DNA from: Candidatus Bathyarchaeota archaeon
Lineage (GTDB): Archaea; Thermoproteota; Bathyarchaeia; Bathyarchaeales; Bathycorpusculaceae
Length of the DNA stretch: 64,000 nucleotides
Assembly (NCBI GenBank): GCA_026014745.1
Contig: JAOZHS010000002.1
Coordinates: 682,001-746,000 of the forward strand
Direction: 5' to 3'
Shown piece after piece: positions 1 to 64,000 of the stretch. The notes beneath the pieces were generated by a model. It did not search any database. It worked only from the letters and a program-made list of their open reading frames with translations, and was not told where the DNA came from. How positions within the stretch are numbered: position 1 is the first letter of the stretch; each line of letters opens with the position of its first letter. The translations under genes and the position numbers were made by a program.

Positions 1-306
1 GCGTTAGCACAGAAAACAGGGGAACACTCGTTTGCTACTGCAGGCATGCTGCTCTGGATAGGCTCCATCTTAACAATAATCGTGATAGGTTTACTGCTAA
101 TCTTCATCGCTTGGGTATTTGCAATAGTTGGGTTCTTCTCCATGAAGTCACCCATGCAGAAGCAATACAACTCGCAAACCTACGAATACACTCCATCACA
201 ACCTCAACCCACAACAACCTCAACAGAGACCTATTGCTCAAATTGCGGTGCCCCACTAAAGCCTCAGGACACTTACTGTTCTAGCTGCGGCAAAAAAGTG
301 GAATAA
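1..306 (+). CDS. Zinc-ribbon membrane protein, 5' partial
   Basis: The reading frame is open from base 1, so the protein begins before the window; the first ATG inside is at 46. The visible part has a hydrophobic segment (LLWIGSILTIIVIGLLL region) running into a second apolar stretch, then a Pro/Gln/Thr-rich linker, then a C-terminal zinc ribbon with two CxxC knuckles (CSNCG and CSSCG) about 13 residues apart. The layout resembles archaeal DUF996-type membrane proteins with a zinc-ribbon tail, but only the end is visible so the family is a guess. It probably sits in the membrane with the zinc ribbon in the cytoplasm; the function is unknown. Another zinc-ribbon membrane protein, of reversed layout, lies at 5839-6225. 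Confidence 0.7.
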   Translation, partial: ALAQKTGEHSFATAGMLLWIGSILTIIVIGLLLIFIAWVFAIVGFFSMKSPMQKQYNSQTYEYTPSQPQPTTTSTETYCSNCGAPLKPQDTYCSSCGKKVE

Positions 307-416
307 AAACACTCATTTTCTTTCATTATCCTCGAAATAGAAAAGCTGGGTTTAAACATAAAAAATAGAGAAATATGTAATTTATCTTACCAATCGATAT
401 AAGAACCGCCAGTCCA

Positions 417-1289
417 TTGGTTGCAGAGGCGACAGAGATGCAGCAACTAGACAAGAAAACGTCCTCCACGTTCAACATAGGCATCAACGCCCGCATGATT
501 AAAGAAGTCCTCAAGGGTCCCATAGACGCAGAAGAAGTTGACCTCATAGAAATCAGTATAGGCGATTCAGGCGTCCTCAAAAAAGAAATCGACTACAAGC
601 TCCTTGAAGAATTCCGCAGCTTAAGCAACAAATTCTCCATCCATGGCCCCTACACCAACGACGACTATTTCGGTAACACGGTAAACTGGGGTGTACTTAG
701 CAAACGAAACTTTGAGGTTATGGAAAAAGTGTTCACCATCGCCGACTATTTAGATGCCCAATACATCGTGCTGCACGGCGACAGGGCAGATGGCGACTAC
801 CGTGAAGCCTTCCTAAATGTTATTGCCAATCTAAAACAACTTGCCAAGATGGCAGCCGACCACTCCCTAACTCTGCTACTGGAGAACCTGCACAAAGAAA
901 AACGCGGAGACCGCATCGGAGTCCTACCCCACGAAATCCTGCAGGTACTCGAAACGGTGGATGAGGAGAATTTGAAGTTCTGCTTTGATGTTGGACACGG
1001 AAACCTATCCGCAAACCAATACAGATTTGAACTTACAGACTTCGTAGTCAAACTTGCACCCTATCTTTCCCATATGCATATCCACGACAACATGGGCATT
1101 CCTGAGGTTGTGGATGAGCGATTCGGCGACCAGCATCTCCCGGTAGGTATGGGAAAGATCGATTACAACAAAATCTTTAGCGCCATCCAGGGCTTGAACG
1201 TGAAGAATCTGGTTTTAGAGTTGCGCCCTCAAAACGACAAAGAAGCCGTCCTCAAAAGCATAGCTCTTCTGAATGATGCAAGAAACTAA
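417..1289 (+). CDS. Sugar phosphate isomerase/epimerase-like TIM barrel
   Basis: About 290 residues of the xylose-isomerase-like / AP endonuclease 2 superfamily. Barrel-strand motifs are visible: SIHGPY near residue 75, VLHGDR near 118, LLLENLHKE near 154, CFDVGHGN near 190, HMHIHDN near 217 and LVLELRP near 266. These His, Glu and Asp residues would hold a divalent metal in the family. The substrate cannot be told from sequence; members include sugar epimerases and endonuclease IV relatives. The first start is TTG at 417; an ATG at 438 gives a slightly shorter protein and is equally plausible. It stands alone, between the zinc-ribbon gene and the glycosylation run. The protein at 39309-40187 shares the fold but resembles endonuclease IV more closely. 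Confidence 0.8.
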   Translation: MVAEATEMQQLDKKTSSTFNIGINARMIKEVLKGPIDAEEVDLIEISIGDSGVLKKEIDYKLLEEFRSLSNKFSIHGPYTNDDYFGNTVNWGVLSKRNFEVMEKVFTIADYLDAQYIVLHGDRADGDYREAFLNVIANLKQLAKMAADHSLTLLLENLHKEKRGDRIGVLPHEILQVLETVDEENLKFCFDVGHGNLSANQYRFELTDFVVKLAPYLSHMHIHDNMGIPEVVDERFGDQHLPVGMGKIDYNKIFSAIQGLNVKNLVLELRPQNDKEAVLKSIALLNDARN

Positions 1290-1422
1290 CCTGCAACAGA
1301 TATCCTAAGAGGGTAGGTCGTATTGGCGTTTTTTTAGGTCAAACCATAGAGGGCAGGTTGGGGTTGGTTTTGGAAAAAGCTTCTTATTCCAAAGCCGCGT
1401 GTATCTTCGTGAGAGGGGAAAC

Positions 1423-2670
1423 GTGGTTAACTTCTCATGGGATAAACGTGAAATTAGTCTTTTAGCGTTGGTTCTTGCCGTTTCCGCTTTAGTTAGGGTT
1501 CTGCTGTTTCCCCTACAAGGCTACCAAACCGACACGAATTGTTTTACTTCGTGGTTTAGCACGGCGACAACTTACGGCATACACGACTTCTACCAGAATG
1601 CTGGATTTGCCGATTACCCACCGTTTAACGTTTACATATTCTGGTTCTTCGGCTCATTGGCAAACGCCGCTAACCTCAGCATGGCAGCCATGGTTAAAGT
1701 CGTCCCCAACCTCTTCGACTTAGCCACGGGACTGCTCATTTACATGTTTGTCCGTCGGCAAGCCACCTTTAAAGTTGCCTTACTCTCCACCGCCCTCTAC
1801 GTCTTTAACCCCGCAGTCATCTACAACGCTGCAGTCTGGGGGCAATATGACGCCGTCTACACCTTCTTCTTGGTGCTTTCGCTGTTTCTGGCGCTTAAAG
1901 ACAAACCCGAAGCCGCTGCTATCACGTTCGCGTTAGGCATACTAGTAAAACCGCAGGGCATCGCGTTAGCGCCGCTGCTCATACTATTGATTTACATGAA
2001 GAGCAACGTAAAGCGGCTACTCACCTCTATTGCAGCATTTGCCTTGATGGTTCTGCTGGTGGCTGCGCCGTTTGAGTGGACTGGCGGGAACCCCATAACG
2101 TTCCTTAGCAACATCTATTTTGGCGCCTACGGCGGCTACGCCGTTACCTCGGCAAATGCGTTTAATCTATGGGGGCTGGTTGGTCTTTGGGCGTCAGATG
2201 CAGGTGGCTTATTCATCGTGGGTTGGGCACTGTTTGGAGTCGCCACAACATTCACGCTCTTTGTCCTGTATAAGCGGTTTGGATTTTCAGGCGATTACCT
2301 TGCGATTTTCGCGGCGTTTATGCTGTTGTTTAGCTTCTTTATGTTACCCACGCGAATTCATGAACGTTACATGTTCCCAGCAATAAGCATGCTCGCAATA
2401 ATGTTCCCCTTACTAAAGAAAACCCGTCTACTGTACGGGGTTTTGACGGCAACCTTGTTTGTTAACGAAGCCTACGTGTTAAACGCGCTTGTCGCTGCTT
2501 ACCCCGGATTTGCAGACCTAAGAGGAGACCCTGTAGTTTTGGCGGTGAGCGTTATCAATTTATTAATGCTCGTTTATGCTGTTTATCTGATGTGGAATGA
2601 ACTTAAGGGGCAGGGATGGCTAAAAGCCCATCCAGCCAAAGAACCGATTGAAGTGGGGGGAACAACATGA
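1423..2670 (+). CDS. GT-C fold multi-spanning glycosyltransferase-like protein
   Basis: A polytopic membrane protein of about 415 residues with some ten hydrophobic segments. The N-terminal loop after the first membrane helix holds a GYQTDTNCF stretch and, later, FADYPPFNVY, resembling the acidic first loop and Pro-rich motif of lipid-phosphate-sugar-dependent GT-C mannosyltransferases. PTRIHERYMFPA near the C-terminus is a conserved-looking loop of this group. The GTG at 1423 follows a good GAGAGGGG ribosome site (1411-1418); an upstream in-frame GTG at 1399 has none. The stop overlaps the next gene by ATGA, so it is cotranslated with the PMT-type protein. The likely role is sugar transfer from a polyprenyl phosphate on the outer face of the membrane; the acceptor is unknown. 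Confidence 0.75.
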   Translation: MVNFSWDKREISLLALVLAVSALVRVLLFPLQGYQTDTNCFTSWFSTATTYGIHDFYQNAGFADYPPFNVYIFWFFGSLANAANLSMAAMVKVVPNLFDLATGLLIYMFVRRQATFKVALLSTALYVFNPAVIYNAAVWGQYDAVYTFFLVLSLFLALKDKPEAAAITFALGILVKPQGIALAPLLILLIYMKSNVKRLLTSIAAFALMVLLVAAPFEWTGGNPITFLSNIYFGAYGGYAVTSANAFNLWGLVGLWASDAGGLFIVGWALFGVATTFTLFVLYKRFGFSGDYLAIFAAFMLLFSFFMLPTRIHERYMFPAISMLAIMFPLLKKTRLLYGVLTATLFVNEAYVLNALVAAYPGFADLRGDPVVLAVSVINLLMLVYAVYLMWNELKGQGWLKAHPAKEPIEVGGTT

Positions 2671-4487
2671 AGCTTAACCTAAAACTCAAAATCACCAAAC
2701 TCGACGTAATCACCGTAGTCATACTGTCAATTGTGTTCCTCTCGTTTGCAACATGGAATCTGGGACAGACCCAATCGCCCACGACCACCACGCAGATCAC
2801 CGGTGGTCAAAGCTTCTACATAACCTTAGATGCCCCCGTGAATGTGAAGTCTGTGGATATCTTGCTCAAGCAAGGCGCCATGAACGTGACGATTTCCGCG
2901 GGGTCACCAAGCAACTGGCAGAGCGGAATTGTTAACGCGTGGCCGCAGTCAGATTCGGGGTTCTCGGAAGATTACTATAAGTGGCATGAAATAGCCATCG
3001 ACGAAACCACCCAGTATCTCAAATTCAACTTTTCCCAGCCAGGGGGCTACAAAACTAACCTCGCCGAAATAGCCGTGATAGACCAAGGGAACCAATCGGT
3101 ACCTATCCAATCCATCACTAACATCTCAGGCGACAACCCTGATCTCCAAAACCTTATTGATGAACAGAACTTGGTTGTGTACCCGGCGGATTATCGAGAA
3201 AACACCTACTTTGACGAGATCTATTTTGTCCGCACAGCTGAACAATACCTCAATAACCAGATGCCATATGAGTGGACTCATCCGCCGCTGGGCAAACTCC
3301 TTCAAGCGGCAGGCATCGCCATGTTTGGTTTTAGCCCCTTTGGATGGCGAATAATGGGCGTCGTTTTTGCCACCCTCATGATTGCCCTCATATATTTCCT
3401 TGGTAAAGAATTGGTAGGCACCTGGATAGGCGGATTCTCTGCGGCGTTTCTCTTAACGTTTGATTTCATGCATTTAACCATGGGACGCATGGGAACCGCT
3501 GACACCTACGTCGTATTCTTCAACTTAGCATCCCAGTTATGCTACTTCATTTACCTCAAAAACGTCATAAAAGACGGCTGGAAAACAAGCTTGCTGCCCT
3601 TGGCGTTGTCGTTTGTGTTTTTCGCCTTAGGCTTCTCCTCCAAATGGCTAGTACTCTACGGCTTTGCAGGGGAACTGCTGCTTTTGCTGGCGCTACGCTT
3701 AAACGATGTTCGAAAGACGGCAGGTAAATTCTCTGAGAAACTCTACGTCTTCGTCGACCGACCCTACCTACAAGTGTTAATTTTAATTCTGGTGGCGGTG
3801 GGAATCTACTTCCTAACTTACGTACCCGACATGCTCGCCGGACGCTCACTGCTCAATGTGGTGGAACTGCAGAGTTCAATGTACATCTATCACTCCACCC
3901 TCACCGCGACGCATCCTTTCTCTTCGCCGTGGTTCAGTTGGCCACTTCTCTTTGACCCCGCCAACGCGGCAGTTCATGTTCCTGTTTGGCTAGAATCTGC
4001 CAATAACTTAGCGCCTAACGGGTTTAATTCAAGCATAGTCTTAATGGGTAACCCAGCGGTGTGGTGGGTAGGTTTCGCCGCAATCGTCTCAATAACTCTA
4101 CTTACCCTTCGGAAGTTTTTCCCCAAGGAATTTAACCTAAAAAGCTTCATCAACGACTTCAAAGCCTCTATCAAAAGTTTTAGCCTCAAAGACAACATGC
4201 CAGCGGTATTTTTGGTTGTGGTGTTCTTTTTCCAATGGGTCCCCTACATACTAATCTCGCGAGTCGTCTTCATCTACCACTTCTACATCAACGTCCCAAT
4301 CATCATTTTAGCCTCAGCATTCATCATAAGCAGATACTGGAACAAAAACTACGTAAAACTCTTAGCAGCCATCTACTTTGCAGCCGTTGTTGCGGTATTT
4401 ATTCTGTTTCTACCCGTCACCACAGGCGTTCCTACCTCCCCCTCAACTATTCAGAGCTTACACTGGTCAGGAACCTGGGTGTTCTAG
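2667..4487 (+). CDS. PMT-family (GT39) protein mannosyltransferase with large N-terminal insert
   Basis: About 606 residues. Membrane helix 1 (residues 14-30) is followed by a roughly 145-residue soluble segment and then the family's Asp-Glu pair (D183-E184 in TYFDEIYF) and THPPLGK (204-210). The core of transmembrane helices follows, then a C-terminal four-helix block with QWVPYILISRVVFIYHFY, typical of the PMT C-terminal domain. Characterised PMTs move mannose from dolichyl phosphate to Ser/Thr outside the membrane; here this is family inference. The soluble segment before the DE motif is much longer than the usual first loop and reads as a beta-rich, carbohydrate-binding-like domain. The gene overlaps the upstream GT-C gene by 4 bp and abuts the dolichyl-phosphate sugar synthase gene with no gap, which could make its donor. 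Confidence 0.85.
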   Translation: MKLNLKLKITKLDVITVVILSIVFLSFATWNLGQTQSPTTTTQITGGQSFYITLDAPVNVKSVDILLKQGAMNVTISAGSPSNWQSGIVNAWPQSDSGFSEDYYKWHEIAIDETTQYLKFNFSQPGGYKTNLAEIAVIDQGNQSVPIQSITNISGDNPDLQNLIDEQNLVVYPADYRENTYFDEIYFVRTAEQYLNNQMPYEWTHPPLGKLLQAAGIAMFGFSPFGWRIMGVVFATLMIALIYFLGKELVGTWIGGFSAAFLLTFDFMHLTMGRMGTADTYVVFFNLASQLCYFIYLKNVIKDGWKTSLLPLALSFVFFALGFSSKWLVLYGFAGELLLLLALRLNDVRKTAGKFSEKLYVFVDRPYLQVLILILVAVGIYFLTYVPDMLAGRSLLNVVELQSSMYIYHSTLTATHPFSSPWFSWPLLFDPANAAVHVPVWLESANNLAPNGFNSSIVLMGNPAVWWVGFAAIVSITLLTLRKFFPKEFNLKSFINDFKASIKSFSLKDNMPAVFLVVVFFFQWVPYILISRVVFIYHFYINVPIIILASAFIISRYWNKNYVKLLAAIYFAAVVAVFILFLPVTTGVPTSPSTIQSLHWSGTWVF

Positions 4488-5219
4488 ATGACACAACCCA
4501 GCAAACCCACCGTTTCAGTTGTTTTACCTGCCTACAACGAAGTGGACTATTTGGAGCCAGCCGTCACCCAAATCAGCGAAGCCCTAAAACAAAGCAACTA
4601 CACCTACGAAATCATCATTGCAGAAGACGGCAGCACCGATGGCACGGACAAAAAAGCCGAATCCCTCGCCCAAACTGTTCCCTGCGTACGCCACATTCAC
4701 CGTGACCAGCGACAGGGCAGAGGCATAGCGCTAAATCATGCCTTCAAAAACGCGGAAGGCGAAGTTCTAGCATACATGGATTTGGATTTGGCCACGGACC
4801 TAAAATACCTAAAACCTCTCATTGACGCCATAACCGTAGAAGGCTACGACTTTGCCACTGGTTCACGTATGATGCCAGAAAGCAAAGCCGAACGCACAAT
4901 GCGGCGAAGCATCAGCTCAAAAACTTACAATTTTCTTGTGCGGCACCTGTTAGGCTCTAAACTGCGTGACCACCAGTGTGGCTTCAAATCGTTTAGGCGA
5001 GAGCCACTGTTGGGGTTGTTGGATTCTGTGGGGGCGCGGCATTGGTTTTGGGATACGGAGCTTATGGTTCGCGCTCACGGTGCGGTTTTTAAGATTAAAG
5101 AAATTCCGGTGGAATGGAAGAGCGGTCGCGCGACAAAGGTTAGTTTGGCGAAGGATTCTTGGGATATGTTTTGGCAGATTATGGCACTATGGTGGAAGCT
5201 TAAAGTAAAAAAGAAGTAG
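4488..5219 (+). CDS. Dolichyl-phosphate sugar synthase-like GT2 glycosyltransferase
   Basis: About 243 residues with a GT-A fold: SVVLPAYNE at residue 10, IIAEDGSTDGT near 43, and the metal-binding DLDLATD near 98. HQCGFKSFRRE and WFWDTELMVRA are typical of dolichyl-phosphate glucose/mannose synthases (ALG5/DPM1 type). No membrane helix is obvious, so it would act at the cytoplasmic face, charging polyprenyl phosphate with a nucleotide sugar. The ATG follows directly on the TAG stop of the PMT gene, giving a three-gene glycosylation operon (1423-5219). Whether the sugar is mannose or glucose cannot be told. Confidence 0.88.
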   Translation: MTQPSKPTVSVVLPAYNEVDYLEPAVTQISEALKQSNYTYEIIIAEDGSTDGTDKKAESLAQTVPCVRHIHRDQRQGRGIALNHAFKNAEGEVLAYMDLDLATDLKYLKPLIDAITVEGYDFATGSRMMPESKAERTMRRSISSKTYNFLVRHLLGSKLRDHQCGFKSFRREPLLGLLDSVGARHWFWDTELMVRAHGAVFKIKEIPVEWKSGRATKVSLAKDSWDMFWQIMALWWKLKVKKK

Positions 5220-5224
5220 AGTTT

Positions 5225-5722
5225 TTAGCGGTTGGCTAGTAGCACGAATGCTCGGGCAAGTAGTGAGAGACCGAAAATCAAAATTATGCCTGCCCAGAAA
5301 ACGAACCATTCTGCGGGTTGAGCCAAATTGACTAGATAAGTGATGGTGAGGTAGCTTGTGCCCAGCCAGAAGACAGTGTTTTCAACAGTCTCCGCTCTAC
5401 GCGATAGCGGCGAACGTAGGTAAATGCGCAACGCTAAGATTATGATTTCAAGGAACCCTACGCCTATACTGAATTGGAAGACCGCCGTGTAGAGGTCAAC
5501 GTGGGCACCTGGGTTTAGGGGTGCAGGTAGCGAGATGCCAGTGTTGGGAACCTGCGTTAAGGTTAAGGTAGAAAAGAAGTTAACGATGTCATCCCAGAGC
5601 GTGCCAGCATGGAGGAAATATACTACTGCAAGTATGATGAAGAGGGAGCCTATGTATATGGCTGTGACAAGGTTCTCCTTTTTCTTCTCAGGCAAAGAAT
5701 GCGTGTTAAGCTCATTTACCAA
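5225..5722 (-). CDS. Four-helix membrane protein of unknown function
   Basis: About 165 residues. After a charged N-terminus (LPEKKKEN) come four hydrophobic segments near residues 20-38, 80-100, 115-133 and 138-160. Between helices 1 and 2 lies a roughly 40-residue loop with several Pro residues (SLPAPLNPGAHVD). It contains no recognised catalytic motif. It converges with the glycosylation operon, leaving only 5 bp between stops. I do not recognise a family. Confidence 0.7.
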   Translation of the reverse strand: MVNELNTHSLPEKKKENLVTAIYIGSLFIILAVVYFLHAGTLWDDIVNFFSTLTLTQVPNTGISLPAPLNPGAHVDLYTAVFQFSIGVGFLEIIILALRIYLRSPLSRRAETVENTVFWLGTSYLTITYLVNLAQPAEWFVFWAGIILIFGLSLLARAFVLLANR

Positions 5723-5838
5723 TCGGTTTTTTCCCCGCCAAAATATGACTCGTTTGGAACATATACCTTTCCCTTTAGATGGCTAACTGCACATTTTAAA
5801 TACTCAGAGCTGAATAAAAATAGATGCAGGTTGATTTG

Positions 5839-6225
5839 ATGTCGTATTGTCCAAAATGCGGCAATAAAGTTGAAGAAAACATGGTTTTTTGCCCCCGCTG
5901 CGGCGCATCCCTCAAAGGCGCAGCACCACCCGTTCCTCCAGCACAACGCAGAGACGAGAAAGCTGAGAAAAACGAGAAACAAGAGAAAAACCAGAACAAC
6001 GAGAAGGGCGAAAAAAACGAGAAAGGCGAACTTGGATTCGTGGGTTACCTTATCGGCGGCTTAATCCTCATCACCATCGGGTTATTCTCGATTCTTAGCC
6101 TCAGCAACATCTACACTTCAGGGGAAAGCTGGGCAGTCATGCTGCTAATCATAGGCGTCATCATCATTATCGGCGCAGTCTATGTTGCATTAGTTGCACG
6201 CCGACACTCTCCCCGCCCAAATTAG
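5839..6225 (+). CDS. Zinc-ribbon protein with charged linker and two membrane helices
   Basis: The N-terminus is a zinc ribbon (YCPKCGNK and FCPRCGAS, two CxxC pairs). Then comes a low-complexity, Lys/Glu/Asn-rich linker made of repeated EKNEK-like units, and two transmembrane helices (VGYLIGGLILITIGLF and the AVMLLIIGVIIIIGAVYVALV region). The ATG at 5839 is preceded by AGGTTGAT and is preferred; an in-frame ATG at 5824 exists. A TATA-like TTTAAATAC lies about 45 bp upstream. Function unknown. The last 4 bp overlap the stop of the convergent GH3-like gene. Confidence 0.75.
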   Translation: MSYCPKCGNKVEENMVFCPRCGASLKGAAPPVPPAQRRDEKAEKNEKQEKNQNNEKGEKNEKGELGFVGYLIGGLILITIGLFSILSLSNIYTSGESWAVMLLIIGVIIIIGAVYVALVARRHSPRPN

Positions 6226-7373
6226 AGCAACCAACCCAGAAACGCCCGATAAAGACGATGCTCAAGCAGCGTCAAAGTAGTTCGGCGCCCAAAAATCCGA
6301 AAATAATTGTTCCCCGCAGCCTCCACCATGTCCCCTATGTCGTAGCGTGGAAACATACAAGACGAAATTACGAGTCGCCCCCACTCGCCCCGTTTGAGTT
6401 CATGCAGCATCTTGACGCCGTTTCCTGTGGCAACTTCAAAGAAGTAGGCGTCGTAGTTGGGGGTTATGTAGGGGTAATCGTCGATTTGCTGTGCAAACGC
6501 GCCTTCGGTGGCAGTGTACATTTCTATGATGGGTACATCGCCAAAGTAACGTTTTAGGACGGGGCCATATTTGAATTGGATTTTGCGCACGCTGGTACAG
6601 AAAAGCGCTTGGAGTTTCCAGAGGTCCGCTGGACGTTTGCCATGCACCCTTTTGACGTAGCGTGCAAACGAGAGAATAACAGGTGTTACGCCCATGGTGG
6701 CGGTGACATTTTCGTTGACGGCGGCTTGATAGGCGAGTTCGAAGCGTTTCTCCCAGTCTTTGCGTCCAATACCGCTTCCTAACGCGTCGATTTGTTCCTG
6801 TCGGGGCAGAAGGCTAACGCGGTCAAACATGGGGTTTAACCTTGCGTAGGTGCCGCTACTGTATCCGAAAGTGACTTCTTTGCCCTCACTGTTTAAGGTG
6901 CGCACTGCGGAAGGAAAGTTAAGGTTTAAGATGACACCTAAAAAGACGTTGTAGTTGTGCTTTTTGACGGCGAAATTGATGAGCGCCCGAGCCCCGCAGT
7001 CATAGATTTGTTTGAGGTGCGTTTTGGTTGCGGGTAACACTTTGCTACGGCCTGTGGAGCCTCGGGTCATAACCCAACATTCTGGCGGTTCAGAAAGAAA
7101 CGTCTGATACCCACTTTCTCTGACCTGCGAGAGGTAGGGTGCGAGGGCGGGGTATAAGAGTATGGGAAAATTAGCCCGATAATCGGCTATAGTGCTGATT
7201 TGGTTGGCATGGTGGGCTACGCCGTAGTCGGTTGTGGCATATTTTTGTAGGAGGTCTTGGAGTACCTGTTCCTGAGCTTTTTCGGGGTCTTCTAAGCTAT
7301 CGTACCACGGCTGAATAAACGGCCGCAGAATAGTGTTAATAGCCTCGTCGTCGGGTAACATCGTGCAACACAT
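6222..7373 (-). CDS. GH3-family-like adenylating enzyme
   Basis: About 383 residues resembling the GH3 branch of the acyl-adenylate/thioester-forming superfamily. Visible motifs are the phosphate-binding loop MTRGSTGRSKVLPAT (residues 102-116), the TATEGAF motif (middle of the C-terminal half) and the late LVISSCMFPRYDIGDMVE segment with its Y-D-I-G-D. Characterised GH3 enzymes adenylate small carboxylic acids and pass them to an amino acid; that chemistry here is family inference and the substrate is unknown. It ends soon after the YDIGD motif, so the small C-terminal lid domain of plant enzymes looks largely missing. It diverges from the ribose-1,5-bisphosphate isomerase gene across about 70 bp. 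Confidence 0.75.
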   Translation of the reverse strand: MCCTMLPDDEAINTILRPFIQPWYDSLEDPEKAQEQVLQDLLQKYATTDYGVAHHANQISTIADYRANFPILLYPALAPYLSQVRESGYQTFLSEPPECWVMTRGSTGRSKVLPATKTHLKQIYDCGARALINFAVKKHNYNVFLGVILNLNFPSAVRTLNSEGKEVTFGYSSGTYARLNPMFDRVSLLPRQEQIDALGSGIGRKDWEKRFELAYQAAVNENVTATMGVTPVILSFARYVKRVHGKRPADLWKLQALFCTSVRKIQFKYGPVLKRYFGDVPIIEMYTATEGAFAQQIDDYPYITPNYDAYFFEVATGNGVKMLHELKRGEWGRLVISSCMFPRYDIGDMVEAAGNNYFRIFGRRTTLTLLEHRLYRAFLGWLL

Positions 7374-7442
7374 TTAGTTATGAACTGCTTATATGCTTCA
7401 CCACAACTAGAAGTAACCACCAGCCTCAAAGGATGAATATTT

Positions 7443-8360
7443 ATGGCAGAAATCGTGCAGGAAACCGCCCAAAAAATCCGCCTCCTCCAAGTACAAGGCG
7501 CACGCAACGTCGCCATAGCCGCAGTCAAAGCCATCCAAACCCAAGCCCAACAAACCAAAACAAAAACCAAAACCGCCTTCCTTGAGGAACTCAAAGAATC
7601 CCAAGCCATCTTTTTTGCCTCCCGCGAAACCGAACCACTTATGCGCAACGCCATCCGTTACCTCATAAAACAAGCCCAAACCGCAGCGACAGAAAAAATC
7701 GAAGACATCCGTGAAGCAGTGGTTTTCGCAGCAACCCAGTTCCTCTCAGATCTGGAGGCGTCAAGGGAGCTAACAGCCGAGGTGGGTTCTAAACGCATCC
7801 GCGATGGCGCGGTAGTCTTCACGCATTGCCATTCCTCCACGGTCACGCGCATGATTGCAAAGGCTAATGCAAAGGGCAAAAACTTTCGAGTCATCTGCAC
7901 CGAAACCCGTCCTGCCCTTCAAGGACGAATAACCGCCAAAGAACTCGTCGGATACGGGATTGACACGACCTTTATTGTGGACTCGGCAGCACGCACCTTT
8001 ATGGATGAAGCCGACCTCGTTGTGGTTGGCGCAGACGCCATCACCTCGGAAGGCAACGTGGTTAACAAGATTGGCACGGGCGGCTTAGCAGTAATTGCGC
8101 ATGAATCCCGAATACCCTTCTATGTCGTTTCGGAGCTTCTCAAGTTTGACCCCGAAACATTAAGCGGTGAATGCGAAAAAATCGAGCAACGCAACCCCGC
8201 AGAAGTCTGGCCTGACGCCCCCCAAGGCTTAACGGTGCGTAACCCAGCCTTTGATGTGACGCCCAGCCGCTATATCCACGGCATCATATGTGAAGAAGGC
8301 ATAATTCCTCCCCAGTCAGTACTTGAGGTAATGCGCAAAAAATATCCATGGCTATTCTAA
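7443..8360 (+). CDS. Ribose-1,5-bisphosphate isomerase
   Basis: About 305 residues of the eIF2B alpha/beta/delta-like family. Family enzymes convert ribose 1,5-bisphosphate, made from AMP, into ribulose 1,5-bisphosphate for RuBisCO. The catalytic pair is present: Cys129 in THCHSSTV and Asp198 in VVGADAIT, with the same 69-residue spacing as the pair known in the Thermococcus enzyme. TETRPALQGR, NKIGTGGLAV and the late TPSRYIHGIICEEG segment are also typical. The helical N-terminal domain is rich in Lys, Gln and Thr. With RuBisCO (10256-11479) and AMP phosphorylase (11555-13111) it completes the AMP salvage route within 6 kb. A TATA-like CTTATATG lies about 50 bp upstream. Confidence 0.92.
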   Translation: MAEIVQETAQKIRLLQVQGARNVAIAAVKAIQTQAQQTKTKTKTAFLEELKESQAIFFASRETEPLMRNAIRYLIKQAQTAATEKIEDIREAVVFAATQFLSDLEASRELTAEVGSKRIRDGAVVFTHCHSSTVTRMIAKANAKGKNFRVICTETRPALQGRITAKELVGYGIDTTFIVDSAARTFMDEADLVVVGADAITSEGNVVNKIGTGGLAVIAHESRIPFYVVSELLKFDPETLSGECEKIEQRNPAEVWPDAPQGLTVRNPAFDVTPSRYIHGIICEEGIIPPQSVLEVMRKKYPWLF

Positions 8361-8376
8361 AAGTGCAAAACAAAAA

Positions 8377-8841
8377 ATGTCAAAGCCGAATAAGCCCAAA
8401 CCTGAAATGGACCCAACCTTCTGCCTAAACTGGGTAGGTGATAGAAAAACCAAACACTGCCGCCACTGCGCAGTCGAGGGCACGCCTTGTTTTGCGCTTT
8501 GGGAAGCAGTAAAGCATCTTGCCGCCCGCCGCTTTGTCCTCATTAACCAAAAGCTTGGTCGAGCAAATGGGCATCGCTACCAACTTGAGCCGCCGAAACG
8601 CAACCCGATGCTGTGTTACTTGCAAACGCTTCAGGATAAGCAGGCTCATTTTGGGTTGCCCATTGAGGATTTCCTCTACGTGACCAAAACGGGGTTAGGC
8701 GGGATGTATCAGACGCCTTCGCGGACCAAGCAGCAGCCGTTTGTTGGGCTGATTTTGGAGCAAATCACCAAAGACCCAGAGATTACATTCGGTGCAGAAC
8801 TAATAGAAGCGTTACGGGCAATCCCGCGAAAAGACAGATAA
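8377..8841 (+). CDS. Unknown cysteine-rich small protein
   Basis: About 154 residues, not recognised. Cysteines at 16, 28, 31 and 38, with His27 and His30 (KHCRHC), form a possible metal site near the N-terminus. The rest is soluble and basic, with an RYQLEPPKRNP stretch and a helical C-terminus. It starts 16 bp after the ribose-1,5-bisphosphate isomerase stop on the same strand, so it is probably cotranscribed with it. It ends 3 bp short of the convergent antiporter gene. A role linked to nucleotide salvage is only a positional guess. Confidence 0.65.
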   Translation: MSKPNKPKPEMDPTFCLNWVGDRKTKHCRHCAVEGTPCFALWEAVKHLAARRFVLINQKLGRANGHRYQLEPPKRNPMLCYLQTLQDKQAHFGLPIEDFLYVTKTGLGGMYQTPSRTKQQPFVGLILEQITKDPEITFGAELIEALRAIPRKDR

Positions 8842-8844
8842 CGC

Positions 8845-10110
8845 TTAAGCAGAATTGTCGGATTCAAGCGGAGGCGAGGTTGATTTTTCGGGAAGTTCGC
8901 AGCTATTGGTACTGATGGGTTCACTCGGGGGTTCGATTTTGACTGTTCGACCCACCAAAAATGGAATCAACAAAGACATAATCAATGTCGCCAAAATCAC
9001 CAGCGAGAAGCCTATCTCGCCAATGGCGCCTTCACTAAAAGCAACCGTCGCAACAACAATGCCTATGGCGCCGCGACCACCCAATATTCCAGCTAACTGC
9101 TTTGGCGCCACATCCAACACGGAATGTAATCGTTCGATTCGGCGTGAAGCATGGTAAGTCAAGGTAACACCTACACCTAGACCCAGCGCGATTAGCACTG
9201 CTAACCCTATGTAGTAGGGGTAATCGATGCTGCCCAGAACCACTTCAACGCCTGCGAACCCAAAGAACAGAGGAATAAAGAAGATGTTATTCATGGTTGA
9301 AAGCGTCTTGGAAATGTGTTTATAGGATTTTTCGCCGATTAAACCTTCATGAACAATTAGACCTGCAAAGAAAGCGCCCAGAATAAAACTCAGCCCCATG
9401 CTTTCAAACATAGCTGAAACCAGCAAAGCGACAATAATTAGGAAAGCGAATGCGAAGTCATCACGTTTGAAGAATCGGGAGGATCTAAGGAGGATTCTTC
9501 GGAATGCTTCGGCTTTGAGGTTTAGGATGCGGTCTACGGTGAAGTAGACGATTGCGAAGATGAGTATCTCCAAAATCACGGTAAGAGTGCTTTCGAGAGG
9601 TTTCAAAATCCCTGCAAGTATGACGAAGGCTAAAACATCGGACATGGTTACGGATGCAAGTATGATTTGCCCCGTGGTAGTTTTAAGCAGCTTGTATTGG
9701 CAGATTAGAACTGAAACTATAGACAAAGAGGGCACTGCGATAGAGAGAGCAAGGATAAAGTTCTCTGAAGGACTAAAGGGGAAGAATAGCAGCGAAGCTA
9801 GAACCATCAAGCCAAGCGGCACCAAGAAACTGGTAACTGAAAACAATGACGAAAACCGCATAGTACCCAGCATATTGTTGGTTCGCATTTCGAAGCCTAT
9901 GTGGAAAATGATGAAGAACAAAGCGATGTAGGTGATTGCTTGCAAAGGATCGCTTGGGCCAACTAAACACAGGAGGGAGGGTCCAATTATGATGCCACTT
10001 AAAAGTTCGCCGACAACAGAGGGGAAACGAAGCCGTTGAAAGATTTCTCCGATGAGAAGCGCGGCCGCCAACACAATCAAGACGTCGGTTATAATACTAA
10101 ACAGCGCCAT
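8845..10110 (-). CDS. CPA2/Kef-type cation:proton antiporter
   Basis: About 421 residues with twelve or more hydrophobic segments: a Na+/H+ exchanger membrane domain of the CPA2 type. Typical features are GELLSGIIIGPSLL near residue 36, AVPSLSIVSVLICQ with the unwound-helix region, GAFFAGLIVHE, and GILGGRGAIGIVVATVAFSEGAIG near the end. No TrkA-N/RCK domain is fused; the last 30 residues are hydrophilic and Ser/Pro-rich. It would exchange a monovalent cation for protons across the cytoplasmic membrane. It stands alone, after RuBisCO on the same strand but 145 bp away with a hairpin between. Confidence 0.88.
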   Translation of the reverse strand: MALFSIITDVLIVLAAALLIGEIFQRLRFPSVVGELLSGIIIGPSLLCLVGPSDPLQAITYIALFFIIFHIGFEMRTNNMLGTMRFSSLFSVTSFLVPLGLMVLASLLFFPFSPSENFILALSIAVPSLSIVSVLICQYKLLKTTTGQIILASVTMSDVLAFVILAGILKPLESTLTVILEILIFAIVYFTVDRILNLKAEAFRRILLRSSRFFKRDDFAFAFLIIVALLVSAMFESMGLSFILGAFFAGLIVHEGLIGEKSYKHISKTLSTMNNIFFIPLFFGFAGVEVVLGSIDYPYYIGLAVLIALGLGVGVTLTYHASRRIERLHSVLDVAPKQLAGILGGRGAIGIVVATVAFSEGAIGEIGFSLVILATLIMSLLIPFLVGRTVKIEPPSEPISTNSCELPEKSTSPPLESDNSA

Positions 10111-10241
10111 CTTGAGATTCCTCCGTGTCTTCTGGTTATACTAATTTGCGTTTGACGAAACCCTGGACCCGAAGGAGATCTATGAAGCCCACTGTAGCTT
10201 CGTCAAAAGAACAAAGCAAAGGTAATAGATAAAGGGGTAGG

Positions 10242-10259
10242 TTAACCCAACAGGGTTAA
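10242..10259. terminator. Perfect hairpin at the RuBisCO 3' end
   Basis: A perfect 7-bp inverted repeat, TTAACCC-AACA-GGGTTAA, spans the RuBisCO stop codon (10256-10258). In RNA it would form a short stem with a 4-base loop. Its place at the very end of the gene suggests 3'-end formation or mRNA protection, though archaeal termination usually relies on T-runs and none follows directly. Confidence 0.4.
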
Positions 10260-11479
10260 GCCCGCCATTTTTGGAGTGCCACCGAGAGTTCGCTGTGGGT
10301 TTGCGCGTATTCCTCAAGCGATAGACCCTTCAGGGTTGCGTCGACTGCTTGCCGCATCGCTTTTGCGCCAGCTGCGGTGCCGTTAGGGTGACCATGAATG
10401 CCGCCGCCTGCCTGCAGCACCACATCATTGCCGAATATGTCCAGCAAAGCGGGCACCAGACGAGGATACAGGCCGCCGCTGGCAACGGGCAACACCGACT
10501 TCAAAATGCCCAATTCAGACTTGCAAGCATTGATGTTGTCGACTACTTCAGGTTTAGTTTCAGACATCTTACCCACCACGGTACCCACATGGAGTTGGTC
10601 AACGCCTAATATGCGGGCGACGGTGGCAATGGGTTTCATCGCAATGCCGTGCACTTGGCTCTTAGTGAATGCGGCGTGACCTGCGCGGTGTGCGTGGAAA
10701 ACAAGTTTGAAGTTTTGGTCACGCAGGGTTTGAAGGGCGGACCAACCGCAGGTTAAAATATCAATCATAATGTATTCGCCGCCGTGATCAAGCACGCTTT
10801 GGGCACGTTTAAGCATCACTTCGGTTTCGGCAGTGACGTTTATCATGTAAACTTTACGTTCACCCGTCTCAGACTGAGCCTTATCCCTTGCTTCCAAGGT
10901 CTGCACAAGCCGCTCGTCGAAGGGGTTGAAACGTTGGCTACTGAGGTTCTCGTCGTCTTTTACTACGTCGCAGCCGCCACGCCAAGCCTCATAGGCAACT
11001 TGGGCGTGGTCACGGGTGTTTAGACCCAATTTAGGTTTAATGATAGTGCCAACAAGGGGACGCTTAGGCACAACAAGAAGACTGCGGATGCCAGCTATTC
11101 CAAAGGCGGGTCCTTTAAAGCTGTCAAGGAGGGCTTTGGGGAATTCGATGTCGAGTAAGCGGAGGTTTTTGAGTGCTTTGAGTCCAAAGACGTTGCCTGC
11201 GACGCTGCTTAGGATGTTGGGCATGTTGGAGGCTTCGAAGAGCTCGATGGGGTAAGCGATTTTGATGGTGTTGCCCTGCATGCTGAACACGTGGGCGGCT
11301 AAGGCTTTAACGTAGGGTTTCTCGGTGGTGAGCTCGGTCCAGGTGCCCACGGAGCTTTCCGCCGCGACCCCGCCTGCCGCTTCCTCTAAGCTTATGCCTT
11401 CAGGTTCAACCAGAAAAGTGCAAATCAAATCAGTTTCTTTAGGGCGATAAGTTAAATCGATAAAGTCTAGGTACTTCAA
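10256..11479 (-). CDS. rbcL: Ribulose-1,5-bisphosphate carboxylase, form III
   Basis: About 407 residues, closest in pattern to the methanogen-type form III enzymes. It carboxylates ribulose 1,5-bisphosphate to two 3-phosphoglycerates, in archaea mostly as part of AMP breakdown. Active-site residues are all present: E41, T46, W47, N96, K148 (GTIIKPK), carbamylated K174 with D176-E177 (VVKDDEN), H264 (HRA), H297 (LHVGT), loop-6 K304 (VVGK), S334 (ASGG) and the late GGG. One oddity is Gly267 where the usual HRAMH motif has Met. The start is TTG at 11479. The gene diverges from AMP phosphorylase across 75 bp that hold a shared inverted repeat. Confidence 0.95.
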   Translation of the reverse strand: MKYLDFIDLTYRPKETDLICTFLVEPEGISLEEAAGGVAAESSVGTWTELTTEKPYVKALAAHVFSMQGNTIKIAYPIELFEASNMPNILSSVAGNVFGLKALKNLRLLDIEFPKALLDSFKGPAFGIAGIRSLLVVPKRPLVGTIIKPKLGLNTRDHAQVAYEAWRGGCDVVKDDENLSSQRFNPFDERLVQTLEARDKAQSETGERKVYMINVTAETEVMLKRAQSVLDHGGEYIMIDILTCGWSALQTLRDQNFKLVFHAHRAGHAAFTKSQVHGIAMKPIATVARILGVDQLHVGTVVGKMSETKPEVVDNINACKSELGILKSVLPVASGGLYPRLVPALLDIFGNDVVLQAGGGIHGHPNGTAAGAKAMRQAVDATLKGLSLEEYAQTHSELSVALQKWRA

Positions 11480-11507
11480 AGCAAGACATCTCGCAGTGAT
11501 GTTTGAC

Positions 11508-11545
11508 TGGGTTTTCCTTAAAATCTTTAACTATTTCCAAACCCA
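11508..11545. promoter_or_regulatory. Inverted repeat in the RuBisCO/AMP phosphorylase divergent promoter
   Basis: TGGGTTT (11508-11514) and AAACCCA (11539-11545) form a 7-bp inverted repeat with a 24-bp AT-rich spacer centred between the two divergent genes. The spacer contains TTAAAATC-type TATA-like sequence. It could be a shared operator for two enzymes of the same pathway; no regulator is visible nearby. Confidence 0.35.
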
Positions 11546-11554
11546 TCACTTACG

Positions 11555-13111
11555 GTGGGTATCTCTTTGGAGTTTATAGTTGAACTCTTAAACATCACTA
11601 CAGGCGGAAACCGAATTGCGGTGCTGGGTGAACACAGCGCCAACCTGCTGGGCGTGCATAGTTCAGACAGAATAAAAATCCGATATGGCAACAAAGAAAT
11701 GATAGCCATCACTAACATCGCGGAGCATTTCCCCGAAAACCGCATTGGACTCTTCGAGGAAACCGAAGCAGCCCTCCAAGTAAAAGACGACGAAGTAGTC
11801 GACGTACAGTTAGCGTCGTTGCCTGAGTCACTCTTTAACATCCGAGCTAAACTCCATGGCCAACGTCTCCGCGAACAGGACATAGACGCCATTGTCAAAG
11901 ACGTTGTTGAGCGGCATCTTAGCACGGTAGAAATCGCGGCTTTTCTCACCGCATTAAGCATTCATGGAATTAGTTCAAGCGAAAATGAAGCCCTCTCACG
12001 CGCCATGATTTCCACGGGTAAATCGCTTGATTTCGGCGCAGGCCCCATTCTGGATAAGCACAGCGTCGGCGGAATCCCGGGCGATAAAACCAGCATGCTA
12101 GTTGTGCCCATCGTCGCGGCGGCAGGCTTCACTATCCCCAAAACTTCGTCGCGAGCCATCACGTCTCCTGCTGGAACCGCTGACCGTGTTGAAACGCTTT
12201 GCCCCGTTAACCTCTCGATTGAAGAAATCAAGAAGGTCGTGAAGAAGACTAATGGGTGTTTGGTGTGGGGCGGCTCCTTAGAGTTGGCGCCCGCTGATGA
12301 CCTCTTCATCCAAGTCGAGTACCCACTCGGCATTGACCCGATGTTGTTGCCTTCTATTTTAAGCAAAAAGAAAGCCATCGGAGCAACTCACGTCGTCATC
12401 GATATCCCCACGGGCATGGGCGCAAAAATCAAAACCCGCACCGAAGCCTACACCTTAGCCTCAGACTTCGTGGATTTAGGCAAACGCTTAGGGTTAACCA
12501 TACAGTGTGCATTGACTTTTGGTGACCAACCGTTAGGTTGTGGTATGGGTCCTGTTTTGGAGGCACAAGAAGCCTTAGCCACCCTTGGCGGCGGTGGACC
12601 CCCCGATTTGAGGGAAAAAGCAGTGAGTTTAGCTGGGATGCTGTTTGAACTGGTCGGCGTGGAAAATGGACGCGGCATGGCAGAGGACATGATTGACAGC
12701 GGAAAAGCAGAACGAAAGATGCGTGAAATCATTGAGGCACAGGGTGGTGACCCAACGGTTAAAGCTGACGATTTGCCCATAGGTGCCTACAAGGCGGCGG
12801 TGCATTCGGACCGTGCGGGGAAGGTTCTGTGGCTTAGCACGGATGATTTGGTGCGGGTTGCCCGTGAAGCAGGTACACCCAAAGAGAAAGGTGCAGGCGT
12901 CCGTTTGCATGTTAAATTGGGTGATACGGTGCATAAGGATGGGGTGTTGTTTGAGATTTATGCGGATCGCAGCAGCAAGCTGTCCTCGGCGTTAGAACTC
13001 GCCAAACAGCTTTCGCCCATTGTGCTGAGCAAGAAGCCTGAAGAGAAAATGGTGCTTGACCAGTTTCCCGAGAGAACCACGCATGAGAAAGCCTTCATAA
13101 TTGACCGATAA
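11555..13111 (+). CDS. deoA: AMP phosphorylase
   Basis: About 518 residues of the thymidine/pyrimidine phosphorylase superfamily with the archaeal N-terminal extension (about 85 residues) that marks AMP phosphorylases. Family enzymes phosphorolyse AMP, and also CMP and UMP, to the free base and ribose 1,5-bisphosphate. Typical motifs are DKHSVGGIPGDKTSM near residue 167, TSSRAITSPAGTADRVE near 208, IDIPTGMGAK near 285 and CGMGPVLEA near 328. The GTG at 11555 is the likely start. The product feeds the isomerase at 7443-8360 and then RuBisCO, which is transcribed divergently next door. Confidence 0.93.
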   Translation: MGISLEFIVELLNITTGGNRIAVLGEHSANLLGVHSSDRIKIRYGNKEMIAITNIAEHFPENRIGLFEETEAALQVKDDEVVDVQLASLPESLFNIRAKLHGQRLREQDIDAIVKDVVERHLSTVEIAAFLTALSIHGISSSENEALSRAMISTGKSLDFGAGPILDKHSVGGIPGDKTSMLVVPIVAAAGFTIPKTSSRAITSPAGTADRVETLCPVNLSIEEIKKVVKKTNGCLVWGGSLELAPADDLFIQVEYPLGIDPMLLPSILSKKKAIGATHVVIDIPTGMGAKIKTRTEAYTLASDFVDLGKRLGLTIQCALTFGDQPLGCGMGPVLEAQEALATLGGGGPPDLREKAVSLAGMLFELVGVENGRGMAEDMIDSGKAERKMREIIEAQGGDPTVKADDLPIGAYKAAVHSDRAGKVLWLSTDDLVRVAREAGTPKEKGAGVRLHVKLGDTVHKDGVLFEIYADRSSKLSSALELAKQLSPIVLSKKPEEKMVLDQFPERTTHEKAFIIDR

Positions 13112-13116
13112 GACGT

Positions 13117-13485
13117 TTATCCTCGGGTTATGGCGCCGCCGATTAAGCCGCCGACTGCAGATATGATGCCTGTGAAGAGCGCGAGCAATATGGCCATCAA
13201 TCCGACTGCTAATCCTGCTAAACCGCCGAAGAGTGCGCCTTCCAGCCCAGAGGTTAAGCCGCCAAATATGGTTAAGCCGATGAAGCCCACGATTGCAATT
13301 AGGATGCCGCCGAATATGCCGGCTAAGAAACCAGCAAGTAAGCCTCTGCTGACACCTCGAGCTACAAGCCCCGCCACGATTCCGCCGATAAAAGCTCCTA
13401 GCAGTTGACCTAACCCCGGTAAAAGAAAAGCCAAAACTATCGTTACCAAGAACCCGATGAATGCACCTAACCAGACACTGCCCAA
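13117..13485 (-). CDS. Gly-rich multi-helix membrane protein (DUF5518-like)
   Basis: About 122 residues, almost wholly hydrophobic, with four predicted helices rich in Gly and Ala (GLGQLLGAFIGGIVAGLVARG, and repeated GG/GLAG motifs) like glycine-zipper proteins. It resembles archaeal DUF5518-type proteins. The TTG start at 13485 follows a GGAGGGA ribosome site. It is a tandem paralogue of 13575-13931, starting with the same GS-x-x-LG pattern. Function unknown. Confidence 0.65.
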   Translation of the reverse strand: MGSVWLGAFIGFLVTIVLAFLLPGLGQLLGAFIGGIVAGLVARGVSRGLLAGFLAGIFGGILIAIVGFIGLTIFGGLTSGLEGALFGGLAGLAVGLMAILLALFTGIISAVGGLIGGAITRG

Positions 13486-13574
13486 AAAAGTCCCTCCTAC
13501 ACGTTTCTAATTAGCAGAAATGAGGGTGGTTAGATAATGGTTTGTTGGTGTATGGATGAAGCAACAGGATTTTT

Positions 13575-13931
13575 TTATCGGGTGACTAAGCCGCCTACGA
13601 ATCCGCCGATAGCTGAAAGAATCGTCACCAGCACAAGCACCAGTATGCCCAGCACTATGCCTGCTAAGCCGCCGAATATGAAACCCAACACGCCGTAGCG
13701 TACCGTTTCAACGACAATAACATGTAGAAAGCTTAGGATGCCTAGGATTATGGCGCTGGCAATTCCTGAAAGACCGCCCGCGATGGAGCCTGCAATCATG
13801 CCTCGGGCGATTAATCCAGCAACAAACCCGCCGATGAGGGCGCCCAAAAGAAAGCCTAAACCGGGATAGATTATGCTAAGGACAACTGTTACAATGAAGC
13901 CTACCAGAGTGCCAAGTCCAATGCTACCCAA
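13575..13931 (-). CDS. Gly-rich multi-helix membrane protein, paralogue
   Basis: About 118 residues, four hydrophobic Gly/Ala-rich helices, paralogous to the downstream 13117-13485 protein (shared LGxLIGGFVAGLIARG and late AIGGFVGGLVTR). Alignment of the two N-termini favours the TTG at 13931 over the upstream TTG at 13955. The two copies lie 90 bp apart on the same strand. Function unknown; membrane-embedded. Confidence 0.6.
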   Translation of the reverse strand: MGSIGLGTLVGFIVTVVLSIIYPGLGFLLGALIGGFVAGLIARGMIAGSIAGGLSGIASAIILGILSFLHVIVVETVRYGVLGFIFGGLAGIVLGILVLVLVTILSAIGGFVGGLVTR

Positions 13932-13977
13932 GACTACACCGTAAGGGGCATACAAAAAAGAAAATAAAAAGGTTATT

Positions 13978-14676
13978 CTACCGTGCGCGGGTATTGCGAA
14001 CTTTAGGTTCCAGCAATGTCCAGAGCCAATCGGTGAATTCTTGGAGGTTCTTGGTTTGTATAAAGATTTCTCCGGGACCCGTGATTTGGGTAACGAGACC
14101 TTCGCCGCCGAGCAGGGTTTCTTTTAAGCCTCCGAATTTGGTGACTCTGTAACTGCAGGATTCGCTAAAGCCCACGAGGTGGAAGTTGTCGACGGTCAGG
14201 GTTTCTCCGGCTTGGAGGGTGTGGGTGTCGATGGCTCCGAAGGTGTTGATGAACATTTGACCGTTACCTGTGGCTTTTATCATGAAGAGACCTTGTCCGA
14301 AGAGTCCTTTGGTGAAGCCTTCCCATTTAACGTCAAGGTCGATGCCTTGCGTGGAGGCGATGTAGGCGGATTTTTGGATGACGTATCCGCGTCCGGGTGT
14401 TAAGGAGAGCTGTTGGATGTCTCCGACGGGTGCCGCAACGAACCCTGCTTGCCCTGCACCGTTGGTGGCAGTGTAATCGTTAACCCAAAATGATTGACCG
14501 CCGATGATGCTTAGCCCTAGGCTGCCCCAGAGGCTTTTTTCACGTTTACGAGTATGTACTTCGATGTTGGGGGTCATGTAGGTCATGGAGCCTGATTCTG
14601 CGGTCAGGGTTTCGCCTTGGTCTAAGTCGGCGACTAAAAGAGCGTATGAAGGTTTGTACTTTACTTCAAATTTCAT
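13978..14676 (-). CDS. AIM24 / TIGR00266-family protein
   Basis: About 232 residues of the AIM24-like family, a soluble beta-rich fold found in bacteria, archaea and mitochondria, with no settled biochemical role. Telling motifs are ESGSMTYMTPNIEVHTR (residues 27-43), GQSFWVNDYTA, GFVAAPVGDIQQLSL, FGQGLFMIKATGNGQ and LLGGEGLVTQITGPGEIFIQT near the C-terminus. The length is normal for the family. It lies upstream of the two Gly-rich membrane proteins on the same strand and may share a transcript with them. Confidence 0.88.
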   Translation of the reverse strand: MKFEVKYKPSYALLVADLDQGETLTAESGSMTYMTPNIEVHTRKREKSLWGSLGLSIIGGQSFWVNDYTATNGAGQAGFVAAPVGDIQQLSLTPGRGYVIQKSAYIASTQGIDLDVKWEGFTKGLFGQGLFMIKATGNGQMFINTFGAIDTHTLQAGETLTVDNFHLVGFSESCSYRVTKFGGLKETLLGGEGLVTQITGPGEIFIQTKNLQEFTDWLWTLLEPKVRNTRAR

Positions 14677-14876
14677 GCAACTATCACCTTACAAAAGGAA
14701 TTTGTTCTGTGCTAGGTTGGTGTGGGTTGTATAAATGCTTAATGAAAAGAGTATGAAGAGCCAGTGGGTTTGGTTGAGGTTTTTTGGCGAATTTTACCCT
14801 GAATATGCGCTACTTATAAAAAGCTCCAAAACAACCCAGAATGTAGGTTTAAAAGTCAGGCTTCATAGGGAACGAA

Positions 14877-15593
14877 ATGCAGACGCCAGTCCATGTTATC
14901 CTAAAGAAAACATTCAGCATCGCCTTAATCTTCAACTCGCTAATTACCATAGCCACAGTTGCAGGCATCATATACGGCTACTACCTATCCTACCCTTACT
15001 GGGAACCCTACGCGCCATTCTTAATTAACGGCAATATCTTCTGGTTGGCGTTAGCCGCGGGCTTCATCAACATCTTCCCCGGCGCCAGCATTGGACGCGC
15101 ACTCCACACAGGACGCTTCCTATTCCACCACTACGTCTACGGCTTCTTCGTGCTGCTCTCAACATCGGCGTTTGTTATGGTATTCACGCCAATCCCGTTG
15201 CCCAGCCTATTCTTTGTAGACTCCAACAGCATAGCCGTAAACGCTGGGCGCGTATTTTTCCTAGCAGGATTAGCGCTGCTGCTTGATGATTTACCTGATG
15301 TTTCAAAACGGATGGAACGAGGGCTAAACTGGCTAAAAAGACAAGCTTATGAAGGCAGAAAAATCCTTCATATCTTTCAATTCGTTACAGGTGTTTCGTC
15401 ACTGTACTGTTGTCTCTCCATCTTGTTGCACACACTCACAACTTGGGAACGGGCGCTACCAAACGTATTCGTCATCGGCAGCCTCTTTGTAACTAGCATA
15501 ACCTCGTTCGCCTGTTTCAGGCGCAAAGCTTGGCTAAACATCACCCCACCTGAACCTAAACCGCTCAGCGCTTTTGCTTCACAACCTCTTTAG
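14877..15593 (+). CDS. Unknown multi-spanning membrane protein
   Basis: About 238 residues with five or six hydrophobic segments (near residues 14-36, 50-65, 85-105, 125-140, 165-185 and 195-212). Conserved-looking loop stretches are GRALHTGRFLFHHYVYGFF, with several His and Arg residues next to a membrane helix, and LLLDDLPDVSKRME. The first could be a metal or haem site, but that is speculation. A TATA-like CTTATAAAAA sits at 14813-14822. Its last 29 bp overlap the end of the convergent NERD-domain gene. No family recognised. Confidence 0.7.
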   Translation: MQTPVHVILKKTFSIALIFNSLITIATVAGIIYGYYLSYPYWEPYAPFLINGNIFWLALAAGFINIFPGASIGRALHTGRFLFHHYVYGFFVLLSTSAFVMVFTPIPLPSLFFVDSNSIAVNAGRVFFLAGLALLLDDLPDVSKRMERGLNWLKRQAYEGRKILHIFQFVTGVSSLYCCLSILLHTLTTWERALPNVFVIGSLFVTSITSFACFRRKAWLNITPPEPKPLSAFASQPL

Positions 15594-16278
15594 CTAAGGC
15601 CTCAAGTTCTTGGCGAGAAAGTTGCCGCGGACTTAAATGCGTCGAGATGTGACGTGATAGTTGAGGAAGCATAACAATTGGCACGGCGGGATTGTATAAG
15701 TGCAGCATAGCATGTTTGTTTGTGAAAACCACGACGCCTTCAACCCAGACGCCTAAACCGTGCAGGTCCGGTGAGCTGTCAATTATGTGGCGGATTTTTG
15801 CGGCGTTACGTCTCACTTGCTGGCTGGGCGAAGAGGGAATCTGTTTGCCGCTGCGTTGCCAAGAGTCTCTGTTGCAGGTGATGTTGCCGCTCCAGTTTTT
15901 GGTCTCCAAGACAAACACTCCCGTGGGACCTAAAACGACGTGGTCAATGTCGCCGCCGCCTCCCTGCAAATACAAGTCGTTTATAAGATAGTAGTCGTCG
16001 TTTAGGCTGCGTGTTAGATGGTCTGCGACGTTTCTTTCCCCCTGCAAGCCGCCACTGTAGATGTGGTATCTGCGCAGGTAATAGTATGAGGTTACCAGCG
16101 GAGCCAGCAAGAAAACAAAACCCGCTATCTCCAAAAGCCCAACGTGTAAAGATGTTACGATGCGATAAATCAGAAGAGCAAAAACTGCTAATAAGATGAG
16201 GAGGCTGAGCGCTGCTTTGGCGAAGTTTTTTCGGACTTGGTTTTTTAGGTAGCTGTTGGAGGCTTTTATTTTTCGCAT
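15565..16278 (-). CDS. Membrane-anchored NERD-domain protein
   Basis: About 237 residues. Two membrane helices (residues 20-42 and 46-66) precede a nuclease-related (NERD) domain: GLQGERNVADHL near 79, GDIDHVVLGPTGVFVLETKNW near 108, and a following VRRNAAKIRH helix. The D-x-V and E-T-K residues match the PD-(D/E)xK-like core of the domain, so a nuclease is possible but unproven. The catalytic domain would face the cytoplasm. It stands alone and converges with 14877-15593. Confidence 0.82.
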   Translation of the reverse strand: MRKIKASNSYLKNQVRKNFAKAALSLLILLAVFALLIYRIVTSLHVGLLEIAGFVFLLAPLVTSYYYLRRYHIYSGGLQGERNVADHLTRSLNDDYYLINDLYLQGGGGDIDHVVLGPTGVFVLETKNWSGNITCNRDSWQRSGKQIPSSPSQQVRRNAAKIRHIIDSSPDLHGLGVWVEGVVVFTNKHAMLHLYNPAVPIVMLPQLSRHISTHLSPRQLSRQELEALAKEVVKQKR

Positions 16279-16438
16279 TAGTTCATAGTGCTTGTTTAAG
16301 CTATATTATGGTATGGTGCGCTAAGTCGCTGCTTCTAAGTAAAAGAAATGTTTTCCGTAAGGGAGGATTTGAAAAAAAAATTATCCCTGTGTATACTTCA
16401 GATAAGGGAGGGAGGTCTCAGGAAGAGACCATACAGGG

Positions 16439-17851
16439 TTATTTCTTGTTCATGAGGTATTCATGCATGGCTTTGGCTGCACGTTTACCTGCACCCATGG
16501 CGCTAATGACAGTGGCTGCTCCTGTGGCTACGTCGCCGCCTGCATAGACACCCTCTAAGCTGGTTTTACCGTTCTCGTCCACGGTGATGGTGCCGTGTCG
16601 GGGGTCGCTTTGTAAGCCGTCGGTGGTACCTTGGATGATGGGGTTGGGGGTTTGTCCAATAGCGATGATGACGGTGTCGACGTCCATGGTGAATTCTGAG
16701 CCTGGGACGGCTTTGACGCCTCTTCGTCCTTTTGCGTCAGGTTCGGTGAGTGCCATAGCAATGCATTTCATGGCTTTCACCCAGCCTTTGCTGTCGCCGT
16801 AGAATTCAACTGGGGCTGAAAGGAATTTGCATTGTAAGCCTTCTTCTTCAGCGTTCTCGATTTCTTCGTGACGTGCAGGGAGTTCTTCGCGTCCGCGGCG
16901 GTAGAGCAGGATGACTTCAGCGCCTAAACGCATGCTACACCGTGCGCAGTCCATAGCGACGTTGCCGCCGCCGATGACCACAACGTGTTTGCCGATGCGG
17001 ATGGGGGTGTCATATTCGGGGAACTGGAATGCCTTCATTAGGTTAACGCGGATAAGGAACTCGTTGGCGCTGTAGATGCCGCCGAGGTTCTCGCCGGGGG
17101 AACCAGTAAATGTTGGTAGACCTGCGCCGCTGCCGATGAAGACTGCATCGTAGCCGCCTTGTTTCATTAGTTCAGGTATGGTGTGGATTCTGCCAATGAG
17201 GTTGCCGACGCGAAGGTCGACGCCGAGTTTCTGGACGTATTCAACTTCGTTCTGCACAATCGCTTTCGGGAGCCGGAATTCGGGGATACCATAAGATAAC
17301 ACTCCGCCGCCAACGTGAAGGGCTTCAAACATCGTGACTGAGTGTCCAAGTTTAACGAGGTCAGCTGCAACGGTTAAGCCTGCGGGTCCCGCGCCTATGA
17401 CAGCCACTTTTTTGCCTGTCGGAGGCGCTTTAGGCGGTAGCGTTGCGCCGTTGTCGCGTTCCCAATCCGCCAAGAACCGCTCGAGGCGTCCGATGCTGAC
17501 CGGGTCACCCATTCTGCCAATGACACATTTCGCTTGGCACTGCACTTCTTGAGGACAGACACGTCCACAGACTGCGGGTAGGGCGTTTTTGGATTTGATG
17601 ATTTGGATGCCTTCAGCGTATTTCTTTTCTTTGATGGCTTTGATGAATTGGGGTATGGGGACTTCTACGGGGCAGCCGCTTCGGCACATGGGATTGGGGC
17701 ATTGTAGGCAGCGGGTGGCTTCTTCTTGGGCTTCCGCTTCCGTGTAGCCTAGGGCGACTTCGCTGAAGTTTTTAGCGCGAACTGTGGGTTCTTGCTTTGC
17801 CATTTCCACTGCTTTTCGGTTTAGTTTGGGTTTAGGCTTTGTTTCTGCCAC
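16439..17851 (-). CDS. NfnL-like NADPH oxidoreductase subunit (glutamate synthase small-subunit family)
   Basis: About 470 residues. The N-terminus has two [4Fe-4S] motif sets (numbering from the upstream ATG): C53, C56, C61, C65 and C100, C104, C110, C114. Then come an FAD site (AVIGAGPAGLT near 156), an NAD(P) site (VVIGGGNVAMDCA near 295) and a second flavin motif (GVYAGGDVATGAATV near the end). It matches the large subunit of Nfn (NADH-dependent ferredoxin:NADP oxidoreductase) and archaeal sulfide dehydrogenase; only the pairing with the next gene, not the sequence, tells it from GltD. A GTG at 17851, 8 nt after GGAGG, is preferred to the ATG at 17866. It overlaps the NfnS-like gene. Confidence 0.85.
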   Translation of the reverse strand: MAETKPKPKLNRKAVEMAKQEPTVRAKNFSEVALGYTEAEAQEEATRCLQCPNPMCRSGCPVEVPIPQFIKAIKEKKYAEGIQIIKSKNALPAVCGRVCPQEVQCQAKCVIGRMGDPVSIGRLERFLADWERDNGATLPPKAPPTGKKVAVIGAGPAGLTVAADLVKLGHSVTMFEALHVGGGVLSYGIPEFRLPKAIVQNEVEYVQKLGVDLRVGNLIGRIHTIPELMKQGGYDAVFIGSGAGLPTFTGSPGENLGGIYSANEFLIRVNLMKAFQFPEYDTPIRIGKHVVVIGGGNVAMDCARCSMRLGAEVILLYRRGREELPARHEEIENAEEEGLQCKFLSAPVEFYGDSKGWVKAMKCIAMALTEPDAKGRRGVKAVPGSEFTMDVDTVIIAIGQTPNPIIQGTTDGLQSDPRHGTITVDENGKTSLEGVYAGGDVATGAATVISAMGAGKRAAKAMHEYLMNKK

Positions 17852-18716
17852 ACTTACATCCTCCATGCATATGATGAACTTCTGCTAACACGCTGCTTAG
17901 CCGCTCCTCGGGAAGCATCGTGCGTTGACGCAGAATCAACTCGTCAAAATCAACTTGGTGACCATCAAACTCGGGACCATCCACACAGCCAAAGAGCATC
18001 TTGCCGCCGACCGTGACGCGGCAGACACCGCACATGCCCATGCCATCAATCATGATGGGTGTGGTGGTTACGATGGTGGGGATACCAAAAGGCTTAGTGA
18101 TTGCACTAACATCCTTCATCAAGATAACGGGTCCCATAACGACACAACGGTCAAACTTTTCCTTAGCCAGCAGTTCCTTTAGAAAATCAAGTCCCTTGTA
18201 GCCTGCGGAACCGTCGTCGGTGGATATTATGACTTCGTCGCTGTACTTTTTCGCCTCGTCTTCCAGCATGATGAAGGCTTGGGTTCGAGCGCCCAAAACT
18301 GTGGTGACGTGGTTGCCGGCTTCTTTCATGGCTTTTGACTGTAACAGCAGGGGCGCAATCATGACGCTGCCGCCGACGCAGAGCACACGTCCATACTTTT
18401 TGATTTCAGATGGATTGCCCAGCGGTCCAGTGACGTTGTCGATTTCTTGGCCTTGTTCAAGTTGGCCGAGGTCTTTTGTGGTTTTGCCGACTTCATGGAA
18501 AGCAAATGACACCGTGCCTTTCTCGGGGTTGTATCCGCAGATGGTTAGGGGTACGCGTTCGCCTGTTTTTCGATGGATAACGATGAGGAATTGTCCCGGA
18601 TGAGATTTAGCTGCGATTTCGGGGGCATCCACTTCGAAGAGCTTAATTTTGGGGACCAACTCGGTTTTGTTAACTATTTTGTACGTTACTCTTTCGCCTC
18701 CACATTTACTGTACAT
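17832..18716 (-). CDS. NfnS-like FAD/[2Fe-2S] subunit (dihydroorotate dehydrogenase electron-transfer type)
   Basis: About 294 residues: an N-terminal FAD-binding beta barrel (GQFLIVI and RVPLTI near residues 41-58), an NAD-binding domain (VLCVGGSVMIAPLL near 111) and a C-terminal [2Fe-2S] site (GMGMCGVCRVTVGGKMLFGC). In Nfn the small subunit takes electrons from NADH. The protein is listed from the ATG at 18716, but a strong GGAGGCGA lies 7 nt before the GTA of VTYKIV, just where homologues begin, so the true start is unclear. The gene overlaps the MvhD-like gene upstream by 31 bp and the NfnL-like gene downstream, indicating coupled translation of all three. Confidence 0.85.
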   Translation of the reverse strand: MYSKCGGERVTYKIVNKTELVPKIKLFEVDAPEIAAKSHPGQFLIVIHRKTGERVPLTICGYNPEKGTVSFAFHEVGKTTKDLGQLEQGQEIDNVTGPLGNPSEIKKYGRVLCVGGSVMIAPLLLQSKAMKEAGNHVTTVLGARTQAFIMLEDEAKKYSDEVIISTDDGSAGYKGLDFLKELLAKEKFDRCVVMGPVILMKDVSAITKPFGIPTIVTTTPIMIDGMGMCGVCRVTVGGKMLFGCVDGPEFDGHQVDFDELILRQRTMLPEERLSSVLAEVHHMHGGCKCGRNKA

Positions 18717-19903
18717 TTTGCAGGGGGTAAAGCTGAGATTTTCTGGTAGAACCCGTCAAGTTTAGCGTTGAAGTCGCCTTCGCATCGGGGGGACTCCTCA
18801 AACAGTTGGAACCGCTCAAGCAGCCCCTTCTTTTTGAGGACATCAAGGATTACGCCTAAGTTGCGTTCTGCAGTGTCGCGGCCTTCCGTTAGCTTGCAGT
18901 CCTTAGAGGAGCAAACCACCGCCACTACGCCGTCAAATCCGCATTCCAACGCGTTCACGACATGCACGGGATCGAGGGATTTGAAGCAGGGAACCTCAAG
19001 GGATAACACGTTTTTGCCTTCAAAGGATTTGTTGGGGTTGTCTAACGCTGAGAACTCGGACCATTGGCACACAAAAGCCAAAACCGCGGGGCCTTTGCCG
19101 TTGGCTTTGAGTTGCATCGCAGAGTTCTGGTAACGTTTGAGTACATTTTCAAATTCAAAACCTTTCACTTGGATTGCGTGGTGGGGGCAAACCAGTTGGC
19201 ATGCGCCGCAGCCTACACATTTCTCTTTGAAGACTTTGGGGGTTGCGAAGGATTCGAATTCTAATGCGCCGTAGGGACAGATGAATATGCATTTGTCGCA
19301 GCCGACGCATTCGAGCACGTCGTAGAGGGCTTTGCGGCTGAATTTGACTACGCGTACGGCGTCTGCGTCGTAGCCTAACTGTTCGAGCACATTACGAGCT
19401 AAAACTAGTCTGCGTGTGTTGATTTTTGTGCCTTCTTTGTAGCGGCAAAACGGATCTTCGCATTGGACGGAGACGATGTTTTTGATGCCTAAGCTGAGGG
19501 CTTCAAAGATGAAGTCAGTTGGAACACGTCCGGCGCAGGGTAGTCGTAGGGCGATGTAGTTGCCGACTTTTAGGCCTTGTTCTTTGAGGATGTCGCTGAC
19601 TTCGCCATTGTTGGGGGAGTTGCCGCGGCACATTAGCACAAGCGTCTGGACGTCTTTGGCTTTTTCTTGGGCTTTTTTGAGGTAATCGGTCAAGTTGTCG
19701 TAGGTGTAGTATTGCATTTTTATGGCTGAAGCCGGACAAGCACTGTAGCAGATACCGCAGACCTGACAATCCTGGTTGTTGATTTCTACTTTTCCGTCTG
19801 CGTCAGCTTTTATGGCTTCGTAGGGGCAGATGGATTTGCAGATATAACATCGGCTGCATAGGTCTTGGTTGATTTCTACTGCAGCGACACATTTTTCGCT
19901 CAT
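18686..19903 (-). CDS. Duplicated ferredoxin/MvhD electron-transfer protein
   Basis: About 405 residues with a repeated architecture: two [4Fe-4S] ferredoxin motifs (C16/19/22/26 and C46/49/52/56), an MvhD/FlpD-like domain with cysteines 92, 123, 148 and 153, two more [4Fe-4S] motifs (C199/202/205/209 and C229/232/235/239), and a second MvhD-like domain (C279, 306, 331, 336). MvhD passes electrons from hydrogenase or formate dehydrogenase to heterodisulfide reductase. No hydrogenase or HdrA/B/C gene is visible here. It leads an overlapping operon with NfnS- and NfnL-like genes. A ribosome site AGAGGT precedes the ATG. The protein likely wires ferredoxin-level electrons to the Nfn pair; that is inference. 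Confidence 0.85.
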   Translation of the reverse strand: MSEKCVAAVEINQDLCSRCYICKSICPYEAIKADADGKVEINNQDCQVCGICYSACPASAIKMQYYTYDNLTDYLKKAQEKAKDVQTLVLMCRGNSPNNGEVSDILKEQGLKVGNYIALRLPCAGRVPTDFIFEALSLGIKNIVSVQCEDPFCRYKEGTKINTRRLVLARNVLEQLGYDADAVRVVKFSRKALYDVLECVGCDKCIFICPYGALEFESFATPKVFKEKCVGCGACQLVCPHHAIQVKGFEFENVLKRYQNSAMQLKANGKGPAVLAFVCQWSEFSALDNPNKSFEGKNVLSLEVPCFKSLDPVHVVNALECGFDGVVAVVCSSKDCKLTEGRDTAERNLGVILDVLKKKGLLERFQLFEESPRCEGDFNAKLDGFYQKISALPPAKCTVNVEAKE

Positions 19904-19993
19904 TCGTAAACCTCTTGGTGTATGTGCAGTTAACCTAAATTTGCTTAAGCGTACTAGCTAAGCTAATTGAAAGCATGAGAAGAGATTTAGAAT

Positions 19994-20001
19994 GATATAA
20001 T
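19994..20001 (-). promoter_or_regulatory. TATA-like element of the MvhD-Nfn operon
   Basis: On the minus strand ATTATATC lies about 90 bp upstream of the ATG at 19903, in a 233-bp spacer that has no other gene. It is the best TATA-like match there; the leader would be about 60 nt. Position and composition only. Confidence 0.3.
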
Positions 20002-20136
20002 CCTTACCCTTGGCTTTTAGCAATATTTAGATGGTTAACGTTAATAATTCGACGTTGTTTTAGTGGCGAAGCAGATTAGCGTATACGCTTTTTGTGTGCC
20101 GTCAAAAAAATTGACAAACAAACAAAAGCCAAACGC

Positions 20137-21069
20137 CTATTTTCTGTAGTAGGGTCGCCGAATGTAACCGTATGCTTCCAGCGCCGCAGTGATACCCTGC
20201 CCAACCGCTGTTCCCACCTGCTTCACAGGGTGGCTTGTAACGTCGCCAGCTGCGAAAACGCCAGGCAAATTGGTCTGTTGGCGCAAGTCGATTTTGATGT
20301 AGCCATGTTCATCGGTTGCTACTCCCGCTGCCGCGGCGACTTTGCTGTTGGGGGCTTCGCCGACCTGCACAAACACCGCGTTGGTCTCAAGCTCACTGGT
20401 TTGTTGAGTCTTATTGTCAAGTAGGGTTACGGCTTTGACTACTTTTTCACCTTTGATTTCTTGGATTTCGGTATTCCACAGTACCTTTACATTGGGTTTA
20501 CTGAGTAGGTCTTTGACGAGGGATTCTTCAGCCCGGAAAGCCTCACGCCGATGAACAACGGTGACTTGTGCAGCTAACCCCGAAAGATACAAAGAAGTGA
20601 TACATGCAGAGTTTCCGCCGCCCACCACCACGACATGTTTGCCTTTAAAGAAGGGACCATCGCAGACGCCACAATAGCTGACGCCTCTACCGCGGAACTC
20701 TTTTTCGCCTTTGGCGCCGAGTTCTCTGTAATGGGAACCTTGGGCAATTATGACGGCTTTTGTTTGGTAAGCCGCTGTTGTGGTGGTTACGGTTTTGACT
20801 TCTCCTTGAAAATCCATGCTGGTTACGGCTTCGAGTTCATGGAAGACGGCTCCGAGTTTTTTTGCATGCGTCACCATCTTCTCGGAAAGGTCATATCCGC
20901 TTATCTCGGGGAACCCCGGGTAGTTTTCCACTTTAGGTGAGTCAGAAATGGCGCCTCCAGGAAGTTTCTCTTCAAGGATGAGCGCTTTTAGTCCGCTTCG
21001 GACAGCGTAAATGCCGGCTGCGCAGCCTGCCGCGCCACCGCCAATGATAATGACATCCCAAGTATCCAT
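20137..21069 (-). CDS. trxB: Thioredoxin reductase-like flavoprotein
   Basis: About 310 residues with the usual layout: FAD motif GGGAAGCAAGIYAVRSG at residue 12, the redox-active CGVCDG near 133, the NADP motif GGGNSACITSLYLSG with HRREAFRAE (basic residues that prefer the 2'-phosphate of NADPH), and GVFAAGDVTSHPVKQVGTA near the end. It reduces thioredoxin or a glutaredoxin-like partner with NAD(P)H. No thioredoxin gene is adjacent. It lies 233 bp downstream of the divergently oriented spacer of the Nfn operon on the same strand, probably as its own transcript. Confidence 0.93.
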   Translation of the reverse strand: MDTWDVIIIGGGAAGCAAGIYAVRSGLKALILEEKLPGGAISDSPKVENYPGFPEISGYDLSEKMVTHAKKLGAVFHELEAVTSMDFQGEVKTVTTTTAAYQTKAVIIAQGSHYRELGAKGEKEFRGRGVSYCGVCDGPFFKGKHVVVVGGGNSACITSLYLSGLAAQVTVVHRREAFRAEESLVKDLLSKPNVKVLWNTEIQEIKGEKVVKAVTLLDNKTQQTSELETNAVFVQVGEAPNSKVAAAAGVATDEHGYIKIDLRQQTNLPGVFAAGDVTSHPVKQVGTAVGQGITAALEAYGYIRRPYYRK

Positions 21070-21227
21070 AACAAATCACTTTATGTTTCAATTATGGGAA
21101 AGAGCAATTTATGAAGTGTTCGGAAAAACTGCCAAGATAGGGCAAACTTCAAAAAGTGACGGCTAAGCTGCCCTTGACCCTACTGATAGAGGCACCTACC
21201 CACTCAATTAAACTAAATAAACTAAGT

Positions 21228-21755
21228 TTAGGCGGCTTTTTCTGTCTTGGGGGAAGTTTCAGCAGTCATCGCTTTAAGAAAAGCCTTAAGCGCCTCATGC
21301 GACCCAAAAACCAGCAGTCGACCATCATCTTGGGATTTAACTTGGACGCCGTTTTCTTTTGCCAGCCGATGCACTTGCTCCTCAGATAACCCCTCCATGG
21401 GTTGGATGCGTACCCATTTCTGGTCCCGAGGCACACCAGTCACAAACTGTTCAGGTCGGTAGTTTTCTTCGCCGGCTTCAACATTGGCTTCTTCTAGCCG
21501 CTTGAGCCACTGGTCTACTTCTTTTGGTTCTAAGACCACTTGGGCTTCGGTTACGAGGTAAGCTTCGAGGTTAGCGGTGTATTCTTCGGCTTTCATGATG
21601 CTGTCGCCGTGGCAACCCTCTGCAAGGATAATTTGTATAAGGGATTTGGCGGCGCGTAAATCCTCCAATATGTTGGGGGGGATTTTGACGTTTTTCTTTC
21701 TAAGAGTTAGCATCATGTCTTCGAGGAGTTTCCATGTTGCCATGTTGTGACCCAT
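21228..21755 (-). CDS. DUF2096-family archaeal protein
   Basis: About 175 residues, soluble and mostly helical, matching the archaeal DUF2096 pattern: TWKLLEDMMLTLRKK near the start, DLRAAKSLIQI near 43 and a C-terminal alpha/beta domain (KWVRIQPMEGLSEEQVHRLA, LLVFGSHEALKAFLKAM). The ATG at 21755 follows a GAGGAAG ribosome site; a GTG at 21770 is also in frame. Function unknown. It lies just downstream of the thymidylate synthase gene on the same strand. Confidence 0.7.
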   Translation of the reverse strand: MGHNMATWKLLEDMMLTLRKKNVKIPPNILEDLRAAKSLIQIILAEGCHGDSIMKAEEYTANLEAYLVTEAQVVLEPKEVDQWLKRLEEANVEAGEENYRPEQFVTGVPRDQKWVRIQPMEGLSEEQVHRLAKENGVQVKSQDDGRLLVFGSHEALKAFLKAMTAETSPKTEKAA

Positions 21756-21827
21756 AATTAGCTTCCTCACAATGCTTAAGCAGTCTTGGCTATTAAGGGT
21801 ATATTAGAAAAACTGAAATTAAGGCAT

Positions 21828-22550
21828 TTATTCTTTTGATTGCTCAAGCGTTTTTGCTAGGCGGTTGGTTTGGGTGTTTTTGGGTTCTAAGAGTTCTTTG
21901 ACGAGGTTGTATTGGCGTTGGTAGATGTGGCAGTTTTTGGAGTGGAAAATTAGTTTACCCGTTTTCAACGAGAGATTGCCTCGTTCGTTTATTTCGTTGA
22001 CAAAGGCTTCATTGAACAGTTGCAGTCCAGCGATGTTGGCGGGTAAGCCTCCAAAAGCGTCCCAACTGCGGAAGTAACAAGTAAGATGCATTTGACCATC
22101 GAGAATTTCAGTGTCGATAAGACTTAAGCAGGGAGGTTCGCTTTTGTTGCCCTTAGCATCGAATTTTTTGATATCTTCAGGGCGACGGATAACCATAGTG
22201 ACTTGACGGTCTCTTTGTTCTTCCACGTACCGTTTGATGGCTTCTTCGATTTGGTTTAAGGGCTTGTTTATTCGGCTGCCATAAGTGTAAACTTCGGTTT
22301 CCGCGCATTCACCGCTCCACAAGTATTCAAGCGCGTAACCCTGAACATATTTGAAGTCACAAGGAGCCTTATCGCTGACCAAGGGTCTGTTCTCGGGGTG
22401 AGTGATTTCGATGGTGAGGTTGAGTTTTTTGGTTTCTGTTTCTTCAGAGCCAAAGCCAACGGGGAAAACGTCTCCTTCCCGCCATATGGTGCTCAAGGTC
22501 TTGAACCATGCGTCTGGGCAGTCGAATGCGGTGATTTTTTGGTGCTTCAT
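21828..22550 (-). CDS. thyA: Thymidylate synthase, archaeal ThyA-like
   Basis: About 240 residues. RRPEDI near residue 123 stands where the phosphate-binding Arg pair lies, PPCLSLIDTEI near 139 holds the catalytic cysteine, CYFRSWDAFGGLPANIAGLQ matches the R-S-x-D/P-x-N dUMP-binding stretch, and LIFHSKNCHIYQRQ matches the late H-x-Y motif. It would methylate dUMP to dTMP. It is shorter than the bacterial enzyme and of the archaeal type, for which the folate (tetrahydrofolate or a methanopterin) is uncertain. It is probably cotranscribed with the DUF2096 gene. Confidence 0.85.
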   Translation of the reverse strand: MKHQKITAFDCPDAWFKTLSTIWREGDVFPVGFGSEETETKKLNLTIEITHPENRPLVSDKAPCDFKYVQGYALEYLWSGECAETEVYTYGSRINKPLNQIEEAIKRYVEEQRDRQVTMVIRRPEDIKKFDAKGNKSEPPCLSLIDTEILDGQMHLTCYFRSWDAFGGLPANIAGLQLFNEAFVNEINERGNLSLKTGKLIFHSKNCHIYQRQYNLVKELLEPKNTQTNRLAKTLEQSKE

Positions 22551-22715
22551 GCTGTTCGCTCAAGTGATAGTTGGGGTGTATTAAGAACTTAATTGTTTTG
22601 GATGTTAAGGGTTGCCAAAGTAACAGCCGACTTTACCAAAAATCAATAGAGCTTCAAGCGACAAATAACCAATTATCTGATTTAAAAATTAAAAGGGAAA
22701 AGAAAGGTTTGGGGT

Positions 22716-24389
22716 TTAGTAGGGCATTCCGCCCATACCGCCCATGCCAGGCATGCCGCCCATACCACCCATTCCTCCTGGGGGCATTGGGGGTGCTTTT
22801 CCGCCTTTGATGCTGATTAAGTCGTCGATTTTGAGAATCATGTTGGTGGCTTCGGTGGCGGATTTGATGACTTGCTGTTTGACGCGGAGCGGTTCGATAA
22901 TCATTTTGCTGCACATGTCAACGATTTTGCCTGTGGTTACGTCGATGCCGAAAGTTTTGCTGTCTGCTTTCTCATGTTCAGCGCGGAGGGCAACCATGAT
23001 GTCGATGGGGTCTAAGCCTGCGTTTTCGGCGAGGGTAAGTGGGATTTCTTCAACTGCTGATGCGAAGGCTTCCACTGCTAGTTGTTCGCGTCCGCCGACT
23101 TTAACTGCAAATGCGCGGAGATTCTTTGAGAGTTCTGCTTCGGGTGCTCCGCCGCCTGCAACGATTTTGCCGTCCTCAATTGCGTTACGAACAACACAGA
23201 GGCCATCATGGAGGCTGCGTTCAGCTTCATCGATGACGTGGTTGGATGCGCCGCGGATGACGATGGTTACGGCTTTGGGGTTTTGGCAGTCGCGGATGTA
23301 GATTAGTTTGTCATCGCCGATTTTGACTTCTTCGACACGTTTAGCTTTGCCTAATGTGTCGGGGGCGAGGTCTTTGACGCTTGCTGCGATGGCGGCGCCA
23401 GTGGCACGGGATAGTTTTTCCATGTCGCTTGTGCTGACGCTTTTCACTGCTAAGACGCCGGCTTTTCCGAGGAAGTGGAGGGCCATATCGTCGATGCCTT
23501 TTTCGCAGAAAATCACGTTTGCGCCTGACTTGGTGATTGCAGACACCATGTCTTTTATCATGCGTTCCTCTTCGTCGAGGAAGAGTTTCATTTGGTCAGG
23601 GCTTTCAATGTTGATTTTTGCATCAAACTCGGTTTTCTCGATTTCGATTTTAGCGTTAAGAAGCGCGATTTTTGCGTTGTCAATAATTTTTGGCATGCCA
23701 GAGCTGGCGACTTCTTTGTCAAGAACCATGCCTTTGACAAGTTCGGTTTCGTCGAGGCTTTTGCCGTGTTTCTTGACGATTTTAATTAGGTCAATGTCAG
23801 CTACGTTTTTGCCTTCAACTTGCTCGGTTACTTGTTTAACTGAGTCAACGATGATTTTTGCAAAGTGATCCTCTGCGACGTTGATGCTTTTGCTCGATAT
23901 TGAGGTAATGGCGACTTCGAGCAGGGCTTTTTCGTCGTTTATGGTTATGGGGATGGCGATTTGGTCGAGGATTTTTTGTGCTTCTTCGCTGGCTTTTTTG
24001 TATCCTTCAATAATTACGGTTGGGTGAATGTTTTTGTCAAGTAAGCCTTCGGCTTTTGCTAGTAATTCACCTGATAAGATGACGGCGGTTGTGGTTCCGT
24101 CGCCTACTTCGTTATCTTGGGCTTTTGCTACTTCAACAAGCATTTTTGCTGCGGGGTGTTGAACGTCAAGTTCCTTCATGATGGTTGCGCCATCGTTGGT
24201 GATGGCGACGTCGCCCATGCCGCTGACAAGCATCTTGTCCATGCCGCAGGGACCAAGTGTTGATTTGACTGATTCAGCGACGATTTTTGCAGCCATAATG
24301 TTGTTTTTTAGTGCTTCGCGGCCAGTAGATCGACCGGTACCTTCTTTTAATACGAGAACTGGGATGTTTCCTCCACCTTGAGTAGACAT
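22716..24389 (-). CDS. thsA: Thermosome subunit (group II chaperonin)
   Basis: About 557 residues of the TCP-1/thermosome family, an ATP-driven double-ring folding chamber with a built-in lid. Visible are [25 protein letters not shown] and the ATP-site [11 protein letters not shown] and [16 protein letters not shown], the late [18 protein letters not shown], and a Gly-Met-rich C-terminus (repeats of GGMGGMP) that points into the ring cavity. GGTGAAAG precedes the ATG. Length and motifs are complete. Only one subunit gene is in the window; others may lie elsewhere. Confidence 0.97.
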
Positions 24390-24450
24390 TGTGTACTTTC
24401 ACCAAAGTTTATGTTTATTAAATTCTAGAACGGAACAATCATAAATTTAG

Positions 24451-24457
24451 ATATAAG
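24451..24457 (-). promoter_or_regulatory. TATA element of the thermosome gene
   Basis: Minus-strand CTTATAT preceded by GAAATA, which fits an archaeal BRE-TATA pair. It lies about 65 bp before the ATG, giving a leader of about 35-40 nt. Confidence 0.45.
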
Positions 24458-24591
24458 TATTTCTCAGCAGGTGCCGCCTTAATACATAAACCCAGCCAAC
24501 CAATAAAACGCTGACAGCCAAAAGGCTGCGCGCCGACTGGCGTTCTCTGCTTTTGAGTTACTACCCCAAAGTGCAACCGCCAAAAAGGAAG

Positions 24592-25248
24592 TCATCTTGC
24601 CATTTCACGACAGGACTCAGCGCATCGGCGACAGACGCTGGCACATTCCTTCATGAAATCGTCTTCGAAGCGATCGCAGGTGTCGGCGCATTCATCGCAG
24701 ATGTCAGCGCAGATGCCGCAGGTTTGAGGATAATAGGTTGAGTTGCGAAGCATAAAATCCGCGTTGGTGCTGCATATTTTGGCGCAGTCCAGCAGGAGGT
24801 TTAGATGCTCGTATTCCGCATGTCGCCGCCCCATCGTTAAGCATCTTATGGCTGTTTCCGTGCAACTCTGATAACAATCCAAGGAATCTTTTAGGCACTC
24901 TCGGACTTCGTCGCTTGCCATAGCTTCAGAGCTTTGCATCCGCTCCAGTTCCTCCATGGACCCAGTGATTCTACCCGCAATGGGAGATTGCTTCTCCGGC
25001 GTCCAACCTTCCTCCTCGTCTTCTTGGGTATGCGTTTCGCCTTCGGCGGATTCGTCTGTGTAGTTTTTTTCGTCTACGCTACGCATATCGCGGGCTTCAA
25101 CTTCGCCTAAGTCGGGTTTCCGACGGTCTAAGGGTTCTATGTCATGTCTATAGGAATCTGGCACGTCTTCACCTCCAAACCAAAAAGCATACTTGCCGTT
25201 CAAAAAATGCTGTTTGCTAATTTTGGGGATTTGAGATTGAATATACAA
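24592..25248 (-). CDS. Cys-rich four-helix-bundle protein (copper-storage-like, DUF326)
   Basis: About 218 residues. The C-terminal 110 residues carry regularly spaced cysteines along helices (CLKDSLDCYQSC, CLTM, LDCAKIC, CGICADICDECADTC and CASVCRRCAESC), the pattern of DUF326 and the Csp copper-storage four-helix bundles, whose cysteines face the core and bind many Cu(I) ions. The N-terminal half is acidic and low-complexity (DESAEGETHTQEDEEEGW) and looks disordered. There is no signal peptide, so it would be cytosolic. No copper ATPase or regulator is nearby. Metal binding is inferred from the pattern. Confidence 0.75.
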   Translation of the reverse strand: MYIQSQIPKISKQHFLNGKYAFWFGGEDVPDSYRHDIEPLDRRKPDLGEVEARDMRSVDEKNYTDESAEGETHTQEDEEEGWTPEKQSPIAGRITGSMEELERMQSSEAMASDEVRECLKDSLDCYQSCTETAIRCLTMGRRHAEYEHLNLLLDCAKICSTNADFMLRNSTYYPQTCGICADICDECADTCDRFEDDFMKECASVCRRCAESCREMAR

Positions 25249-25367
25249 CAGTAGTTGCTAGTGTCACTGTAATTTAAGAATATGTGACTGTTATTCTACG
25301 CCAACACCAAAGCTGCAACCGAAGCGTAAAGGACCAAAAAAGAAAGCAGTAACCAACTAAAGAAGGG

Positions 25368-26261
25368 TCATTTGCGGGGAAGTAACTCGTTGAGTTCAAA
25401 GCTTGCGCCGCAAAGCACACTGTCGGCTCCGCCATAATAAACGATGACTTCGTCGTCGATTTGGACGTTGCCACAGCTAAACACCACGTTGGGAACGTCG
25501 CCGACGCATTCGTAGCCTTCACAGGGTGTTAGGATAGGCTGTTCTGAGCGGTAGAGAATTTTTTCTGGGTTAGATTTTTCCAGCAACGCCACACCCAGCG
25601 AGTAGTGCTTCTTTTCGTCTACACCGTGATAGATGAATAGGTAGCCTTCGTTGAGTTCGATGGGGGTTCCTGCAGCGCCGATTTTGTGGCTATCCCACAT
25701 CCGATCTCGGGGCTCCATGATGGATTTGAAGCCATGCCATTTTTTGAAGTCATCGGAATAAGCGATGCAGATACTGGGTTCAATACGGTGAAACATAACG
25801 TAGTTGCTATCTACTTTGCCAGGCAGGATGACTGCGTCTTTGTTACGTACTCCTGGGAAGGGTAGGATACGGTCAGACCAGTTCCAGTTACGTTTCACGA
25901 AGTCTTTGAGGTTAATGGAGGTTAAGGCAATTTGGAAGATAACGGGAAAATCGTGGTTTCGATATGCGGTGTATGCCATGTAGCATTGGTCGCCAATTAT
26001 GGATAATCGGGGGTCTTCGCAGCCGTCGCGTTCAGCGTGGTGAATTGGGTTAAAAATTGGCGTGTCAAAGCGTTCTTTTATAGTGTAACCATCATTTGAG
26101 GTTGCTAGGCCCAGTCTTGAAACGTTGTCGTCGCCCATAGCTCGGTAAACAATGTGGACCAAGCCCTCACTATACACTGCTGCAGCGTTGAAAACGGATC
26201 TGGATTCCCAGAAATTTGTTTTAATTGGCTCTAATATGGGATTATGTTTAAAGCGTTTCAT
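25368..26261 (-). CDS. GH130-family mannoside phosphorylase, copy A
   Basis: About 297 residues, a five-bladed propeller of family GH130. Family enzymes phosphorolyse beta-mannosides to mannose 1-phosphate. Motifs include NPIL at the start, VYRAMGDD near 38, RDGCEDPRLS (79-88) holding the Asp83 assigned as general acid in studied members, NKDAVILPGK near 141, FHRIEPSI near 158, and YYGGADSV near the end. A longer frame reaches 26363, but the ATG at 26261 has a GAGGGG ribosome site and matches the N-terminus of copy B (29116-30015), which is strikingly similar. It diverges from the GT4 gene over about 150 bp. Confidence 0.88.
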   Translation of the reverse strand: MKRFKHNPILEPIKTNFWESRSVFNAAAVYSEGLVHIVYRAMGDDNVSRLGLATSNDGYTIKERFDTPIFNPIHHAERDGCEDPRLSIIGDQCYMAYTAYRNHDFPVIFQIALTSINLKDFVKRNWNWSDRILPFPGVRNKDAVILPGKVDSNYVMFHRIEPSICIAYSDDFKKWHGFKSIMEPRDRMWDSHKIGAAGTPIELNEGYLFIYHGVDEKKHYSLGVALLEKSNPEKILYRSEQPILTPCEGYECVGDVPNVVFSCGNVQIDDEVIVYYGGADSVLCGASFELNELLPRK

Positions 26262-26365
26262 AAGCCCCTCTCCCTTCGACTGCAAGACTGTACAAAGGCA
26301 AAATATAAACATCATGCAAAAGTCCATCAAAAAACGCCCCTGTGACTGGCATAGTACAATCACAT

Positions 26366-26378
26366 GCGCTTAAAGCGC
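26366..26378. promoter_or_regulatory. Palindrome between GH130-A and GT4 genes
   Basis: GCGCTT-A-AAGCGC is a perfect 6-bp inverted repeat in the divergent promoter of the mannoside cluster. AATATATTTC just downstream is a TATA candidate for the GT4 gene. It is a candidate operator, supported by position only. Confidence 0.35.
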
Positions 26379-26409
26379 CCCAAACCTCAATATATTTCGT
26401 GACTAGCTG

Positions 26410-27621
26410 TTGGCTAAGTATATTCTGGGCACACCTTCCTTGACTACTGTCAAAGAAGTTGCCTATGTGAGCACCTACCCGCCGAGGAAATGTGGGATTG
26501 CTACCTTTACAGCAGATCTCGTTAACTCGATAAGCAGGCTCCATAAACTTCAAGACCAAAAAGTCATATCAATCGATGGACGCAGAATATTTAAACCCAT
26601 TAATGATGGTGTCCAACATAAAATCGGAAGAGACACTCAAGAAGATTACGCCTTAATGGCGGAGTTCCTCAACCAAACCGACATTAACGTTGTTAACGTC
26701 CAGCATGAATTCGGGATTTTCGGGGGCGAATCAGGCGCTTACATTTGTGATTTTATGGATAGACTCAACAAACCAGTCGCCACCACGCTCCACACGGTTT
26801 TGCCTGATTTTGAGGAAAAAACCCGAGAGGTATTTGACAGAATCGTGAAGCGAAGCGCCGCCTTAATCGTTTTAAACGCTACCGAACGGTCTCTACTCAA
26901 AAAGTATGGCGTTCCAGACCGCAAAGTCAAGATTATTCCACACGGGTGCCCTGACCTGCCATTGACCTCTTCAGCTAAGGTTAAGCCATATTTAGGCTTG
27001 AAAAACAAAGTTGTGCTTTCGACGTTTGGGCTGCTGAGTCGAGGCAAAGGCATCGAATATGTCATAAAAGCATTGCCAGAACTCGTCAAAAAAGACCCGC
27101 GCATCGTGTATTACGTGTTGGGGGTTACGCATCCTCAGGTGAAAAGCTACGAGGGAGAAGCCTACCGCAATATGCTTCTGCGTATGGCAAAAGACCTTGG
27201 GCTTCGCGGACACGTAAAATTCCTTAACCGATTTCTCTCTAAACCTGAACTCTACAATTATCTGCAGGCAACCGACGTATACATAACACCCTACCTGTCA
27301 CCTAACCAAGTGAGCAGTGGCACCTTATCCTACGCTTTAGCCGCGGGAAAAGCCGTGGTGTCCACACCATACTTCCATGCAAAAGAGGCACTGGGGGAAG
27401 GAAGAGGTGTCTTCTGTAAATTTAGAGACCCTGAATCTATCGCCGACTGCATCTCAAAGATTATTGATGATGAGCAATTCCGAACCTCACTAGAACATAG
27501 GGCATATCGTTATAGCCGCAAGTTTAGGTGGCCATTGGTGGCAGAGAAATACCTCAGGCTTTTTGATAGCCTTTCTAGTCAGGCAGTAAGGGAGGAGTGG
27601 CCATTAGGCTTCCACCTCTAA
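26410..27621 (+). CDS. GT4-family glycosyltransferase of the mannoside cluster
   Basis: About 403 residues, GT-B fold. The N-terminal domain opens with STYPPRKCGIATFTADL, typical of a GT4 subgroup often found with GH130 genes, and the donor domain has KVKIIPHG, LSTFGLLSRGKGIEYVIKA and ATDVYITPYL. Where most GT4 enzymes have E-x7-E, this one has YLSPNQVSSGTLSYALAAG, without clear Glu residues, so catalysis may be altered. The start is TTG at 26410. The last 25 bp overlap the next gene. The donor is likely a nucleotide sugar (GDP-mannose is a guess). Confidence 0.85.
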   Translation: MAKYILGTPSLTTVKEVAYVSTYPPRKCGIATFTADLVNSISRLHKLQDQKVISIDGRRIFKPINDGVQHKIGRDTQEDYALMAEFLNQTDINVVNVQHEFGIFGGESGAYICDFMDRLNKPVATTLHTVLPDFEEKTREVFDRIVKRSAALIVLNATERSLLKKYGVPDRKVKIIPHGCPDLPLTSSAKVKPYLGLKNKVVLSTFGLLSRGKGIEYVIKALPELVKKDPRIVYYVLGVTHPQVKSYEGEAYRNMLLRMAKDLGLRGHVKFLNRFLSKPELYNYLQATDVYITPYLSPNQVSSGTLSYALAAGKAVVSTPYFHAKEALGEGRGVFCKFRDPESIADCISKIIDDEQFRTSLEHRAYRYSRKFRWPLVAEKYLRLFDSLSSQAVREEWPLGFHL

Positions 27622-28670
27622 AAATTGATTATCTCAAATCCTTCACCGACGACACTGGGCTTTTTCAACATGCCAAATACTGCATCCCCAAACGCACCGA
27701 GGGCTACACCACCGACGACAATGCACGAGCTCTAATCGCAGCTGTCAAATATCACCGTCTAAAAAACGACCCCGAAATGACCCGACTATCAAGCATCTAT
27801 CTAGCGTTTCTTAATCATATGCAGAGACCCGACGGCAACTTTCACAATTACCTCGGCTACGAACGCAGCTACCTAGACGTGGATGGTTCACCTGAATGTA
27901 TTGGACGCGCAGTTTGGGCTTGTGGAACCGCCATTAACTCTAATTTGCCGATGGACATGAGGTTGGTGGCGAAAGACATTTTTGACCGCTCTTTTCCATG
28001 GGTTTGGAAGTCAACGTCGCTGCGGTTTTATGCGTTTGCGCTGCTGGGGCTCTTCGAGTATTATTTGGCTGCACCTCACGATGACCTACGAGCGGAAGCG
28101 GAAAAAATAGGTGACAGCCTAATGAAGCAATACCGCAATGAAGCCTCAAATGATTGGCACTGGTTTGAACCCTTCCTCACCTACGATAACAGTCGCCTCA
28201 CCCACGCACTTTACGTGGCTGCCCTGTTAACGCAGAAAGAGAAGTTCCTCGGAGTCGCTGTAGAGTCTATGAATTTTCTGTTGCGGACACAGATGATTGA
28301 GGGGGTCTATATGCCTGTGGGTAATGATGGCTGGTATAAACGGGGCGAAAAACGGGCGTTATATGATCAGCAGCCTCTGGAAGCCGCGGCCATGGTGGAA
28401 GCCGCAGTAGACGCCCACTATACTACGGGAGAGGGACGCTACATTGAGGTTGCAGAGAAAGCGTTTGGGTGGTATTTGGGGAGGAACAGTCGAGGCGTTA
28501 TGCTTTACAATCCGCAGACAGGCGGATGCTACGATGGCTTAAGTGTTGATGCTGTGAACAAAAATCAGGGCGGCGAATCATCCATTTCGTATCTTTTGGC
28601 CAGGCTTAAGCTTGAGGAGTTGCGGCGGGGGGTTTGGAAACAAAAGATGCCCCCGCTAAGAGGAGGATAA
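27597..28670 (+). CDS. Alpha/alpha-barrel glycosidase-like protein
   Basis: About 357 residues, mostly paired helices as in six-hairpin glycosidases and epimerases. Notable stretches are RTEGYTTDDNARALIAAVKY near residue 33, DGNFHNYLGYE near 77, DWHWFEPFLTYDNSRLTHAL near 182 and QQPLEAAAMVEA near 260. Conserved Asp and Glu residues in these could be catalytic, but the enzyme activity is not known to me. The GTG start at 27597 overlaps the GT4 gene, so the two are translationally linked. Partner genes of this type usually accompany GT4/GH130 sets; trimming or branching of a mannan is a guess. Confidence 0.75.
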   Translation: MAIRLPPLKIDYLKSFTDDTGLFQHAKYCIPKRTEGYTTDDNARALIAAVKYHRLKNDPEMTRLSSIYLAFLNHMQRPDGNFHNYLGYERSYLDVDGSPECIGRAVWACGTAINSNLPMDMRLVAKDIFDRSFPWVWKSTSLRFYAFALLGLFEYYLAAPHDDLRAEAEKIGDSLMKQYRNEASNDWHWFEPFLTYDNSRLTHALYVAALLTQKEKFLGVAVESMNFLLRTQMIEGVYMPVGNDGWYKRGEKRALYDQQPLEAAAMVEAAVDAHYTTGEGRYIEVAEKAFGWYLGRNSRGVMLYNPQTGGCYDGLSVDAVNKNQGGESSISYLLARLKLEELRRGVWKQKMPPLRGG

Positions 28671-28692
28671 CAGTTTTTTGTGGGATTGAATT

Positions 28693-29106
28693 ATGTGTGA
28701 ACCTTTGCTTAAAATTCGGGACATAATGTGCAAAGATATAGTTACCGCCAAAGAAGACCTAACCATCCAAGAAGCCATACAACTTCTATACGAACGCCAC
28801 GTGGGCTCAATCATAGTTGTGGATGATGAGCATAAATGCATCGGAATCTTCACCGAACGCGACGCCATCCGCATAGCCGCAAACAAGGTCTCCACTAAAG
28901 AAAGACTTAGCACAGTAATGAGTAGGCGCGTCGTGACAATCTCCGTTGAGAGCTCCTTCGAGGAAGCCAAACACATCGTACTCGCTCACGACATCCGCCA
29001 CCTACCCGTCATAGACCAAGCTGGAAAACTGGTAGGACTATTTTCAGTGAGGGCATTTTTTGATGAGATTTTAAGTTTGAAGACGCTGCCGTCAACCGAA
29101 ACGTAG
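28693..29106 (+). CDS. CBS-domain pair protein
   Basis: About 137 residues: two CBS motifs forming one Bateman module (IRDIMCKDIVTAKEDL..., HVGSIIVVDDEHKCIGIFTERDA, then MSRRVVTISVESS... and IRHLPVIDQAGKLVGLFSVRA). Such modules bind adenosine nucleotides and switch partner enzymes. It sits 22 bp after the alpha/alpha-barrel gene and 9 bp before GH130 copy B, so it is an internal member of the cluster. It may tie mannoside turnover to energy charge; that is inference. Confidence 0.85.
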   Translation: MCEPLLKIRDIMCKDIVTAKEDLTIQEAIQLLYERHVGSIIVVDDEHKCIGIFTERDAIRIAANKVSTKERLSTVMSRRVVTISVESSFEEAKHIVLAHDIRHLPVIDQAGKLVGLFSVRAFFDEILSLKTLPSTET

Positions 29107-29115
29107 GAACCGCCT

Positions 29116-30015
29116 ATGCAACGCTACTCTGGAAACCCTATTCTTACACCGTTAGTTGAGCATCCTTGGGAATCCAGAGAAGTCTTCAATCCAGCCGTCG
29201 TGTACCTAAACGGCAAAGTCCATATACTTTACCGCGCGATGGGCAACGATGGGATTTCAAGAATCGGCTACGCAACGAGCAGAGATGGCTACAAAATCGA
29301 TGAACGCCTCTCGGAGCCAGTTTATTTTCCTAGGGCGCAAAGCGAAAGAGATGGATGTGAAGACCCCCGCTTAAGCGAAGTTGAGGGGAACCTCATCATG
29401 GCATATACGGCGCTGCGCAATTACAGTCACTTACAGGTTTACCAGATAGCCTTAACCACCATATCAACCAACGATTTTTTAGCTAGAAAATGGAACTGGA
29501 CCCACAGCCGTTTACCGTTCCCCAACATCCGTAACAAGGACGCCGTCATCTTCCCAGAAAAAGTAAAAGGACGCTACGTGATGCTTCACCGCATTGAACC
29601 AGACATCTGCATCGGATACTCCTATGATATGAAACATTGGTGCGACATCAAATCAATCATGATGCCCAAACCAAAGGGGTGGGATAACTGGAAAATCGGC
29701 GTCGCCGGTCCACCCATCAAAATCAACGAGGGCTGGCTTCTCATATATCACGGCATCGACGTTGACCGCCACTACTCCTTGGGCGTTGCGCTGCTTGATA
29801 AGGACAAACCGGACCGAGTAATCTACCGCTCCAAAGAACACCTCATAGCACCCAAAGAAGACTACGAACGCTTCGGCAAAGTCCCCAACGTTGTATTCAG
29901 CTGCGGCAACGTCATCATAGGCAACGAATTCTTCCTCTACTATGGCGGAGCAGACAGCGTCGTATGCGTCGCCACCATGCCGCTAGATGATTTGCTCGCC
30001 CAAATCCACCGATAA
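29116..30015 (+). CDS. GH130-family mannoside phosphorylase, copy B
   Basis: About 299 residues, a paralogue of 25368-26261. EDPR with Asp83 lies at the same position (82-85). KDAVIFP (141-147), HRIEP (158-162), YHG (211-213) and YYGGAD (275-280) are all kept, so both copies look active. Family chemistry is phosphorolysis of beta-mannosides or, in reverse, transfer from mannose 1-phosphate. The linkage cannot be read from the sequence. The gene ends the rightward cluster GT4-barrel-CBS-GH130 and converges with the Sua5 gene 3 bp on. Confidence 0.88.
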   Translation: MQRYSGNPILTPLVEHPWESREVFNPAVVYLNGKVHILYRAMGNDGISRIGYATSRDGYKIDERLSEPVYFPRAQSERDGCEDPRLSEVEGNLIMAYTALRNYSHLQVYQIALTTISTNDFLARKWNWTHSRLPFPNIRNKDAVIFPEKVKGRYVMLHRIEPDICIGYSYDMKHWCDIKSIMMPKPKGWDNWKIGVAGPPIKINEGWLLIYHGIDVDRHYSLGVALLDKDKPDRVIYRSKEHLIAPKEDYERFGKVPNVVFSCGNVIIGNEFFLYYGGADSVVCVATMPLDDLLAQIHR

Positions 30016-30018
30016 AAA

Positions 30019-31077
30019 TTAGGCTTTGATGATGTGGTAACCAGAAGCCTTGCGGAGCCGATTCATCACCGCCAACCCTAACCCCTCGGAGGGAACGCTT
30101 TCAGCAAAAATCACCTCAACGCCCTGCGCGTCTACTTCGCGGAGCAAACGGAAAAGGTTGTGAGAAACCGCCAGCAAATCACTTCGGCTGCCCAACGAGG
30201 CGACCACGTCAGCGCTGTAGCGGGACTGGGTTTGGTCAGTGGCTAAAACAGCAACTTTAATTCCCCTCTGATGGTAGGAGACGGTGAGTTCTTGGATTTT
30301 TGTGCAAACCGCCTCAACATCTCCCTCCACTATGATTACTGCTGCTTTGGGGGCGTAATGTTTGTGTTTCATGCCCGGTGAGCGTATCTGTTGGAGGGGC
30401 AACTCGGCTTCGGCTTCCACAAAAGGATGCAACTTCAGGTTGCCCAGTACTGCTTTGAGGGCTTCGTAGGGGGTGCCGCCGGGACGCAGCAACATCGGGG
30501 GGTCAGAGGTTAAGTCAACCACTGTGGATTCCACGCCGATGGCTGTGGCTCCGCCGTCGATTATGGCGTCGATTCTGCCGTTTAGGTCCTCGTAAACGTG
30601 GGCGGCGGTGGTGGGGCTGGGTTTGCCTGCGAGGTTGGCGCTGGGAGCAGCGATGGGGCGGCGGCTTTGACGGATAAGCGCTTGGGCAACGGGGTGGCTG
30701 GGCAATCGGATAGCGATGGTGTCTAATCCTGCCACAGAAACCGTTGGAACCAGTTTGGAGTGCTTAAAGAGAAGTGTGAGGGGTCCGGGCCAGAATTTTT
30801 CCATTAGCAGCCGCGCTTTAGTGGAAACTTCAGTTACTAAGGGCGCGACGTCTGAGGGGTCAGCGACATGCACGATGGGGGGGTTATCTAACGGACGTTG
30901 CTTGGCTTCAAACAACGCCAAAACCGCCTCGCCATTAAGCGCGTCAGCTCCTAAGCCGTAGACTGTCTCAGTGGGGAACGCGACCAACCCGCCGCCTCTG
31001 AGGATGTCTGCTGCCTGCTGGATGATTTGGGGGTCAGGACTTTTTGGGTCTACTTTTAGGAGGAGAGTTTGCTTCAT
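30019..31077 (-). CDS. sua5: Threonylcarbamoyl-AMP synthase (Sua5 type)
   Basis: About 352 residues: an N-terminal YrdC domain (TETVYGLGADAL, WPGPLTLLF, IAIRLPSHPVAQ, IAAPSANLAG) and a C-terminal Sua5 domain joined by the SPGMKHKHYAPK motif. It makes threonylcarbamoyl-adenylate from threonine, bicarbonate and ATP, the first step of the t6A37 tRNA modification. KEOPS genes are not in the window. Its ATG overlaps the GNAT stop (ATGA), so the two are coupled. Confidence 0.94.
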   Translation of the reverse strand: MKQTLLLKVDPKSPDPQIIQQAADILRGGGLVAFPTETVYGLGADALNGEAVLALFEAKQRPLDNPPIVHVADPSDVAPLVTEVSTKARLLMEKFWPGPLTLLFKHSKLVPTVSVAGLDTIAIRLPSHPVAQALIRQSRRPIAAPSANLAGKPSPTTAAHVYEDLNGRIDAIIDGGATAIGVESTVVDLTSDPPMLLRPGGTPYEALKAVLGNLKLHPFVEAEAELPLQQIRSPGMKHKHYAPKAAVIIVEGDVEAVCTKIQELTVSYHQRGIKVAVLATDQTQSRYSADVVASLGSRSDLLAVSHNLFRLLREVDAQGVEVIFAESVPSEGLGLAVMNRLRKASGYHIIKA

Positions 31078-31577
31078 GGATTGCGCCTTAAATATTCAAG
31101 CACGACGGAAGTTTCAACTTGCCGCGGAGAAATATTCCAGTATGTGTTGAGGAGTTTATTTGTTTGCTGCCTTGAGTGCAGAACGAAACCGTTTTTCTGG
31201 TAGAAGTGGATTGCCCAGGGAGCATCTTCCCATGTGCCGACCAGTATGCGTGGAGTTTGGGCTAAGCTTAACAGATGCAATATGAGTTTTTCGCCGATAC
31301 CCCTACGCTGATAGCTACTTAGGGTGTAGGCGTGGCGAATCAGCGTGACGTCGCCGACGGGTTGAATCCCCATAACCGCCACCACCGCCTCGCCTTCGGT
31401 GTAGCCGTAAAATTGGACGCCAGAATCAATTTCTTCTTTTAGCTCCTCAGCGGGCATGTAGGGGTCTTTCCAGCAATCAGGAGGGATTTTTCCCTTGTAA
31501 GCTACGGCAGCCTCGTTAACGATTGTTAAAATGGTTTGGAAGTCTGCTTCCGAGAGTTTGTGAATCATAAATTTCAC
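31074..31577 (-). CDS. GNAT-family N-acetyltransferase
   Basis: About 167 residues. The acetyl-CoA loop SYQRRGIGEKLI (near residue 98) is the R/Q-x-x-G-x-G/A motif of GNAT enzymes, preceded by HAYTLSSYQ and followed by FYQKNGFVLHS. VGTWEDAPWAIHFY is typical of this subgroup. The acetyl acceptor is unknown. It overlaps the Sua5 gene by 4 bp; a link to tRNA or ribosomal-protein modification is possible but not shown. Confidence 0.85.
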   Translation of the reverse strand: MKFMIHKLSEADFQTILTIVNEAAVAYKGKIPPDCWKDPYMPAEELKEEIDSGVQFYGYTEGEAVVAVMGIQPVGDVTLIRHAYTLSSYQRRGIGEKLILHLLSLAQTPRILVGTWEDAPWAIHFYQKNGFVLHSRQQTNKLLNTYWNISPRQVETSVVLEYLRRNP

Positions 31578-31586
31578 GGGCGAGGG

Positions 31587-31961
31587 TTAGATGGCGCTGG
31601 GTTCTTTTTGTCCCTCGGTTTTGGTTAGTTTCTCGATGAGATGCATGAAGAATGATTGTGCCTGTAATTCGCCGACTTTGTCAAGGTAGACTGAGACGAC
31701 GGCGATTTTTCCTTTTTTTGCTGCCACGAACTCGGCGAACATGCGGGCGGTTATGATGTTTTTGTCGCCTAAAAGCACCGACGACGCGACGGCGCCCGTT
31801 AAATCTTTAGGTTTTGGGACCGCGATGGCCATGGTGCCCATTTTGTCCTCGTTTTCGCTAAGCATTACCATGATGGAGTTTTTGGCTTCCACATAGACTG
31901 CTAAGAAGCGTGTGTCTTGAACTGTAAGTTCGTCTTTAATCACGTTGGCGCGGTCACTCAT
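31587..31961 (-). CDS. PAC4-like archaeal protein (possible proteasome assembly chaperone)
   Basis: About 124 residues, soluble alpha/beta. MGTMAIAVP, SVLLGDKNIITARMFAEFVA and the following IAVVSVYLD then a C-terminal helix resemble eukaryotic proteasome assembly chaperone PAC4 in order and spacing; this is remembered pattern, not a computed match. A strong GGAGAC ribosome site precedes the ATG at 31961. It lies 9 bp upstream of the GNAT gene, so a three-gene transcript with Sua5 is likely. Confidence 0.55.
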   Translation of the reverse strand: MSDRANVIKDELTVQDTRFLAVYVEAKNSIMVMLSENEDKMGTMAIAVPKPKDLTGAVASSVLLGDKNIITARMFAEFVAAKKGKIAVVSVYLDKVGELQAQSFFMHLIEKLTKTEGQKEPSAI

Positions 31962-32036
31962 TTTTTGTCTCCTTGAGGGGGTAAGGTTTTGTTACTTAAA
32001 AATACTTACCAAAGCAAGCAATAAAAAAACAGTACC

Positions 32037-32113
32037 CAGACAAGCAGCTTTTACCAGTTACAAATCAAAAAACAATGGACAAAAAACGGCACTTTTTCGC
32101 TGCAGACAAGCAG
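32037..32113 (+). repeat. Short direct repeat upstream of the acyltransferase gene
   Basis: CAGACAAGCAG occurs at 32037-32047 and 32103-32113, each followed by a T-run (CTTTTA, TTTTATA), within the 208-bp spacer between the PAC4-like and acyltransferase genes. TTTTATAAG at the second copy may be a TATA box. It may be a duplicated promoter region. Confidence 0.35.
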
Positions 32114-32169
32114 TTTTATAAGTTCTCAGTTAGGCACTATTCTATAAGTCAAATTATAAGGCGTGTTAC

Positions 32170-33249
32170 TTGGAAAACGAGGGATTAGACTCAACAAAAA
32201 AGATAGCGCTACCAGTGGATCTAATCCGCACAGTAGCCATCGTGCTGGTTGTGTTGCTACACGCCGCCAACGAAGCTCTCCAAGTGGATGCCGTCGGCTC
32301 ACCGTATTGGTGGACAGGCGCCGTATACAAAACACTCTCGCTCTCCTGCGTACCCCTCTTTATCATGTTAAGCGGCGCGTTGCTGCTTCAGCCCAGCAAA
32401 TTTGAAGAACCCATCCGTGTGTTTCTGCGCAAACGCTTGAGTCGCATTGGGTTAGCCTTCTTCTTCTGGACCGCGATTTACATCATCTGGGGGTTCTTCA
32501 TCTATCAGTTCCCCTTAACCGCACAGAACATAAGCGACAGTATCCTCAAAAGCCTCTTCACAGGCGCCTACTACCAGTTCTGGTTCATCTACCTAATCGT
32601 TGGCTTATACCTCATAACGCCGATTCTTAGGGTACTTATCGCCAATGCAAGCGACCGCATCATCCGATACTTGCTGTTGCTGTGGTTTGTGGGTGTCGCA
32701 GTGTTGCCCCTTGTCAATTTAGCGGCTGGATTCGCCTTGGACACAACCGTGTTTATTATCGGCGGATGGGTCGGCTACTACATTTTGGGCACTTATCTCC
32801 AAAAAGTCAAGCTCCAACCAAAACTCCTCTACGGACTACTGGCATTGTCGTTTGCGTGGACGCTAATTGGCGTAGGGTTAATGGTTTATCCCTTTGCAGG
32901 CTTAAACCTAACTTACCTGTTCTTTGATTACCTAACCGCCAACGTCATCGTAGGTTCAGTAGCAGTTTTCCTGCTGCTATCAAAAGTTCGCTCTGACTGG
33001 CCCACCAGCACCCACCCCAATCTCCAACGGCTCATATCAGCCATAAGCAAAAACACGCTACCCATCTTTCTCTTCCACCTCATAATCATGGAGTCATTCC
33101 AGAGGGGATTCTTTGGCTTCACCCTAAGCATCAACACCCTAAACCCCATCGTAGAAATCCCTCTGCTCGCAACGCTAACCTTTTTCATAACATTGGGACT
33201 CGTTCTCATAATGCGGCGAATACCAGTGCTCAACAAGTTAATCGGCTAA
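32170..33249 (+). CDS. Acyltransferase 3 family membrane protein
   Basis: About 359 residues with ten predicted membrane helices. VDLIRTVAIVLVVLLHA near the start has the Arg and His of the acyltransferase-3 family, and FLRKRLSRIGLAFFFWTAIYI and PIFLFHLIIMES are also typical. Family members transfer O-acyl groups (often acetyl) to surface sugars across the membrane. The acceptor is unknown; the nearby SGNH hydrolase gene at 33256-33936 is a plausible partner since the two families often work together. The start is TTG at 32170 without a strong ribosome site. Confidence 0.85.
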   Translation: MENEGLDSTKKIALPVDLIRTVAIVLVVLLHAANEALQVDAVGSPYWWTGAVYKTLSLSCVPLFIMLSGALLLQPSKFEEPIRVFLRKRLSRIGLAFFFWTAIYIIWGFFIYQFPLTAQNISDSILKSLFTGAYYQFWFIYLIVGLYLITPILRVLIANASDRIIRYLLLLWFVGVAVLPLVNLAAGFALDTTVFIIGGWVGYYILGTYLQKVKLQPKLLYGLLALSFAWTLIGVGLMVYPFAGLNLTYLFFDYLTANVIVGSVAVFLLLSKVRSDWPTSTHPNLQRLISAISKNTLPIFLFHLIIMESFQRGFFGFTLSINTLNPIVEIPLLATLTFFITLGLVLIMRRIPVLNKLIG

Positions 33250-33255
33250 AAAAGC

Positions 33256-33936
33256 CTATTTGATGGCGTCGTAGACGATTTGAGCGATTTCTTGGGCACA
33301 CGCCGCGCAAGGATGCACACCATCGGGGAAGTATTCGCGGTTACTCAGAAAGGGCGTGTAGAGATCAATTACTTGTAACCCTTCATCTTGGGCAACCTGA
33401 TAGATACGGGGGATAACCTCATCCACCAAAAAAGTTGCATTAATATCTAGCGCATTGGTATAAGCGGGCGGGGGAATCACAAGATAAAGCGGGGCATCTG
33501 TCCAGTTCTGAACCCGATGAATGAGCCGCTCATAGTTGGCGGTGAAGTTGCTTATTTTTTGCAGGTTGTCTATGCGGGCGTCGTTGGTTCCAAGCTGAAT
33601 GACCACTGTGGTTGCCCCGAAGTCGCGTGCTTCACGGAAACGCAGCTCATAGTAGTAGGGACGGTCGCTCCAGAGGTTGACTGTGGCGCCGCTGACGCCG
33701 AAGTTGCCCACGACCGAGCCATTGCCAATTAGAGTTTGGAGGTACTCGGGGTAACCAGTAATTTCAGTAATGCTGTCACCTAGGCATGCTACGCGGCTTA
33801 GTTTGCCGTTGTTTTGGCGGCTGTTACTTGCGGCTTGCTGGGAATAGACTACGGATAGACTCAACACTATCACGACTAAGGCTATGCTTGCGAGGATGAT
33901 TCGCTTCCTTTGGGCAATAAACGTCATTTCGGGCAC
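33256..33936 (-). CDS. Membrane-anchored SGNH/GDSL hydrolase
   Basis: About 226 residues. An N-terminal hydrophobic anchor (ILASIALVVIVLSLSVVYS) precedes an SGNH domain: GDSIT (block I, Ser nucleophile) near residue 52, FGVSGATV (block II Gly), LGTNDAR (block III Asn) and DGVHP (block V with the Asp-His pair). It would hydrolyse or transfer ester-linked acyl groups outside the cell. It converges with the acyltransferase-3 gene with a 6-bp gap, suggesting shared surface acyl-sugar chemistry. Confidence 0.88.
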   Translation of the reverse strand: MPEMTFIAQRKRIILASIALVVIVLSLSVVYSQQAASNSRQNNGKLSRVACLGDSITEITGYPEYLQTLIGNGSVVGNFGVSGATVNLWSDRPYYYELRFREARDFGATTVVIQLGTNDARIDNLQKISNFTANYERLIHRVQNWTDAPLYLVIPPPAYTNALDINATFLVDEVIPRIYQVAQDEGLQVIDLYTPFLSNREYFPDGVHPCAACAQEIAQIVYDAIK

Positions 33937-34042
33937 AGCAATTACGGATAGTGAATGTTTTGACGATGTTAAAAGCTTTCTAAAAAGAGCTCACGGCGCT
34001 TAAGAGCCCACTTTTTGCTTGTGTAGCAAGTAGAATTTTGCG

Positions 34043-34648
34043 TCACATCACACCGTCTGGGTTGGAGTAATAAATTTGTTTAGTGTCCGCCCAAATACAT
34101 ACCGAGTAGCCAACCACCCAATATTGAGGGTTACCCCAAACAATGTCAGGAGTGCGTTCAAACCCAACCGATATACCCCAAGCAGGATAAGTTGGAGCTT
34201 TATTCTGAGCCTTAATTATCTCACCAGGCGTAGCATTCTGAGCAAATAAATTATTCAAGTCAGGCTCACCTCTAAAACCATTAATGTCCTTCACCGCCGG
34301 ATTAAAAGACACGTCAACATCAGTCAGGGTTCGATTGTTTTCTGCGGCATACTGTTCAATAATAGGCATCGCTATCGCCAAGGCGTCCTCTTTCGTCAAT
34401 AACTCGGATTTTGCTTGTGAATTAGTGTTTGTGGTGGCGTTTATGGTGCCTGTGTCGTTGAGGTTGTTGCTAGCAGAAGGAGTGGATGTGGGCTGGACGG
34501 TTGGAACGGAGGATGAGTCCAATTGGGAAGAGGGTTGGAGAGATATGAACGCCGCCATCAAGATGCAAATCACAAGTACCGTTGCGATGACGCCATAAAA
34601 TCGCATATTTAGCGGTGGTCTACCTTCGAGCAACGGTTTCACACTCAA
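34043..34648 (-). CDS. Membrane-anchored secreted protein of unknown function
   Basis: About 201 residues from a TTG at 34648; the ATG at 34606 gives MRFYGVIATVLVICILMAAF directly as signal anchor and may be the true start. A Ser/Thr/Asn/Pro-rich linker of about 45 residues follows, then a small soluble domain opening with LLTKEDALAIAMPIIEQY and ending YWVVGYSVCIWADTKQIYY, reminiscent of PepSY-like domains. It would face outward. Function unknown. Confidence 0.65.
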   Translation of the reverse strand: MSVKPLLEGRPPLNMRFYGVIATVLVICILMAAFISLQPSSQLDSSSVPTVQPTSTPSASNNLNDTGTINATTNTNSQAKSELLTKEDALAIAMPIIEQYAAENNRTLTDVDVSFNPAVKDINGFRGEPDLNNLFAQNATPGEIIKAQNKAPTYPAWGISVGFERTPDIVWGNPQYWVVGYSVCIWADTKQIYYSNPDGVM

Positions 34649-34789
34649 CTGACTGCTATATCACTAAAAGCTTATGAATTTTACCACTATGCACACGTAT
34701 CATCTAAAATTTGTCGAATTTCCAACACTTTTGAGGTACCGTTAAAATCGAAGCGCACATATCAAGAAAAAACACAACCGCACCCACAA

Positions 34790-34948
34790 ATGGGCAAAAG
34801 AAGCGCGGCGGGTAAACGCCGAAGACCCCTAACATCGACAATCAGCCAGATGAACAGCAGGGTCAGAATCCAAAAACAGGGGGCTTCGTGTTGGAAATGC
34901 TTAATTAATAGCGCCTCTCATTTCTGGTACGGAAGGAATAAACTTTGA
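34790..34948 (+). CDS. Possible small basic ORF ahead of prefoldin beta
   Basis: A 52-codon frame starts MGKRSAAGKRRRPL and ends at a TGA that overlaps the prefoldin TTG start by 4 bp (TTGA). The basic start and the overlap are suggestive, but the end of the frame covers a likely promoter and the repeat at 34892-34915, and I recognise no family. It may be chance. Confidence 0.2.
   Translation: MGKRSAAGKRRRPLTSTISQMNSRVRIQKQGASCWKCLINSASHFWYGRNKL
34892..34915 (+). promoter_or_regulatory. Promoter-like element, copy 1
   Basis: TGGAAAT-x-CTTAATTAAT-x-GCGCC, 22 of 24 bases identical to 36684-36707. GGAAAT and TTAATTAA fit an archaeal BRE-TATA pair. It ends 30 bp before the prefoldin TTG start, which would give a very short leader. 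Confidence 0.45.
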
Positions 34949-35319
34949 GTGATGAATTATCCAAATTACCGCCTAACGTCCAAGAAAGGCTTCTTCGGCT
35001 CCAACAACTCCAGCAGACACTCCAATCCATATTAGCACAGAAACAACAGGTTGACATGGAAAAAACCGAAGTCGACCAAACCATCGCGGAACTCGCAAAA
35101 ACCGCCGATGATGCAGTAGTCTACAAAGCCATCGGCTCACTACTCGTTAAAGCTGACAAAGTTAAAGTAAACACTGAACTCGTCGAACGCAAAGAACTCC
35201 TCGAAACCCGCAGCACTGTCATCGCCCGCCAAGAAGAACGCTTACGCAGCCAAGTCAAAGAAGCCCAAACCAAACTGCAAGAAGACCTAAGCCCAGTATC
35301 AGGTCAACCATTATCCTAA
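34945..35319 (+). CDS. pfdB: Prefoldin subunit beta
   Basis: About 124 residues, two long coiled-coil helices with a short hairpin between them (ELSKLPPNVQERLLRLQQLQ..., TADDAVVYKAIGSLLVKAD, then the C-terminal coil). Archaeal prefoldin is an alpha2-beta4 jellyfish that hands unfolded proteins to the thermosome (22716-24389 here). The start is TTG at 34945 after GGAAGGA. It leads the conserved order pfdB - DUF3194 - DHH protein. Confidence 0.93.
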   Translation: MSDELSKLPPNVQERLLRLQQLQQTLQSILAQKQQVDMEKTEVDQTIAELAKTADDAVVYKAIGSLLVKADKVKVNTELVERKELLETRSTVIARQEERLRSQVKEAQTKLQEDLSPVSGQPLS

Positions 35320-35335
35320 AAGGACGGTATGCTTG

Positions 35336-35623
35336 ATGGTAGAGCTCGGCATTCCAGAGCTAACCACCGAGCAAATTGAACTTTTATGCTCCACCGCTGA
35401 AGCCGCAGCCAAAAAATATGTTTTCTCCCAAGTTAGTGCTAAACTGGTGGACCACTTAGACATCAGTGTAGAAGCCGACGGTACAAAACCCGTTAACGTT
35501 ACCGTCGAAGTCGACTTGGTCCTATCAGAAGAAGCAAAACTCATAGCTGCAGAAGCAGTGGTGCAGGGAGCGGTTGAGGCGGCACATCAAGCAACAGAAA
35601 ACTATTTGAGAAATCTACAATGA
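35336..35623 (+). CDS. DUF3194-family protein
   Basis: About 95 residues of a small archaeal family that lies next to prefoldin beta in many archaea. It is helical, with AAEAAAKKYVFSQV near residue 27, then a beta stretch (LDISVEADG, VNVTVEVDLVL) and a C-terminal helix. Function unknown. The ATG at 35336 is 8 nt after AAGGACGG; a TTG directly before it is also in frame. ATGA overlap with the DHH gene. Confidence 0.75.
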   Translation: MVELGIPELTTEQIELLCSTAEAAAKKYVFSQVSAKLVDHLDISVEADGTKPVNVTVEVDLVLSEEAKLIAAEAVVQGAVEAAHQATENYLRNLQ

Positions 35624-36615
35624 GCTTCAAAGAACTTCTCGACGTTTTAGAGTCAACGCAGGCATCCTTTGTTTTACTACTATGTCATCGCAGCGCTGAT
35701 GCGGACGCCATATGTTCCGCGTATGCGTTGCAGGGGCTGCTTAAACGATTCTTGCCCAACGTTGTTTTCGAAATCGGGTGCCCCGCAGGTATCAATAAAC
35801 CGTCGAAGCAGATTCTGGACCATTTACCCGTCGTGGTGAATTTGAAGCCTAACATAGAATCCGCCGAAGCCATCGTGCTCCTCGACATGAACACAGTTGA
35901 GCAAATCGATGAAGCAGCGGAAACCGTAAAGAAGTCACCTGCTCCAAAAATCATAATCGACCACCATGCACCCAACCAAGGAACACTTGAACTCTGCAAG
36001 GTCTGCATAGTTGACGAGAAAGCCGCCGCAAACTGCGAACTCATCTACCGCCTCTACACCCAAGCCAAAGTTAAACCCAAACTAAACGAAGCCAAAGCCC
36101 TCTTTGTAGGCATAGCCTTTGATACCCGCCACTTCGCCTTAGGCAGCGCCGATACCCTGCAGATTGTGGCAAAACTAACCAAAAAGGGCATCGATGTGCA
36201 AAAGACGCTGATGATGTTCGCCGCGCCCATCGACCCCTCTGAACGCGTAGCCAAACTCAAAGCATGCAAACGCGCAAAAGTTCTCAAAATCGACGGATGG
36301 ATAATCGCGCTTTCCCATGTAAGCGCGTATCAGGCTCCCGCGGCGAAGGCGCTGGTTGATTTGGGGGCGCATATGTCGGCGGTTGCAGGCAAAAAAAATG
36401 ACAAAGTCGAAATTAGCCTGCGGAGCACACGCCAATTCCATGAGTTAGCTGGCGTCCACTTGGGCACCGATATTGCGGCGCCTTTGGGCGAGTTTTTAGG
36501 CGGCGTGGGCGGCGGACATGCGATGGCTGCTGGTGTGAGTGGCAGTGGCGAAATTGATGCGGCGCTCAAGCAATGCTTGGCGTTGCTTAAGCAGAAAATC
36601 CCCAAAACCCAATAG
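35620..36615 (+). CDS. DHH-family phosphoesterase
   Basis: About 331 residues: a DHH domain with CHRSADADAICSAYAL near residue 22, LLDMN near 88, the IDHHAPN signature near 112 and FDTRHF near 169, then a DHHA1 domain with GGGHAMAAG near 300. Such proteins hydrolyse short RNA, pAp or related phosphodiesters with Mn. It resembles nanoRNase/RecJ-like archaeal members; the true substrate is unknown. It ends the prefoldin operon. Confidence 0.88.
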   Translation: MSFKELLDVLESTQASFVLLLCHRSADADAICSAYALQGLLKRFLPNVVFEIGCPAGINKPSKQILDHLPVVVNLKPNIESAEAIVLLDMNTVEQIDEAAETVKKSPAPKIIIDHHAPNQGTLELCKVCIVDEKAAANCELIYRLYTQAKVKPKLNEAKALFVGIAFDTRHFALGSADTLQIVAKLTKKGIDVQKTLMMFAAPIDPSERVAKLKACKRAKVLKIDGWIIALSHVSAYQAPAAKALVDLGAHMSAVAGKKNDKVEISLRSTRQFHELAGVHLGTDIAAPLGEFLGGVGGGHAMAAGVSGSGEIDAALKQCLALLKQKIPKTQ

Positions 36616-36683
36616 CCACCTTTAGCGGTGATGTGACAGGTTAGGGGCTGTTTAGAGGGTTTAGACTTGTTTATAGCGTTCAA

Positions 36684-36707
36684 TGGAAATTCTTAATTAA
36701 TCGCGCC
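36684..36707 (+). promoter_or_regulatory. Promoter-like element, copy 2
   Basis: Near-identical to 34892-34915. It lies 47 bp before the ECF ATPase ATG and probably is its BRE-TATA core. It overlaps the first arm of the inverted repeat at 36690-36720. Confidence 0.45.
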
Positions 36708-36720
36708 AAAACGTTAAGAA
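36690..36720. promoter_or_regulatory. Inverted repeats before the ECF transporter operon
   Basis: TTCTTAA (36690-36696) and TTAAGAA (36714-36720) form a 7-bp inverted repeat with a 17-bp spacer over the putative promoter. A perfect 12-bp palindrome, GCGTAGCTACGC, follows at 36739-36750, 4 nt before the ATG at 36755. Both are candidate operators, or the second an RNA hairpin over the ribosome site. Confidence 0.4.
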
Positions 36721-36754
36721 CCAGAAAATACCAAAATTGCGTAGCTACGCTTAA

Positions 36755-37642
36755 ATGAGCAAACAGTTACGCTTAAGGATGCAGGCACAACTCATGGCTA
36801 TAATCGAATCCAAAAACCTCACCTACACCTATCCCGGCGCATCAAAACCCTCCATAAATGATGTGTCCTTTAAGGTTGAGAGGGGCGAATTTGTGCTCAT
36901 AACTGGACCCAGCGGCTGCGGAAAAACCACGCTGTGCCGCACATTCAACGGGTTAGTGCCTCATTTCTATCAGGGCGAACTCAAAGGCGAAATAACCGTC
37001 GCGGGTCTTAGCACCCTGAATCGCCACACCTACGAAATGGCCAAACACGTCGGCATGGTGTTCCAGAACCCCGAAAACCAACTCTTCGCTCTCTCCATCG
37101 AAAAAGACGTAGCGTTCGGGTTAGAAAACAATGGAGTCCCACGTGCTGAAATGCGCCAAAAAGTGGATTGGGCACTGCAGAAAACAGGCATCTTTGACAT
37201 CCGTGAACGTTCCCCGCATGAAATCAGCGGAGGACAGCAGCAGCGGGTGGCGATTGCCTCGGTATTAGCCATGGAACCCGAAATCATCGTATTAGACGAA
37301 CCCACCTCGTTTTTGGATCCGTTGAGTGCGGAGAAAATCTTTGAAGTCATCTACAAACTCAACAAAGAACAAGGCATAACCGTCATACTGGTTGAGCATC
37401 GTTTGGATTTGACAGCCAAATACGCCGACCACCTCATTGTTATGAATCAGGGGCAAATCTGCCTCGAAGGCGACCCCAGAAAAATACTTAGCTCCGAAGA
37501 AACCCGCCTAATCGGCGTCGGCATCCCCAAACCCACCCTGCTCTATGAACTTCTCAAAAAAGAAGGCTTAGACTTAGGCGAAAAAATCCCTCTCTGCGCC
37601 GAGGAATTGGCTGAACAGATTTTGGAGGCGCTCAAAGCGTGA
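36755..37642 (+). CDS. ECF transporter ATPase (EcfA/CbiO type)
   Basis: About 295 residues, an ABC ATPase: Walker A GPSGCGKTT, Q-loop FQNPENQLF, signature ISGGQQQR, Walker B IIVLDEPTS and the H-loop EHRLD. FQNPENQLFALSIEKDVAFGLEN is typical of energy-coupling-factor ATPases. Later ATGs (36779, 36794) are alternative starts, and MAIIESKNLTYTYP at 36794 fits family N-termini best. Forms an operon with a second ATPase (GTGA overlap) and EcfT. Confidence 0.9.
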   Translation: MSKQLRLRMQAQLMAIIESKNLTYTYPGASKPSINDVSFKVERGEFVLITGPSGCGKTTLCRTFNGLVPHFYQGELKGEITVAGLSTLNRHTYEMAKHVGMVFQNPENQLFALSIEKDVAFGLENNGVPRAEMRQKVDWALQKTGIFDIRERSPHEISGGQQQRVAIASVLAMEPEIIVLDEPTSFLDPLSAEKIFEVIYKLNKEQGITVILVEHRLDLTAKYADHLIVMNQGQICLEGDPRKILSSEETRLIGVGIPKPTLLYELLKKEGLDLGEKIPLCAEELAEQILEALKA

Positions 37643-38463
37643 TTGAGACCGAAAACGTCCGCTACGCTTACCCAAGCAAGGTGGAAGCCCTAAAAGGCGT
37701 CTCCCTTTCCATAAAAGACGGCGAATTCGTAGCCATCATGGGACAAAACGGCGCAGGCAAATCCACACTCGTCAAACATTTCAACGGACTCCTCAAACCC
37801 ACACAGGGCACCGTACGCATAAACGGGGTAGAAACAACCAAATCCAGCGTCGCCACCCTCGCCCGCAACGTCGGCTTCGTATTCCAAAATCCTGATCACC
37901 AACTCTTCAGCGAAAGTGTTGAGGAAGAAATTGGGTTTGCGCTTAAAAACTTCGGCTTCGACGCTGAAACTATCGAGAAACGCATTGACTGGGCACTCAA
38001 CTTGCTGTCATTGAAGCAGTACCGCAAAACCTCGCCGTTTCTCCTTAGCGGCGGCGAACGCAAACGGGTCGCGTTAGCATCAGTACTGGCATGGGATCCC
38101 CAGACGCTTATTCTTGATGAGCCCACTATTGGGCAGGACCATGAGCAGAAAGAGATTCTGCAGCAGTTTATTATGCAGATGCAGTCGCAGGGCAAAACCG
38201 TCGTCACGGTCACTCATGACGTGGAGTTTGTGGCGGAATGTAATCCTCGCGTTGTCATCATGAAGGAAGGCAAAATCATAGCTGACGGGGAAGGAAAAGA
38301 AATCCTCACCGACCCAGCCTTGCTTGAGTTGTCCTCGATTGTGCTTCCGCAAATCGCGCAGGTCTTCAATCGACTCTCATCTTTAGGATTACCCAAAGAC
38401 GTCATCGACATCTACGAGGCAAAAGCCCTCCTATTAAAAACCAAGGAGCGATTGGGCAGATGA
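37639..38463 (+). CDS. ECF transporter ATPase, second subunit
   Basis: About 274 residues: Walker A GQNGAGKST, Q-loop FQNPDHQLF, signature LSGGERKR, Walker B TLILDEPTIGQD and H-loop THD. It pairs with the upstream ATPase to drive an ECF importer. The GTG start at 37639 overlaps that gene by 4 bp and its stop overlaps EcfT by ATGA. Confidence 0.9.
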   Translation: MIETENVRYAYPSKVEALKGVSLSIKDGEFVAIMGQNGAGKSTLVKHFNGLLKPTQGTVRINGVETTKSSVATLARNVGFVFQNPDHQLFSESVEEEIGFALKNFGFDAETIEKRIDWALNLLSLKQYRKTSPFLLSGGERKRVALASVLAWDPQTLILDEPTIGQDHEQKEILQQFIMQMQSQGKTVVTVTHDVEFVAECNPRVVIMKEGKIIADGEGKEILTDPALLELSSIVLPQIAQVFNRLSSLGLPKDVIDIYEAKALLLKTKERLGR

Positions 38464-39245
38464 GCGTTTTTGACGGCTTAAAATTCCGCAAAGTCTCCTC
38501 GCCTATCCACAACTTGGACCCCCGCGTAAAATTCGTCTACGTCATAATAATCTTCATAGTCGCCATACTCTTCTCCCAAATCATCCCCCTGCTGGCATTG
38601 TTCCTGCTACAGATACCCTTCGTACTCTTGGCACGTGTAGAGCGGCAGTGGGTACGGTCACTTCGGGGCGCAGCGTTTCTGGCAGCCTTCATCTTCATCG
38701 TTAACATCGCAACCACCTACTTCATGTCAGGCTACACCATTACAGGCGCAGACATAGAGAGAGCAACCTCCATGACGCTACGATTCGTCGTGCTGGTAGA
38801 ATCCTTCTCCGTGTTCTTCCTCACAACCTCACCTGACCACTTAGGCTTAGCACTTGAAGAATCCCGTGTACCCTACGAGTTCGCCTTCGCATTCACCACC
38901 GCCGTGCGCTTCGTACCAGTCCTAGCAGAGGAAGCCCAAACCATCATGGACGCCCAGAAAGCCCGCGGATTAGAACTCGAAAAAGGCAGCCTACTAAAAC
39001 GCATCCGAAACTACATACCTGTCCTCATCCCGCTAATCGTCAGCGCTATTCGCCGCAGCCTCGAACTCGCCGAAGCCATGGAATCCCGCGCATGGGGCGC
39101 AGTCAAAAGACGCACCAACCTCTACGCTCTAAAACTACACTTAGGCGACTATTTACTCTTGGCGCTCTCCATTGGAATCTTGATTGTAGCAATCTATTCA
39201 TTCGTAATGGCGATTCCAATCCCCACCATAACCAGCTTCTTCTAA
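38460..39245 (+). CDS. ecfT: ECF transporter transmembrane coupling protein
   Basis: About 261 residues with five or six membrane helices. Two coupling motifs are visible: QKARGLELEKGS and ESRAWGAVKRR, the Ala-Arg-Gly-like helices that press on the ATPases. LDPRVKFVYVIIIF at the start is typical. No substrate-binding S component is found next door, so the imported vitamin or metal cannot be named. Confidence 0.9.
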   Translation: MSVFDGLKFRKVSSPIHNLDPRVKFVYVIIIFIVAILFSQIIPLLALFLLQIPFVLLARVERQWVRSLRGAAFLAAFIFIVNIATTYFMSGYTITGADIERATSMTLRFVVLVESFSVFFLTTSPDHLGLALEESRVPYEFAFAFTTAVRFVPVLAEEAQTIMDAQKARGLELEKGSLLKRIRNYIPVLIPLIVSAIRRSLELAEAMESRAWGAVKRRTNLYALKLHLGDYLLLALSIGILIVAIYSFVMAIPIPTITSFF

Positions 39246-39308
39246 ACCAGCAGCTTTTCGCTGCACATTTTTTAAAGAGAACAACCATCACATAGCAAAA
39301 GGGATTCT

Positions 39309-40187
39309 ATGTCAGAGCGTACACGTTTCGGCCCCGCAGGCGTTCCGCCCATGTTTCGCTTAATGGGCGCCACCATGGCAGATGTGCCGCGGCTGCTGCA
39401 TGAGGAAGGATTGGACGCGTTTGAGTATCAAGCCTCGCGTTGGGGAGCAAAACCCCAAGTCAAAGAAGCAGACGCACGCAGACTCGGAGAAGAAGCCCGA
39501 CAAAACGATGTCCGACTCAGCATGCATGGCAGCTACTTCATTAACCTCGCAGGGAAACGCGAAGTAGTAGAAGCCAGCAAACAACGTCTGCTCGCAGCCG
39601 CAACCGCTGCGGACTGGATGGACGCTTACGTGGTCGTTTTTCACACGGGTTTCTATGGTAAATGTGAAAAAGGCTACGTGCTCAAAACCTGCATAGACGC
39701 CTTAAAAGAAGTCACTGCTGAAATGAAGAGCCGCGGGTTAAAAGCTAAGCTGGGTCCTGAAACTATGGGCAGAAAATCCCAAGTTGGCACCATCGATGAA
39801 ATTATAAAAATTAATCAGGAAGTTGAAGGCATCCAGCTTGTCATTGACTGGGGACACCTCCATGCGCTGCATCAGGGCACATTTAGAAAGTTGGAGGACA
39901 TGCGCCAAATCGCGGAGAAAGTTGAACGCGAACTCGGCACCCAAGCCCTGCGAAGTATGCATTGTCATTTTAGCGCCATCGAATTTGGGCTGCAAGGAGA
40001 AATACGCCACCACACCCTTGATGAGAAGCGTTATGGACCCGACTTCCACTGGCTTGCTGAAATCATCGCGGATTTTGGGCTGCATCCAACCATGATTTGT
40101 GAAACACCCATTCTGGATGTGGACGCTCGGAAAATGAAGGAAACCTTAGAGCAGGTCTATGCGCAGAAGCAAAAGAACCTAAACTAA
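39309..40187 (+). CDS. Endonuclease IV-like protein
   Basis: About 292 residues, a TIM barrel with a full set of endonuclease IV metal-ligand motifs: MHGSYFIN, VVFHTGFYG, PETMGRKSQVGT, IDWGHLHA, MHCHFS, a later HHTLDEKRYGPDF and CETPIL. Endonuclease IV cuts DNA 5' of abasic sites using three zinc ions. An unrecognised sugar isomerase remains possible given the shared fold. It follows EcfT by 63 bp with its own TATA-like TTTTTTAAAG. Confidence 0.8.
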   Translation: MSERTRFGPAGVPPMFRLMGATMADVPRLLHEEGLDAFEYQASRWGAKPQVKEADARRLGEEARQNDVRLSMHGSYFINLAGKREVVEASKQRLLAAATAADWMDAYVVVFHTGFYGKCEKGYVLKTCIDALKEVTAEMKSRGLKAKLGPETMGRKSQVGTIDEIIKINQEVEGIQLVIDWGHLHALHQGTFRKLEDMRQIAEKVERELGTQALRSMHCHFSAIEFGLQGEIRHHTLDEKRYGPDFHWLAEIIADFGLHPTMICETPILDVDARKMKETLEQVYAQKQKNLN

Positions 40188-40454
40188 ACCTATCCCGCAA
40201 ATCTATTTGCCGCCTATTTGGATCCTATTAGTGGTTCTATGCAGAAACCTATAGGGGGTCTACTTTCCTAAGGGGGGTAGGTCACTATTGACCCAAAACC
40301 AGCCCATTAACATGTTGAAAACCAGTAGAAATCCTTGTGTTTCACTCTGTGCCTGCTTTTAGTGGGTCTGCAAGTTTTCTGCGCCATATTCGTAAACGTT
40401 AATAAGTTCACGTGTTAAGTCTAACAATAAATCTGTCTTGGATGTTGCATTGAT
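40188..40454. other. Intergenic spacer, no gene seen
   Basis: This spacer has no convincing reading frame or tRNA. It holds C/G-runs (AGGGGGTCTA, AAGGGGGGTAGG) near 40250-40290 and a TATA-like CGTTAATAAG at about 40396, likely the promoter of the downstream Dph6-like gene. Confidence 0.4.
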
Positions 40455-41198
40455 ATGAAAGTGGTTGTTCACTGGAGCGGCGGTAAAGACTGCTGTACCG
40501 CGTTGCACAAAATTATTGAACAAGGTCACGAAGTCGCCTGTCTAGTCACCTACATCTACATGGACCCCTACGCTTTTCACAGCTTCAAAGTCATCGAATT
40601 ACAAGCCAAAACCCTTGGTCTTCCACATAAGTTTGTGCGAATCACTGACAACCGCTATGACGACATCATGGGCACCCTTGAGCGTCTACACAAAGAAGAA
40701 GGCGTGCAAGCCATCGTCACAGGCGACATCGACAACGTCCATCACCGCCGCGTCTGGAAGGATGCCTGCAAAAAACTCGGCGTCGAACTCATCATGCCGC
40801 TTTGGGACCGTCCCCTAAACCTGATTCCGGGCAGCCGCTACCGCAAACGCGTCATGGAAATCGAGCAGTCCACTGGCGTTAAAGCCATCCTTAGCTGCAT
40901 CGACCAACGCTACTTCACGCCCGAATGGTTGGGACGCAAAATTGACCGCCAATGCATAGAAGATATGAAGCCACTGGTGGGTCCCGCAGGCAAAGGCATC
41001 GACATCTCAGGCGAACCAGGCGAATACCACTCCACAACCCTAGATGCGCCTCTGTTTAAGGAACGCATTGAAATCACAAAGTTTACCAAACGCAGTAAAG
41101 TGATTGATTTCGGGGGTTCCCCGTTCCGTGAAGGCGATTTCCTCTACATGGACATCGAGGAAGCGGTGCTAAAACCCAAAGATTCAGCCTCAACTTAA
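40455..41198 (+). CDS. Dph6-like ATP pyrophosphatase (diphthine-ammonia ligase family)
   Basis: About 247 residues, an alpha-hydrolase fold with the PP-loop WSGGKDCC (residues 7-14), VTGDIDNVHHRRVWKDACKKLG and the family end motif GEPGEYHSTTLDAPLF. Archaeal Dph6 amidates diphthine on elongation factor 2, the last step of diphthamide formation. A second member lies at 44472-45179; this copy keeps SGGKD and the GEYHS motif and is the better Dph6 candidate. Single gene, convergent to none. Confidence 0.82.
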   Translation: MKVVVHWSGGKDCCTALHKIIEQGHEVACLVTYIYMDPYAFHSFKVIELQAKTLGLPHKFVRITDNRYDDIMGTLERLHKEEGVQAIVTGDIDNVHHRRVWKDACKKLGVELIMPLWDRPLNLIPGSRYRKRVMEIEQSTGVKAILSCIDQRYFTPEWLGRKIDRQCIEDMKPLVGPAGKGIDISGEPGEYHSTTLDAPLFKERIEITKFTKRSKVIDFGGSPFREGDFLYMDIEEAVLKPKDSAST

Positions 41199-41268
41199 CT
41201 CAACTGAGTGGTTGGGTATCGTAATGTTGATAAAGCAACCTGTCCCCTAAACAGGTAATGCTGGAGAG

Positions 41269-41580
41269 ATGAACCAAACGTCAGAGAAACAAGTAGTCGG
41301 CAACTTAACCTTAAACATCGTTTGGCTCTGCGGAAACACAACCGCCGACATAACCCCAGCCGCCCCCATAAAATTCAGTATGGATCAAGCCTGCGCGAAA
41401 ATCAAAAAGCAGCGCCTAAAAATCCGCGTCAAGGCGCCGATGCTGGTTATTTTTGATTTTATGAAGTTAGAGGTCAGCCTCTTTGATGGCGGACGTATGC
41501 TAATAAAAAACGTCACCGACCAAAAAGTGCCCATTCAAGCATTCGTAGAAATACTAAAACTCATCAATGTGCCTGTTTAG
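41269..41580 (+). CDS. Small unknown protein
   Basis: About 103 residues. The C-terminal stretch LEVSLFDGGRMLIKNVTD resembles the end of ThiF/MoeB-like adenylyltransferases (x-FxDGR-x-I-x-x-x-x-D), but no adenylation domain is present, so the likeness may be only a fold match. It follows the Dph6-like gene by 70 bp, and its last 4 bp overlap the convergent radical SAM gene. Function unknown. Confidence 0.55.
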   Translation: MNQTSEKQVVGNLTLNIVWLCGNTTADITPAAPIKFSMDQACAKIKKQRLKIRVKAPMLVIFDFMKLEVSLFDGGRMLIKNVTDQKVPIQAFVEILKLINVPV

Positions 41581-42938
41581 TGGAAAATGAGTTTAGTGCC
41601 TTTTTTGAGGGCGCTTCCGATACCTTCCTCTTTTATGACGCGAAGCAGGCGTGAGGCAGATTTTTGGCAGTTCCGATGGAAATCACGCTGGATTTTAACA
41701 AGCATGTCATAGTCAAATTCAGGCGTTTTGACCCGTGCAAGGTAGTTGTCCATTTGGTCGTAGAGACCTTGACTTATGACTTCGTCGTAGAGTTTGCTGC
41801 CGGGGCAAGCGAGGTAGATGTTGAATTGGCAAAAGTCAGCATTGAGGCTCTTGGCGTATTTGAAGGTCTCATGCATGTCCTCGACGGTTTCGCCAGGTAT
41901 GCCCAGCATAAAGGAGGTGGAGGTTTTAATGCCGACTTGGCGGCACAACTCAAAAGTGCGCTTCACCTCAGCTAAATCCATGTTTTTGTTAAGCTTCTGC
42001 TGAATCCGCTCCGAACCCGATTCAACCCCAAAAAACATGGTCTGACAACCCGCAGACTTCATCTCTACAAGAAGCTCCTTGTTGACTAGGTCTGCGCGGG
42101 TTTCACAAATCCACTCTATGTCGAGGCGGTTTTCTTTGATGAGGCGGCAAAGCTCAGCAGTTCGGTTCTTGTTAATTGTGAAATTGTCGCCGACGAAGTA
42201 GATGCCTTTTGTGCCATAATTATCGGCTAGATGCTTGATTTCGTCCACGACTCGTTGAGGCGAAAATGCGCGGCAACTGCTACCCCAGAGTTGGCGGGTT
42301 TCGCAATACGCGCATTGGTAGGGGCAGCCGCGTTGGATACTCATGGTGTCAACGGGTTTGGAATTGAGATACATGAGGGTACGGTCATACATTTTTAGGG
42401 GCAGAAGGTGGCGTGCAGGGTAGGGGATGGCGTCGAGGTCTTCGATGAACTGTTGGGGCGTTCGACTTGTTTGACCATTAATTTTACATGCAACACCCGC
42501 ATTTTTGGCGGCTGCGGTTTTAGGTTGACCCTGCGTGATGGCTTGGGCAAGCGCAACCATGGCTGCTTCGCCTTCACCGATAACAACATAATCAATTTCT
42601 TGGTGTTGCAGCAGGGTTTCAGGCATATAAGAAGGATGAGGACCACCCACCACAACGGTGCAGGTTGGGCAGACCTCTTTGATGGCTTTGGCGGTTTCTA
42701 CGCAGCGTCCATAGGTTAGGCTGCTGCAGGTTATGCCTACAATTTTGGGCTGCTTCTTCGCGACTTCGGCTTGGACTTCGCTGATGGGGCGCCCGAGAAG
42801 GTAGTTGTCGTAGATTTCGACTTCGAAGCCTGCTTTGATGAGTGCGGCGGCAACGTAGGCTAAGCCTAACGGCGCCAGTTTGCCGGGCATGCCCCAAAGA
42901 GACTTTTCCGGCGGAGCCGTCGTCATCAACAATATCAA
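41577..42938 (-). CDS. B12-binding radical SAM protein, copy 1
   Basis: About 453 residues: an N-terminal cobalamin-binding Rossmann domain (KLAPLGLAYVAAAL, IVGITCSSLTYG, VVVGGPHPSYMP) followed by a radical SAM barrel with CPYQCAYC (C205, C209, C212) and SAM motif FFGVESGSERI. It belongs to the BchE-like group; such enzymes methylate or rearrange unactivated carbons. The substrate is unknown. The likely start is TTG at 42938 or ATG at 42926. Downstream of copy 2 by 11 bp, probably cotranscribed. Confidence 0.88.
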   Translation of the reverse strand: MILLMTTAPPEKSLWGMPGKLAPLGLAYVAAALIKAGFEVEIYDNYLLGRPISEVQAEVAKKQPKIVGITCSSLTYGRCVETAKAIKEVCPTCTVVVGGPHPSYMPETLLQHQEIDYVVIGEGEAAMVALAQAITQGQPKTAAAKNAGVACKINGQTSRTPQQFIEDLDAIPYPARHLLPLKMYDRTLMYLNSKPVDTMSIQRGCPYQCAYCETRQLWGSSCRAFSPQRVVDEIKHLADNYGTKGIYFVGDNFTINKNRTAELCRLIKENRLDIEWICETRADLVNKELLVEMKSAGCQTMFFGVESGSERIQQKLNKNMDLAEVKRTFELCRQVGIKTSTSFMLGIPGETVEDMHETFKYAKSLNADFCQFNIYLACPGSKLYDEVISQGLYDQMDNYLARVKTPEFDYDMLVKIQRDFHRNCQKSASRLLRVIKEEGIGSALKKGTKLIFH

Positions 42939-42949
42939 AGCAATTCAGC

Positions 42950-44362
42950 CTACTTTGAGGGGTTTGTGACTTTCATGATTATGGCACGGCGGAAATGCGC
43001 CAGAATCAGTCGTGTTGCGCCTAGTCCCCACATTTTGCCTTTTTTGAACATGCCAAGGGCGCTGATGAAGTAGGCGGGGCTTAGGTAGAAGCTTTGGAAG
43101 GCTTGTTCTCGGATTTGACTTAATTCAGCCATGGTCATGTTGGGGATTTCAAAGGTGGGTGTGGCGGTGTCGTATTTGTCGAAGTCGAACACTCTGAGGG
43201 TGCCGTTAGCTTTGACTTCATCGTAGAGCGGCGTACCCGGATAGGGGGTGGCGATGTAGAAGCCGACGTCGTTGGGGTTGAGTTCTTTGACGAATCGGAT
43301 GGTTTCCCAGACGCTTTCTTTGGTTTCGCCGGGGAAGCCCAAGATGACGCCAGCAACCGTCATGAGCCCTGCTTCTTTAGCCCACTTAAAGGCGCGACGG
43401 GTTTGGTTTAGGTTGAAGCCTTTGCCCATGCTGGTCAGCAACTTTTTGGAGCCTGACTCGACGCCATACCAGACAGCGATGCAGCCAGCTTCACGCATCT
43501 TAAAAAGAAGCTCTCTGCTGACCATGTCAACTCGGGTTTCACAGTCCCATTTGATTTTGAGGCCACGCCGATGGATTTCGTTACAGATTTCCATAGTGCG
43601 GTTTTGGTCTACGGTGAAGGCGTCGTCGTAGAAGGTGAATTGGTTAGCGTGATAGTTTTTGTGGAGATACTCAATTTCGTCCACGACGTTTTTGGGGGAA
43701 CGCATACGGTAACGTCTGCCGAACATGCGGACGGTTGTGCAGAAGTTGCACCAGAACGTGCAGCCGCGGCTACCTAAGATGGGGTAGGGTATGGTGCCGT
43801 ATTTTCGGATTTCTCCGAGTTTTTCCCAAAGATGTAACGCGGGAAAGGGAAGGCTGTCGAGATTTTCAAGTGGGGGTCGGTCTGGGTTTCTGACGATTTT
43901 GCCGTCTTTTCTGCAGGTGGTGCCGACAATGTCGGTGTAGGCTTGTCCTTTTTCGATGCGGTCGGCAAGTTCAACGATGGTTAGTTCGCCTTCGTTGCGT
44001 ATGGCGATGTCTAAGTAGGGTGCTTCTTGGAGCCCTTGGTTATCCCAAAATGTAATGTGAGGACCACCCATAGCGGTGACGCAGTTGGGGTAGACTTCTT
44101 TGGCGGTTTTTAGGATTTTTAACGCCGATTTATAGGTCAAGGTGGTGCAGGTTACGCCGATGATGTCGGAGTGGGTTTTGGTGAGCGTCTCTTTTAGTTG
44201 CTCGTAGTTGACGTGTTGGGCTTGGCAGTCGATGACTTTGACTTCGTAGTGGTTTTTGGTGAGAACCGCGCCTAAATAGCCGATGCCTAACGGCATAAAC
44301 GCTGGATGCGAATGGGCGCCAGCCGGGTAAGGTGGATTGATAAGGGTGATGCGAGTTTTCAT
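42950..44362 (-). CDS. B12-binding radical SAM protein, copy 2
   Basis: About 470 residues, same architecture as copy 1: MPLGIGYLGAVL, IIGVTCTTLTYKSA and AMGGPHITFW in the B12 domain, CTFWCNFC (C201, C205, C208) in the radical SAM barrel, and WYGVESGSKKL. The C-terminal tail is basic and aromatic. An SD-like GGGGAAG precedes the ATG. A perfect palindrome at 44441-44455 lies upstream. The two copies differ enough to act on separate steps. Confidence 0.88.
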   Translation of the reverse strand: MKTRITLINPPYPAGAHSHPAFMPLGIGYLGAVLTKNHYEVKVIDCQAQHVNYEQLKETLTKTHSDIIGVTCTTLTYKSALKILKTAKEVYPNCVTAMGGPHITFWDNQGLQEAPYLDIAIRNEGELTIVELADRIEKGQAYTDIVGTTCRKDGKIVRNPDRPPLENLDSLPFPALHLWEKLGEIRKYGTIPYPILGSRGCTFWCNFCTTVRMFGRRYRMRSPKNVVDEIEYLHKNYHANQFTFYDDAFTVDQNRTMEICNEIHRRGLKIKWDCETRVDMVSRELLFKMREAGCIAVWYGVESGSKKLLTSMGKGFNLNQTRRAFKWAKEAGLMTVAGVILGFPGETKESVWETIRFVKELNPNDVGFYIATPYPGTPLYDEVKANGTLRVFDFDKYDTATPTFEIPNMTMAELSQIREQAFQSFYLSPAYFISALGMFKKGKMWGLGATRLILAHFRRAIIMKVTNPSK

Positions 44363-44440
44363 GTTCTTCCCCGAAGCATGTAGAGACTATGTCTTGGGTA
44401 TTATTTAGTTTACTCAAAAAAACTGGTTTTTCACAAGACA

Positions 44441-44455
44441 CCCCATAATGGGGTA
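44441..44455. promoter_or_regulatory. Perfect palindrome ahead of the radical SAM pair
   Basis: ACCCCAT-A-ATGGGGT, 7-bp arms with a single central base, lies between the Dph6-like gene end (44472) and the radical SAM start (44362). It could be a hairpin ending the Dph6-like transcript or an operator for the radical SAM pair. Confidence 0.4.
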
Positions 44456-44471
44456 AACCAAAAAAGGTATG

Positions 44472-45179
44472 TTATTTGGATGCCTGCTTGGGCACCAAAG
44501 AGCATTCTTTGATTTCCATATACTGCCAGTGCCGCTTCCAATTCTTGGCTTTTTCCTTCTTTTTCTTAACCTTAAACTTGCCAATCACAATGTTCTCTTT
44601 GAAAAGCGGCGCCTCCACGACGGTGCTGTGGTAGCCTTGTCCGTCTTCGCTTGCTACGTCGATGTCTTTTTCGTCGGCTAATGCTTTGAGTTCCTTGATG
44701 GATTCGGGGTCAAGTTTTTTGCCTAGCCACTCGTCGCCGAAAAAGTCGGTGTTTATGCAGTTAAGCACTGGACGCAGACCCATGTTGACGACTTCTTTTA
44801 AGACGTCGTAGGTGTCGCCTGAGTTAGGCATCAGAAACGCGAGTCCCAACTGTTTAGCCATGCTTTCGTAGTAGCTGGAATGAACCAATGCGCATCCTGC
44901 CCCCGCTATGTCGCCTGTAACTATGCCTTCGATGCCTTGTTGTTCTTTGAGTTTGGTGAGTGCGCCAAGGATGTCTTCGTAGGGTTTTTTGATGCGGACA
45001 ACTCGGAGCGGTATGCCTAATGTTTTGGATTGAAGCTCCATAATGGGGAAGCTGTGGAAAACGTAGGGACGCTGGTACTCAAAGCTGAGTAGACAGACAA
45101 CTTGGTGACCTTGCGCGATGACTTTGTGCAGAGCTAGGCAGCATTCTTTGCCGCCGCTCCAGTGGACGACAACTTTCAT
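44472..45179 (-). CDS. Second Dph6-like ATP pyrophosphatase
   Basis: About 235 residues, a paralogue of 40455-41198 starting with the same MKVVVHWSGG. The PP-loop reads SGGKEC (Asp changed to Glu), and the family end motif is weakened to GQGYHSTVVEAPLF. VTGDIAGAGCALVHSSYYES differs in the acceptor region. It is probably an ATP-dependent amidating or thiolating enzyme for another substrate; which one is unknown. It lies upstream of the radical SAM pair on the same strand. Confidence 0.78.
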   Translation of the reverse strand: MKVVVHWSGGKECCLALHKVIAQGHQVVCLLSFEYQRPYVFHSFPIMELQSKTLGIPLRVVRIKKPYEDILGALTKLKEQQGIEGIVTGDIAGAGCALVHSSYYESMAKQLGLAFLMPNSGDTYDVLKEVVNMGLRPVLNCINTDFFGDEWLGKKLDPESIKELKALADEKDIDVASEDGQGYHSTVVEAPLFKENIVIGKFKVKKKKEKAKNWKRHWQYMEIKECSLVPKQASK

Positions 45180-45250
45180 TTCTGGTTCTCCCGCTGGGAA
45201 TGGCGCTTGGAAGGGCTATAAAGTTTACCATAAAACAACGCCGAGGCGGC

Positions 45251-46078
45251 TTACTTTTTTGCCACCCAATAGCTCAGCTCAGGCTTACAGACCAGCCGAT
45301 AGAAGAGCCCCAGTGGGTTAGGAATCCAAGTGCTGTGCTCAAAGTAGTCAGTGCGTTTTTGGTACTGGAATTTTTTGTGTCTAAAGATGGCTTCAAGGCG
45401 TTGGTGGTCGAGGGAGTGGTCTTTTTTGTGCCAGTAGTCTGAGAGGGTGTAGTCGATGTGGGGGATTTTTACGCCCTCAAGCTGGAAGTAGAGGATGTTT
45501 AGGATGGGGCTGGAGTGGTAGTAGAGTCCTTTTATGATGTTGGCAAGCATGCTGCGCTCAGGCTTCCAATAATAGGGGGATGCTTCGTGGTCAATGTAGA
45601 TTACGCCGCCCCGCTTGAGAAACACCAAAACAGTTTCCACCGCGCCCAAGTAGTCGGGTAAGTGATGGAGCACTGAGTAAAACGTGACTATGTCAAATTT
45701 GCCTGCCTCAAAAGAGAGCTTCTCTATGGGTGAGTTGATGACGGTTAGTTTGCCCGCTTGAAGATAACTTTGGTACTTGCGACGCAGTATGACGCACATC
45801 TCCGCGGAGATGTCCACGGCGGTTACGCTGTAACCCATCGCCAACATTCTGCCCGTGAGGTTGCCTGTGCCAGCGCCGATGTCTAGCGCTGTTTTGTGGT
45901 TGTCGGTGACGAGTCCGTCGAGGGTTCGCAGGATTTGGGCGATGCGGCGTTGTTCTTGTTTGCCGTAGACTTCGGGGTGGATGAATTCGTAGTATTGGGC
46001 TTCTTTTTTGTGCACTGCTATGTTGGCTTCGTAGATTTTTTGTTTAAAGGCTTCGTCAGTTGACAACGAGTTTGTCAC
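45251..46078 (-). CDS. Class I SAM-dependent methyltransferase
   Basis: About 275 residues: motif I ALDIGAGTGNLTGRM near residue 64, VTAVDISAEMC as motif II and FDIVTFYSVLHHLPD near 128. The C-terminal half is aromatic and basic with no recognised domain. GTG start at 46078 next to AGAGGA. The acceptor is unknown; it may form a transcript with the Dph6-like gene downstream (about 70 bp). Confidence 0.85.
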   Translation of the reverse strand: MTNSLSTDEAFKQKIYEANIAVHKKEAQYYEFIHPEVYGKQEQRRIAQILRTLDGLVTDNHKTALDIGAGTGNLTGRMLAMGYSVTAVDISAEMCVILRRKYQSYLQAGKLTVINSPIEKLSFEAGKFDIVTFYSVLHHLPDYLGAVETVLVFLKRGGVIYIDHEASPYYWKPERSMLANIIKGLYYHSSPILNILYFQLEGVKIPHIDYTLSDYWHKKDHSLDHQRLEAIFRHKKFQYQKRTDYFEHSTWIPNPLGLFYRLVCKPELSYWVAKK

Positions 46079-46149
46079 TCCTCTTTGAGGTTGGTTTGAT
46101 AGAGGGGCTTCTGGAATTTATATAATTTGAAACCATAAGCGCAAATGGC

Positions 46150-47235
46150 TTATACAGGGATGAACCAGAACCGCACCACAAACATCACCAACACACACAA
46201 CAGCCCCCAGAGCACAATGGTTACATCGCGAATCCGCAATGCCCCCAAAATCGTGTCGCCATTGAGCGGTTTCTCGGCGTCTCCAAGGACATATTGCCCT
46301 GGCTTTTCAAGTTGCACATGAAGTGCGCCTGCAACAGCTGCCATAGGCCAACCGTGATTGCGGCTAGGAGTTAGTTTATGGTCTCGTTTGGCGATGCGCC
46401 ACGCATTCTTAGCATCCATCCCCAAGATTGCTGCGGCAACAATCATCAAGAGTGCAGTGAGTCGTGTGGGGATGAAGTTGACGAAGTTGTCGAGGTTGGC
46501 GCTAAACCAGCCTATGTTGATGTTTTCTTTGTCTTTGAAGCCCACCATGCCGTCAAGCGTGTTAATCGCGCGGAATGCAACGGCGCCTGTGACTCCGAAG
46601 AGCGCAAAGGACATCATGGGGGAGAGTTTGAAGTCGATTAGGTTTTCTGACATGGATTCGATGACTGCGCTGCTGATTTGGGCTCCGTTTAGGGTGCGGC
46701 TGTCGCGTCGGCTGAAGTGGCTGTATTTCTTTGCTTCGTCGAGGTCGTTGGCGTCTATGGCTTTGGCGGCGGCTTTTGCCCAATCCGTTTCCAGCTTGAT
46801 GCATAGCGTCATTTTTAGCAGGATGATGCCGATTACGGCGTAAAGAAGCAGGCTTACAATGGTGCTTGGGATGTAGGTGAGGATTAGCCAAAGCCCAAAA
46901 AACGTTGGGACCGCAAAGGCGGCGATGACTGTTAAGCCAAGCAGTAAGCCGAGGAATTTTTCGGTTTTGGGGTTGGGATTTTTGAAGGCGGGCTTGATTT
47001 TTGCTGTGAAGTTGCCCATAAGCACAGTTGGGTGGAGTTTGAAGGCGAGGCGGTCAGGATAGTTGGGTGAGGGGTCACCAATAACCATGGCTAATGCGAC
47101 TGCCAAAACCAGCATCACGAAGGCAACTACGAAACTTAACAGGTCAAACAGCAAAGGTAACCCAAACACTGCTTTGCACACTACTTCGAGTAGAGCCCTA
47201 ATATCAATTACGGTTAGAAAACTAAAGCAAAACAA
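46150..47235 (-). CDS. cbiB: Adenosylcobinamide-phosphate synthase CbiB
   Basis: About 361 residues as listed; homologues start near LVLAVALAMVIGDP (residue 42 on), so the true start may be the ATG at 47115. Typical motifs are GDPSPNYP, HPTVLMG, SRRDSRTLNGAQISSAVIESMSENLIDFKLSPM and NHGWPMAAVAGAL. It joins adenosylcobyric acid with an aminopropanol moiety in the membrane. With CobD-like, CobY and CobS genes at 53-59 kb it covers the late cobalamin pathway. Confidence 0.93.
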   Translation of the reverse strand: MFCFSFLTVIDIRALLEVVCKAVFGLPLLFDLLSFVVAFVMLVLAVALAMVIGDPSPNYPDRLAFKLHPTVLMGNFTAKIKPAFKNPNPKTEKFLGLLLGLTVIAAFAVPTFFGLWLILTYIPSTIVSLLLYAVIGIILLKMTLCIKLETDWAKAAAKAIDANDLDEAKKYSHFSRRDSRTLNGAQISSAVIESMSENLIDFKLSPMMSFALFGVTGAVAFRAINTLDGMVGFKDKENINIGWFSANLDNFVNFIPTRLTALLMIVAAAILGMDAKNAWRIAKRDHKLTPSRNHGWPMAAVAGALHVQLEKPGQYVLGDAEKPLNGDTILGALRIRDVTIVLWGLLCVLVMFVVRFWFIPV

Positions 47236-47388
47236 ACTGTGGTCTTGAGACTACCCCCCGGTGTAAAGCGGCAAGGGTGTGTCAATGCATAATGCCTCTT
47301 GGATGGTCAAATCTTTGGCTGCGGTTTTAGAGAAATCTTTACATCCACCCCAGACGCAAATACTATCAATCTGCCTGGAGAAGAACCG

Positions 47389-48816
47389 ATGAGCATCCTT
47401 AGCCACGACACATTCTGGAACGGCATCGTTTCAATGCCGATGACCAAAAAGATGCTTCAGCTCTCGCTTAGGAAGTGTCCTGTATGTGGCAGAACCGTGT
47501 TGGAAGCTGCATTGGATGATTACGGCGGCAAAACAGACAAAAACTGCAGCAAATGCAGCCATTTCTACTCGCAGATTATCGCCTTCTGGATAGAATTCCT
47601 CCGACGCGCCTTGGGATTTAAACGCGCCAAAGTCGAAAAACTCCTCACCGACCGTTACGCACGCAACGCAGTCATTAACTTAGTGGAATCCTTCGCTTAT
47701 TTCGGCATAAAAAAGCCAATGTCGCTTGTTGCGCCTTTTTTGGTGGTTTGGGATTTCACCCACAAATGTAACCTGCGATGCAAACACTGCTATTCCAACA
47801 GTGGTGAACCTGACGAGGGCGAATTAACCACTCAGCAAGCCCTCAACGTCGTAGACCAACTGGCTGATGCGCATGTTACGGCGTTGGCCTTTAGCGGCGG
47901 CGAACCCATCACCCGCAAAGACTTCTTTGAGGTCGCGCGTTACGCATCCGACCGCGGATTATATGTGTCTCTTGCCTCCAACGGGACGTTGCTAACTAAA
48001 GAGAACGTGCAGAAACTCAAAGAAGCCAAAGTCAACTACATAGACATTAGCATCGACGGAGCAACCGCAAAAACCCATGACGAGTTCCGCGGCGTCCCAG
48101 GCGCCTTTGACCGCGCCATTGCAGGCCTTAAGAACTGCGTCGAAGCAGACATATGCGCATGCATAGCCACCACCGTGGGCAAAAACAACATGGCTGAGCT
48201 ACCTGCCATTATCGATTTGGCGGAGCAATTTGAGGTGGAACGTTTCACTTACTTCAACTTCATTCCTGCCGGACGCGGCAAAGCCCACGTAGACCAAGAC
48301 CTCTCGCCTCAGGAGCGTGAAGAAGTCATGCGTTATTTGCTTAACCGTATGTCGGCTGGCTGTAAAACCACAATTCTTGCCACCGCGCCCCAGCTGGCAC
48401 GCGTCGCCGCGCAATGTCAGGGTCCGTCTGGCACAGGCGAAGTCACCATGGCGCTTGCACACATGCAGACCGTCAAAGTCACCAAGAAGGCTGTTCCGCT
48501 GGGCGAGTTTATTGGCGGATGCGGCGCGGGTAGACTCTACTGCGCAATCTCTCCGCAGGGAGATGTGCGTCCCTGCGTGTTTCTGCCCGAAAACGTGGGC
48601 AACCTAAAAACCCGCACATTCAAAGACATCTGGCTCAACGCGCCCCTCTTTAACGCGTTCCGTAACCGCGCTAACCTCAAAGGTTCCTGCAGCGTATGCG
48701 ATTACAAATATATCTGCGGAGGCTGCCGAGCCCGATCCGCCGCCTATCATGACGGCGACACGCTTCGGGGCGACCCTGGCTGCCTAAATGGAGTGAAAAT
48801 AGCCAATGGCGCCTAA
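47389..48816 (+). CDS. Radical SAM/SPASM protein
   Basis: About 475 residues. An N-terminal region with C30, C33, C53, C56 may hold zinc or an extra cluster, then the radical SAM motif CNLRCKHC (C127, C131, C134), the GGEP motif and a C-terminal SPASM set ending CSVCDYKYICGGC. It resembles the AhbC/AhbD and peptide-maturase branches; the substrate is unknown. The ATG at 47389 follows CTGGAG; the frame is open back to 47299. It overlaps the DUF362 gene by 11 bp, a tight pair. An archaeal haem role is possible but other haem genes are absent here. Confidence 0.85.
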   Translation: MSILSHDTFWNGIVSMPMTKKMLQLSLRKCPVCGRTVLEAALDDYGGKTDKNCSKCSHFYSQIIAFWIEFLRRALGFKRAKVEKLLTDRYARNAVINLVESFAYFGIKKPMSLVAPFLVVWDFTHKCNLRCKHCYSNSGEPDEGELTTQQALNVVDQLADAHVTALAFSGGEPITRKDFFEVARYASDRGLYVSLASNGTLLTKENVQKLKEAKVNYIDISIDGATAKTHDEFRGVPGAFDRAIAGLKNCVEADICACIATTVGKNNMAELPAIIDLAEQFEVERFTYFNFIPAGRGKAHVDQDLSPQEREEVMRYLLNRMSAGCKTTILATAPQLARVAAQCQGPSGTGEVTMALAHMQTVKVTKKAVPLGEFIGGCGAGRLYCAISPQGDVRPCVFLPENVGNLKTRTFKDIWLNAPLFNAFRNRANLKGSCSVCDYKYICGGCRARSAAYHDGDTLRGDPGCLNGVKIANGA

Positions 48817-49765
48817 ACCCCCCACAGTAAAGATATATCGTGCAGGCGAAGACGTAAGTGACATAATCAAAGAAGCCGTCGCAAACGCTAATCTCCGAGG
48901 CAAAAAACGTGTTTTCATCAAGCCCAATCTTAGCCACCCCGAATACTTGCCTGGCGTCGTCACAAGCCCCACGGTTATGGCGCAGGTGGTGGGTTTGTTG
49001 CGTGACGGAAACAGCGAAGTTATTGTCGGCGAATCTAACGGGTTCAATTATCCCTGTTGGACCGCCTTCGACAAGACAGGCATGCAGAAAGCAGTGGAAT
49101 CCGCTGGCGGTACCGCAGTTAACCTCTCAGAAGGCGAAGTGGTGGAAGTCAAGTTCCCCGACGGTTGCCCGCTTAAACGGCTATTTTTGCCCAAAGTCAT
49201 CCTCGACGCGGACGCCGTGGTGGATTTGCCGCTGATGAAAACCCACGAGTTCATGGCGTACAGCGGTGCCATCAAAAATCTGTTCGGTTGTGTGCCCAGC
49301 AACAAACGCATCTACCTCCATCCCTATCTGCCCGAGGTGTTCTATCGTCTCTACACCCTGTTTAAGCCGCAACTCACCATCATGGATGCACGCACAGGGA
49401 TTGAGGGTAATGGACCCACCAAGGGCAAACCCGTCAAGATGGATTTGATGCTCACATCGACGGATGCTTTGGCGCTTGATATTGTTGCCGCACAGGTTAT
49501 GATGCTTAAGTGGAAAGAAACCTATCTGAGCTACCTCGCCAACAAAGTCGCCATGACCGGTTACGACATTAAAGTTGAGGGGTTACCTGTCGAGGCGGTT
49601 GCACATCGGTTTGAGCCCCCACGAATCGACCTCCCCGTAAAAGCCCAAATCTTCATCTACCAACACGAGTTCCTAACGAAATTTTTCTTCTGCTCGCTAG
49701 ACATCGTGAAGCTGTTCCAGAAAGTCACCAAAACCTACCGCGGCGAAAGCACCCAAGTCGGTTAG
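48806..49765 (+). CDS. DUF362-domain protein
   Basis: About 319 residues. FIKPNLSHPEYLPGVVTSP near residue 37, VVDLPLMKTHEFMAYSGAIKNLFGCVP near 138 and MDARTGIEGNGPTKG near 192 are DUF362 hallmarks (often with a ferredoxin domain, absent here). The family is abundant in anaerobes and its chemistry is unsettled. It is translationally coupled to the radical SAM/SPASM gene, suggesting a shared product. It converges with a GT4 gene by 4 bp. Confidence 0.85.
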   Translation: MAPKPPTVKIYRAGEDVSDIIKEAVANANLRGKKRVFIKPNLSHPEYLPGVVTSPTVMAQVVGLLRDGNSEVIVGESNGFNYPCWTAFDKTGMQKAVESAGGTAVNLSEGEVVEVKFPDGCPLKRLFLPKVILDADAVVDLPLMKTHEFMAYSGAIKNLFGCVPSNKRIYLHPYLPEVFYRLYTLFKPQLTIMDARTGIEGNGPTKGKPVKMDLMLTSTDALALDIVAAQVMMLKWKETYLSYLANKVAMTGYDIKVEGLPVEAVAHRFEPPRIDLPVKAQIFIYQHEFLTKFFFCSLDIVKLFQKVTKTYRGESTQVG

Positions 49766-50961
49766 CTGAGCGCTTGGTCGTAGACTTTCATAGCGTCCTT
49801 AACCACTATACGCCAATCCAACTCTCGCACAACAGTTTCCCGCGCTTTAACGCCCATCTCTTTGGCTTCCGCGGGGTTCTCAAGCAACCGTAGAATAGCA
49901 TCAGAAAACTGCCCCGAATGGAAGGGCTTTACCAGCAGCCCGTTTGTGCCTGTTTTGATGGTTTCAGGTATCCCCCCCACAGTGGTTGTCACAACGGGCA
50001 ACCCCGTGGCAAGTGCCTCCAATACCGCAAAGGGATGATGCTCATAGAACGTGCTAAACGCAAAGACGTCAGCGGCTTGATAGAGTTTCGGTAGGTCCTT
50101 GTCTGGGGTGTAGCCTGTAAATATGATGTTGTCTCTAACGCCTAACCGCTCGGCATGAGCGACTAGTTTGTGCATTTCGTCGCTTTGCCCCTTACCTGAA
50201 ATGATGAATTTGGCTCGGGGGAACCGTCGAGTCACTGCGGGCATAGATTCGATTAACGTGAAGAGGCCTTTGCGTGCGTAGAGGCGCCCCACCGAGACGA
50301 TGGCGGGGTCGTCGGGGTTAAAGCCCAACTCCGCTTTGGCTTTTCGTTTGTCGGTTGTGGGTTTGAATTTGTTTATGTTTACGCCATTGTGGATAACTTG
50401 GATTTTGCTTGCGGGGATTTTGTAGTAGTGGGTGAGTTCCCATTTGGTAAAGTGGCTAACGGCGATGATTTTTCGTGCCCGCGCGAGCATGCCTTCTTCG
50501 AAGAACCGCAAAAACCCATTGAAACTGACAAGGAACTTTTCGTTCGCGTTTAGTCTGCTGTAGGGTTCGCCGCGGATGGCTTCTGCTTCACCCTTCCAAG
50601 TGGAATGCACTGTGCAGACGAGGGTGTTGCCAAAGTTGGGGGGCACTGCAAAACTGGGGGTTAACGGCAGTTGGGGATGGGTTATGTCTACGTTGGCGGT
50701 GTCTCGTACGCTTTGGAGTTTGCGGCTGCTTGCCTGCGCGAGCATAAACGATTTCACGATGGGCATTTTGGGGATTTTGAGAAACGACACGTCAAGTTGG
50801 GGGTTAACGTGGACGTCTTGGGCTTGGTTAGCGCCTGTGACGACGTAGATGTTGTAGCCGTTTTTCTGAAGTTGATTGCTTAAGTAGTAGACGTAGCTGC
50901 CAGTGCCGCCGGTTAGGGGCCAGTATTCGGGGGAAATGAAACAGATTTTGCGAGCTGTCAC
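49762..50961 (-). CDS. GT4-family glycosyltransferase
   Basis: About 399 residues, GT-B fold: PEYWPLTGGTGSYVYYLSNQL at the N-terminus, KIQVIHNGVN near 185, VSVGRLYARKGLFTL near 221 and the full E-x7-E motif EHHPFAVLEALATG near 316. It would add a sugar from a nucleotide donor to a lipid- or protein-linked glycan in the cytoplasm. The GTG start overlaps the upstream GT2 stop by 1 bp (TAGTG); three glycosyltransferase genes follow each other on this strand. Confidence 0.9.
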   Translation of the reverse strand: MTARKICFISPEYWPLTGGTGSYVYYLSNQLQKNGYNIYVVTGANQAQDVHVNPQLDVSFLKIPKMPIVKSFMLAQASSRKLQSVRDTANVDITHPQLPLTPSFAVPPNFGNTLVCTVHSTWKGEAEAIRGEPYSRLNANEKFLVSFNGFLRFFEEGMLARARKIIAVSHFTKWELTHYYKIPASKIQVIHNGVNINKFKPTTDKRKAKAELGFNPDDPAIVSVGRLYARKGLFTLIESMPAVTRRFPRAKFIISGKGQSDEMHKLVAHAERLGVRDNIIFTGYTPDKDLPKLYQAADVFAFSTFYEHHPFAVLEALATGLPVVTTTVGGIPETIKTGTNGLLVKPFHSGQFSDAILRLLENPAEAKEMGVKARETVVRELDWRIVVKDAMKVYDQALS

Positions 50962-51950
50962 TAGGTGTTTCTCCTAAATAGGTACTTGACTGTTGTGTCG
51001 ACTGCGCCAACAAACCATGCTATCGACCGCACGAAGTATAGCGCAACAAGGCGCGAAACCACATTTTCGTGAACGGCGCGGGAGATTTTGAGGGCTGAGA
51101 AGCTAAAGTAAAGCAGCATCGCCACCAAAATGGCTGCGGAAACAATCCACAGCAACCTCAAAAGGGGCACTATCCCTAAAATAAAAGACACAACCAACGC
51201 CAAAAGCAAAATCGGCTGAATGTTCATGCCTACATCGGTGATTTCGTCCCCCTGAGCAAGTCGCCCATGCATAAAGTAGAGCCGAAGCGTGTTTTTGCCG
51301 TATTGACGCTGCTGCCGATAATACGCTTTCAAGGTGGGGCGGTTGAAGTGGTAACAGACCGCGCTGGGTTCATAGGCAATTTTGTAGCCTTTTGCGCTAA
51401 TCCGAAAACCAAAATCCGTGTCGTACTGGCTGGGCAGGTTCTCGTTCCAGCCCCCCGCCTCCTCAATCACCGTACGCTTGAGCAGCAGATTCATGGTGGC
51501 TATGCGTCCCGTGTATTTGCCGATGCGGCGGTACCGCATTTTGAGGTCATAGCCTATGCTACGCGCCCACGGGTTGTCGCTGTTCCATGTTTCGATGCTA
51601 CCGCTAACGCCTGCCACCTCGGGTTCGTTTAAGCGTGGGACCAGTTTTTTTAGCCAGTCTGCTTCGACTTTGGCGTCTGAGTCCACGTAACCCAAAATGG
51701 GGTAAGCCGCGATTTTCATGGCGTAATTGTAGGCGGCTGGGCAGTTGAGGCTGATGGAGACGACTTTGATGGGGAACTGCTCAGCGATTTTAACCGTGTC
51801 GTCTTTGCTTTCTCCATCCATAAGGATAACTTCAAAATGGTCTTTGGGGTAATTCTGCGCCAGCACAGCTTCTAAGCATTCTTTGATGGTGTCTTGATTG
51901 TTGTAGGAGGCAACGATAATTGAGACTTTGGGGTAATCAGCTTCCGCCAT
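50961..51950 (-). CDS. Membrane GT2 glycosyltransferase
   Basis: About 329 residues: a GT-A domain (SIIVASYNNQDTIKECLEAVL, LMDGESKDDT, GYVDSDAKVE, then QYDTDFGFRI as the acceptor/catalytic region) and two or three C-terminal membrane helices. It likely extends a polyprenyl-linked glycan. Middle gene of the three-gene set; the gap to the DPM1-like gene upstream is 4 bp. Confidence 0.9.
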   Translation of the reverse strand: MAEADYPKVSIIVASYNNQDTIKECLEAVLAQNYPKDHFEVILMDGESKDDTVKIAEQFPIKVVSISLNCPAAYNYAMKIAAYPILGYVDSDAKVEADWLKKLVPRLNEPEVAGVSGSIETWNSDNPWARSIGYDLKMRYRRIGKYTGRIATMNLLLKRTVIEEAGGWNENLPSQYDTDFGFRISAKGYKIAYEPSAVCYHFNRPTLKAYYRQQRQYGKNTLRLYFMHGRLAQGDEITDVGMNIQPILLLALVVSFILGIVPLLRLLWIVSAAILVAMLLYFSFSALKISRAVHENVVSRLVALYFVRSIAWFVGAVDTTVKYLFRRNT

Positions 51951-51954
51951 ATCG

Positions 51955-52653
51955 TTACCCCTTCAAGTATGCCATCACAATAGATAACAAAATTTTGGAG
52001 CCATCTACTAACGGATCCACTCCTGACCGTCCGTAGGTGCGTTGCTCAAAGGTTATCGGCACTTCGGTTATGCGAAAACCAGCCTTGGCGGTTTTGACAA
52101 GCATTTCAGACTCTATTTCGTATTCTCCCGACTTTAGCTTTTGCCCACTTAGCACTTCCCGCTTCATAGCACGGTAACCCGACTGGGAATCAGTGATGGC
52201 AACGCCAGTGAAGAGTTGGATGAGGTAGTTGAATATGCGGACGCCGAACTTGTTGAGTTGACGTGCCTCAACCCGTTTGTGGTTCATGTATCGTGAACCA
52301 ATCACCATGTCTGCTTTGCCAGATAGGACGGGGGCTAAAACTTCTTGGAGTTCCTCGGGCCAATGTGACCCATCAGAGTCTAGGGTGACGACTATGTCGC
52401 CTTTGGTTTGTGCAAAGCCCGCTCGGAGCGCGTAGCCCTTGCCAAGGTGCATCTTTAAGCTGTAAACTCTCACGCCGCGTTTGCATGCAACCTCTAGCGA
52501 GTGGTCATAGGATAAGTCGTTGACCACTATGATTTCAAAAGGTAAACCGCTTTTTTGAGCCGCCTTCTTGGTGCGGTCAATGATGTTGCCTATGGTTAAT
52601 TCCTCGTTGTATACGGGAATTATGATGGAGAGCAACATTTGACGTGAGCTCAT
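51955..52653 (-). CDS. Dolichyl-phosphate mannose synthase-like GT2
   Basis: About 232 residues: SIIIPVYNEELTIGNII, VVNDLSYDHS, VTLDSDGSHWPEEL and SQSGYRAMKREVL near 160 are DPM1-like. It would charge polyprenyl phosphate with a sugar for the neighbouring transferases. The ATG at 52653 follows GGAGGT with 10 nt spacing; an in-frame TTG at 52671 is less likely. First gene of the leftward glycosyltransferase set. Confidence 0.88.
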   Translation of the reverse strand: MSSRQMLLSIIIPVYNEELTIGNIIDRTKKAAQKSGLPFEIIVVNDLSYDHSLEVACKRGVRVYSLKMHLGKGYALRAGFAQTKGDIVVTLDSDGSHWPEELQEVLAPVLSGKADMVIGSRYMNHKRVEARQLNKFGVRIFNYLIQLFTGVAITDSQSGYRAMKREVLSGQKLKSGEYEIESEMLVKTAKAGFRITEVPITFEQRTYGRSGVDPLVDGSKILLSIVMAYLKG

Positions 52654-52670
52654 TTTATTGTTAACCTCCA

Positions 52671-53282
52671 ATGGAAGACCTTATAAAGTTTGGCTCCCCC
52701 AACGTTGTAAGCAACTCAGGGCAGTTTGAACACACGATGGCGACCACCCTAAACACCCCAACGTACGCGGACCGTAAGGTATGGTTTTCAATGTGGTTCT
52801 TGGGAGCAGTCGTAACATTTGGCGCCGCGTTTTTCCCCATGTTTTACCGATTGGTAGAGGGCAGAAACAGGCATCTTTCCCATGAAGCTGAACTGGAACG
52901 CAAAATAGCGCAGTATCTGGGCAGCAAAGGCAAACCCGTTCCTCAAACAAATAGCCACTTCAAAGTCATGAATGCGAAGGTGTGGGCGGCAAGCATCATT
53001 TTGGTGGTGCCTGCTTTTGTCATTGTCTATTTGTTGTCGCGGGATTTGGTGGTACATGAGCGTAAGCAAGACGAGTTTTTGGCGGCTGCATTGCCACAGC
53101 GTGTTTTCATGCCGCAGACTATACCGATAAAAACATATGCTTTGATAACGGTTGTTACATTGGGTGTTGGGGGCGTGTATTGGCTATACAAGGTTGTTAA
53201 CTTGTATAACGCTCACTATAAAGCCGACTTAGTAGTGGAGAAAGAAATTAGCCGGTTGATGGAGGAAGAGAAACGTGTCTAG
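52671..53282 (+). CDS. Small membrane protein of unknown function
   Basis: About 203 residues with three main hydrophobic segments: WFSMWFLGAVVTFGAAFFPMFY near residue 38, AASIILVVPAFVIVYLL near 110 and YALITVVTLGVGGVYWLYKVVNLYN near 158. The last resembles the end of DUF4234-like proteins. A later ATG at 52737 is possible. Its stop overlaps the CobD-like start by 8 bp, so the two are cotranscribed. Function unknown. Confidence 0.65.
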   Translation: MEDLIKFGSPNVVSNSGQFEHTMATTLNTPTYADRKVWFSMWFLGAVVTFGAAFFPMFYRLVEGRNRHLSHEAELERKIAQYLGSKGKPVPQTNSHFKVMNAKVWAASIILVVPAFVIVYLLSRDLVVHERKQDEFLAAALPQRVFMPQTIPIKTYALITVVTLGVGGVYWLYKVVNLYNAHYKADLVVEKEISRLMEEEKRV

Positions 53283-54384
53283 TACATGTAAGAAACGCCG
53301 TTTCGTGAGCCATGGCGGAGACATATGGGGATTTAGCAGAAAATACAACATACCCCTTGACGAGGTTTTAGAATTCAGTGGACCCATAAACTATCTAGGG
53401 CCCCCACAAAAGGCCATTGACGCCGTTAAAGAGAACGCACGTCTTATCCGTTACTATCCCGACCCAAATCCCGTTGAGTTTAAAGAGCAAATCGCCAGCT
53501 ACGTCGGCGAAGGCATCGACCCAGAAAATGTGTTGCTTGGGAACGGTTCAATCGAACTTATCTACATGATTACTGAAATCTTGCCTGACAAATTCAAAGC
53601 CCTCGTTCCTATTCCTTCCTTCTCGGAATATGAGAAGGCTGCTTTGCGCGTCGGCGGTGAACCCCAATTTTTACAGTTACCTCAAAACTTCACTCTTGAA
53701 ACAGAAAAAATCAAGCAAGCCATAACCGACGACACAAAAATTCTCTGCCTCTGCAACCCCCACAGTCCCTCAGGAACACTCTACACCAAACCCCAACTCC
53801 TTGACCTTGTGGAATTCTGCCACAAAAAAGACGTCATCTTTAGCGTAGACGAAAACTACATAGAATTCGACAATAACAGTCTAAAAAACACCTTGGCTGG
53901 CGCAGTTAAGGATTATGAGAACCTCTTTGTGATCCGTTCCGTCACCAAATTCTACGGTATGGCGGGCATACGCTTTGGCTACGCCCTTGCCGCAGAGACC
54001 CTGATTGAGAAGCTTGAAACGGTGCGGCAGCCATGGAGCATCAACGGATTAGCCAGCGTCGTCACATTAGCCGCACTAAATGATAAAGCTTTCATAGATA
54101 ACACCAAAGCCACCATAGCCCAAAACCGCGCTGCCCTTGCTCAAGCGCTTGGTGAAATCAAAGGCTTAACGGTTTATCCCTCCGTCACAAACTTTTTGCT
54201 CATAAAAATTCAAGACCAAAAACTTAACTCAACCAAACTCAAAGAAGCCCTAGCACAAGAACACATACTCATCCGGGACTGCTGTACGTTTATGGGTATG
54301 GATGACAGCTATTTCCGTGTGACAGTCCGCTCCGCTAAAGATAACCAGATACTTGTTGAAAAAATAAAACAGGCGTTAAAATAA
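53275..54384 (+). CDS. cobD: CobD-like PLP aminotransferase/decarboxylase (threonine-phosphate decarboxylase)
   Basis: About 369 residues, PLP fold type I. The N-terminal SHGGDIWGFSRKYNIP and LEFSGPINYLGPP match L-threonine-O-3-phosphate decarboxylase (CobD) and distinguish it from most histidinol-phosphate aminotransferases, and the PLP lysine lies in SVTKFYGMAGIRFGYAL. The product, aminopropanol phosphate, is the substrate for CbiB (46150-47235). The GTG at 53275 follows GGAGG with 9 nt. HisC-like activity cannot be ruled out. Confidence 0.75.
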   Translation: MSSTCKKRRFVSHGGDIWGFSRKYNIPLDEVLEFSGPINYLGPPQKAIDAVKENARLIRYYPDPNPVEFKEQIASYVGEGIDPENVLLGNGSIELIYMITEILPDKFKALVPIPSFSEYEKAALRVGGEPQFLQLPQNFTLETEKIKQAITDDTKILCLCNPHSPSGTLYTKPQLLDLVEFCHKKDVIFSVDENYIEFDNNSLKNTLAGAVKDYENLFVIRSVTKFYGMAGIRFGYALAAETLIEKLETVRQPWSINGLASVVTLAALNDKAFIDNTKATIAQNRAALAQALGEIKGLTVYPSVTNFLLIKIQDQKLNSTKLKEALAQEHILIRDCCTFMGMDDSYFRVTVRSAKDNQILVEKIKQALK

Positions 54385-54389
54385 AGAAA

Positions 54390-54409
54390 AAGGGAAAAAT
54401 TTTTCCCTT
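54390..54409. terminator. Bidirectional terminator-like palindrome
   Basis: A perfect 20-bp palindrome (AAGGGAAAAA then its complement) sits between the ends of the convergent CobD-like gene (stop 54384) and the secreted protein gene (stop 54408). It reads as a T-run with a stem in both directions, as expected for a shared terminator. Confidence 0.6.
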
Positions 54410-57029
54410 AGGGTCTTTTTCTAAGCATTAGTATGCCTACTATGGCTATGGCGATTATGATTGCTATGGTTGAGGCTAAAATGTACATGTCAGTGGGTGC
54501 CGTTGTAGCGACGGGAGACGGCGTTGGGGTGGGGGCTCCTTCTTCGGCTGCCATGGCTGTTTGTGCATGTGAGCTAAAGTAGCTTTCTGAACCGCCAAAG
54601 GTTGATACGATTGTGTATTTGCCTGGGATGTCGGGGGTGAACACGTAGCTGTAGTGTCCGTTGATGTCGCTTGTGACGTTTTCGATGTGGCGGTAGTTGC
54701 CGTTGGGGTCAATGGTATCTATGCTGACTGTTACGCCTTGCGCGTTGTTGGGTTTGGTTCGTTCGTGATAGAGATATTCCATCCATGCTGTCATGTCATT
54801 GTCAGATATCGCGGGTGTGCCTCTTGCGCCGGGAGATTGGTCGGTGACTGTGCCTTGGATGACTACGCTTCCTCCAAGCGATATTACTGTGTCGGGTGCC
54901 GTGACTGTTGTGGCGGTTTGGCCTTTGCCGAAGCAGTAGATGGAGTTGTCCATGTTGTCATAGTTTATCAAGTAACCGTCTGAGATTGCCATGCCGTTGG
55001 ATAAGCTGGTGATGTTCCAGAGGCCTTTGCCGTTGTCTGCGTCATAACAGTAAATGGTCCATCCGCGGAGTAGCGGTTGGGTGTGGCTGTGTTCGCCGGT
55101 TGTAACGTAAACTTTGTGGTCGGCGATGTAGGTTTGGGCTGCGGGCCAATTCGGATAGGGTCCTTCGAGTTCGCCGGGGTTTAGTGAGGAATTCCAAAGC
55201 AGGTTGCCTGTCGCCATTTCATAGCAGTAGAGGATGCCTGCATATCCAGCCGAGTAGAGTTTTCCGTAGGCAGTTTGTCCATTTAAGCCATACATGTCAT
55301 ATTGGTCTTGAGATGCTGATGGTCCCCAGACTTGTTCGCCTGTAGCTAAACTGTAGCCGTACCATTGTCGTGTTTCCTTAAGTCTCATGGTGAAGATTCC
55401 AGCTTGTGGATCAATGGGTCCCATGGAGATTGTGCCGTTAGTTATAGGTGCACCAGTATAGTTTTTCATCCACATCAAAGACCCTCTGGATTCTGGGTTT
55501 AAGTTCAATGACCAGATGGTGTATGCGCCGACTCCGTATTGGAAGCTGCTTAATCCGCTGACGCCGATGAGTTGGTTGCTTAATATGTTGTTGATGCTGC
55601 CCAAGTTTTTAGGTACCGTAATGTTCCAGGAGTATCCGTTGCTGCCGTCGATGGTTTCGCCTATGGGTTCACGGAACATCCAGTAGAAGGCTTCTGCGCT
55701 CTGATACGCCGAGTAGGGGACGCCTAGGTTGTTGTTTGGGAACGAAAGCGCCACTGTTGAATTCCAAAGTGCTAACCAACCGTGCGCTTGGTCGTAGACG
55801 TAGATTAGTTCTTCGCCGTTGGGTCCGACTGTTCTTGTGGAGGCTGCGAATTGTGCGCCGCTAGAGGGTACGTTGGCGATGTTGCATATCCATTTGCCTG
55901 TGTAGGCGTCATACATTTGCCATACGGGGCTGTTGGCTGGCGCCGTGAAGTTGTACCAAGAGCCGTTGTTTCTTTGGTAGGAGTAGGTTGTGGCTTTGGT
56001 TTGGGTGTAAGTGGACCATAAGTATGAGCTGGCTCCATGCTGGTTGGGGGAATCGTATTCGAGGATTTGTCCAAATGACAATACTGGGTAGGTGTAGGGG
56101 ATTTCGGTTGCTCCAATGTGTGCGCCGGTTTGGGAGCCTATTTGGATGGGACCTGAGCCGTTGTTGTACCAGATTTGTTCGCCTGTGGTGAGGTCTACGC
56201 AGTAAAAGCCGTATCTTGGGGCGCGGGGTTCATTGTAGTATAGTCTTCCATACATTATGATGCCTGCAGTCCACATGGTTTCGTAGGCGCTGCCTGTGAA
56301 GTAGCTGTAGTCATCGTATGGTTGTCCGACGATACCGCCGGTGGTTGTGGGTTTAGTCCATACTATGTGTGCTGTGGCTGGGGCTCTGGTTGCGTTGTTA
56401 AAGTTATAGAGCGGTGAGCCGCCTGCTAGCCAATTGCCTGAGATTTCAGACCAGTCTCGGTTGGTTGCGTAGATGGGGCGTGTCCAGTAGTCGGTTGGGA
56501 GAGGCGTGCTTGGGAACTCTAAGATGGGGTCTTCTTGGACAACTAATGTTACGGGGTCGCTGGTGCTTGCGGTTAAAGTATCGTTTATGTATGCAGCATA
56601 TGCGGCTGTGTAGCCGCCTGGGGGTGGGTTTACTCCCGTGTATGTTATGCCGGGGAATTTAGCTACAAAAATGTAGTTACCCGTTTGTTCGGGGGTATAG
56701 TTTGTCCAGCCGCCGCCAACGGGGTCTGAGTCAAAGGGGCCTAGGGTTTCGTTGGTTCCGTCGGGTCTTGTGACTTCTACGGTAAATTTGAATCGGTCGC
56801 CGTATTGTCCAGATGCTGTTTGTGGAAGAGTGTCTAGCCAGAAAACGATGAGTGCAGTTTGGCCGACGCCGATGGGATTGGGTGCGACGGCGATGTAGGT
56901 CCAGCTTGCTTTTGTCCAAGGTGGGGTGTGTGCGTTGACGCTGGGTAGCGCTATTAGTGTTGCTGAGGCGATGAGTATCATAAGGCAGATGGTCAGGGCT
57001 GTTTTTGTTTTGATTCTAAAAATTCGCAT
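54408..57029 (-). CDS. Large secreted PQQ-repeat-like surface protein
   Basis: About 873 residues. A signal peptide ends near SVNA-HTP (residue 33). An Ig-like region follows (SWTYIAVAPNPIGVGQTALIVFW, TPEQTGNYIFVAKF), then several PQQ/quinoprotein-like propeller repeats (GVYCVDLTTGEQIWYNN-type blades, YAGILYCYEMATGNLLWNSS, GWTIYCYDADNGKGLWNIT), another Ig-like domain, a Pro/Thr stalk and a C-terminal anchor helix with LRKRP. It is extracellular and attached to the membrane. Propeller repeats may bind sugars or cofactors; the function is unknown. Confidence 0.85.
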   Translation of the reverse strand: MRIFRIKTKTALTICLMILIASATLIALPSVNAHTPPWTKASWTYIAVAPNPIGVGQTALIVFWLDTLPQTASGQYGDRFKFTVEVTRPDGTNETLGPFDSDPVGGGWTNYTPEQTGNYIFVAKFPGITYTGVNPPPGGYTAAYAAYINDTLTASTSDPVTLVVQEDPILEFPSTPLPTDYWTRPIYATNRDWSEISGNWLAGGSPLYNFNNATRAPATAHIVWTKPTTTGGIVGQPYDDYSYFTGSAYETMWTAGIIMYGRLYYNEPRAPRYGFYCVDLTTGEQIWYNNGSGPIQIGSQTGAHIGATEIPYTYPVLSFGQILEYDSPNQHGASSYLWSTYTQTKATTYSYQRNNGSWYNFTAPANSPVWQMYDAYTGKWICNIANVPSSGAQFAASTRTVGPNGEELIYVYDQAHGWLALWNSTVALSFPNNNLGVPYSAYQSAEAFYWMFREPIGETIDGSNGYSWNITVPKNLGSINNILSNQLIGVSGLSSFQYGVGAYTIWSLNLNPESRGSLMWMKNYTGAPITNGTISMGPIDPQAGIFTMRLKETRQWYGYSLATGEQVWGPSASQDQYDMYGLNGQTAYGKLYSAGYAGILYCYEMATGNLLWNSSLNPGELEGPYPNWPAAQTYIADHKVYVTTGEHSHTQPLLRGWTIYCYDADNGKGLWNITSLSNGMAISDGYLINYDNMDNSIYCFGKGQTATTVTAPDTVISLGGSVVIQGTVTDQSPGARGTPAISDNDMTAWMEYLYHERTKPNNAQGVTVSIDTIDPNGNYRHIENVTSDINGHYSYVFTPDIPGKYTIVSTFGGSESYFSSHAQTAMAAEEGAPTPTPSPVATTAPTDMYILASTIAIIIAIAIVGILMLRKRP

Positions 57030-57259
57030 AATTGGTTGTTCCTTAACATATTTAGTGCCTGAAGAAAAGTATACTATTCAGGCAATCTCTTCTTTGTTAT
57101 CTTTTGTTAATAAACTTTTTGAAACCTATGCTTGTACCTTTAGTTTTATTGTACATATGTAATGTTCTACAAATCTATTAACAGCAAAAAAAAATCAATA
57201 TTCTATGATATAAAAAGCGATCAAGCAACGGCTTTAATGAAAAAACGCTTCAAATATTA

Positions 57260-57541
57260 TTATTCTTGAACCGGAATGGAGGCTACGCTTAGAACCTGTG
57301 CAATTAGATGTTGCCTAATTTCTTCGACTGAGGCGTTTTTGGCGGGTTTGGCATGATGCGTCTTGATGTGTCTTTCAATTGCATTGCTCATCATTTTGGC
57401 GTTAGGCAAAACCAGAATCGAAACTCCACATTTACAGTGGATTAATGGTAAACTTGATTTGTGAAGTTTCTTGGCAAGCTTTTTTTCTTCCAATGTACAA
57501 ATGACTTGTTTATTTATTCGGGTTTTTTTCATTTTTTCCAA
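57260..57541 (-). CDS. Small basic protein with possible zinc site
   Basis: About 93 residues, very basic N-terminus. Cys36, Cys38, His58, His62 and His63 (HCKCG and RHIKTHH) form a C2H2-like spacing that could bind zinc. It lies alone in AT-rich sequence with a T-rich upstream region. A DNA- or RNA-binding role is plausible from charge alone; no family recognised. Confidence 0.55.
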   Translation of the reverse strand: MEKMKKTRINKQVICTLEEKKLAKKLHKSSLPLIHCKCGVSILVLPNAKMMSNAIERHIKTHHAKPAKNASVEEIRQHLIAQVLSVASIPVQE

Positions 57542-57661
57542 GATTTTGATTTGTTTATTAGTTTTTTTATTTTAAATATTTTAAATAATAAATTATGTTG
57601 TAGGCTAAACACAGTCACATAAAATAATGGCGCCAATTATTCGCCTGTCATGGTTTGTTAG

Positions 57662-58282
57662 TTAACTTTTTTTAGCCCGCATTATCTGCTGTGATAACTC
57701 TACATCTTTGAGGGTATTAACGTTAAGCAAAACCTCGGTTTCCTGAGTTATGATGGCACTTGTTTCAATTTTACCTTCTCCTTGAACTTTGGCGCCGTTG
57801 ATGACGTTTATTCCTGAAACCGCATACCACACACCCTTGTATTCGTCTGTGGATGAAATGGATAACCCTAAATCCTGCCGCGCTTTGATGGGCACAAACA
57901 CAGCCAAAAAATCCTTTCCGCACCTTTCAAACTCATCGACCACACTGTCCAAAAACTCCCCCGTTATGGCTGGCACATCAGCGGGCATGGTGAGTACCGG
58001 ACCAAACCACCCCAGCATACGCACTGCCTGTTTGAGGTCATTGTGATAGCCGTTTGCTTCGGTATGCACAAACTTCCAGCCCTTCTCAACGCAGTACTTT
58101 TCTGTCTGTGGAGTGTTAGCGCTGGTTATCACGTAGAATTGGGAAATGTTTTTTGCTTCTTGGATGGCTTGGGCAACCCAGTCAATCAATGGTTTTTCCA
58201 AAAAAGGCAGCATCGGCTTCTCAGTGGGTAGCCCCATGCGGGTGCCTCTGCCTCCTGCCATAATCAACGCTGGAATCTTCAA
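57662..58282 (-). CDS. cobY: Adenosylcobinamide-phosphate guanylyltransferase, CobY-like
   Basis: About 206 residues, a MobA-like nucleotidyltransferase: LIMAGGRGTRMGLPTEKPMLP at the N-terminus binds GTP, and TMPADVPAITGEF near 98 supplies the metal Asp. Archaea use CobY in place of bacterial CobU to make adenosylcobinamide-GDP. The pairing with CobS (4-bp overlap) supports this over other sugar nucleotidyltransferases. Confidence 0.9.
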   Translation of the reverse strand: MKIPALIMAGGRGTRMGLPTEKPMLPFLEKPLIDWVAQAIQEAKNISQFYVITSANTPQTEKYCVEKGWKFVHTEANGYHNDLKQAVRMLGWFGPVLTMPADVPAITGEFLDSVVDEFERCGKDFLAVFVPIKARQDLGLSISSTDEYKGVWYAVSGINVINGAKVQGEGKIETSAIITQETEVLLNVNTLKDVELSQQIMRAKKS

Positions 58283-59115
58283 AACAGCCCCACCGCCAAA
58301 ACGACTGCAAGTACTATCAGCGCCACCGCCCTTGCCACTTCGTTGGTTGCGCCAATCATGTCTCCGGAAACCCCACCGAAAACGCTGTTTGAAACCTTAT
58401 TCATAACAAACGCCACGGGAACACTGACCAAAGCTATGCCCACGGCAACTACCCCCAAAAGCAAACTGCCGGATAGCGTAAAGCAGGCAAACGCGATTAC
58501 AACTGCGAACACGTAGGCTACGGCGTTTAGTTTCTTTTTGGCTTTAGCGAGAAAAATTGAGCCTAAGCCTTTATGGCTGGGTTTTCCAACCCAAACAATC
58601 GTAACCATAGCTAACTTTGCGGAAACCTCCGCGATGATTATTGCGCCAACCGCGAAAGCTGGATTGATAAAGAACAGCCCAAGAAATGCCACAAACTCCA
58701 CTGCCAACGCCAAAACCGCTCCAGCGTAGGATACTGTCCAGGCGTGGGCTTTCATTTTTCGGTCATGTAGATTACGTAACCCCAAGGCGTTGCCGAGGTC
58801 AATTAAGCCATCGAAATGCTGCAGTCCAGTCAACACGGATAGAAACGCCAGTGTCATCGCTGCTGGGAGCAGTTTGCCCAGAAAAGCTGTAGGTAATGCT
58901 ACTGCCATATTTGCGAAGCCCAGTAAGGCTCCAATTAGGTAGCTGCAGCCCACGAAATATGCTGCACCAAGGATGCCTATGAAGCCGCCTATGATTGGAA
59001 AAAGCCACATGTTGGCTGCCGTTGTGAAAATGAAGTCTTCCTTTCCGCCCACTGGAATTATAGTGAGGAACGACAACAAATCCCTAAAAGTTTTTATAGT
59101 TTTCACAGGCGACAT
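58279..59115 (-). CDS. cobS: Cobalamin synthase CobS
   Basis: About 278 residues with six or seven membrane helices. LQHFDGLIDLGNALG near 97 and FGGVSGDMIGATNEV near 245 are the family's metal and substrate sites. It joins adenosylcobinamide-GDP with the lower-ligand riboside phosphate. Operon with cobY; its start faces the epimerase gene across 38 bp. Confidence 0.94.
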   Translation of the reverse strand: MSPVKTIKTFRDLLSFLTIIPVGGKEDFIFTTAANMWLFPIIGGFIGILGAAYFVGCSYLIGALLGFANMAVALPTAFLGKLLPAAMTLAFLSVLTGLQHFDGLIDLGNALGLRNLHDRKMKAHAWTVSYAGAVLALAVEFVAFLGLFFINPAFAVGAIIIAEVSAKLAMVTIVWVGKPSHKGLGSIFLAKAKKKLNAVAYVFAVVIAFACFTLSGSLLLGVVAVGIALVSVPVAFVMNKVSNSVFGGVSGDMIGATNEVARAVALIVLAVVLAVGLF

Positions 59116-59128
59116 ATACCTACAACTA

Positions 59129-59146
59129 CCTATATGGGAATATAGG
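59129..59146. promoter_or_regulatory. Symmetric TATA-like palindrome between cobS and the epimerase gene
   Basis: CCTATAT-GGGA-ATATAGG, 7-bp arms, lies in the 38-bp space between divergent genes. It could serve as TATA boxes for both directions, though it sits very near both starts and would mean leaderless transcripts, or as an operator. Confidence 0.4.
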
Positions 59147-59153
59147 CTTTGTC

Positions 59154-60098
59154 GTGACTCGGATGGCTGACCTAAAAGGAAAAAATGTGCTCGTAACTGG
59201 GGGAGCAGGCTTTATTGGCTTCCACTTGTGCAAGAAACTCTCTGACTTAACCGAAAACTTGACGAATTATGACAATCTCTCAAACGGCACACTTGAAAAC
59301 GTCAAAGATGTTCCTAAAGCGAAATTCGTCAAAGGCGACATACTTGACTTAAAGAAACTCTGCGACTTACCCAAAACCGATTTAATCTATCACCTAGCCG
59401 CACAAGTTGTCGTCGGCTACTCCATGGAGAATCCGCTTGCCGATTTCGAAACCAACGCCAAAGGCACCCTTCACGTCTTAGAAAAAGCCCGCAAAGACGA
59501 CGCTAAAGTTGTGTTTGCATCCAGCGCCGCCGTCTACGGTAACCCGCCCATATTCCCGACACCTGAATCATATGGTTTTCACCCCTTCTCCTGCTACGGC
59601 GTTTCCAAAGTGGTGGGCGAAGAATATTGCCAGATGTATCGTGAACAATACGGCTTAGAAGTCGTAATAACACGCTTCGCCAACGTGTATGGCTTACGAT
59701 GCCACGGCGTCATCCATGATTTTCTGGATAAATTAGCCAAAAACCCTGACAAACTCGAAATCCTCGGAACGGGTCAGCAATGCCGCGATTTTGTTCATGT
59801 TTCTGATGTTGTTAACGCATTAGTAACAATGGGCACCAAAGAGGGCATCAACGGAGAAGTCTACAACCTTGGATTAGGCAAAACAACCTCTATCCTCGAA
59901 TTAGCCAACCTCATCTTAACCATTCTTAACCTTCAAAACCGAACCGTCGTCACCACCACGGGTCATTCTTGGCAGGGTGATGTTACCAAAATATGGTTTG
60001 ACATCACTAAAGCCAAAAAAGAGCTCGGTTGGATCCCCAAAGTCTCATTAGAAGAAAGCATTAAAGAAGTCATCGCTGCGAGGAAACTCTCCCAATGA
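59154..60098 (+). CDS. NAD-dependent sugar epimerase/dehydratase
   Basis: About 314 residues of the extended short-chain dehydrogenase family: NAD motif VTGGAGFIGFHL near residue 12, LAAQ near 82, SSAAVYG near 122 and the catalytic CYGVSK near 146. It resembles UDP-glucose/GlcNAc 4-epimerases. GTG at 59154 or ATG at 59163. ATGA overlap with the UbiA gene suggests the sugar is used on a lipid, for example a headgroup. Confidence 0.9.
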   Translation: MTRMADLKGKNVLVTGGAGFIGFHLCKKLSDLTENLTNYDNLSNGTLENVKDVPKAKFVKGDILDLKKLCDLPKTDLIYHLAAQVVVGYSMENPLADFETNAKGTLHVLEKARKDDAKVVFASSAAVYGNPPIFPTPESYGFHPFSCYGVSKVVGEEYCQMYREQYGLEVVITRFANVYGLRCHGVIHDFLDKLAKNPDKLEILGTGQQCRDFVHVSDVVNALVTMGTKEGINGEVYNLGLGKTTSILELANLILTILNLQNRTVVTTTGHSWQGDVTKIWFDITKAKKELGWIPKVSLEESIKEVIAARKLSQ

Positions 60099-61006
60099 GT
60101 GGTGCCGGGCCAGCTAAAGGTTTAATCGCGCTGCTACGTCTCCCCTACTGGCTCATGACAGGCGGGCTTTCGCTTCTGACGGCTTTAGCCATAACCAAGG
60201 CAAGCCTCGCCAATGTCCCCACTACGTTGGGCGATTTAGGCTTCGGCTGGGTTGCCCTGCTGATTTTCTTCTCCATGGCTTTCATCACTTCCGCGGGATT
60301 CGCCATAAATGACTTCTTTGACCGAGAAAGCGACGCCGTCATAAAACCCAAACGACCCATCCCCTCTGGTGCCTTAACCCTCAAACAGGTCATAGCCATC
60401 TCGGGAACCCTCTTCGCCATAGGCTTAGTTTTAGCGTTTTTGATTAATTGGCTTAGCTTCGCTATAATCGCGGTGGATTCTCTTCTGCTGCTGCTCTATT
60501 CGTATATGGTTAAACGCAAATCGGGCTTTATCGCCAACATCCTCGTCGGCATCCTAACCGGAACAGCATTTCTCTATGGGCAAGCAACTGTAACCGACAC
60601 GCTTAGCCTAATCTCTTTGGCGCTGTATCCCATCGCGTTTGGCACAATAGGCGGCAACGTGTTACGCGACGTTTTAAGCGTGGAAGGCGACACCAAAGTG
60701 GGCTATCCGACGCTTCCCCAAAAAATCGGCAGCCCCAAATCAGTCAAAGTCGCAGCAATCTTCTTCCTACTCACAGGTCTCCTCGCGCCCCTGCCATCCG
60801 TGCCCCTCATCCCCGACCACTTCAGCCTCTACTACTTGCCCCTAATCCTTGTCTGGAGCGTCCTTCTCATCTACTCATCCATCCGCCTAATCACATGTGC
60901 TTCTACCGTGCAAAATGTGCGCAAATATGAGCGAATAGTCACTATGTCGATGATTCTTTTACCGCTAGCTCTTATAATGGAAGCGATACTTGGAGGGTTA
61001 CTATGA
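60095..61006 (+). CDS. UbiA-family prenyltransferase (DGGGP synthase-like)
   Basis: About 303 residues, eight or nine membrane helices. Two Asp motifs are present: NDFFDRESD (residues 72-80) and RDVLSVEGD (191-199), which bind the prenyl pyrophosphate through Mg. Archaeal members add the second geranylgeranyl chain to geranylgeranylglyceryl phosphate; others make quinones. It lies between an epimerase and a tetraether-synthase-like gene with 4-bp overlaps each side, favouring the lipid role. Confidence 0.9.
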   Translation: MSGAGPAKGLIALLRLPYWLMTGGLSLLTALAITKASLANVPTTLGDLGFGWVALLIFFSMAFITSAGFAINDFFDRESDAVIKPKRPIPSGALTLKQVIAISGTLFAIGLVLAFLINWLSFAIIAVDSLLLLLYSYMVKRKSGFIANILVGILTGTAFLYGQATVTDTLSLISLALYPIAFGTIGGNVLRDVLSVEGDTKVGYPTLPQKIGSPKSVKVAAIFFLLTGLLAPLPSVPLIPDHFSLYYLPLILVWSVLLIYSSIRLITCASTVQNVRKYERIVTMSMILLPLALIMEAILGGLL

Positions 61007-62517
61007 GCCAAACAAAAAGCATCTGCCCCGACTGCCAAAAAAAGATCGACGCCCAACTCAGTGAAGCCAACGGCAAAATCCAAATCACCAAACAATGCCC
61101 CGAACACGGCGAATTCAAAGCCACACACTGGCAAAGCCAACCCATATTTGACCACATGGTAAAATATGACCAGTTCCAGTACCTAGGCGACCTCAAAGCA
61201 TCCAAAAACCCCCAAGGCTGCCCCTACGTCTGCGAATCCTGCAAAAACCACGCATCTGGCACCGTCATCGGCGTAATTGACGTTACCAAACGCTGCAACC
61301 TGCGGTGTGCTGTGTGCTTTTCGACGTTTCCCAATCAGGAATCAACCGATTACGAACCCACCAAGCAAGCGCTCATCGATATGTTAGAGTTTGCTGCTAA
61401 GGCTTCTCCAAAGCCACCAGCGATATTGTTTTCGGGTGGGGAACCCTGCGAACGCGAAGACATGCCCGAAATCATCGCGGCTGCGCACAAGCTAAAGTTC
61501 ATGACGATTTTAGCCACCAACGGCATGAAGATTGCTGATAATCCTGAGCTTGCAGCTAGATTTAAGGACGCAGGCTTAAACATCGTTTACTTATCGTTTG
61601 ACAGTTTCCACGAGGACTTTAACAAAAAAATCCGCGGACGGGAACTCCTCAACTATAAACTCCGAACTATTGATGTCTGCCGCAAATACGACATCGAAAT
61701 CATCCTGGTCAACACATTGATGAAGAGCCTCAACGATGAAGAAGTCGGCGACATGATCCGTTTCGCAGCCAAAAACACCGACATCATCCGCGGCTTAATC
61801 TTTCAACCCATCGCCTTCACGGGGCGAGCGACGGAGAATCCTTTCCGCGAAAACTTCCGCGAATGGAGCTTTGCTGAAGACGTCGAGAAACAAACCCACG
61901 GCGAAATAAAAACCACCGATTTGTTCCCGATGTCGGTTATGACTTCGCCGATTAAGATTATGCGGCAGTTCATGCAAAAACCTTGGCCCCTGTTTAGCTG
62001 TAGCCCACAATGCGGCATTGTGAACTGGGTTTATGTTTCGCCTCATAACGGCAAAATGTATCCGATTAACCGCTTTGTAAATTTTGACCGCTTCTTCAAC
62101 TCTATCCGCAAAACCGCGGAACACGCTGAATCCAAAGGCAGAGTGCAGTTGCTTGCGCCGCTGTTTATGGGTGCAATGATTTCGATGAATATGCTCTTAG
62201 TCACCAAGGAAGTCGGCACCTTCACCTTGATGAAGAGCATCATGCAGATGCACATGAACCCCACCTACCAGTCACTGGGTAAAATCCGTCGCCGCATCTT
62301 CCTTTTGGGCTGCATGGCGTTTATGGACAGCTACAACTTTGACGTCAACCGAGTCCGCCGATGTGTCGTCCACTACATCACCCCTGACAAGAAGATAATC
62401 CCCTTCTGCGCCTACAACAACGTGCACCGTGTCGCCATCGAAAAAGACTACACCGAAAAACAAAAACAGGCTCAACCCCAAAAAATCCCCCAACAAATCG
62501 CCGTCCGTAAACGATAG
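61003..62517 (+). CDS. Tetraether lipid synthase-like radical SAM protein (Tes family)
   Basis: About 504 residues. N-terminal cysteines C8, C11, C32 and the GCPYVCESCKNH set (C73, C77, C80) precede the radical SAM motif CNLRCAVC (C98, C102, C105), SGGEPCEREDM, QPIAFTGRATEN and a long C-terminal part with CSPQCGIVNWVY and VVHYITPDKKIIPFCAYN. This matches Tes (GDGT-forming) proteins, which join the ends of two archaeol chains through sp3 carbon coupling. Operon with UbiA and epimerase supports a membrane-lipid role. Other Tes paralogues of unknown task exist, so the exact product is uncertain. Confidence 0.85.
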   Translation: MSQTKSICPDCQKKIDAQLSEANGKIQITKQCPEHGEFKATHWQSQPIFDHMVKYDQFQYLGDLKASKNPQGCPYVCESCKNHASGTVIGVIDVTKRCNLRCAVCFSTFPNQESTDYEPTKQALIDMLEFAAKASPKPPAILFSGGEPCEREDMPEIIAAAHKLKFMTILATNGMKIADNPELAARFKDAGLNIVYLSFDSFHEDFNKKIRGRELLNYKLRTIDVCRKYDIEIILVNTLMKSLNDEEVGDMIRFAAKNTDIIRGLIFQPIAFTGRATENPFRENFREWSFAEDVEKQTHGEIKTTDLFPMSVMTSPIKIMRQFMQKPWPLFSCSPQCGIVNWVYVSPHNGKMYPINRFVNFDRFFNSIRKTAEHAESKGRVQLLAPLFMGAMISMNMLLVTKEVGTFTLMKSIMQMHMNPTYQSLGKIRRRIFLLGCMAFMDSYNFDVNRVRRCVVHYITPDKKIIPFCAYNNVHRVAIEKDYTEKQKQAQPQKIPQQIAVRKR

Positions 62518-62575
62518 TCGTTCTCACTCACTCTACTTTCTATTTTCTTGAAAAAACAAGTGGCATTTGACACTT

Positions 62576-62678
62576 AGTCAAGGTTTCTTGACTTACCTGT
62601 TTGTGGTTCAGATTTTGTTGGTCAAAAAAGTTTGACGAAAATTGTTTTATTGACAATTCTTCAAGGAATATCTTGAAG
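62576..62678. promoter_or_regulatory. Array of TTGAC inverted repeats
   Basis: Three perfect inverted repeats share a TCAAR/YTTGA core: AGTCAAG-GTTT-CTTGACT (62576-62593), GTCAAA-AAAG-TTTGAC (62621-62636) and CTTCAAG-GAATAT-CTTGAAG (62659-62678). Extra TTGAC half sites lie at 62567 and 62650. They fill the 169-bp gap before the secreted-protein gene at 62687. They read as an operator array for a dimeric regulator, none of which is visible nearby. Confidence 0.5.
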
Positions 62679-62686
62679 CTGATCTA

Positions 62687-63829
62687 ATGAAACTCTTTGC
62701 GCTGACTTTAGTCTTTGCGCTTTTGGTTGTATCGGTAGCTCAGTTATCGCTGATTAATTTAGCGGGCGCGAACTTTTTTCCATATGGAGTGGAGTATGTG
62801 CCACCAACGTTTGCGCCCTACATAACTATTCTAGCTGATGGAAACATAACTGGTCCCAATTTGCAATGCATAAACTGTACTGGAAATTATTACAGGTTGA
62901 CCAGTGATCTCCAAAGTTGCGCAATTAATATTGAGTGCAGTAATATTGTGTTTGATGGCGCAGGGCATAACATTACTATTGTCAAAGATTCTAATGCTGG
63001 CGTGTTATTGTCACGTGCCCGCAATGTGACGGTTAAGAATCTTGAGTTGCATACGAGTGTATGGAAGGAAATTTTTGTCCTAGATTCTCAATATTGTCAT
63101 ATAACAGGTATAACCGGAAAATGTATCGCCCTCATTAATAGCAGTTTCAATACAATTGATGAGTGTACTTCAGGTGTAGAGCTTTATAATTACGCTGCAC
63201 ATAACCTCATTATCCGGAATAATCTGACTGAACTCTCAGCGGCTCACACCACTGCAACTTTTAACTGTATTTATGGAAATAATATGTTCTGTGAACCATA
63301 TATTCAACGCTCAAATTCGGGCACAATTCAATATTGGGATAATGGGTCACTTGGCAATTACTGGTCTCATTACTCCACAAAGTATCCTAATGGTTCTGAA
63401 CTTGACAAAAAAGGCGTATATGATACACCATACGTAATATCGAAAGGCAACATTGATTGTTTTCCCCTAGTATATAATAGGAAAACCCCTGAGCTAACTG
63501 TGTTTTGCTTAGAAAACGCTGTATACGCATCGGGCTTTCCGCTAAACTTCACTGTGGATAAAGCAACGGGTTGGATAGGTTATAGCTTAGATGGACACGC
63601 TAATGTAACCGTCACTGGCAACGTGACCGTCAATGGGCTGGCATCAGGTTTTCATAATTTAACCGTATATGCTACCGATCTTTATGGAATAGGTGGCGTT
63701 TCAAAAACAGTTACTTTTACAGTAACGAACCTTTTTCCAACGATTATTGTGATAGTATTATCTGTATCGGTGTCGCTGCTACTGTGTGTAGCTTATGTCC
63801 AAAAAAGACGATCGCATACAATGGGTTAG
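62687..63829 (+). CDS. Secreted NosD-like beta-helix protein
   Basis: About 380 residues: a signal peptide (to about residue 29, ANFFPYG), then right-handed beta-helix repeats of NosD/pectate-lyase type (INIECSNIVFDGAGHNITI, NVTVKNLELHT, HNLIIRNNLT), a short Ig-like stretch rich in NVTV, and a C-terminal membrane anchor followed by QKRRS. It is extracellular; the repeats may bind sugar or metal. Several N-x-S/T sites suggest glycosylation. Base composition is AT-richer than most neighbours. Confidence 0.8.
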   Translation: MKLFALTLVFALLVVSVAQLSLINLAGANFFPYGVEYVPPTFAPYITILADGNITGPNLQCINCTGNYYRLTSDLQSCAINIECSNIVFDGAGHNITIVKDSNAGVLLSRARNVTVKNLELHTSVWKEIFVLDSQYCHITGITGKCIALINSSFNTIDECTSGVELYNYAAHNLIIRNNLTELSAAHTTATFNCIYGNNMFCEPYIQRSNSGTIQYWDNGSLGNYWSHYSTKYPNGSELDKKGVYDTPYVISKGNIDCFPLVYNRKTPELTVFCLENAVYASGFPLNFTVDKATGWIGYSLDGHANVTVTGNVTVNGLASGFHNLTVYATDLYGIGGVSKTVTFTVTNLFPTIIVIVLSVSVSLLLCVAYVQKRRSHTMG

Positions 63830-64000
63830 TTTGTTACTTGTATGTTTAGGATGCAGTAGTTGTAGCCTTCAAAAATGTAGGTTCCTGACTCGTCTTGATG
63901 CCAGAGCTCAAAAATCACGGAGTATTCGCCGGGGCTGTTTAGGGTGAGGACGGCGGAGTTTTCGGCTGTGGCTCCATTTTGAAGATTGTCAATGGTGAAG
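63826..64000 (-). CDS. Secreted or membrane protein, N-terminal part outside the window
   Basis: The frame is open from 64000 to a TAA at 63826-63828, giving about 57 residues: beta-rich ending LTLNSPGEYSVIFELWHQD...YNYCILNIQVTN. It resembles the C-terminal domain of archaeal DUF1616-like surface proteins, with low certainty. Its stop overlaps the stop of the convergent NosD-like gene. Confidence 0.5.
   Translation of the reverse strand, partial: FTIDNLQNGATAENSAVLTLNSPGEYSVIFELWHQDESGTYIFEGYNYCILNIQVTN

What the first reader, a model, noticed from the sequence alone, without database searches (positions are those of the whole stretch)
25368..30015. Candidate archaeal mannan storage or turnover cluster with two GH130 phosphorylases, GT4, alpha/alpha barrel and a CBS sensor
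Seen: GH130 copy A diverges from an overlapping run GT4 - alpha/alpha-barrel protein - CBS pair - GH130 copy B. Both GH130 copies keep EDPR (Asp83), HRIEP and YYGGAD. Known: GH130 enzymes reversibly phosphorolyse beta-mannosides, and in Leishmania GH130-related proteins build and degrade the beta-1,2-mannan reserve mannogen. Inference: the GT4 primes or extends a mannan, the two phosphorylases build and mobilise it as mannose 1-phosphate, and the CBS module ties turnover to adenylate charge. A self-contained, energy-sensing mannan reserve in archaea would be new to me.
Basis: partly seen in the sequence, partly recalled or inferred. Interest (0 to 1): 0.75.

Follow-up and report, generated by a model that had tools for sequence, protein, structure and literature searches.

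The report
Widespread GT4–alpha/alpha–GH130 mannoside gene cluster
A Bathyarchaeial archaeon carries a conserved, apparently intracellular gene cluster predicted to make and recycle beta-1,2-linked mannose chains; its core is shared with many bacteria and uncharacterised as far as I could find, but whether the sugar is an energy reserve is not shown.

Summary
The five genes are real and correctly placed. The window belongs to a Bathyarchaeial genome of the genus of Ca. Bathycorpusculum acetigenerans. Both GH130 copies (57% identical, the only two in the genome) carry the published phosphorylase signature (three basic residues) and the beta-1,2-mannoside signature. Their closest solved relatives are the Thermoanaerobacter beta-1,2-mannoside phosphorylases. 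The order GT4–alpha/alpha–CBS–GH130 recurs in at least 16 same-genus genomes, in other families and in one Asgard MAG. Within the genus the alpha/alpha gene and GH130 are gained or lost together (19 both, 8 neither, 1 exception). The core is not archaeal: in many bacterial phyla GT4 and the alpha/alpha protein are fused and sit beside GH130, sometimes with GDP-mannose genes. The GT4 lacks the canonical donor-site residues (EX7E reads Q-x7-Y), and the alpha/alpha protein belongs to no Pfam family. One relative fuses CBS to GT4, which supports CBS control. A conserved 24-bp palindrome between the divergent genes recurs across the genome. Mannoside turnover is well supported. 'Energy reserve' and 'adenylate sensing' remain inference: GT4 enzymes are a retaining family, so this one is unlikely to build a beta chain, and alpha-glucan-type genes are also present.

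The parts
25368..26261 (-). GH130 copy A, predicted beta-1,2-mannoside phosphorylase (297 aa from ATG 26261)
   Evidence: PF04041 195 bits; best solved relatives 9fj8 and 7fip; signature N/E/D/K/R/K/H/D complete
26262..26409 (.). Shared intergenic region between the divergent GH130A and GT4 operon
   Evidence: aligned in 13 same-genus clusters; blocks outside the palindrome include ATATAAA-like and GCTTAAA-like boxes
26341..26364 (.). 24-bp operator-like palindrome TGTGAYTG-N8-CARTCACA
   Evidence: conserved in 13 of 13 aligned clusters; 24 sites genome-wide against 2 in the reversed-pattern control at up to 2 mismatches
26410..27621 (+). GT4-type GT-B glycosyltransferase with a non-canonical donor site (Q300-x7-Y308 in place of EX7E; L208 in place of Arg; K213 kept)
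   Evidence: Pfam PF00534; alignment to MshA and PimA; motif in about 100 homologues; AlphaFold2 pLDDT 86.7
27597..28670 (+). (alpha/alpha)6-barrel protein of an unnamed family, likely a glycoside-processing enzyme
   Evidence: AlphaFold2 pLDDT 93.7; nearest solved fold 7tem, then AGE-type epimerases, GH9 and GH76; no Pfam family over cut-off
28693..29106 (+). Stand-alone CBS-domain pair, predicted regulator of the pathway
   Evidence: PF00571, two stretches; GxFTERD motif invariant in CBS1; fused to GT4 in locus L075
29116..30015 (+). GH130 copy B, predicted beta-1,2-mannoside phosphorylase
   Evidence: PF04041 208 bits; best solved relatives 9fj8 and 7fip; signature complete

Best explanation
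A cytosolic mannoside-turnover module. Two GH130 inverting phosphorylases reversibly interconvert alpha-mannose 1-phosphate and beta-1,2-mannosyl caps or short oligomannan (signature shown; activity inferred). The beta-mannosyl residues sit on an unknown glycoside that is formed or primed by the GT4-type enzyme and trimmed or released by its partner (alpha/alpha)6 protein; fusion of these two in bacteria shows they act as a unit, while their reactions are inferred. Man1P feeds or drains GDP-mannose through the guanylyltransferase-like and mutase genes elsewhere in the genome (inferred). The CBS pair binds a nucleotide and gates the GT4 step (fusion shown; ligand and effect inferred). GH130A and the GT4 operon are co-regulated from one palindromic operator (site conservation shown; factor unknown). 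The product may be a reserve, a stress-protective oligosaccharide or a cap on a glycoconjugate; the data do not choose.
For: Phosphorylase basic triad and beta-1,2 Lys and Glu in both GH130. Nearest solved relatives are beta-1,2-mannoside phosphorylases. No signal peptide or membrane span in any of the five by a simple hydropathy scan, and no recurrent transporter family among neighbours. Conserved order. Alpha/alpha gene and GH130 co-occur within the genus: 19 both, 8 neither, 1 alpha/alpha only. GT4-alpha/alpha fusions next to GH130 in bacteria, with mannose-1-phosphate guanylyltransferase-like genes (5 loci) or a GT4-mannose-6-phosphate-isomerase cupin family (7 loci) recurring beside them. 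CBS-GT4 fusion. Own genome has a man1P-guanylyltransferase-like gene followed by a GlmM/PMM-type mutase. Thermoanaerobacter has a comparable pair of GH130 with GT4 and guanylyltransferase.
Against: No activity data. Both GH130 score below the NCBIfam equivalog cut-off for beta-1,2-mannobiose phosphorylase (294 and 300 against 450) and differ from the Thermoanaerobacter enzymes in loops between conserved motifs, so the acceptor may differ. The GT4 donor site is non-canonical. Co-loss and operator co-occurrence are confounded by shared ancestry. Genome-wide operator sites lie next to many unrelated genes.
Confidence: 0.55

Rival explanations
1. Mannogen-like energy reserve: a beta-1,2-mannan is built and mobilised as Man1P by the two phosphorylases, with the CBS module gating turnover by adenylate charge.
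For: Two beta-1,2-type phosphorylases as in mannogen metabolism; CBS1 has a canonical adenosine-type motif; CBS-GT4 fusion; no uptake genes in the cluster.
Against: No polymer shown. GT4 is a retaining family and cannot readily extend a beta chain. A GH57 gene beside weak glycogen-synthase-type hits suggests alpha-glucan metabolism in the same genome. Many cluster-bearing relatives have a single clustered GH130.
Confidence: 0.2
2. Salvage of imported beta-mannosides: the GH130s phosphorolyse external mannan fragments, as in gut bacteria and as Bathyarchaeial GH130 has been annotated.
For: Characterised bacterial GH130 are mostly catabolic.
Against: No transporter or secreted glycosidase family recurs among neighbours; no signal peptides; a glycosyltransferase is the constant partner; the beta-1,4 signature is absent from both copies.
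Confidence: 0.12
3. Maturation of a surface glycan or glycolipid: GT4 adds a residue to a lipid- or protein-linked glycan and GH130 and the alpha/alpha enzyme edit beta-mannose caps.
For: GT4 families often make glycoconjugates; MshA and PimA are among the nearest solved relatives; one operator-like site lies just upstream of an rmlA-type gene followed by dTDP-sugar genes and preceded by a flippase-like gene.
Against: No flippase, polymerase or membrane protein in the conserved cluster; reversible phosphorylases in the cytosol suit soluble glycosides better; no membrane-anchoring helix in GT4 by hydropathy.
Confidence: 0.18

Closest known systems
Thermoanaerobacter Teth514_1788/1789 cluster (beta-1,2-oligomannan and beta-1,2-mannobiose phosphorylases; PMC4264767)
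   Same: Pair of GH130 of the same subgroup, with a GT4 gene and a mannose-1-phosphate guanylyltransferase in the cluster; nearest characterised rows in the tree
   Different: That cluster has ABC transporter genes and a GH5 hydrolase and no reported alpha/alpha or CBS partner; Bathyarchaeial GH130 form their own clade and score under the equivalog cut-off
Leishmania mannogen metabolism (GT108 dual transferases/phosphorylases; PMC8950772, PMC3290622)
   Same: Five-bladed propeller phosphorylase chemistry on beta-1,2-mannose via Man1P
   Different: GT108 is a separate CAZy family; mannogen uses a mannose cyclic-phosphate primer and GDP-mannose-dependent beta-mannosyltransferases; no polymer is known here
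Bacterial GT4-alpha/alpha fusion + GH130 loci (Verrucomicrobia, Planctomycetes, Acidobacteria, Chloroflexi, Rhizobium, Sphingobium, Ilyobacter and others)
   Same: Same three families, same non-canonical GT4 motif, adjacent genes
   Different: GT4 and alpha/alpha fused, GH130 often long (about 450-500 aa) or of another subtype, no CBS; I found no paper on it
YPO2471 (PDB 7tem)
   Same: Only sequence-detectable solved relative of the alpha/alpha protein, top fold match, sharing DD and GAES motifs
   Different: Deposited as 'putative exported protein' without assigned function; 16% identity

Membership tests
GH130 (CAZy/Pfam PF04041) | Family profile over curated cut-off | tested here: met
   195 and 208 bits against cut-off 26
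GH130 mannoside phosphorylase | Invariant Asn, Asp (catalytic), Asp for -1 mannose; three basic residues for phosphate instead of the Glu pair of mannosidases | tested here: met
   N27/D85/D282 with R161/K195/H214 in A; N25/D83/D280 with R159/K193/H212 in B; assignment of which basic residues bind phosphate is by alignment
GH130 beta-1,2-mannoside specificity | Lys equivalent to BT3780 Lys199 and Glu next to the catalytic Asp (Tyr in beta-1,4 enzymes) | tested here: met
   K143/K141 in NKDA and E84/E82 in EDPR; beta-1,4 reference TM1225 has R and Y
beta-1,2-mannobiose phosphorylase equivalog (NF052550) | Score over curated equivalog cut-off | tested here: not met
   294.3 and 299.6 bits against 450
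Canonical GT4 glycosyltransferase | GT4 profile over cut-off and GT-B fold | tested here: met
   PF00534 71.7 against 26.4; MshA and PimA among top fold matches
Canonical GT4 glycosyltransferase | EX7E motif and Arg/Lys donor-phosphate pair | tested here: not met
   E to Q300, E to Y308, R to L208; only K213 kept; nearly invariant in about 100 homologues
GH127 | PF07944 over curated cut-off | tested here: not met
   20.6 against 24.9 bits
AGE-type 2-epimerase | (alpha/alpha)6 fold of that group | tested here: met
   cellobiose 2-epimerases TM 0.68-0.73
AGE-type 2-epimerase | Conserved catalytic histidines (general knowledge) | tested here: not met
   no invariant His in 43 homologues, only H25 nearly invariant; invariant D18, D40, D41, D313, E327 instead
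Mannogen-type energy reserve | Accumulating intracellular beta-1,2-mannan mobilised as Man1P | not testable with these tools
   needs culture or enrichment chemistry
Adenylate-binding CBS module | G-h-x-T/S-x-x-D motif | tested here: inconclusive
   CBS1 has G51-I-F-T-E-R-D57 in all 10; CBS2 has S-V-R without the Asp; ligand not testable

The most novel reading that the evidence does not exclude
GT4 (Q-x7-Y type), the unnamed (alpha/alpha)6 enzyme and beta-1,2-type GH130 form an undescribed, prokaryote-wide intracellular beta-mannoside cycle with a glycosyltransferase that uses an unusual donor or donor mode; Bathyarchaeia placed it under CBS control and a lineage-specific regulon as a mannogen-like reserve or stress solute, independently of Leishmania.
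Probability: 0.22. Interest if true: 0.8.

Novelty: new variant of a known kind. Interest (0 to 1): 0.55.

Why it matters
GH130 enzymes are usually read as digesters of dietary, fungal or host mannan, and Bathyarchaeial GH130 has been annotated that way. Here they sit in a conserved, apparently cytosolic cluster with a biosynthetic-type enzyme, in archaea and in many bacterial phyla, together with a widespread (alpha/alpha)6 family that Pfam does not cover and a GT4 group lacking the textbook donor site. If the product is found, it would reveal a common but overlooked soluble beta-mannoside in prokaryotes. Cultured carriers (for example Rhizobium, Novosphingobium, Ilyobacter) make that testable.

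Tried and rejected
Archaeal-only origin: rejected, core is widespread in bacteria. Beta-1,4-mannan digestion: rejected for these copies on signature residues. 2-epimerase role for the alpha/alpha protein: considered from fold, disfavoured because no His pair is conserved. RNA element in the locus: none. Sigma-70-type promoter and terminator scans: uninformative for an archaeon. PF05693-type glycogen synthase in own genome: none, but weak GT5-type hits lie beside a GH57 gene. Two literature queries aimed at the GT4-GH130 arrangement returned only the Thermoanaerobacter paper and reviews as relevant. The first intergenic extraction matched one locus only and was redone.
Full report
What is there. 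All five proteins look cytosolic: the highest 19-residue hydropathy window is 1.25, and none has a hydrophobic N-terminus. The window sits in a 2.7-Mb genome with exactly two GH130 genes, both in this cluster. The organism is Bathyarchaeial: genome G004, listed as the same genus, has a contig of the same length as the Ca. Bathycorpusculum acetigenerans contig WQVG01000002.1.

GH130. The copies are 57% identical. In the tree copy A falls in a six-row clade and copy B in a twelve-row clade of same-genus sequences, inside a Bathyarchaeial group; the nearest characterised rows are the Thermoanaerobacter enzymes, though deep joins in this quick tree are uncertain. Published criteria separate phosphorylases (three basic residues) from mannosidases (Glu pair), and beta-1,2 (Lys, plus Glu beside the catalytic Asp) from beta-1,4 enzymes. 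Both copies meet the phosphorylase and the beta-1,2 criteria, as do 7fip, 9fj8 and Lin0857, while TM1225 does not meet the beta-1,2 ones. They miss the curated equivalog cut-off and differ in loops, so exact acceptor and chain length stay open.

GT4. The protein is a GT-B enzyme by profile and fold. Against MshA and PimA, both Glu of EX7E are replaced (Q300, Y308) and the Arg of the phosphate-binding pair is Leu; only the Lys remains. The same pattern, Q-x-x-SGTL-x-Y with FGL-x3-KG, runs through about 100 homologues of archaea and bacteria with few exceptions. GT4 enzymes are retaining (general knowledge), so this one is unlikely to lengthen a beta-linked chain from an alpha-linked donor.

Alpha/alpha protein. 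AlphaFold2 gives a confident (alpha/alpha)6 barrel (pLDDT 93.7). The best solved match is the unassigned YPO2471, followed by cellobiose 2-epimerases, GH9 and GH76 proteins. Across 43 relatives the invariant polar residues are D18, Q24, D40, D41, N42, R44, R143, D313, N323 and E327; no His is invariant. A glycosidase-type enzyme is my inference. Even in bacterial GT4 fusions Pfam leaves this half unassigned.

Neighbourhood. GT4-alpha/alpha-CBS-GH130 recurs in at least 16 same-genus genomes, and in other families and an Asgard-labelled MAG; GH130A stands divergently upstream in 13 same-genus loci. Among same-genus genomes, 19 have both the alpha/alpha gene and GH130, 8 have neither, and one (G017) has alpha/alpha without GH130; relatedness inflates this. 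In bacteria the usual form is a GT4-alpha/alpha fusion followed by GH130 (29 loci), also on Rhizobium, Novosphingobium and Ilyobacter plasmids. Apart from these two families, recurrent neighbours include a regulator-like family (9 loci), a GT4 with a mannose-6-phosphate-isomerase cupin in the one member scanned (7 loci) and a family whose scanned member is mannose-1-phosphate guanylyltransferase-like (5 loci, one Bathyarchaeial). The own genome has such a guanylyltransferase-like gene next to a GlmM/PMM-type mutase.

CBS. The pair is kept in the Bathyarchaeial clusters, and in L075 a CBS pair is fused to the N-terminus of the GT4, upstream of alpha/alpha and GH130. This is the best evidence that the CBS module acts on the glycosyl-transfer step. 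The first domain has an intact GxxTxxD motif, the second does not. The ligand is unknown.

Shared operator. The 148-bp gap between GH130A and GT4 holds TGTGACTG-GCATAGTA-CAATCACA (26341-26364), conserved in 13 aligned clusters. In the own genome the pattern has 24 sites at up to 2 mismatches, against 2 for the reversed pattern. The nine further loci first examined have the site between predicted genes, often divergent ones; neighbours include a universal stress protein, a CBS protein, an alcohol dehydrogenase, a CDGSH/cytochrome-b5 pair and a DUF308 protein. Among the weaker sites two fall inside predicted short ORFs. At up to 1 mismatch, 19 of 20 same-genus genomes with the alpha/alpha gene have 3-24 sites, and 1 of 8 without it has any; control counts are 0 at that threshold in the 31 genomes. 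The cluster thus seems to belong to a broad, possibly stress-related regulon. The binding factor is unknown, and subclade structure could explain part of the pattern.

Judgement. That this is a beta-mannoside turnover module is well supported by sequence. The direction of flux, the product and the regulator's ligand are not. I put the energy-reserve reading at about 0.2.

Noticed in passing
window 26341-26364; own genome C1, C2, C3: A 24-bp palindrome TGTGAYTG-N8-CARTCACA recurs genome-wide, mostly between genes, and in most same-genus genomes that carry the cluster; binding factor unknown.
   Followed up: partly
L075:872-2518: Natural fusion of a CBS pair to the N-terminus of the GT4 in another Bathyarchaeial MAG.
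   Followed up: yes
L060:463-2382 and similar frames in genomes G049, G070, G079, G112, G137, G170, G181, G187: Other genomes of the phylum have single open frames of about 640-670 aa with two GH130 matches in tandem, often beside a third GH130 gene.
   Followed up: no
L124:9087-10436 and homologues in six other loci: GT4 fused to a mannose-6-phosphate-isomerase-type cupin, next to GT4-alpha/alpha fusions and a distinct GH130 clade with R in place of the beta-1,2 Lys.
   Followed up: no
own genome C1:344678-347659: GH57 gene beside weak GT5-type (glycogen synthase-like) hits, hinting at alpha-glucan metabolism.
   Followed up: no
PDB 7tem (YPO2471): Solved structure without assigned function that is a distant member of the alpha/alpha family.
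   Followed up: no
window 24592-25248: Cysteine-rich predicted protein with repeated C-x-x-C spacing downstream of GH130A; not conserved with the cluster as far as examined.
   Followed up: no
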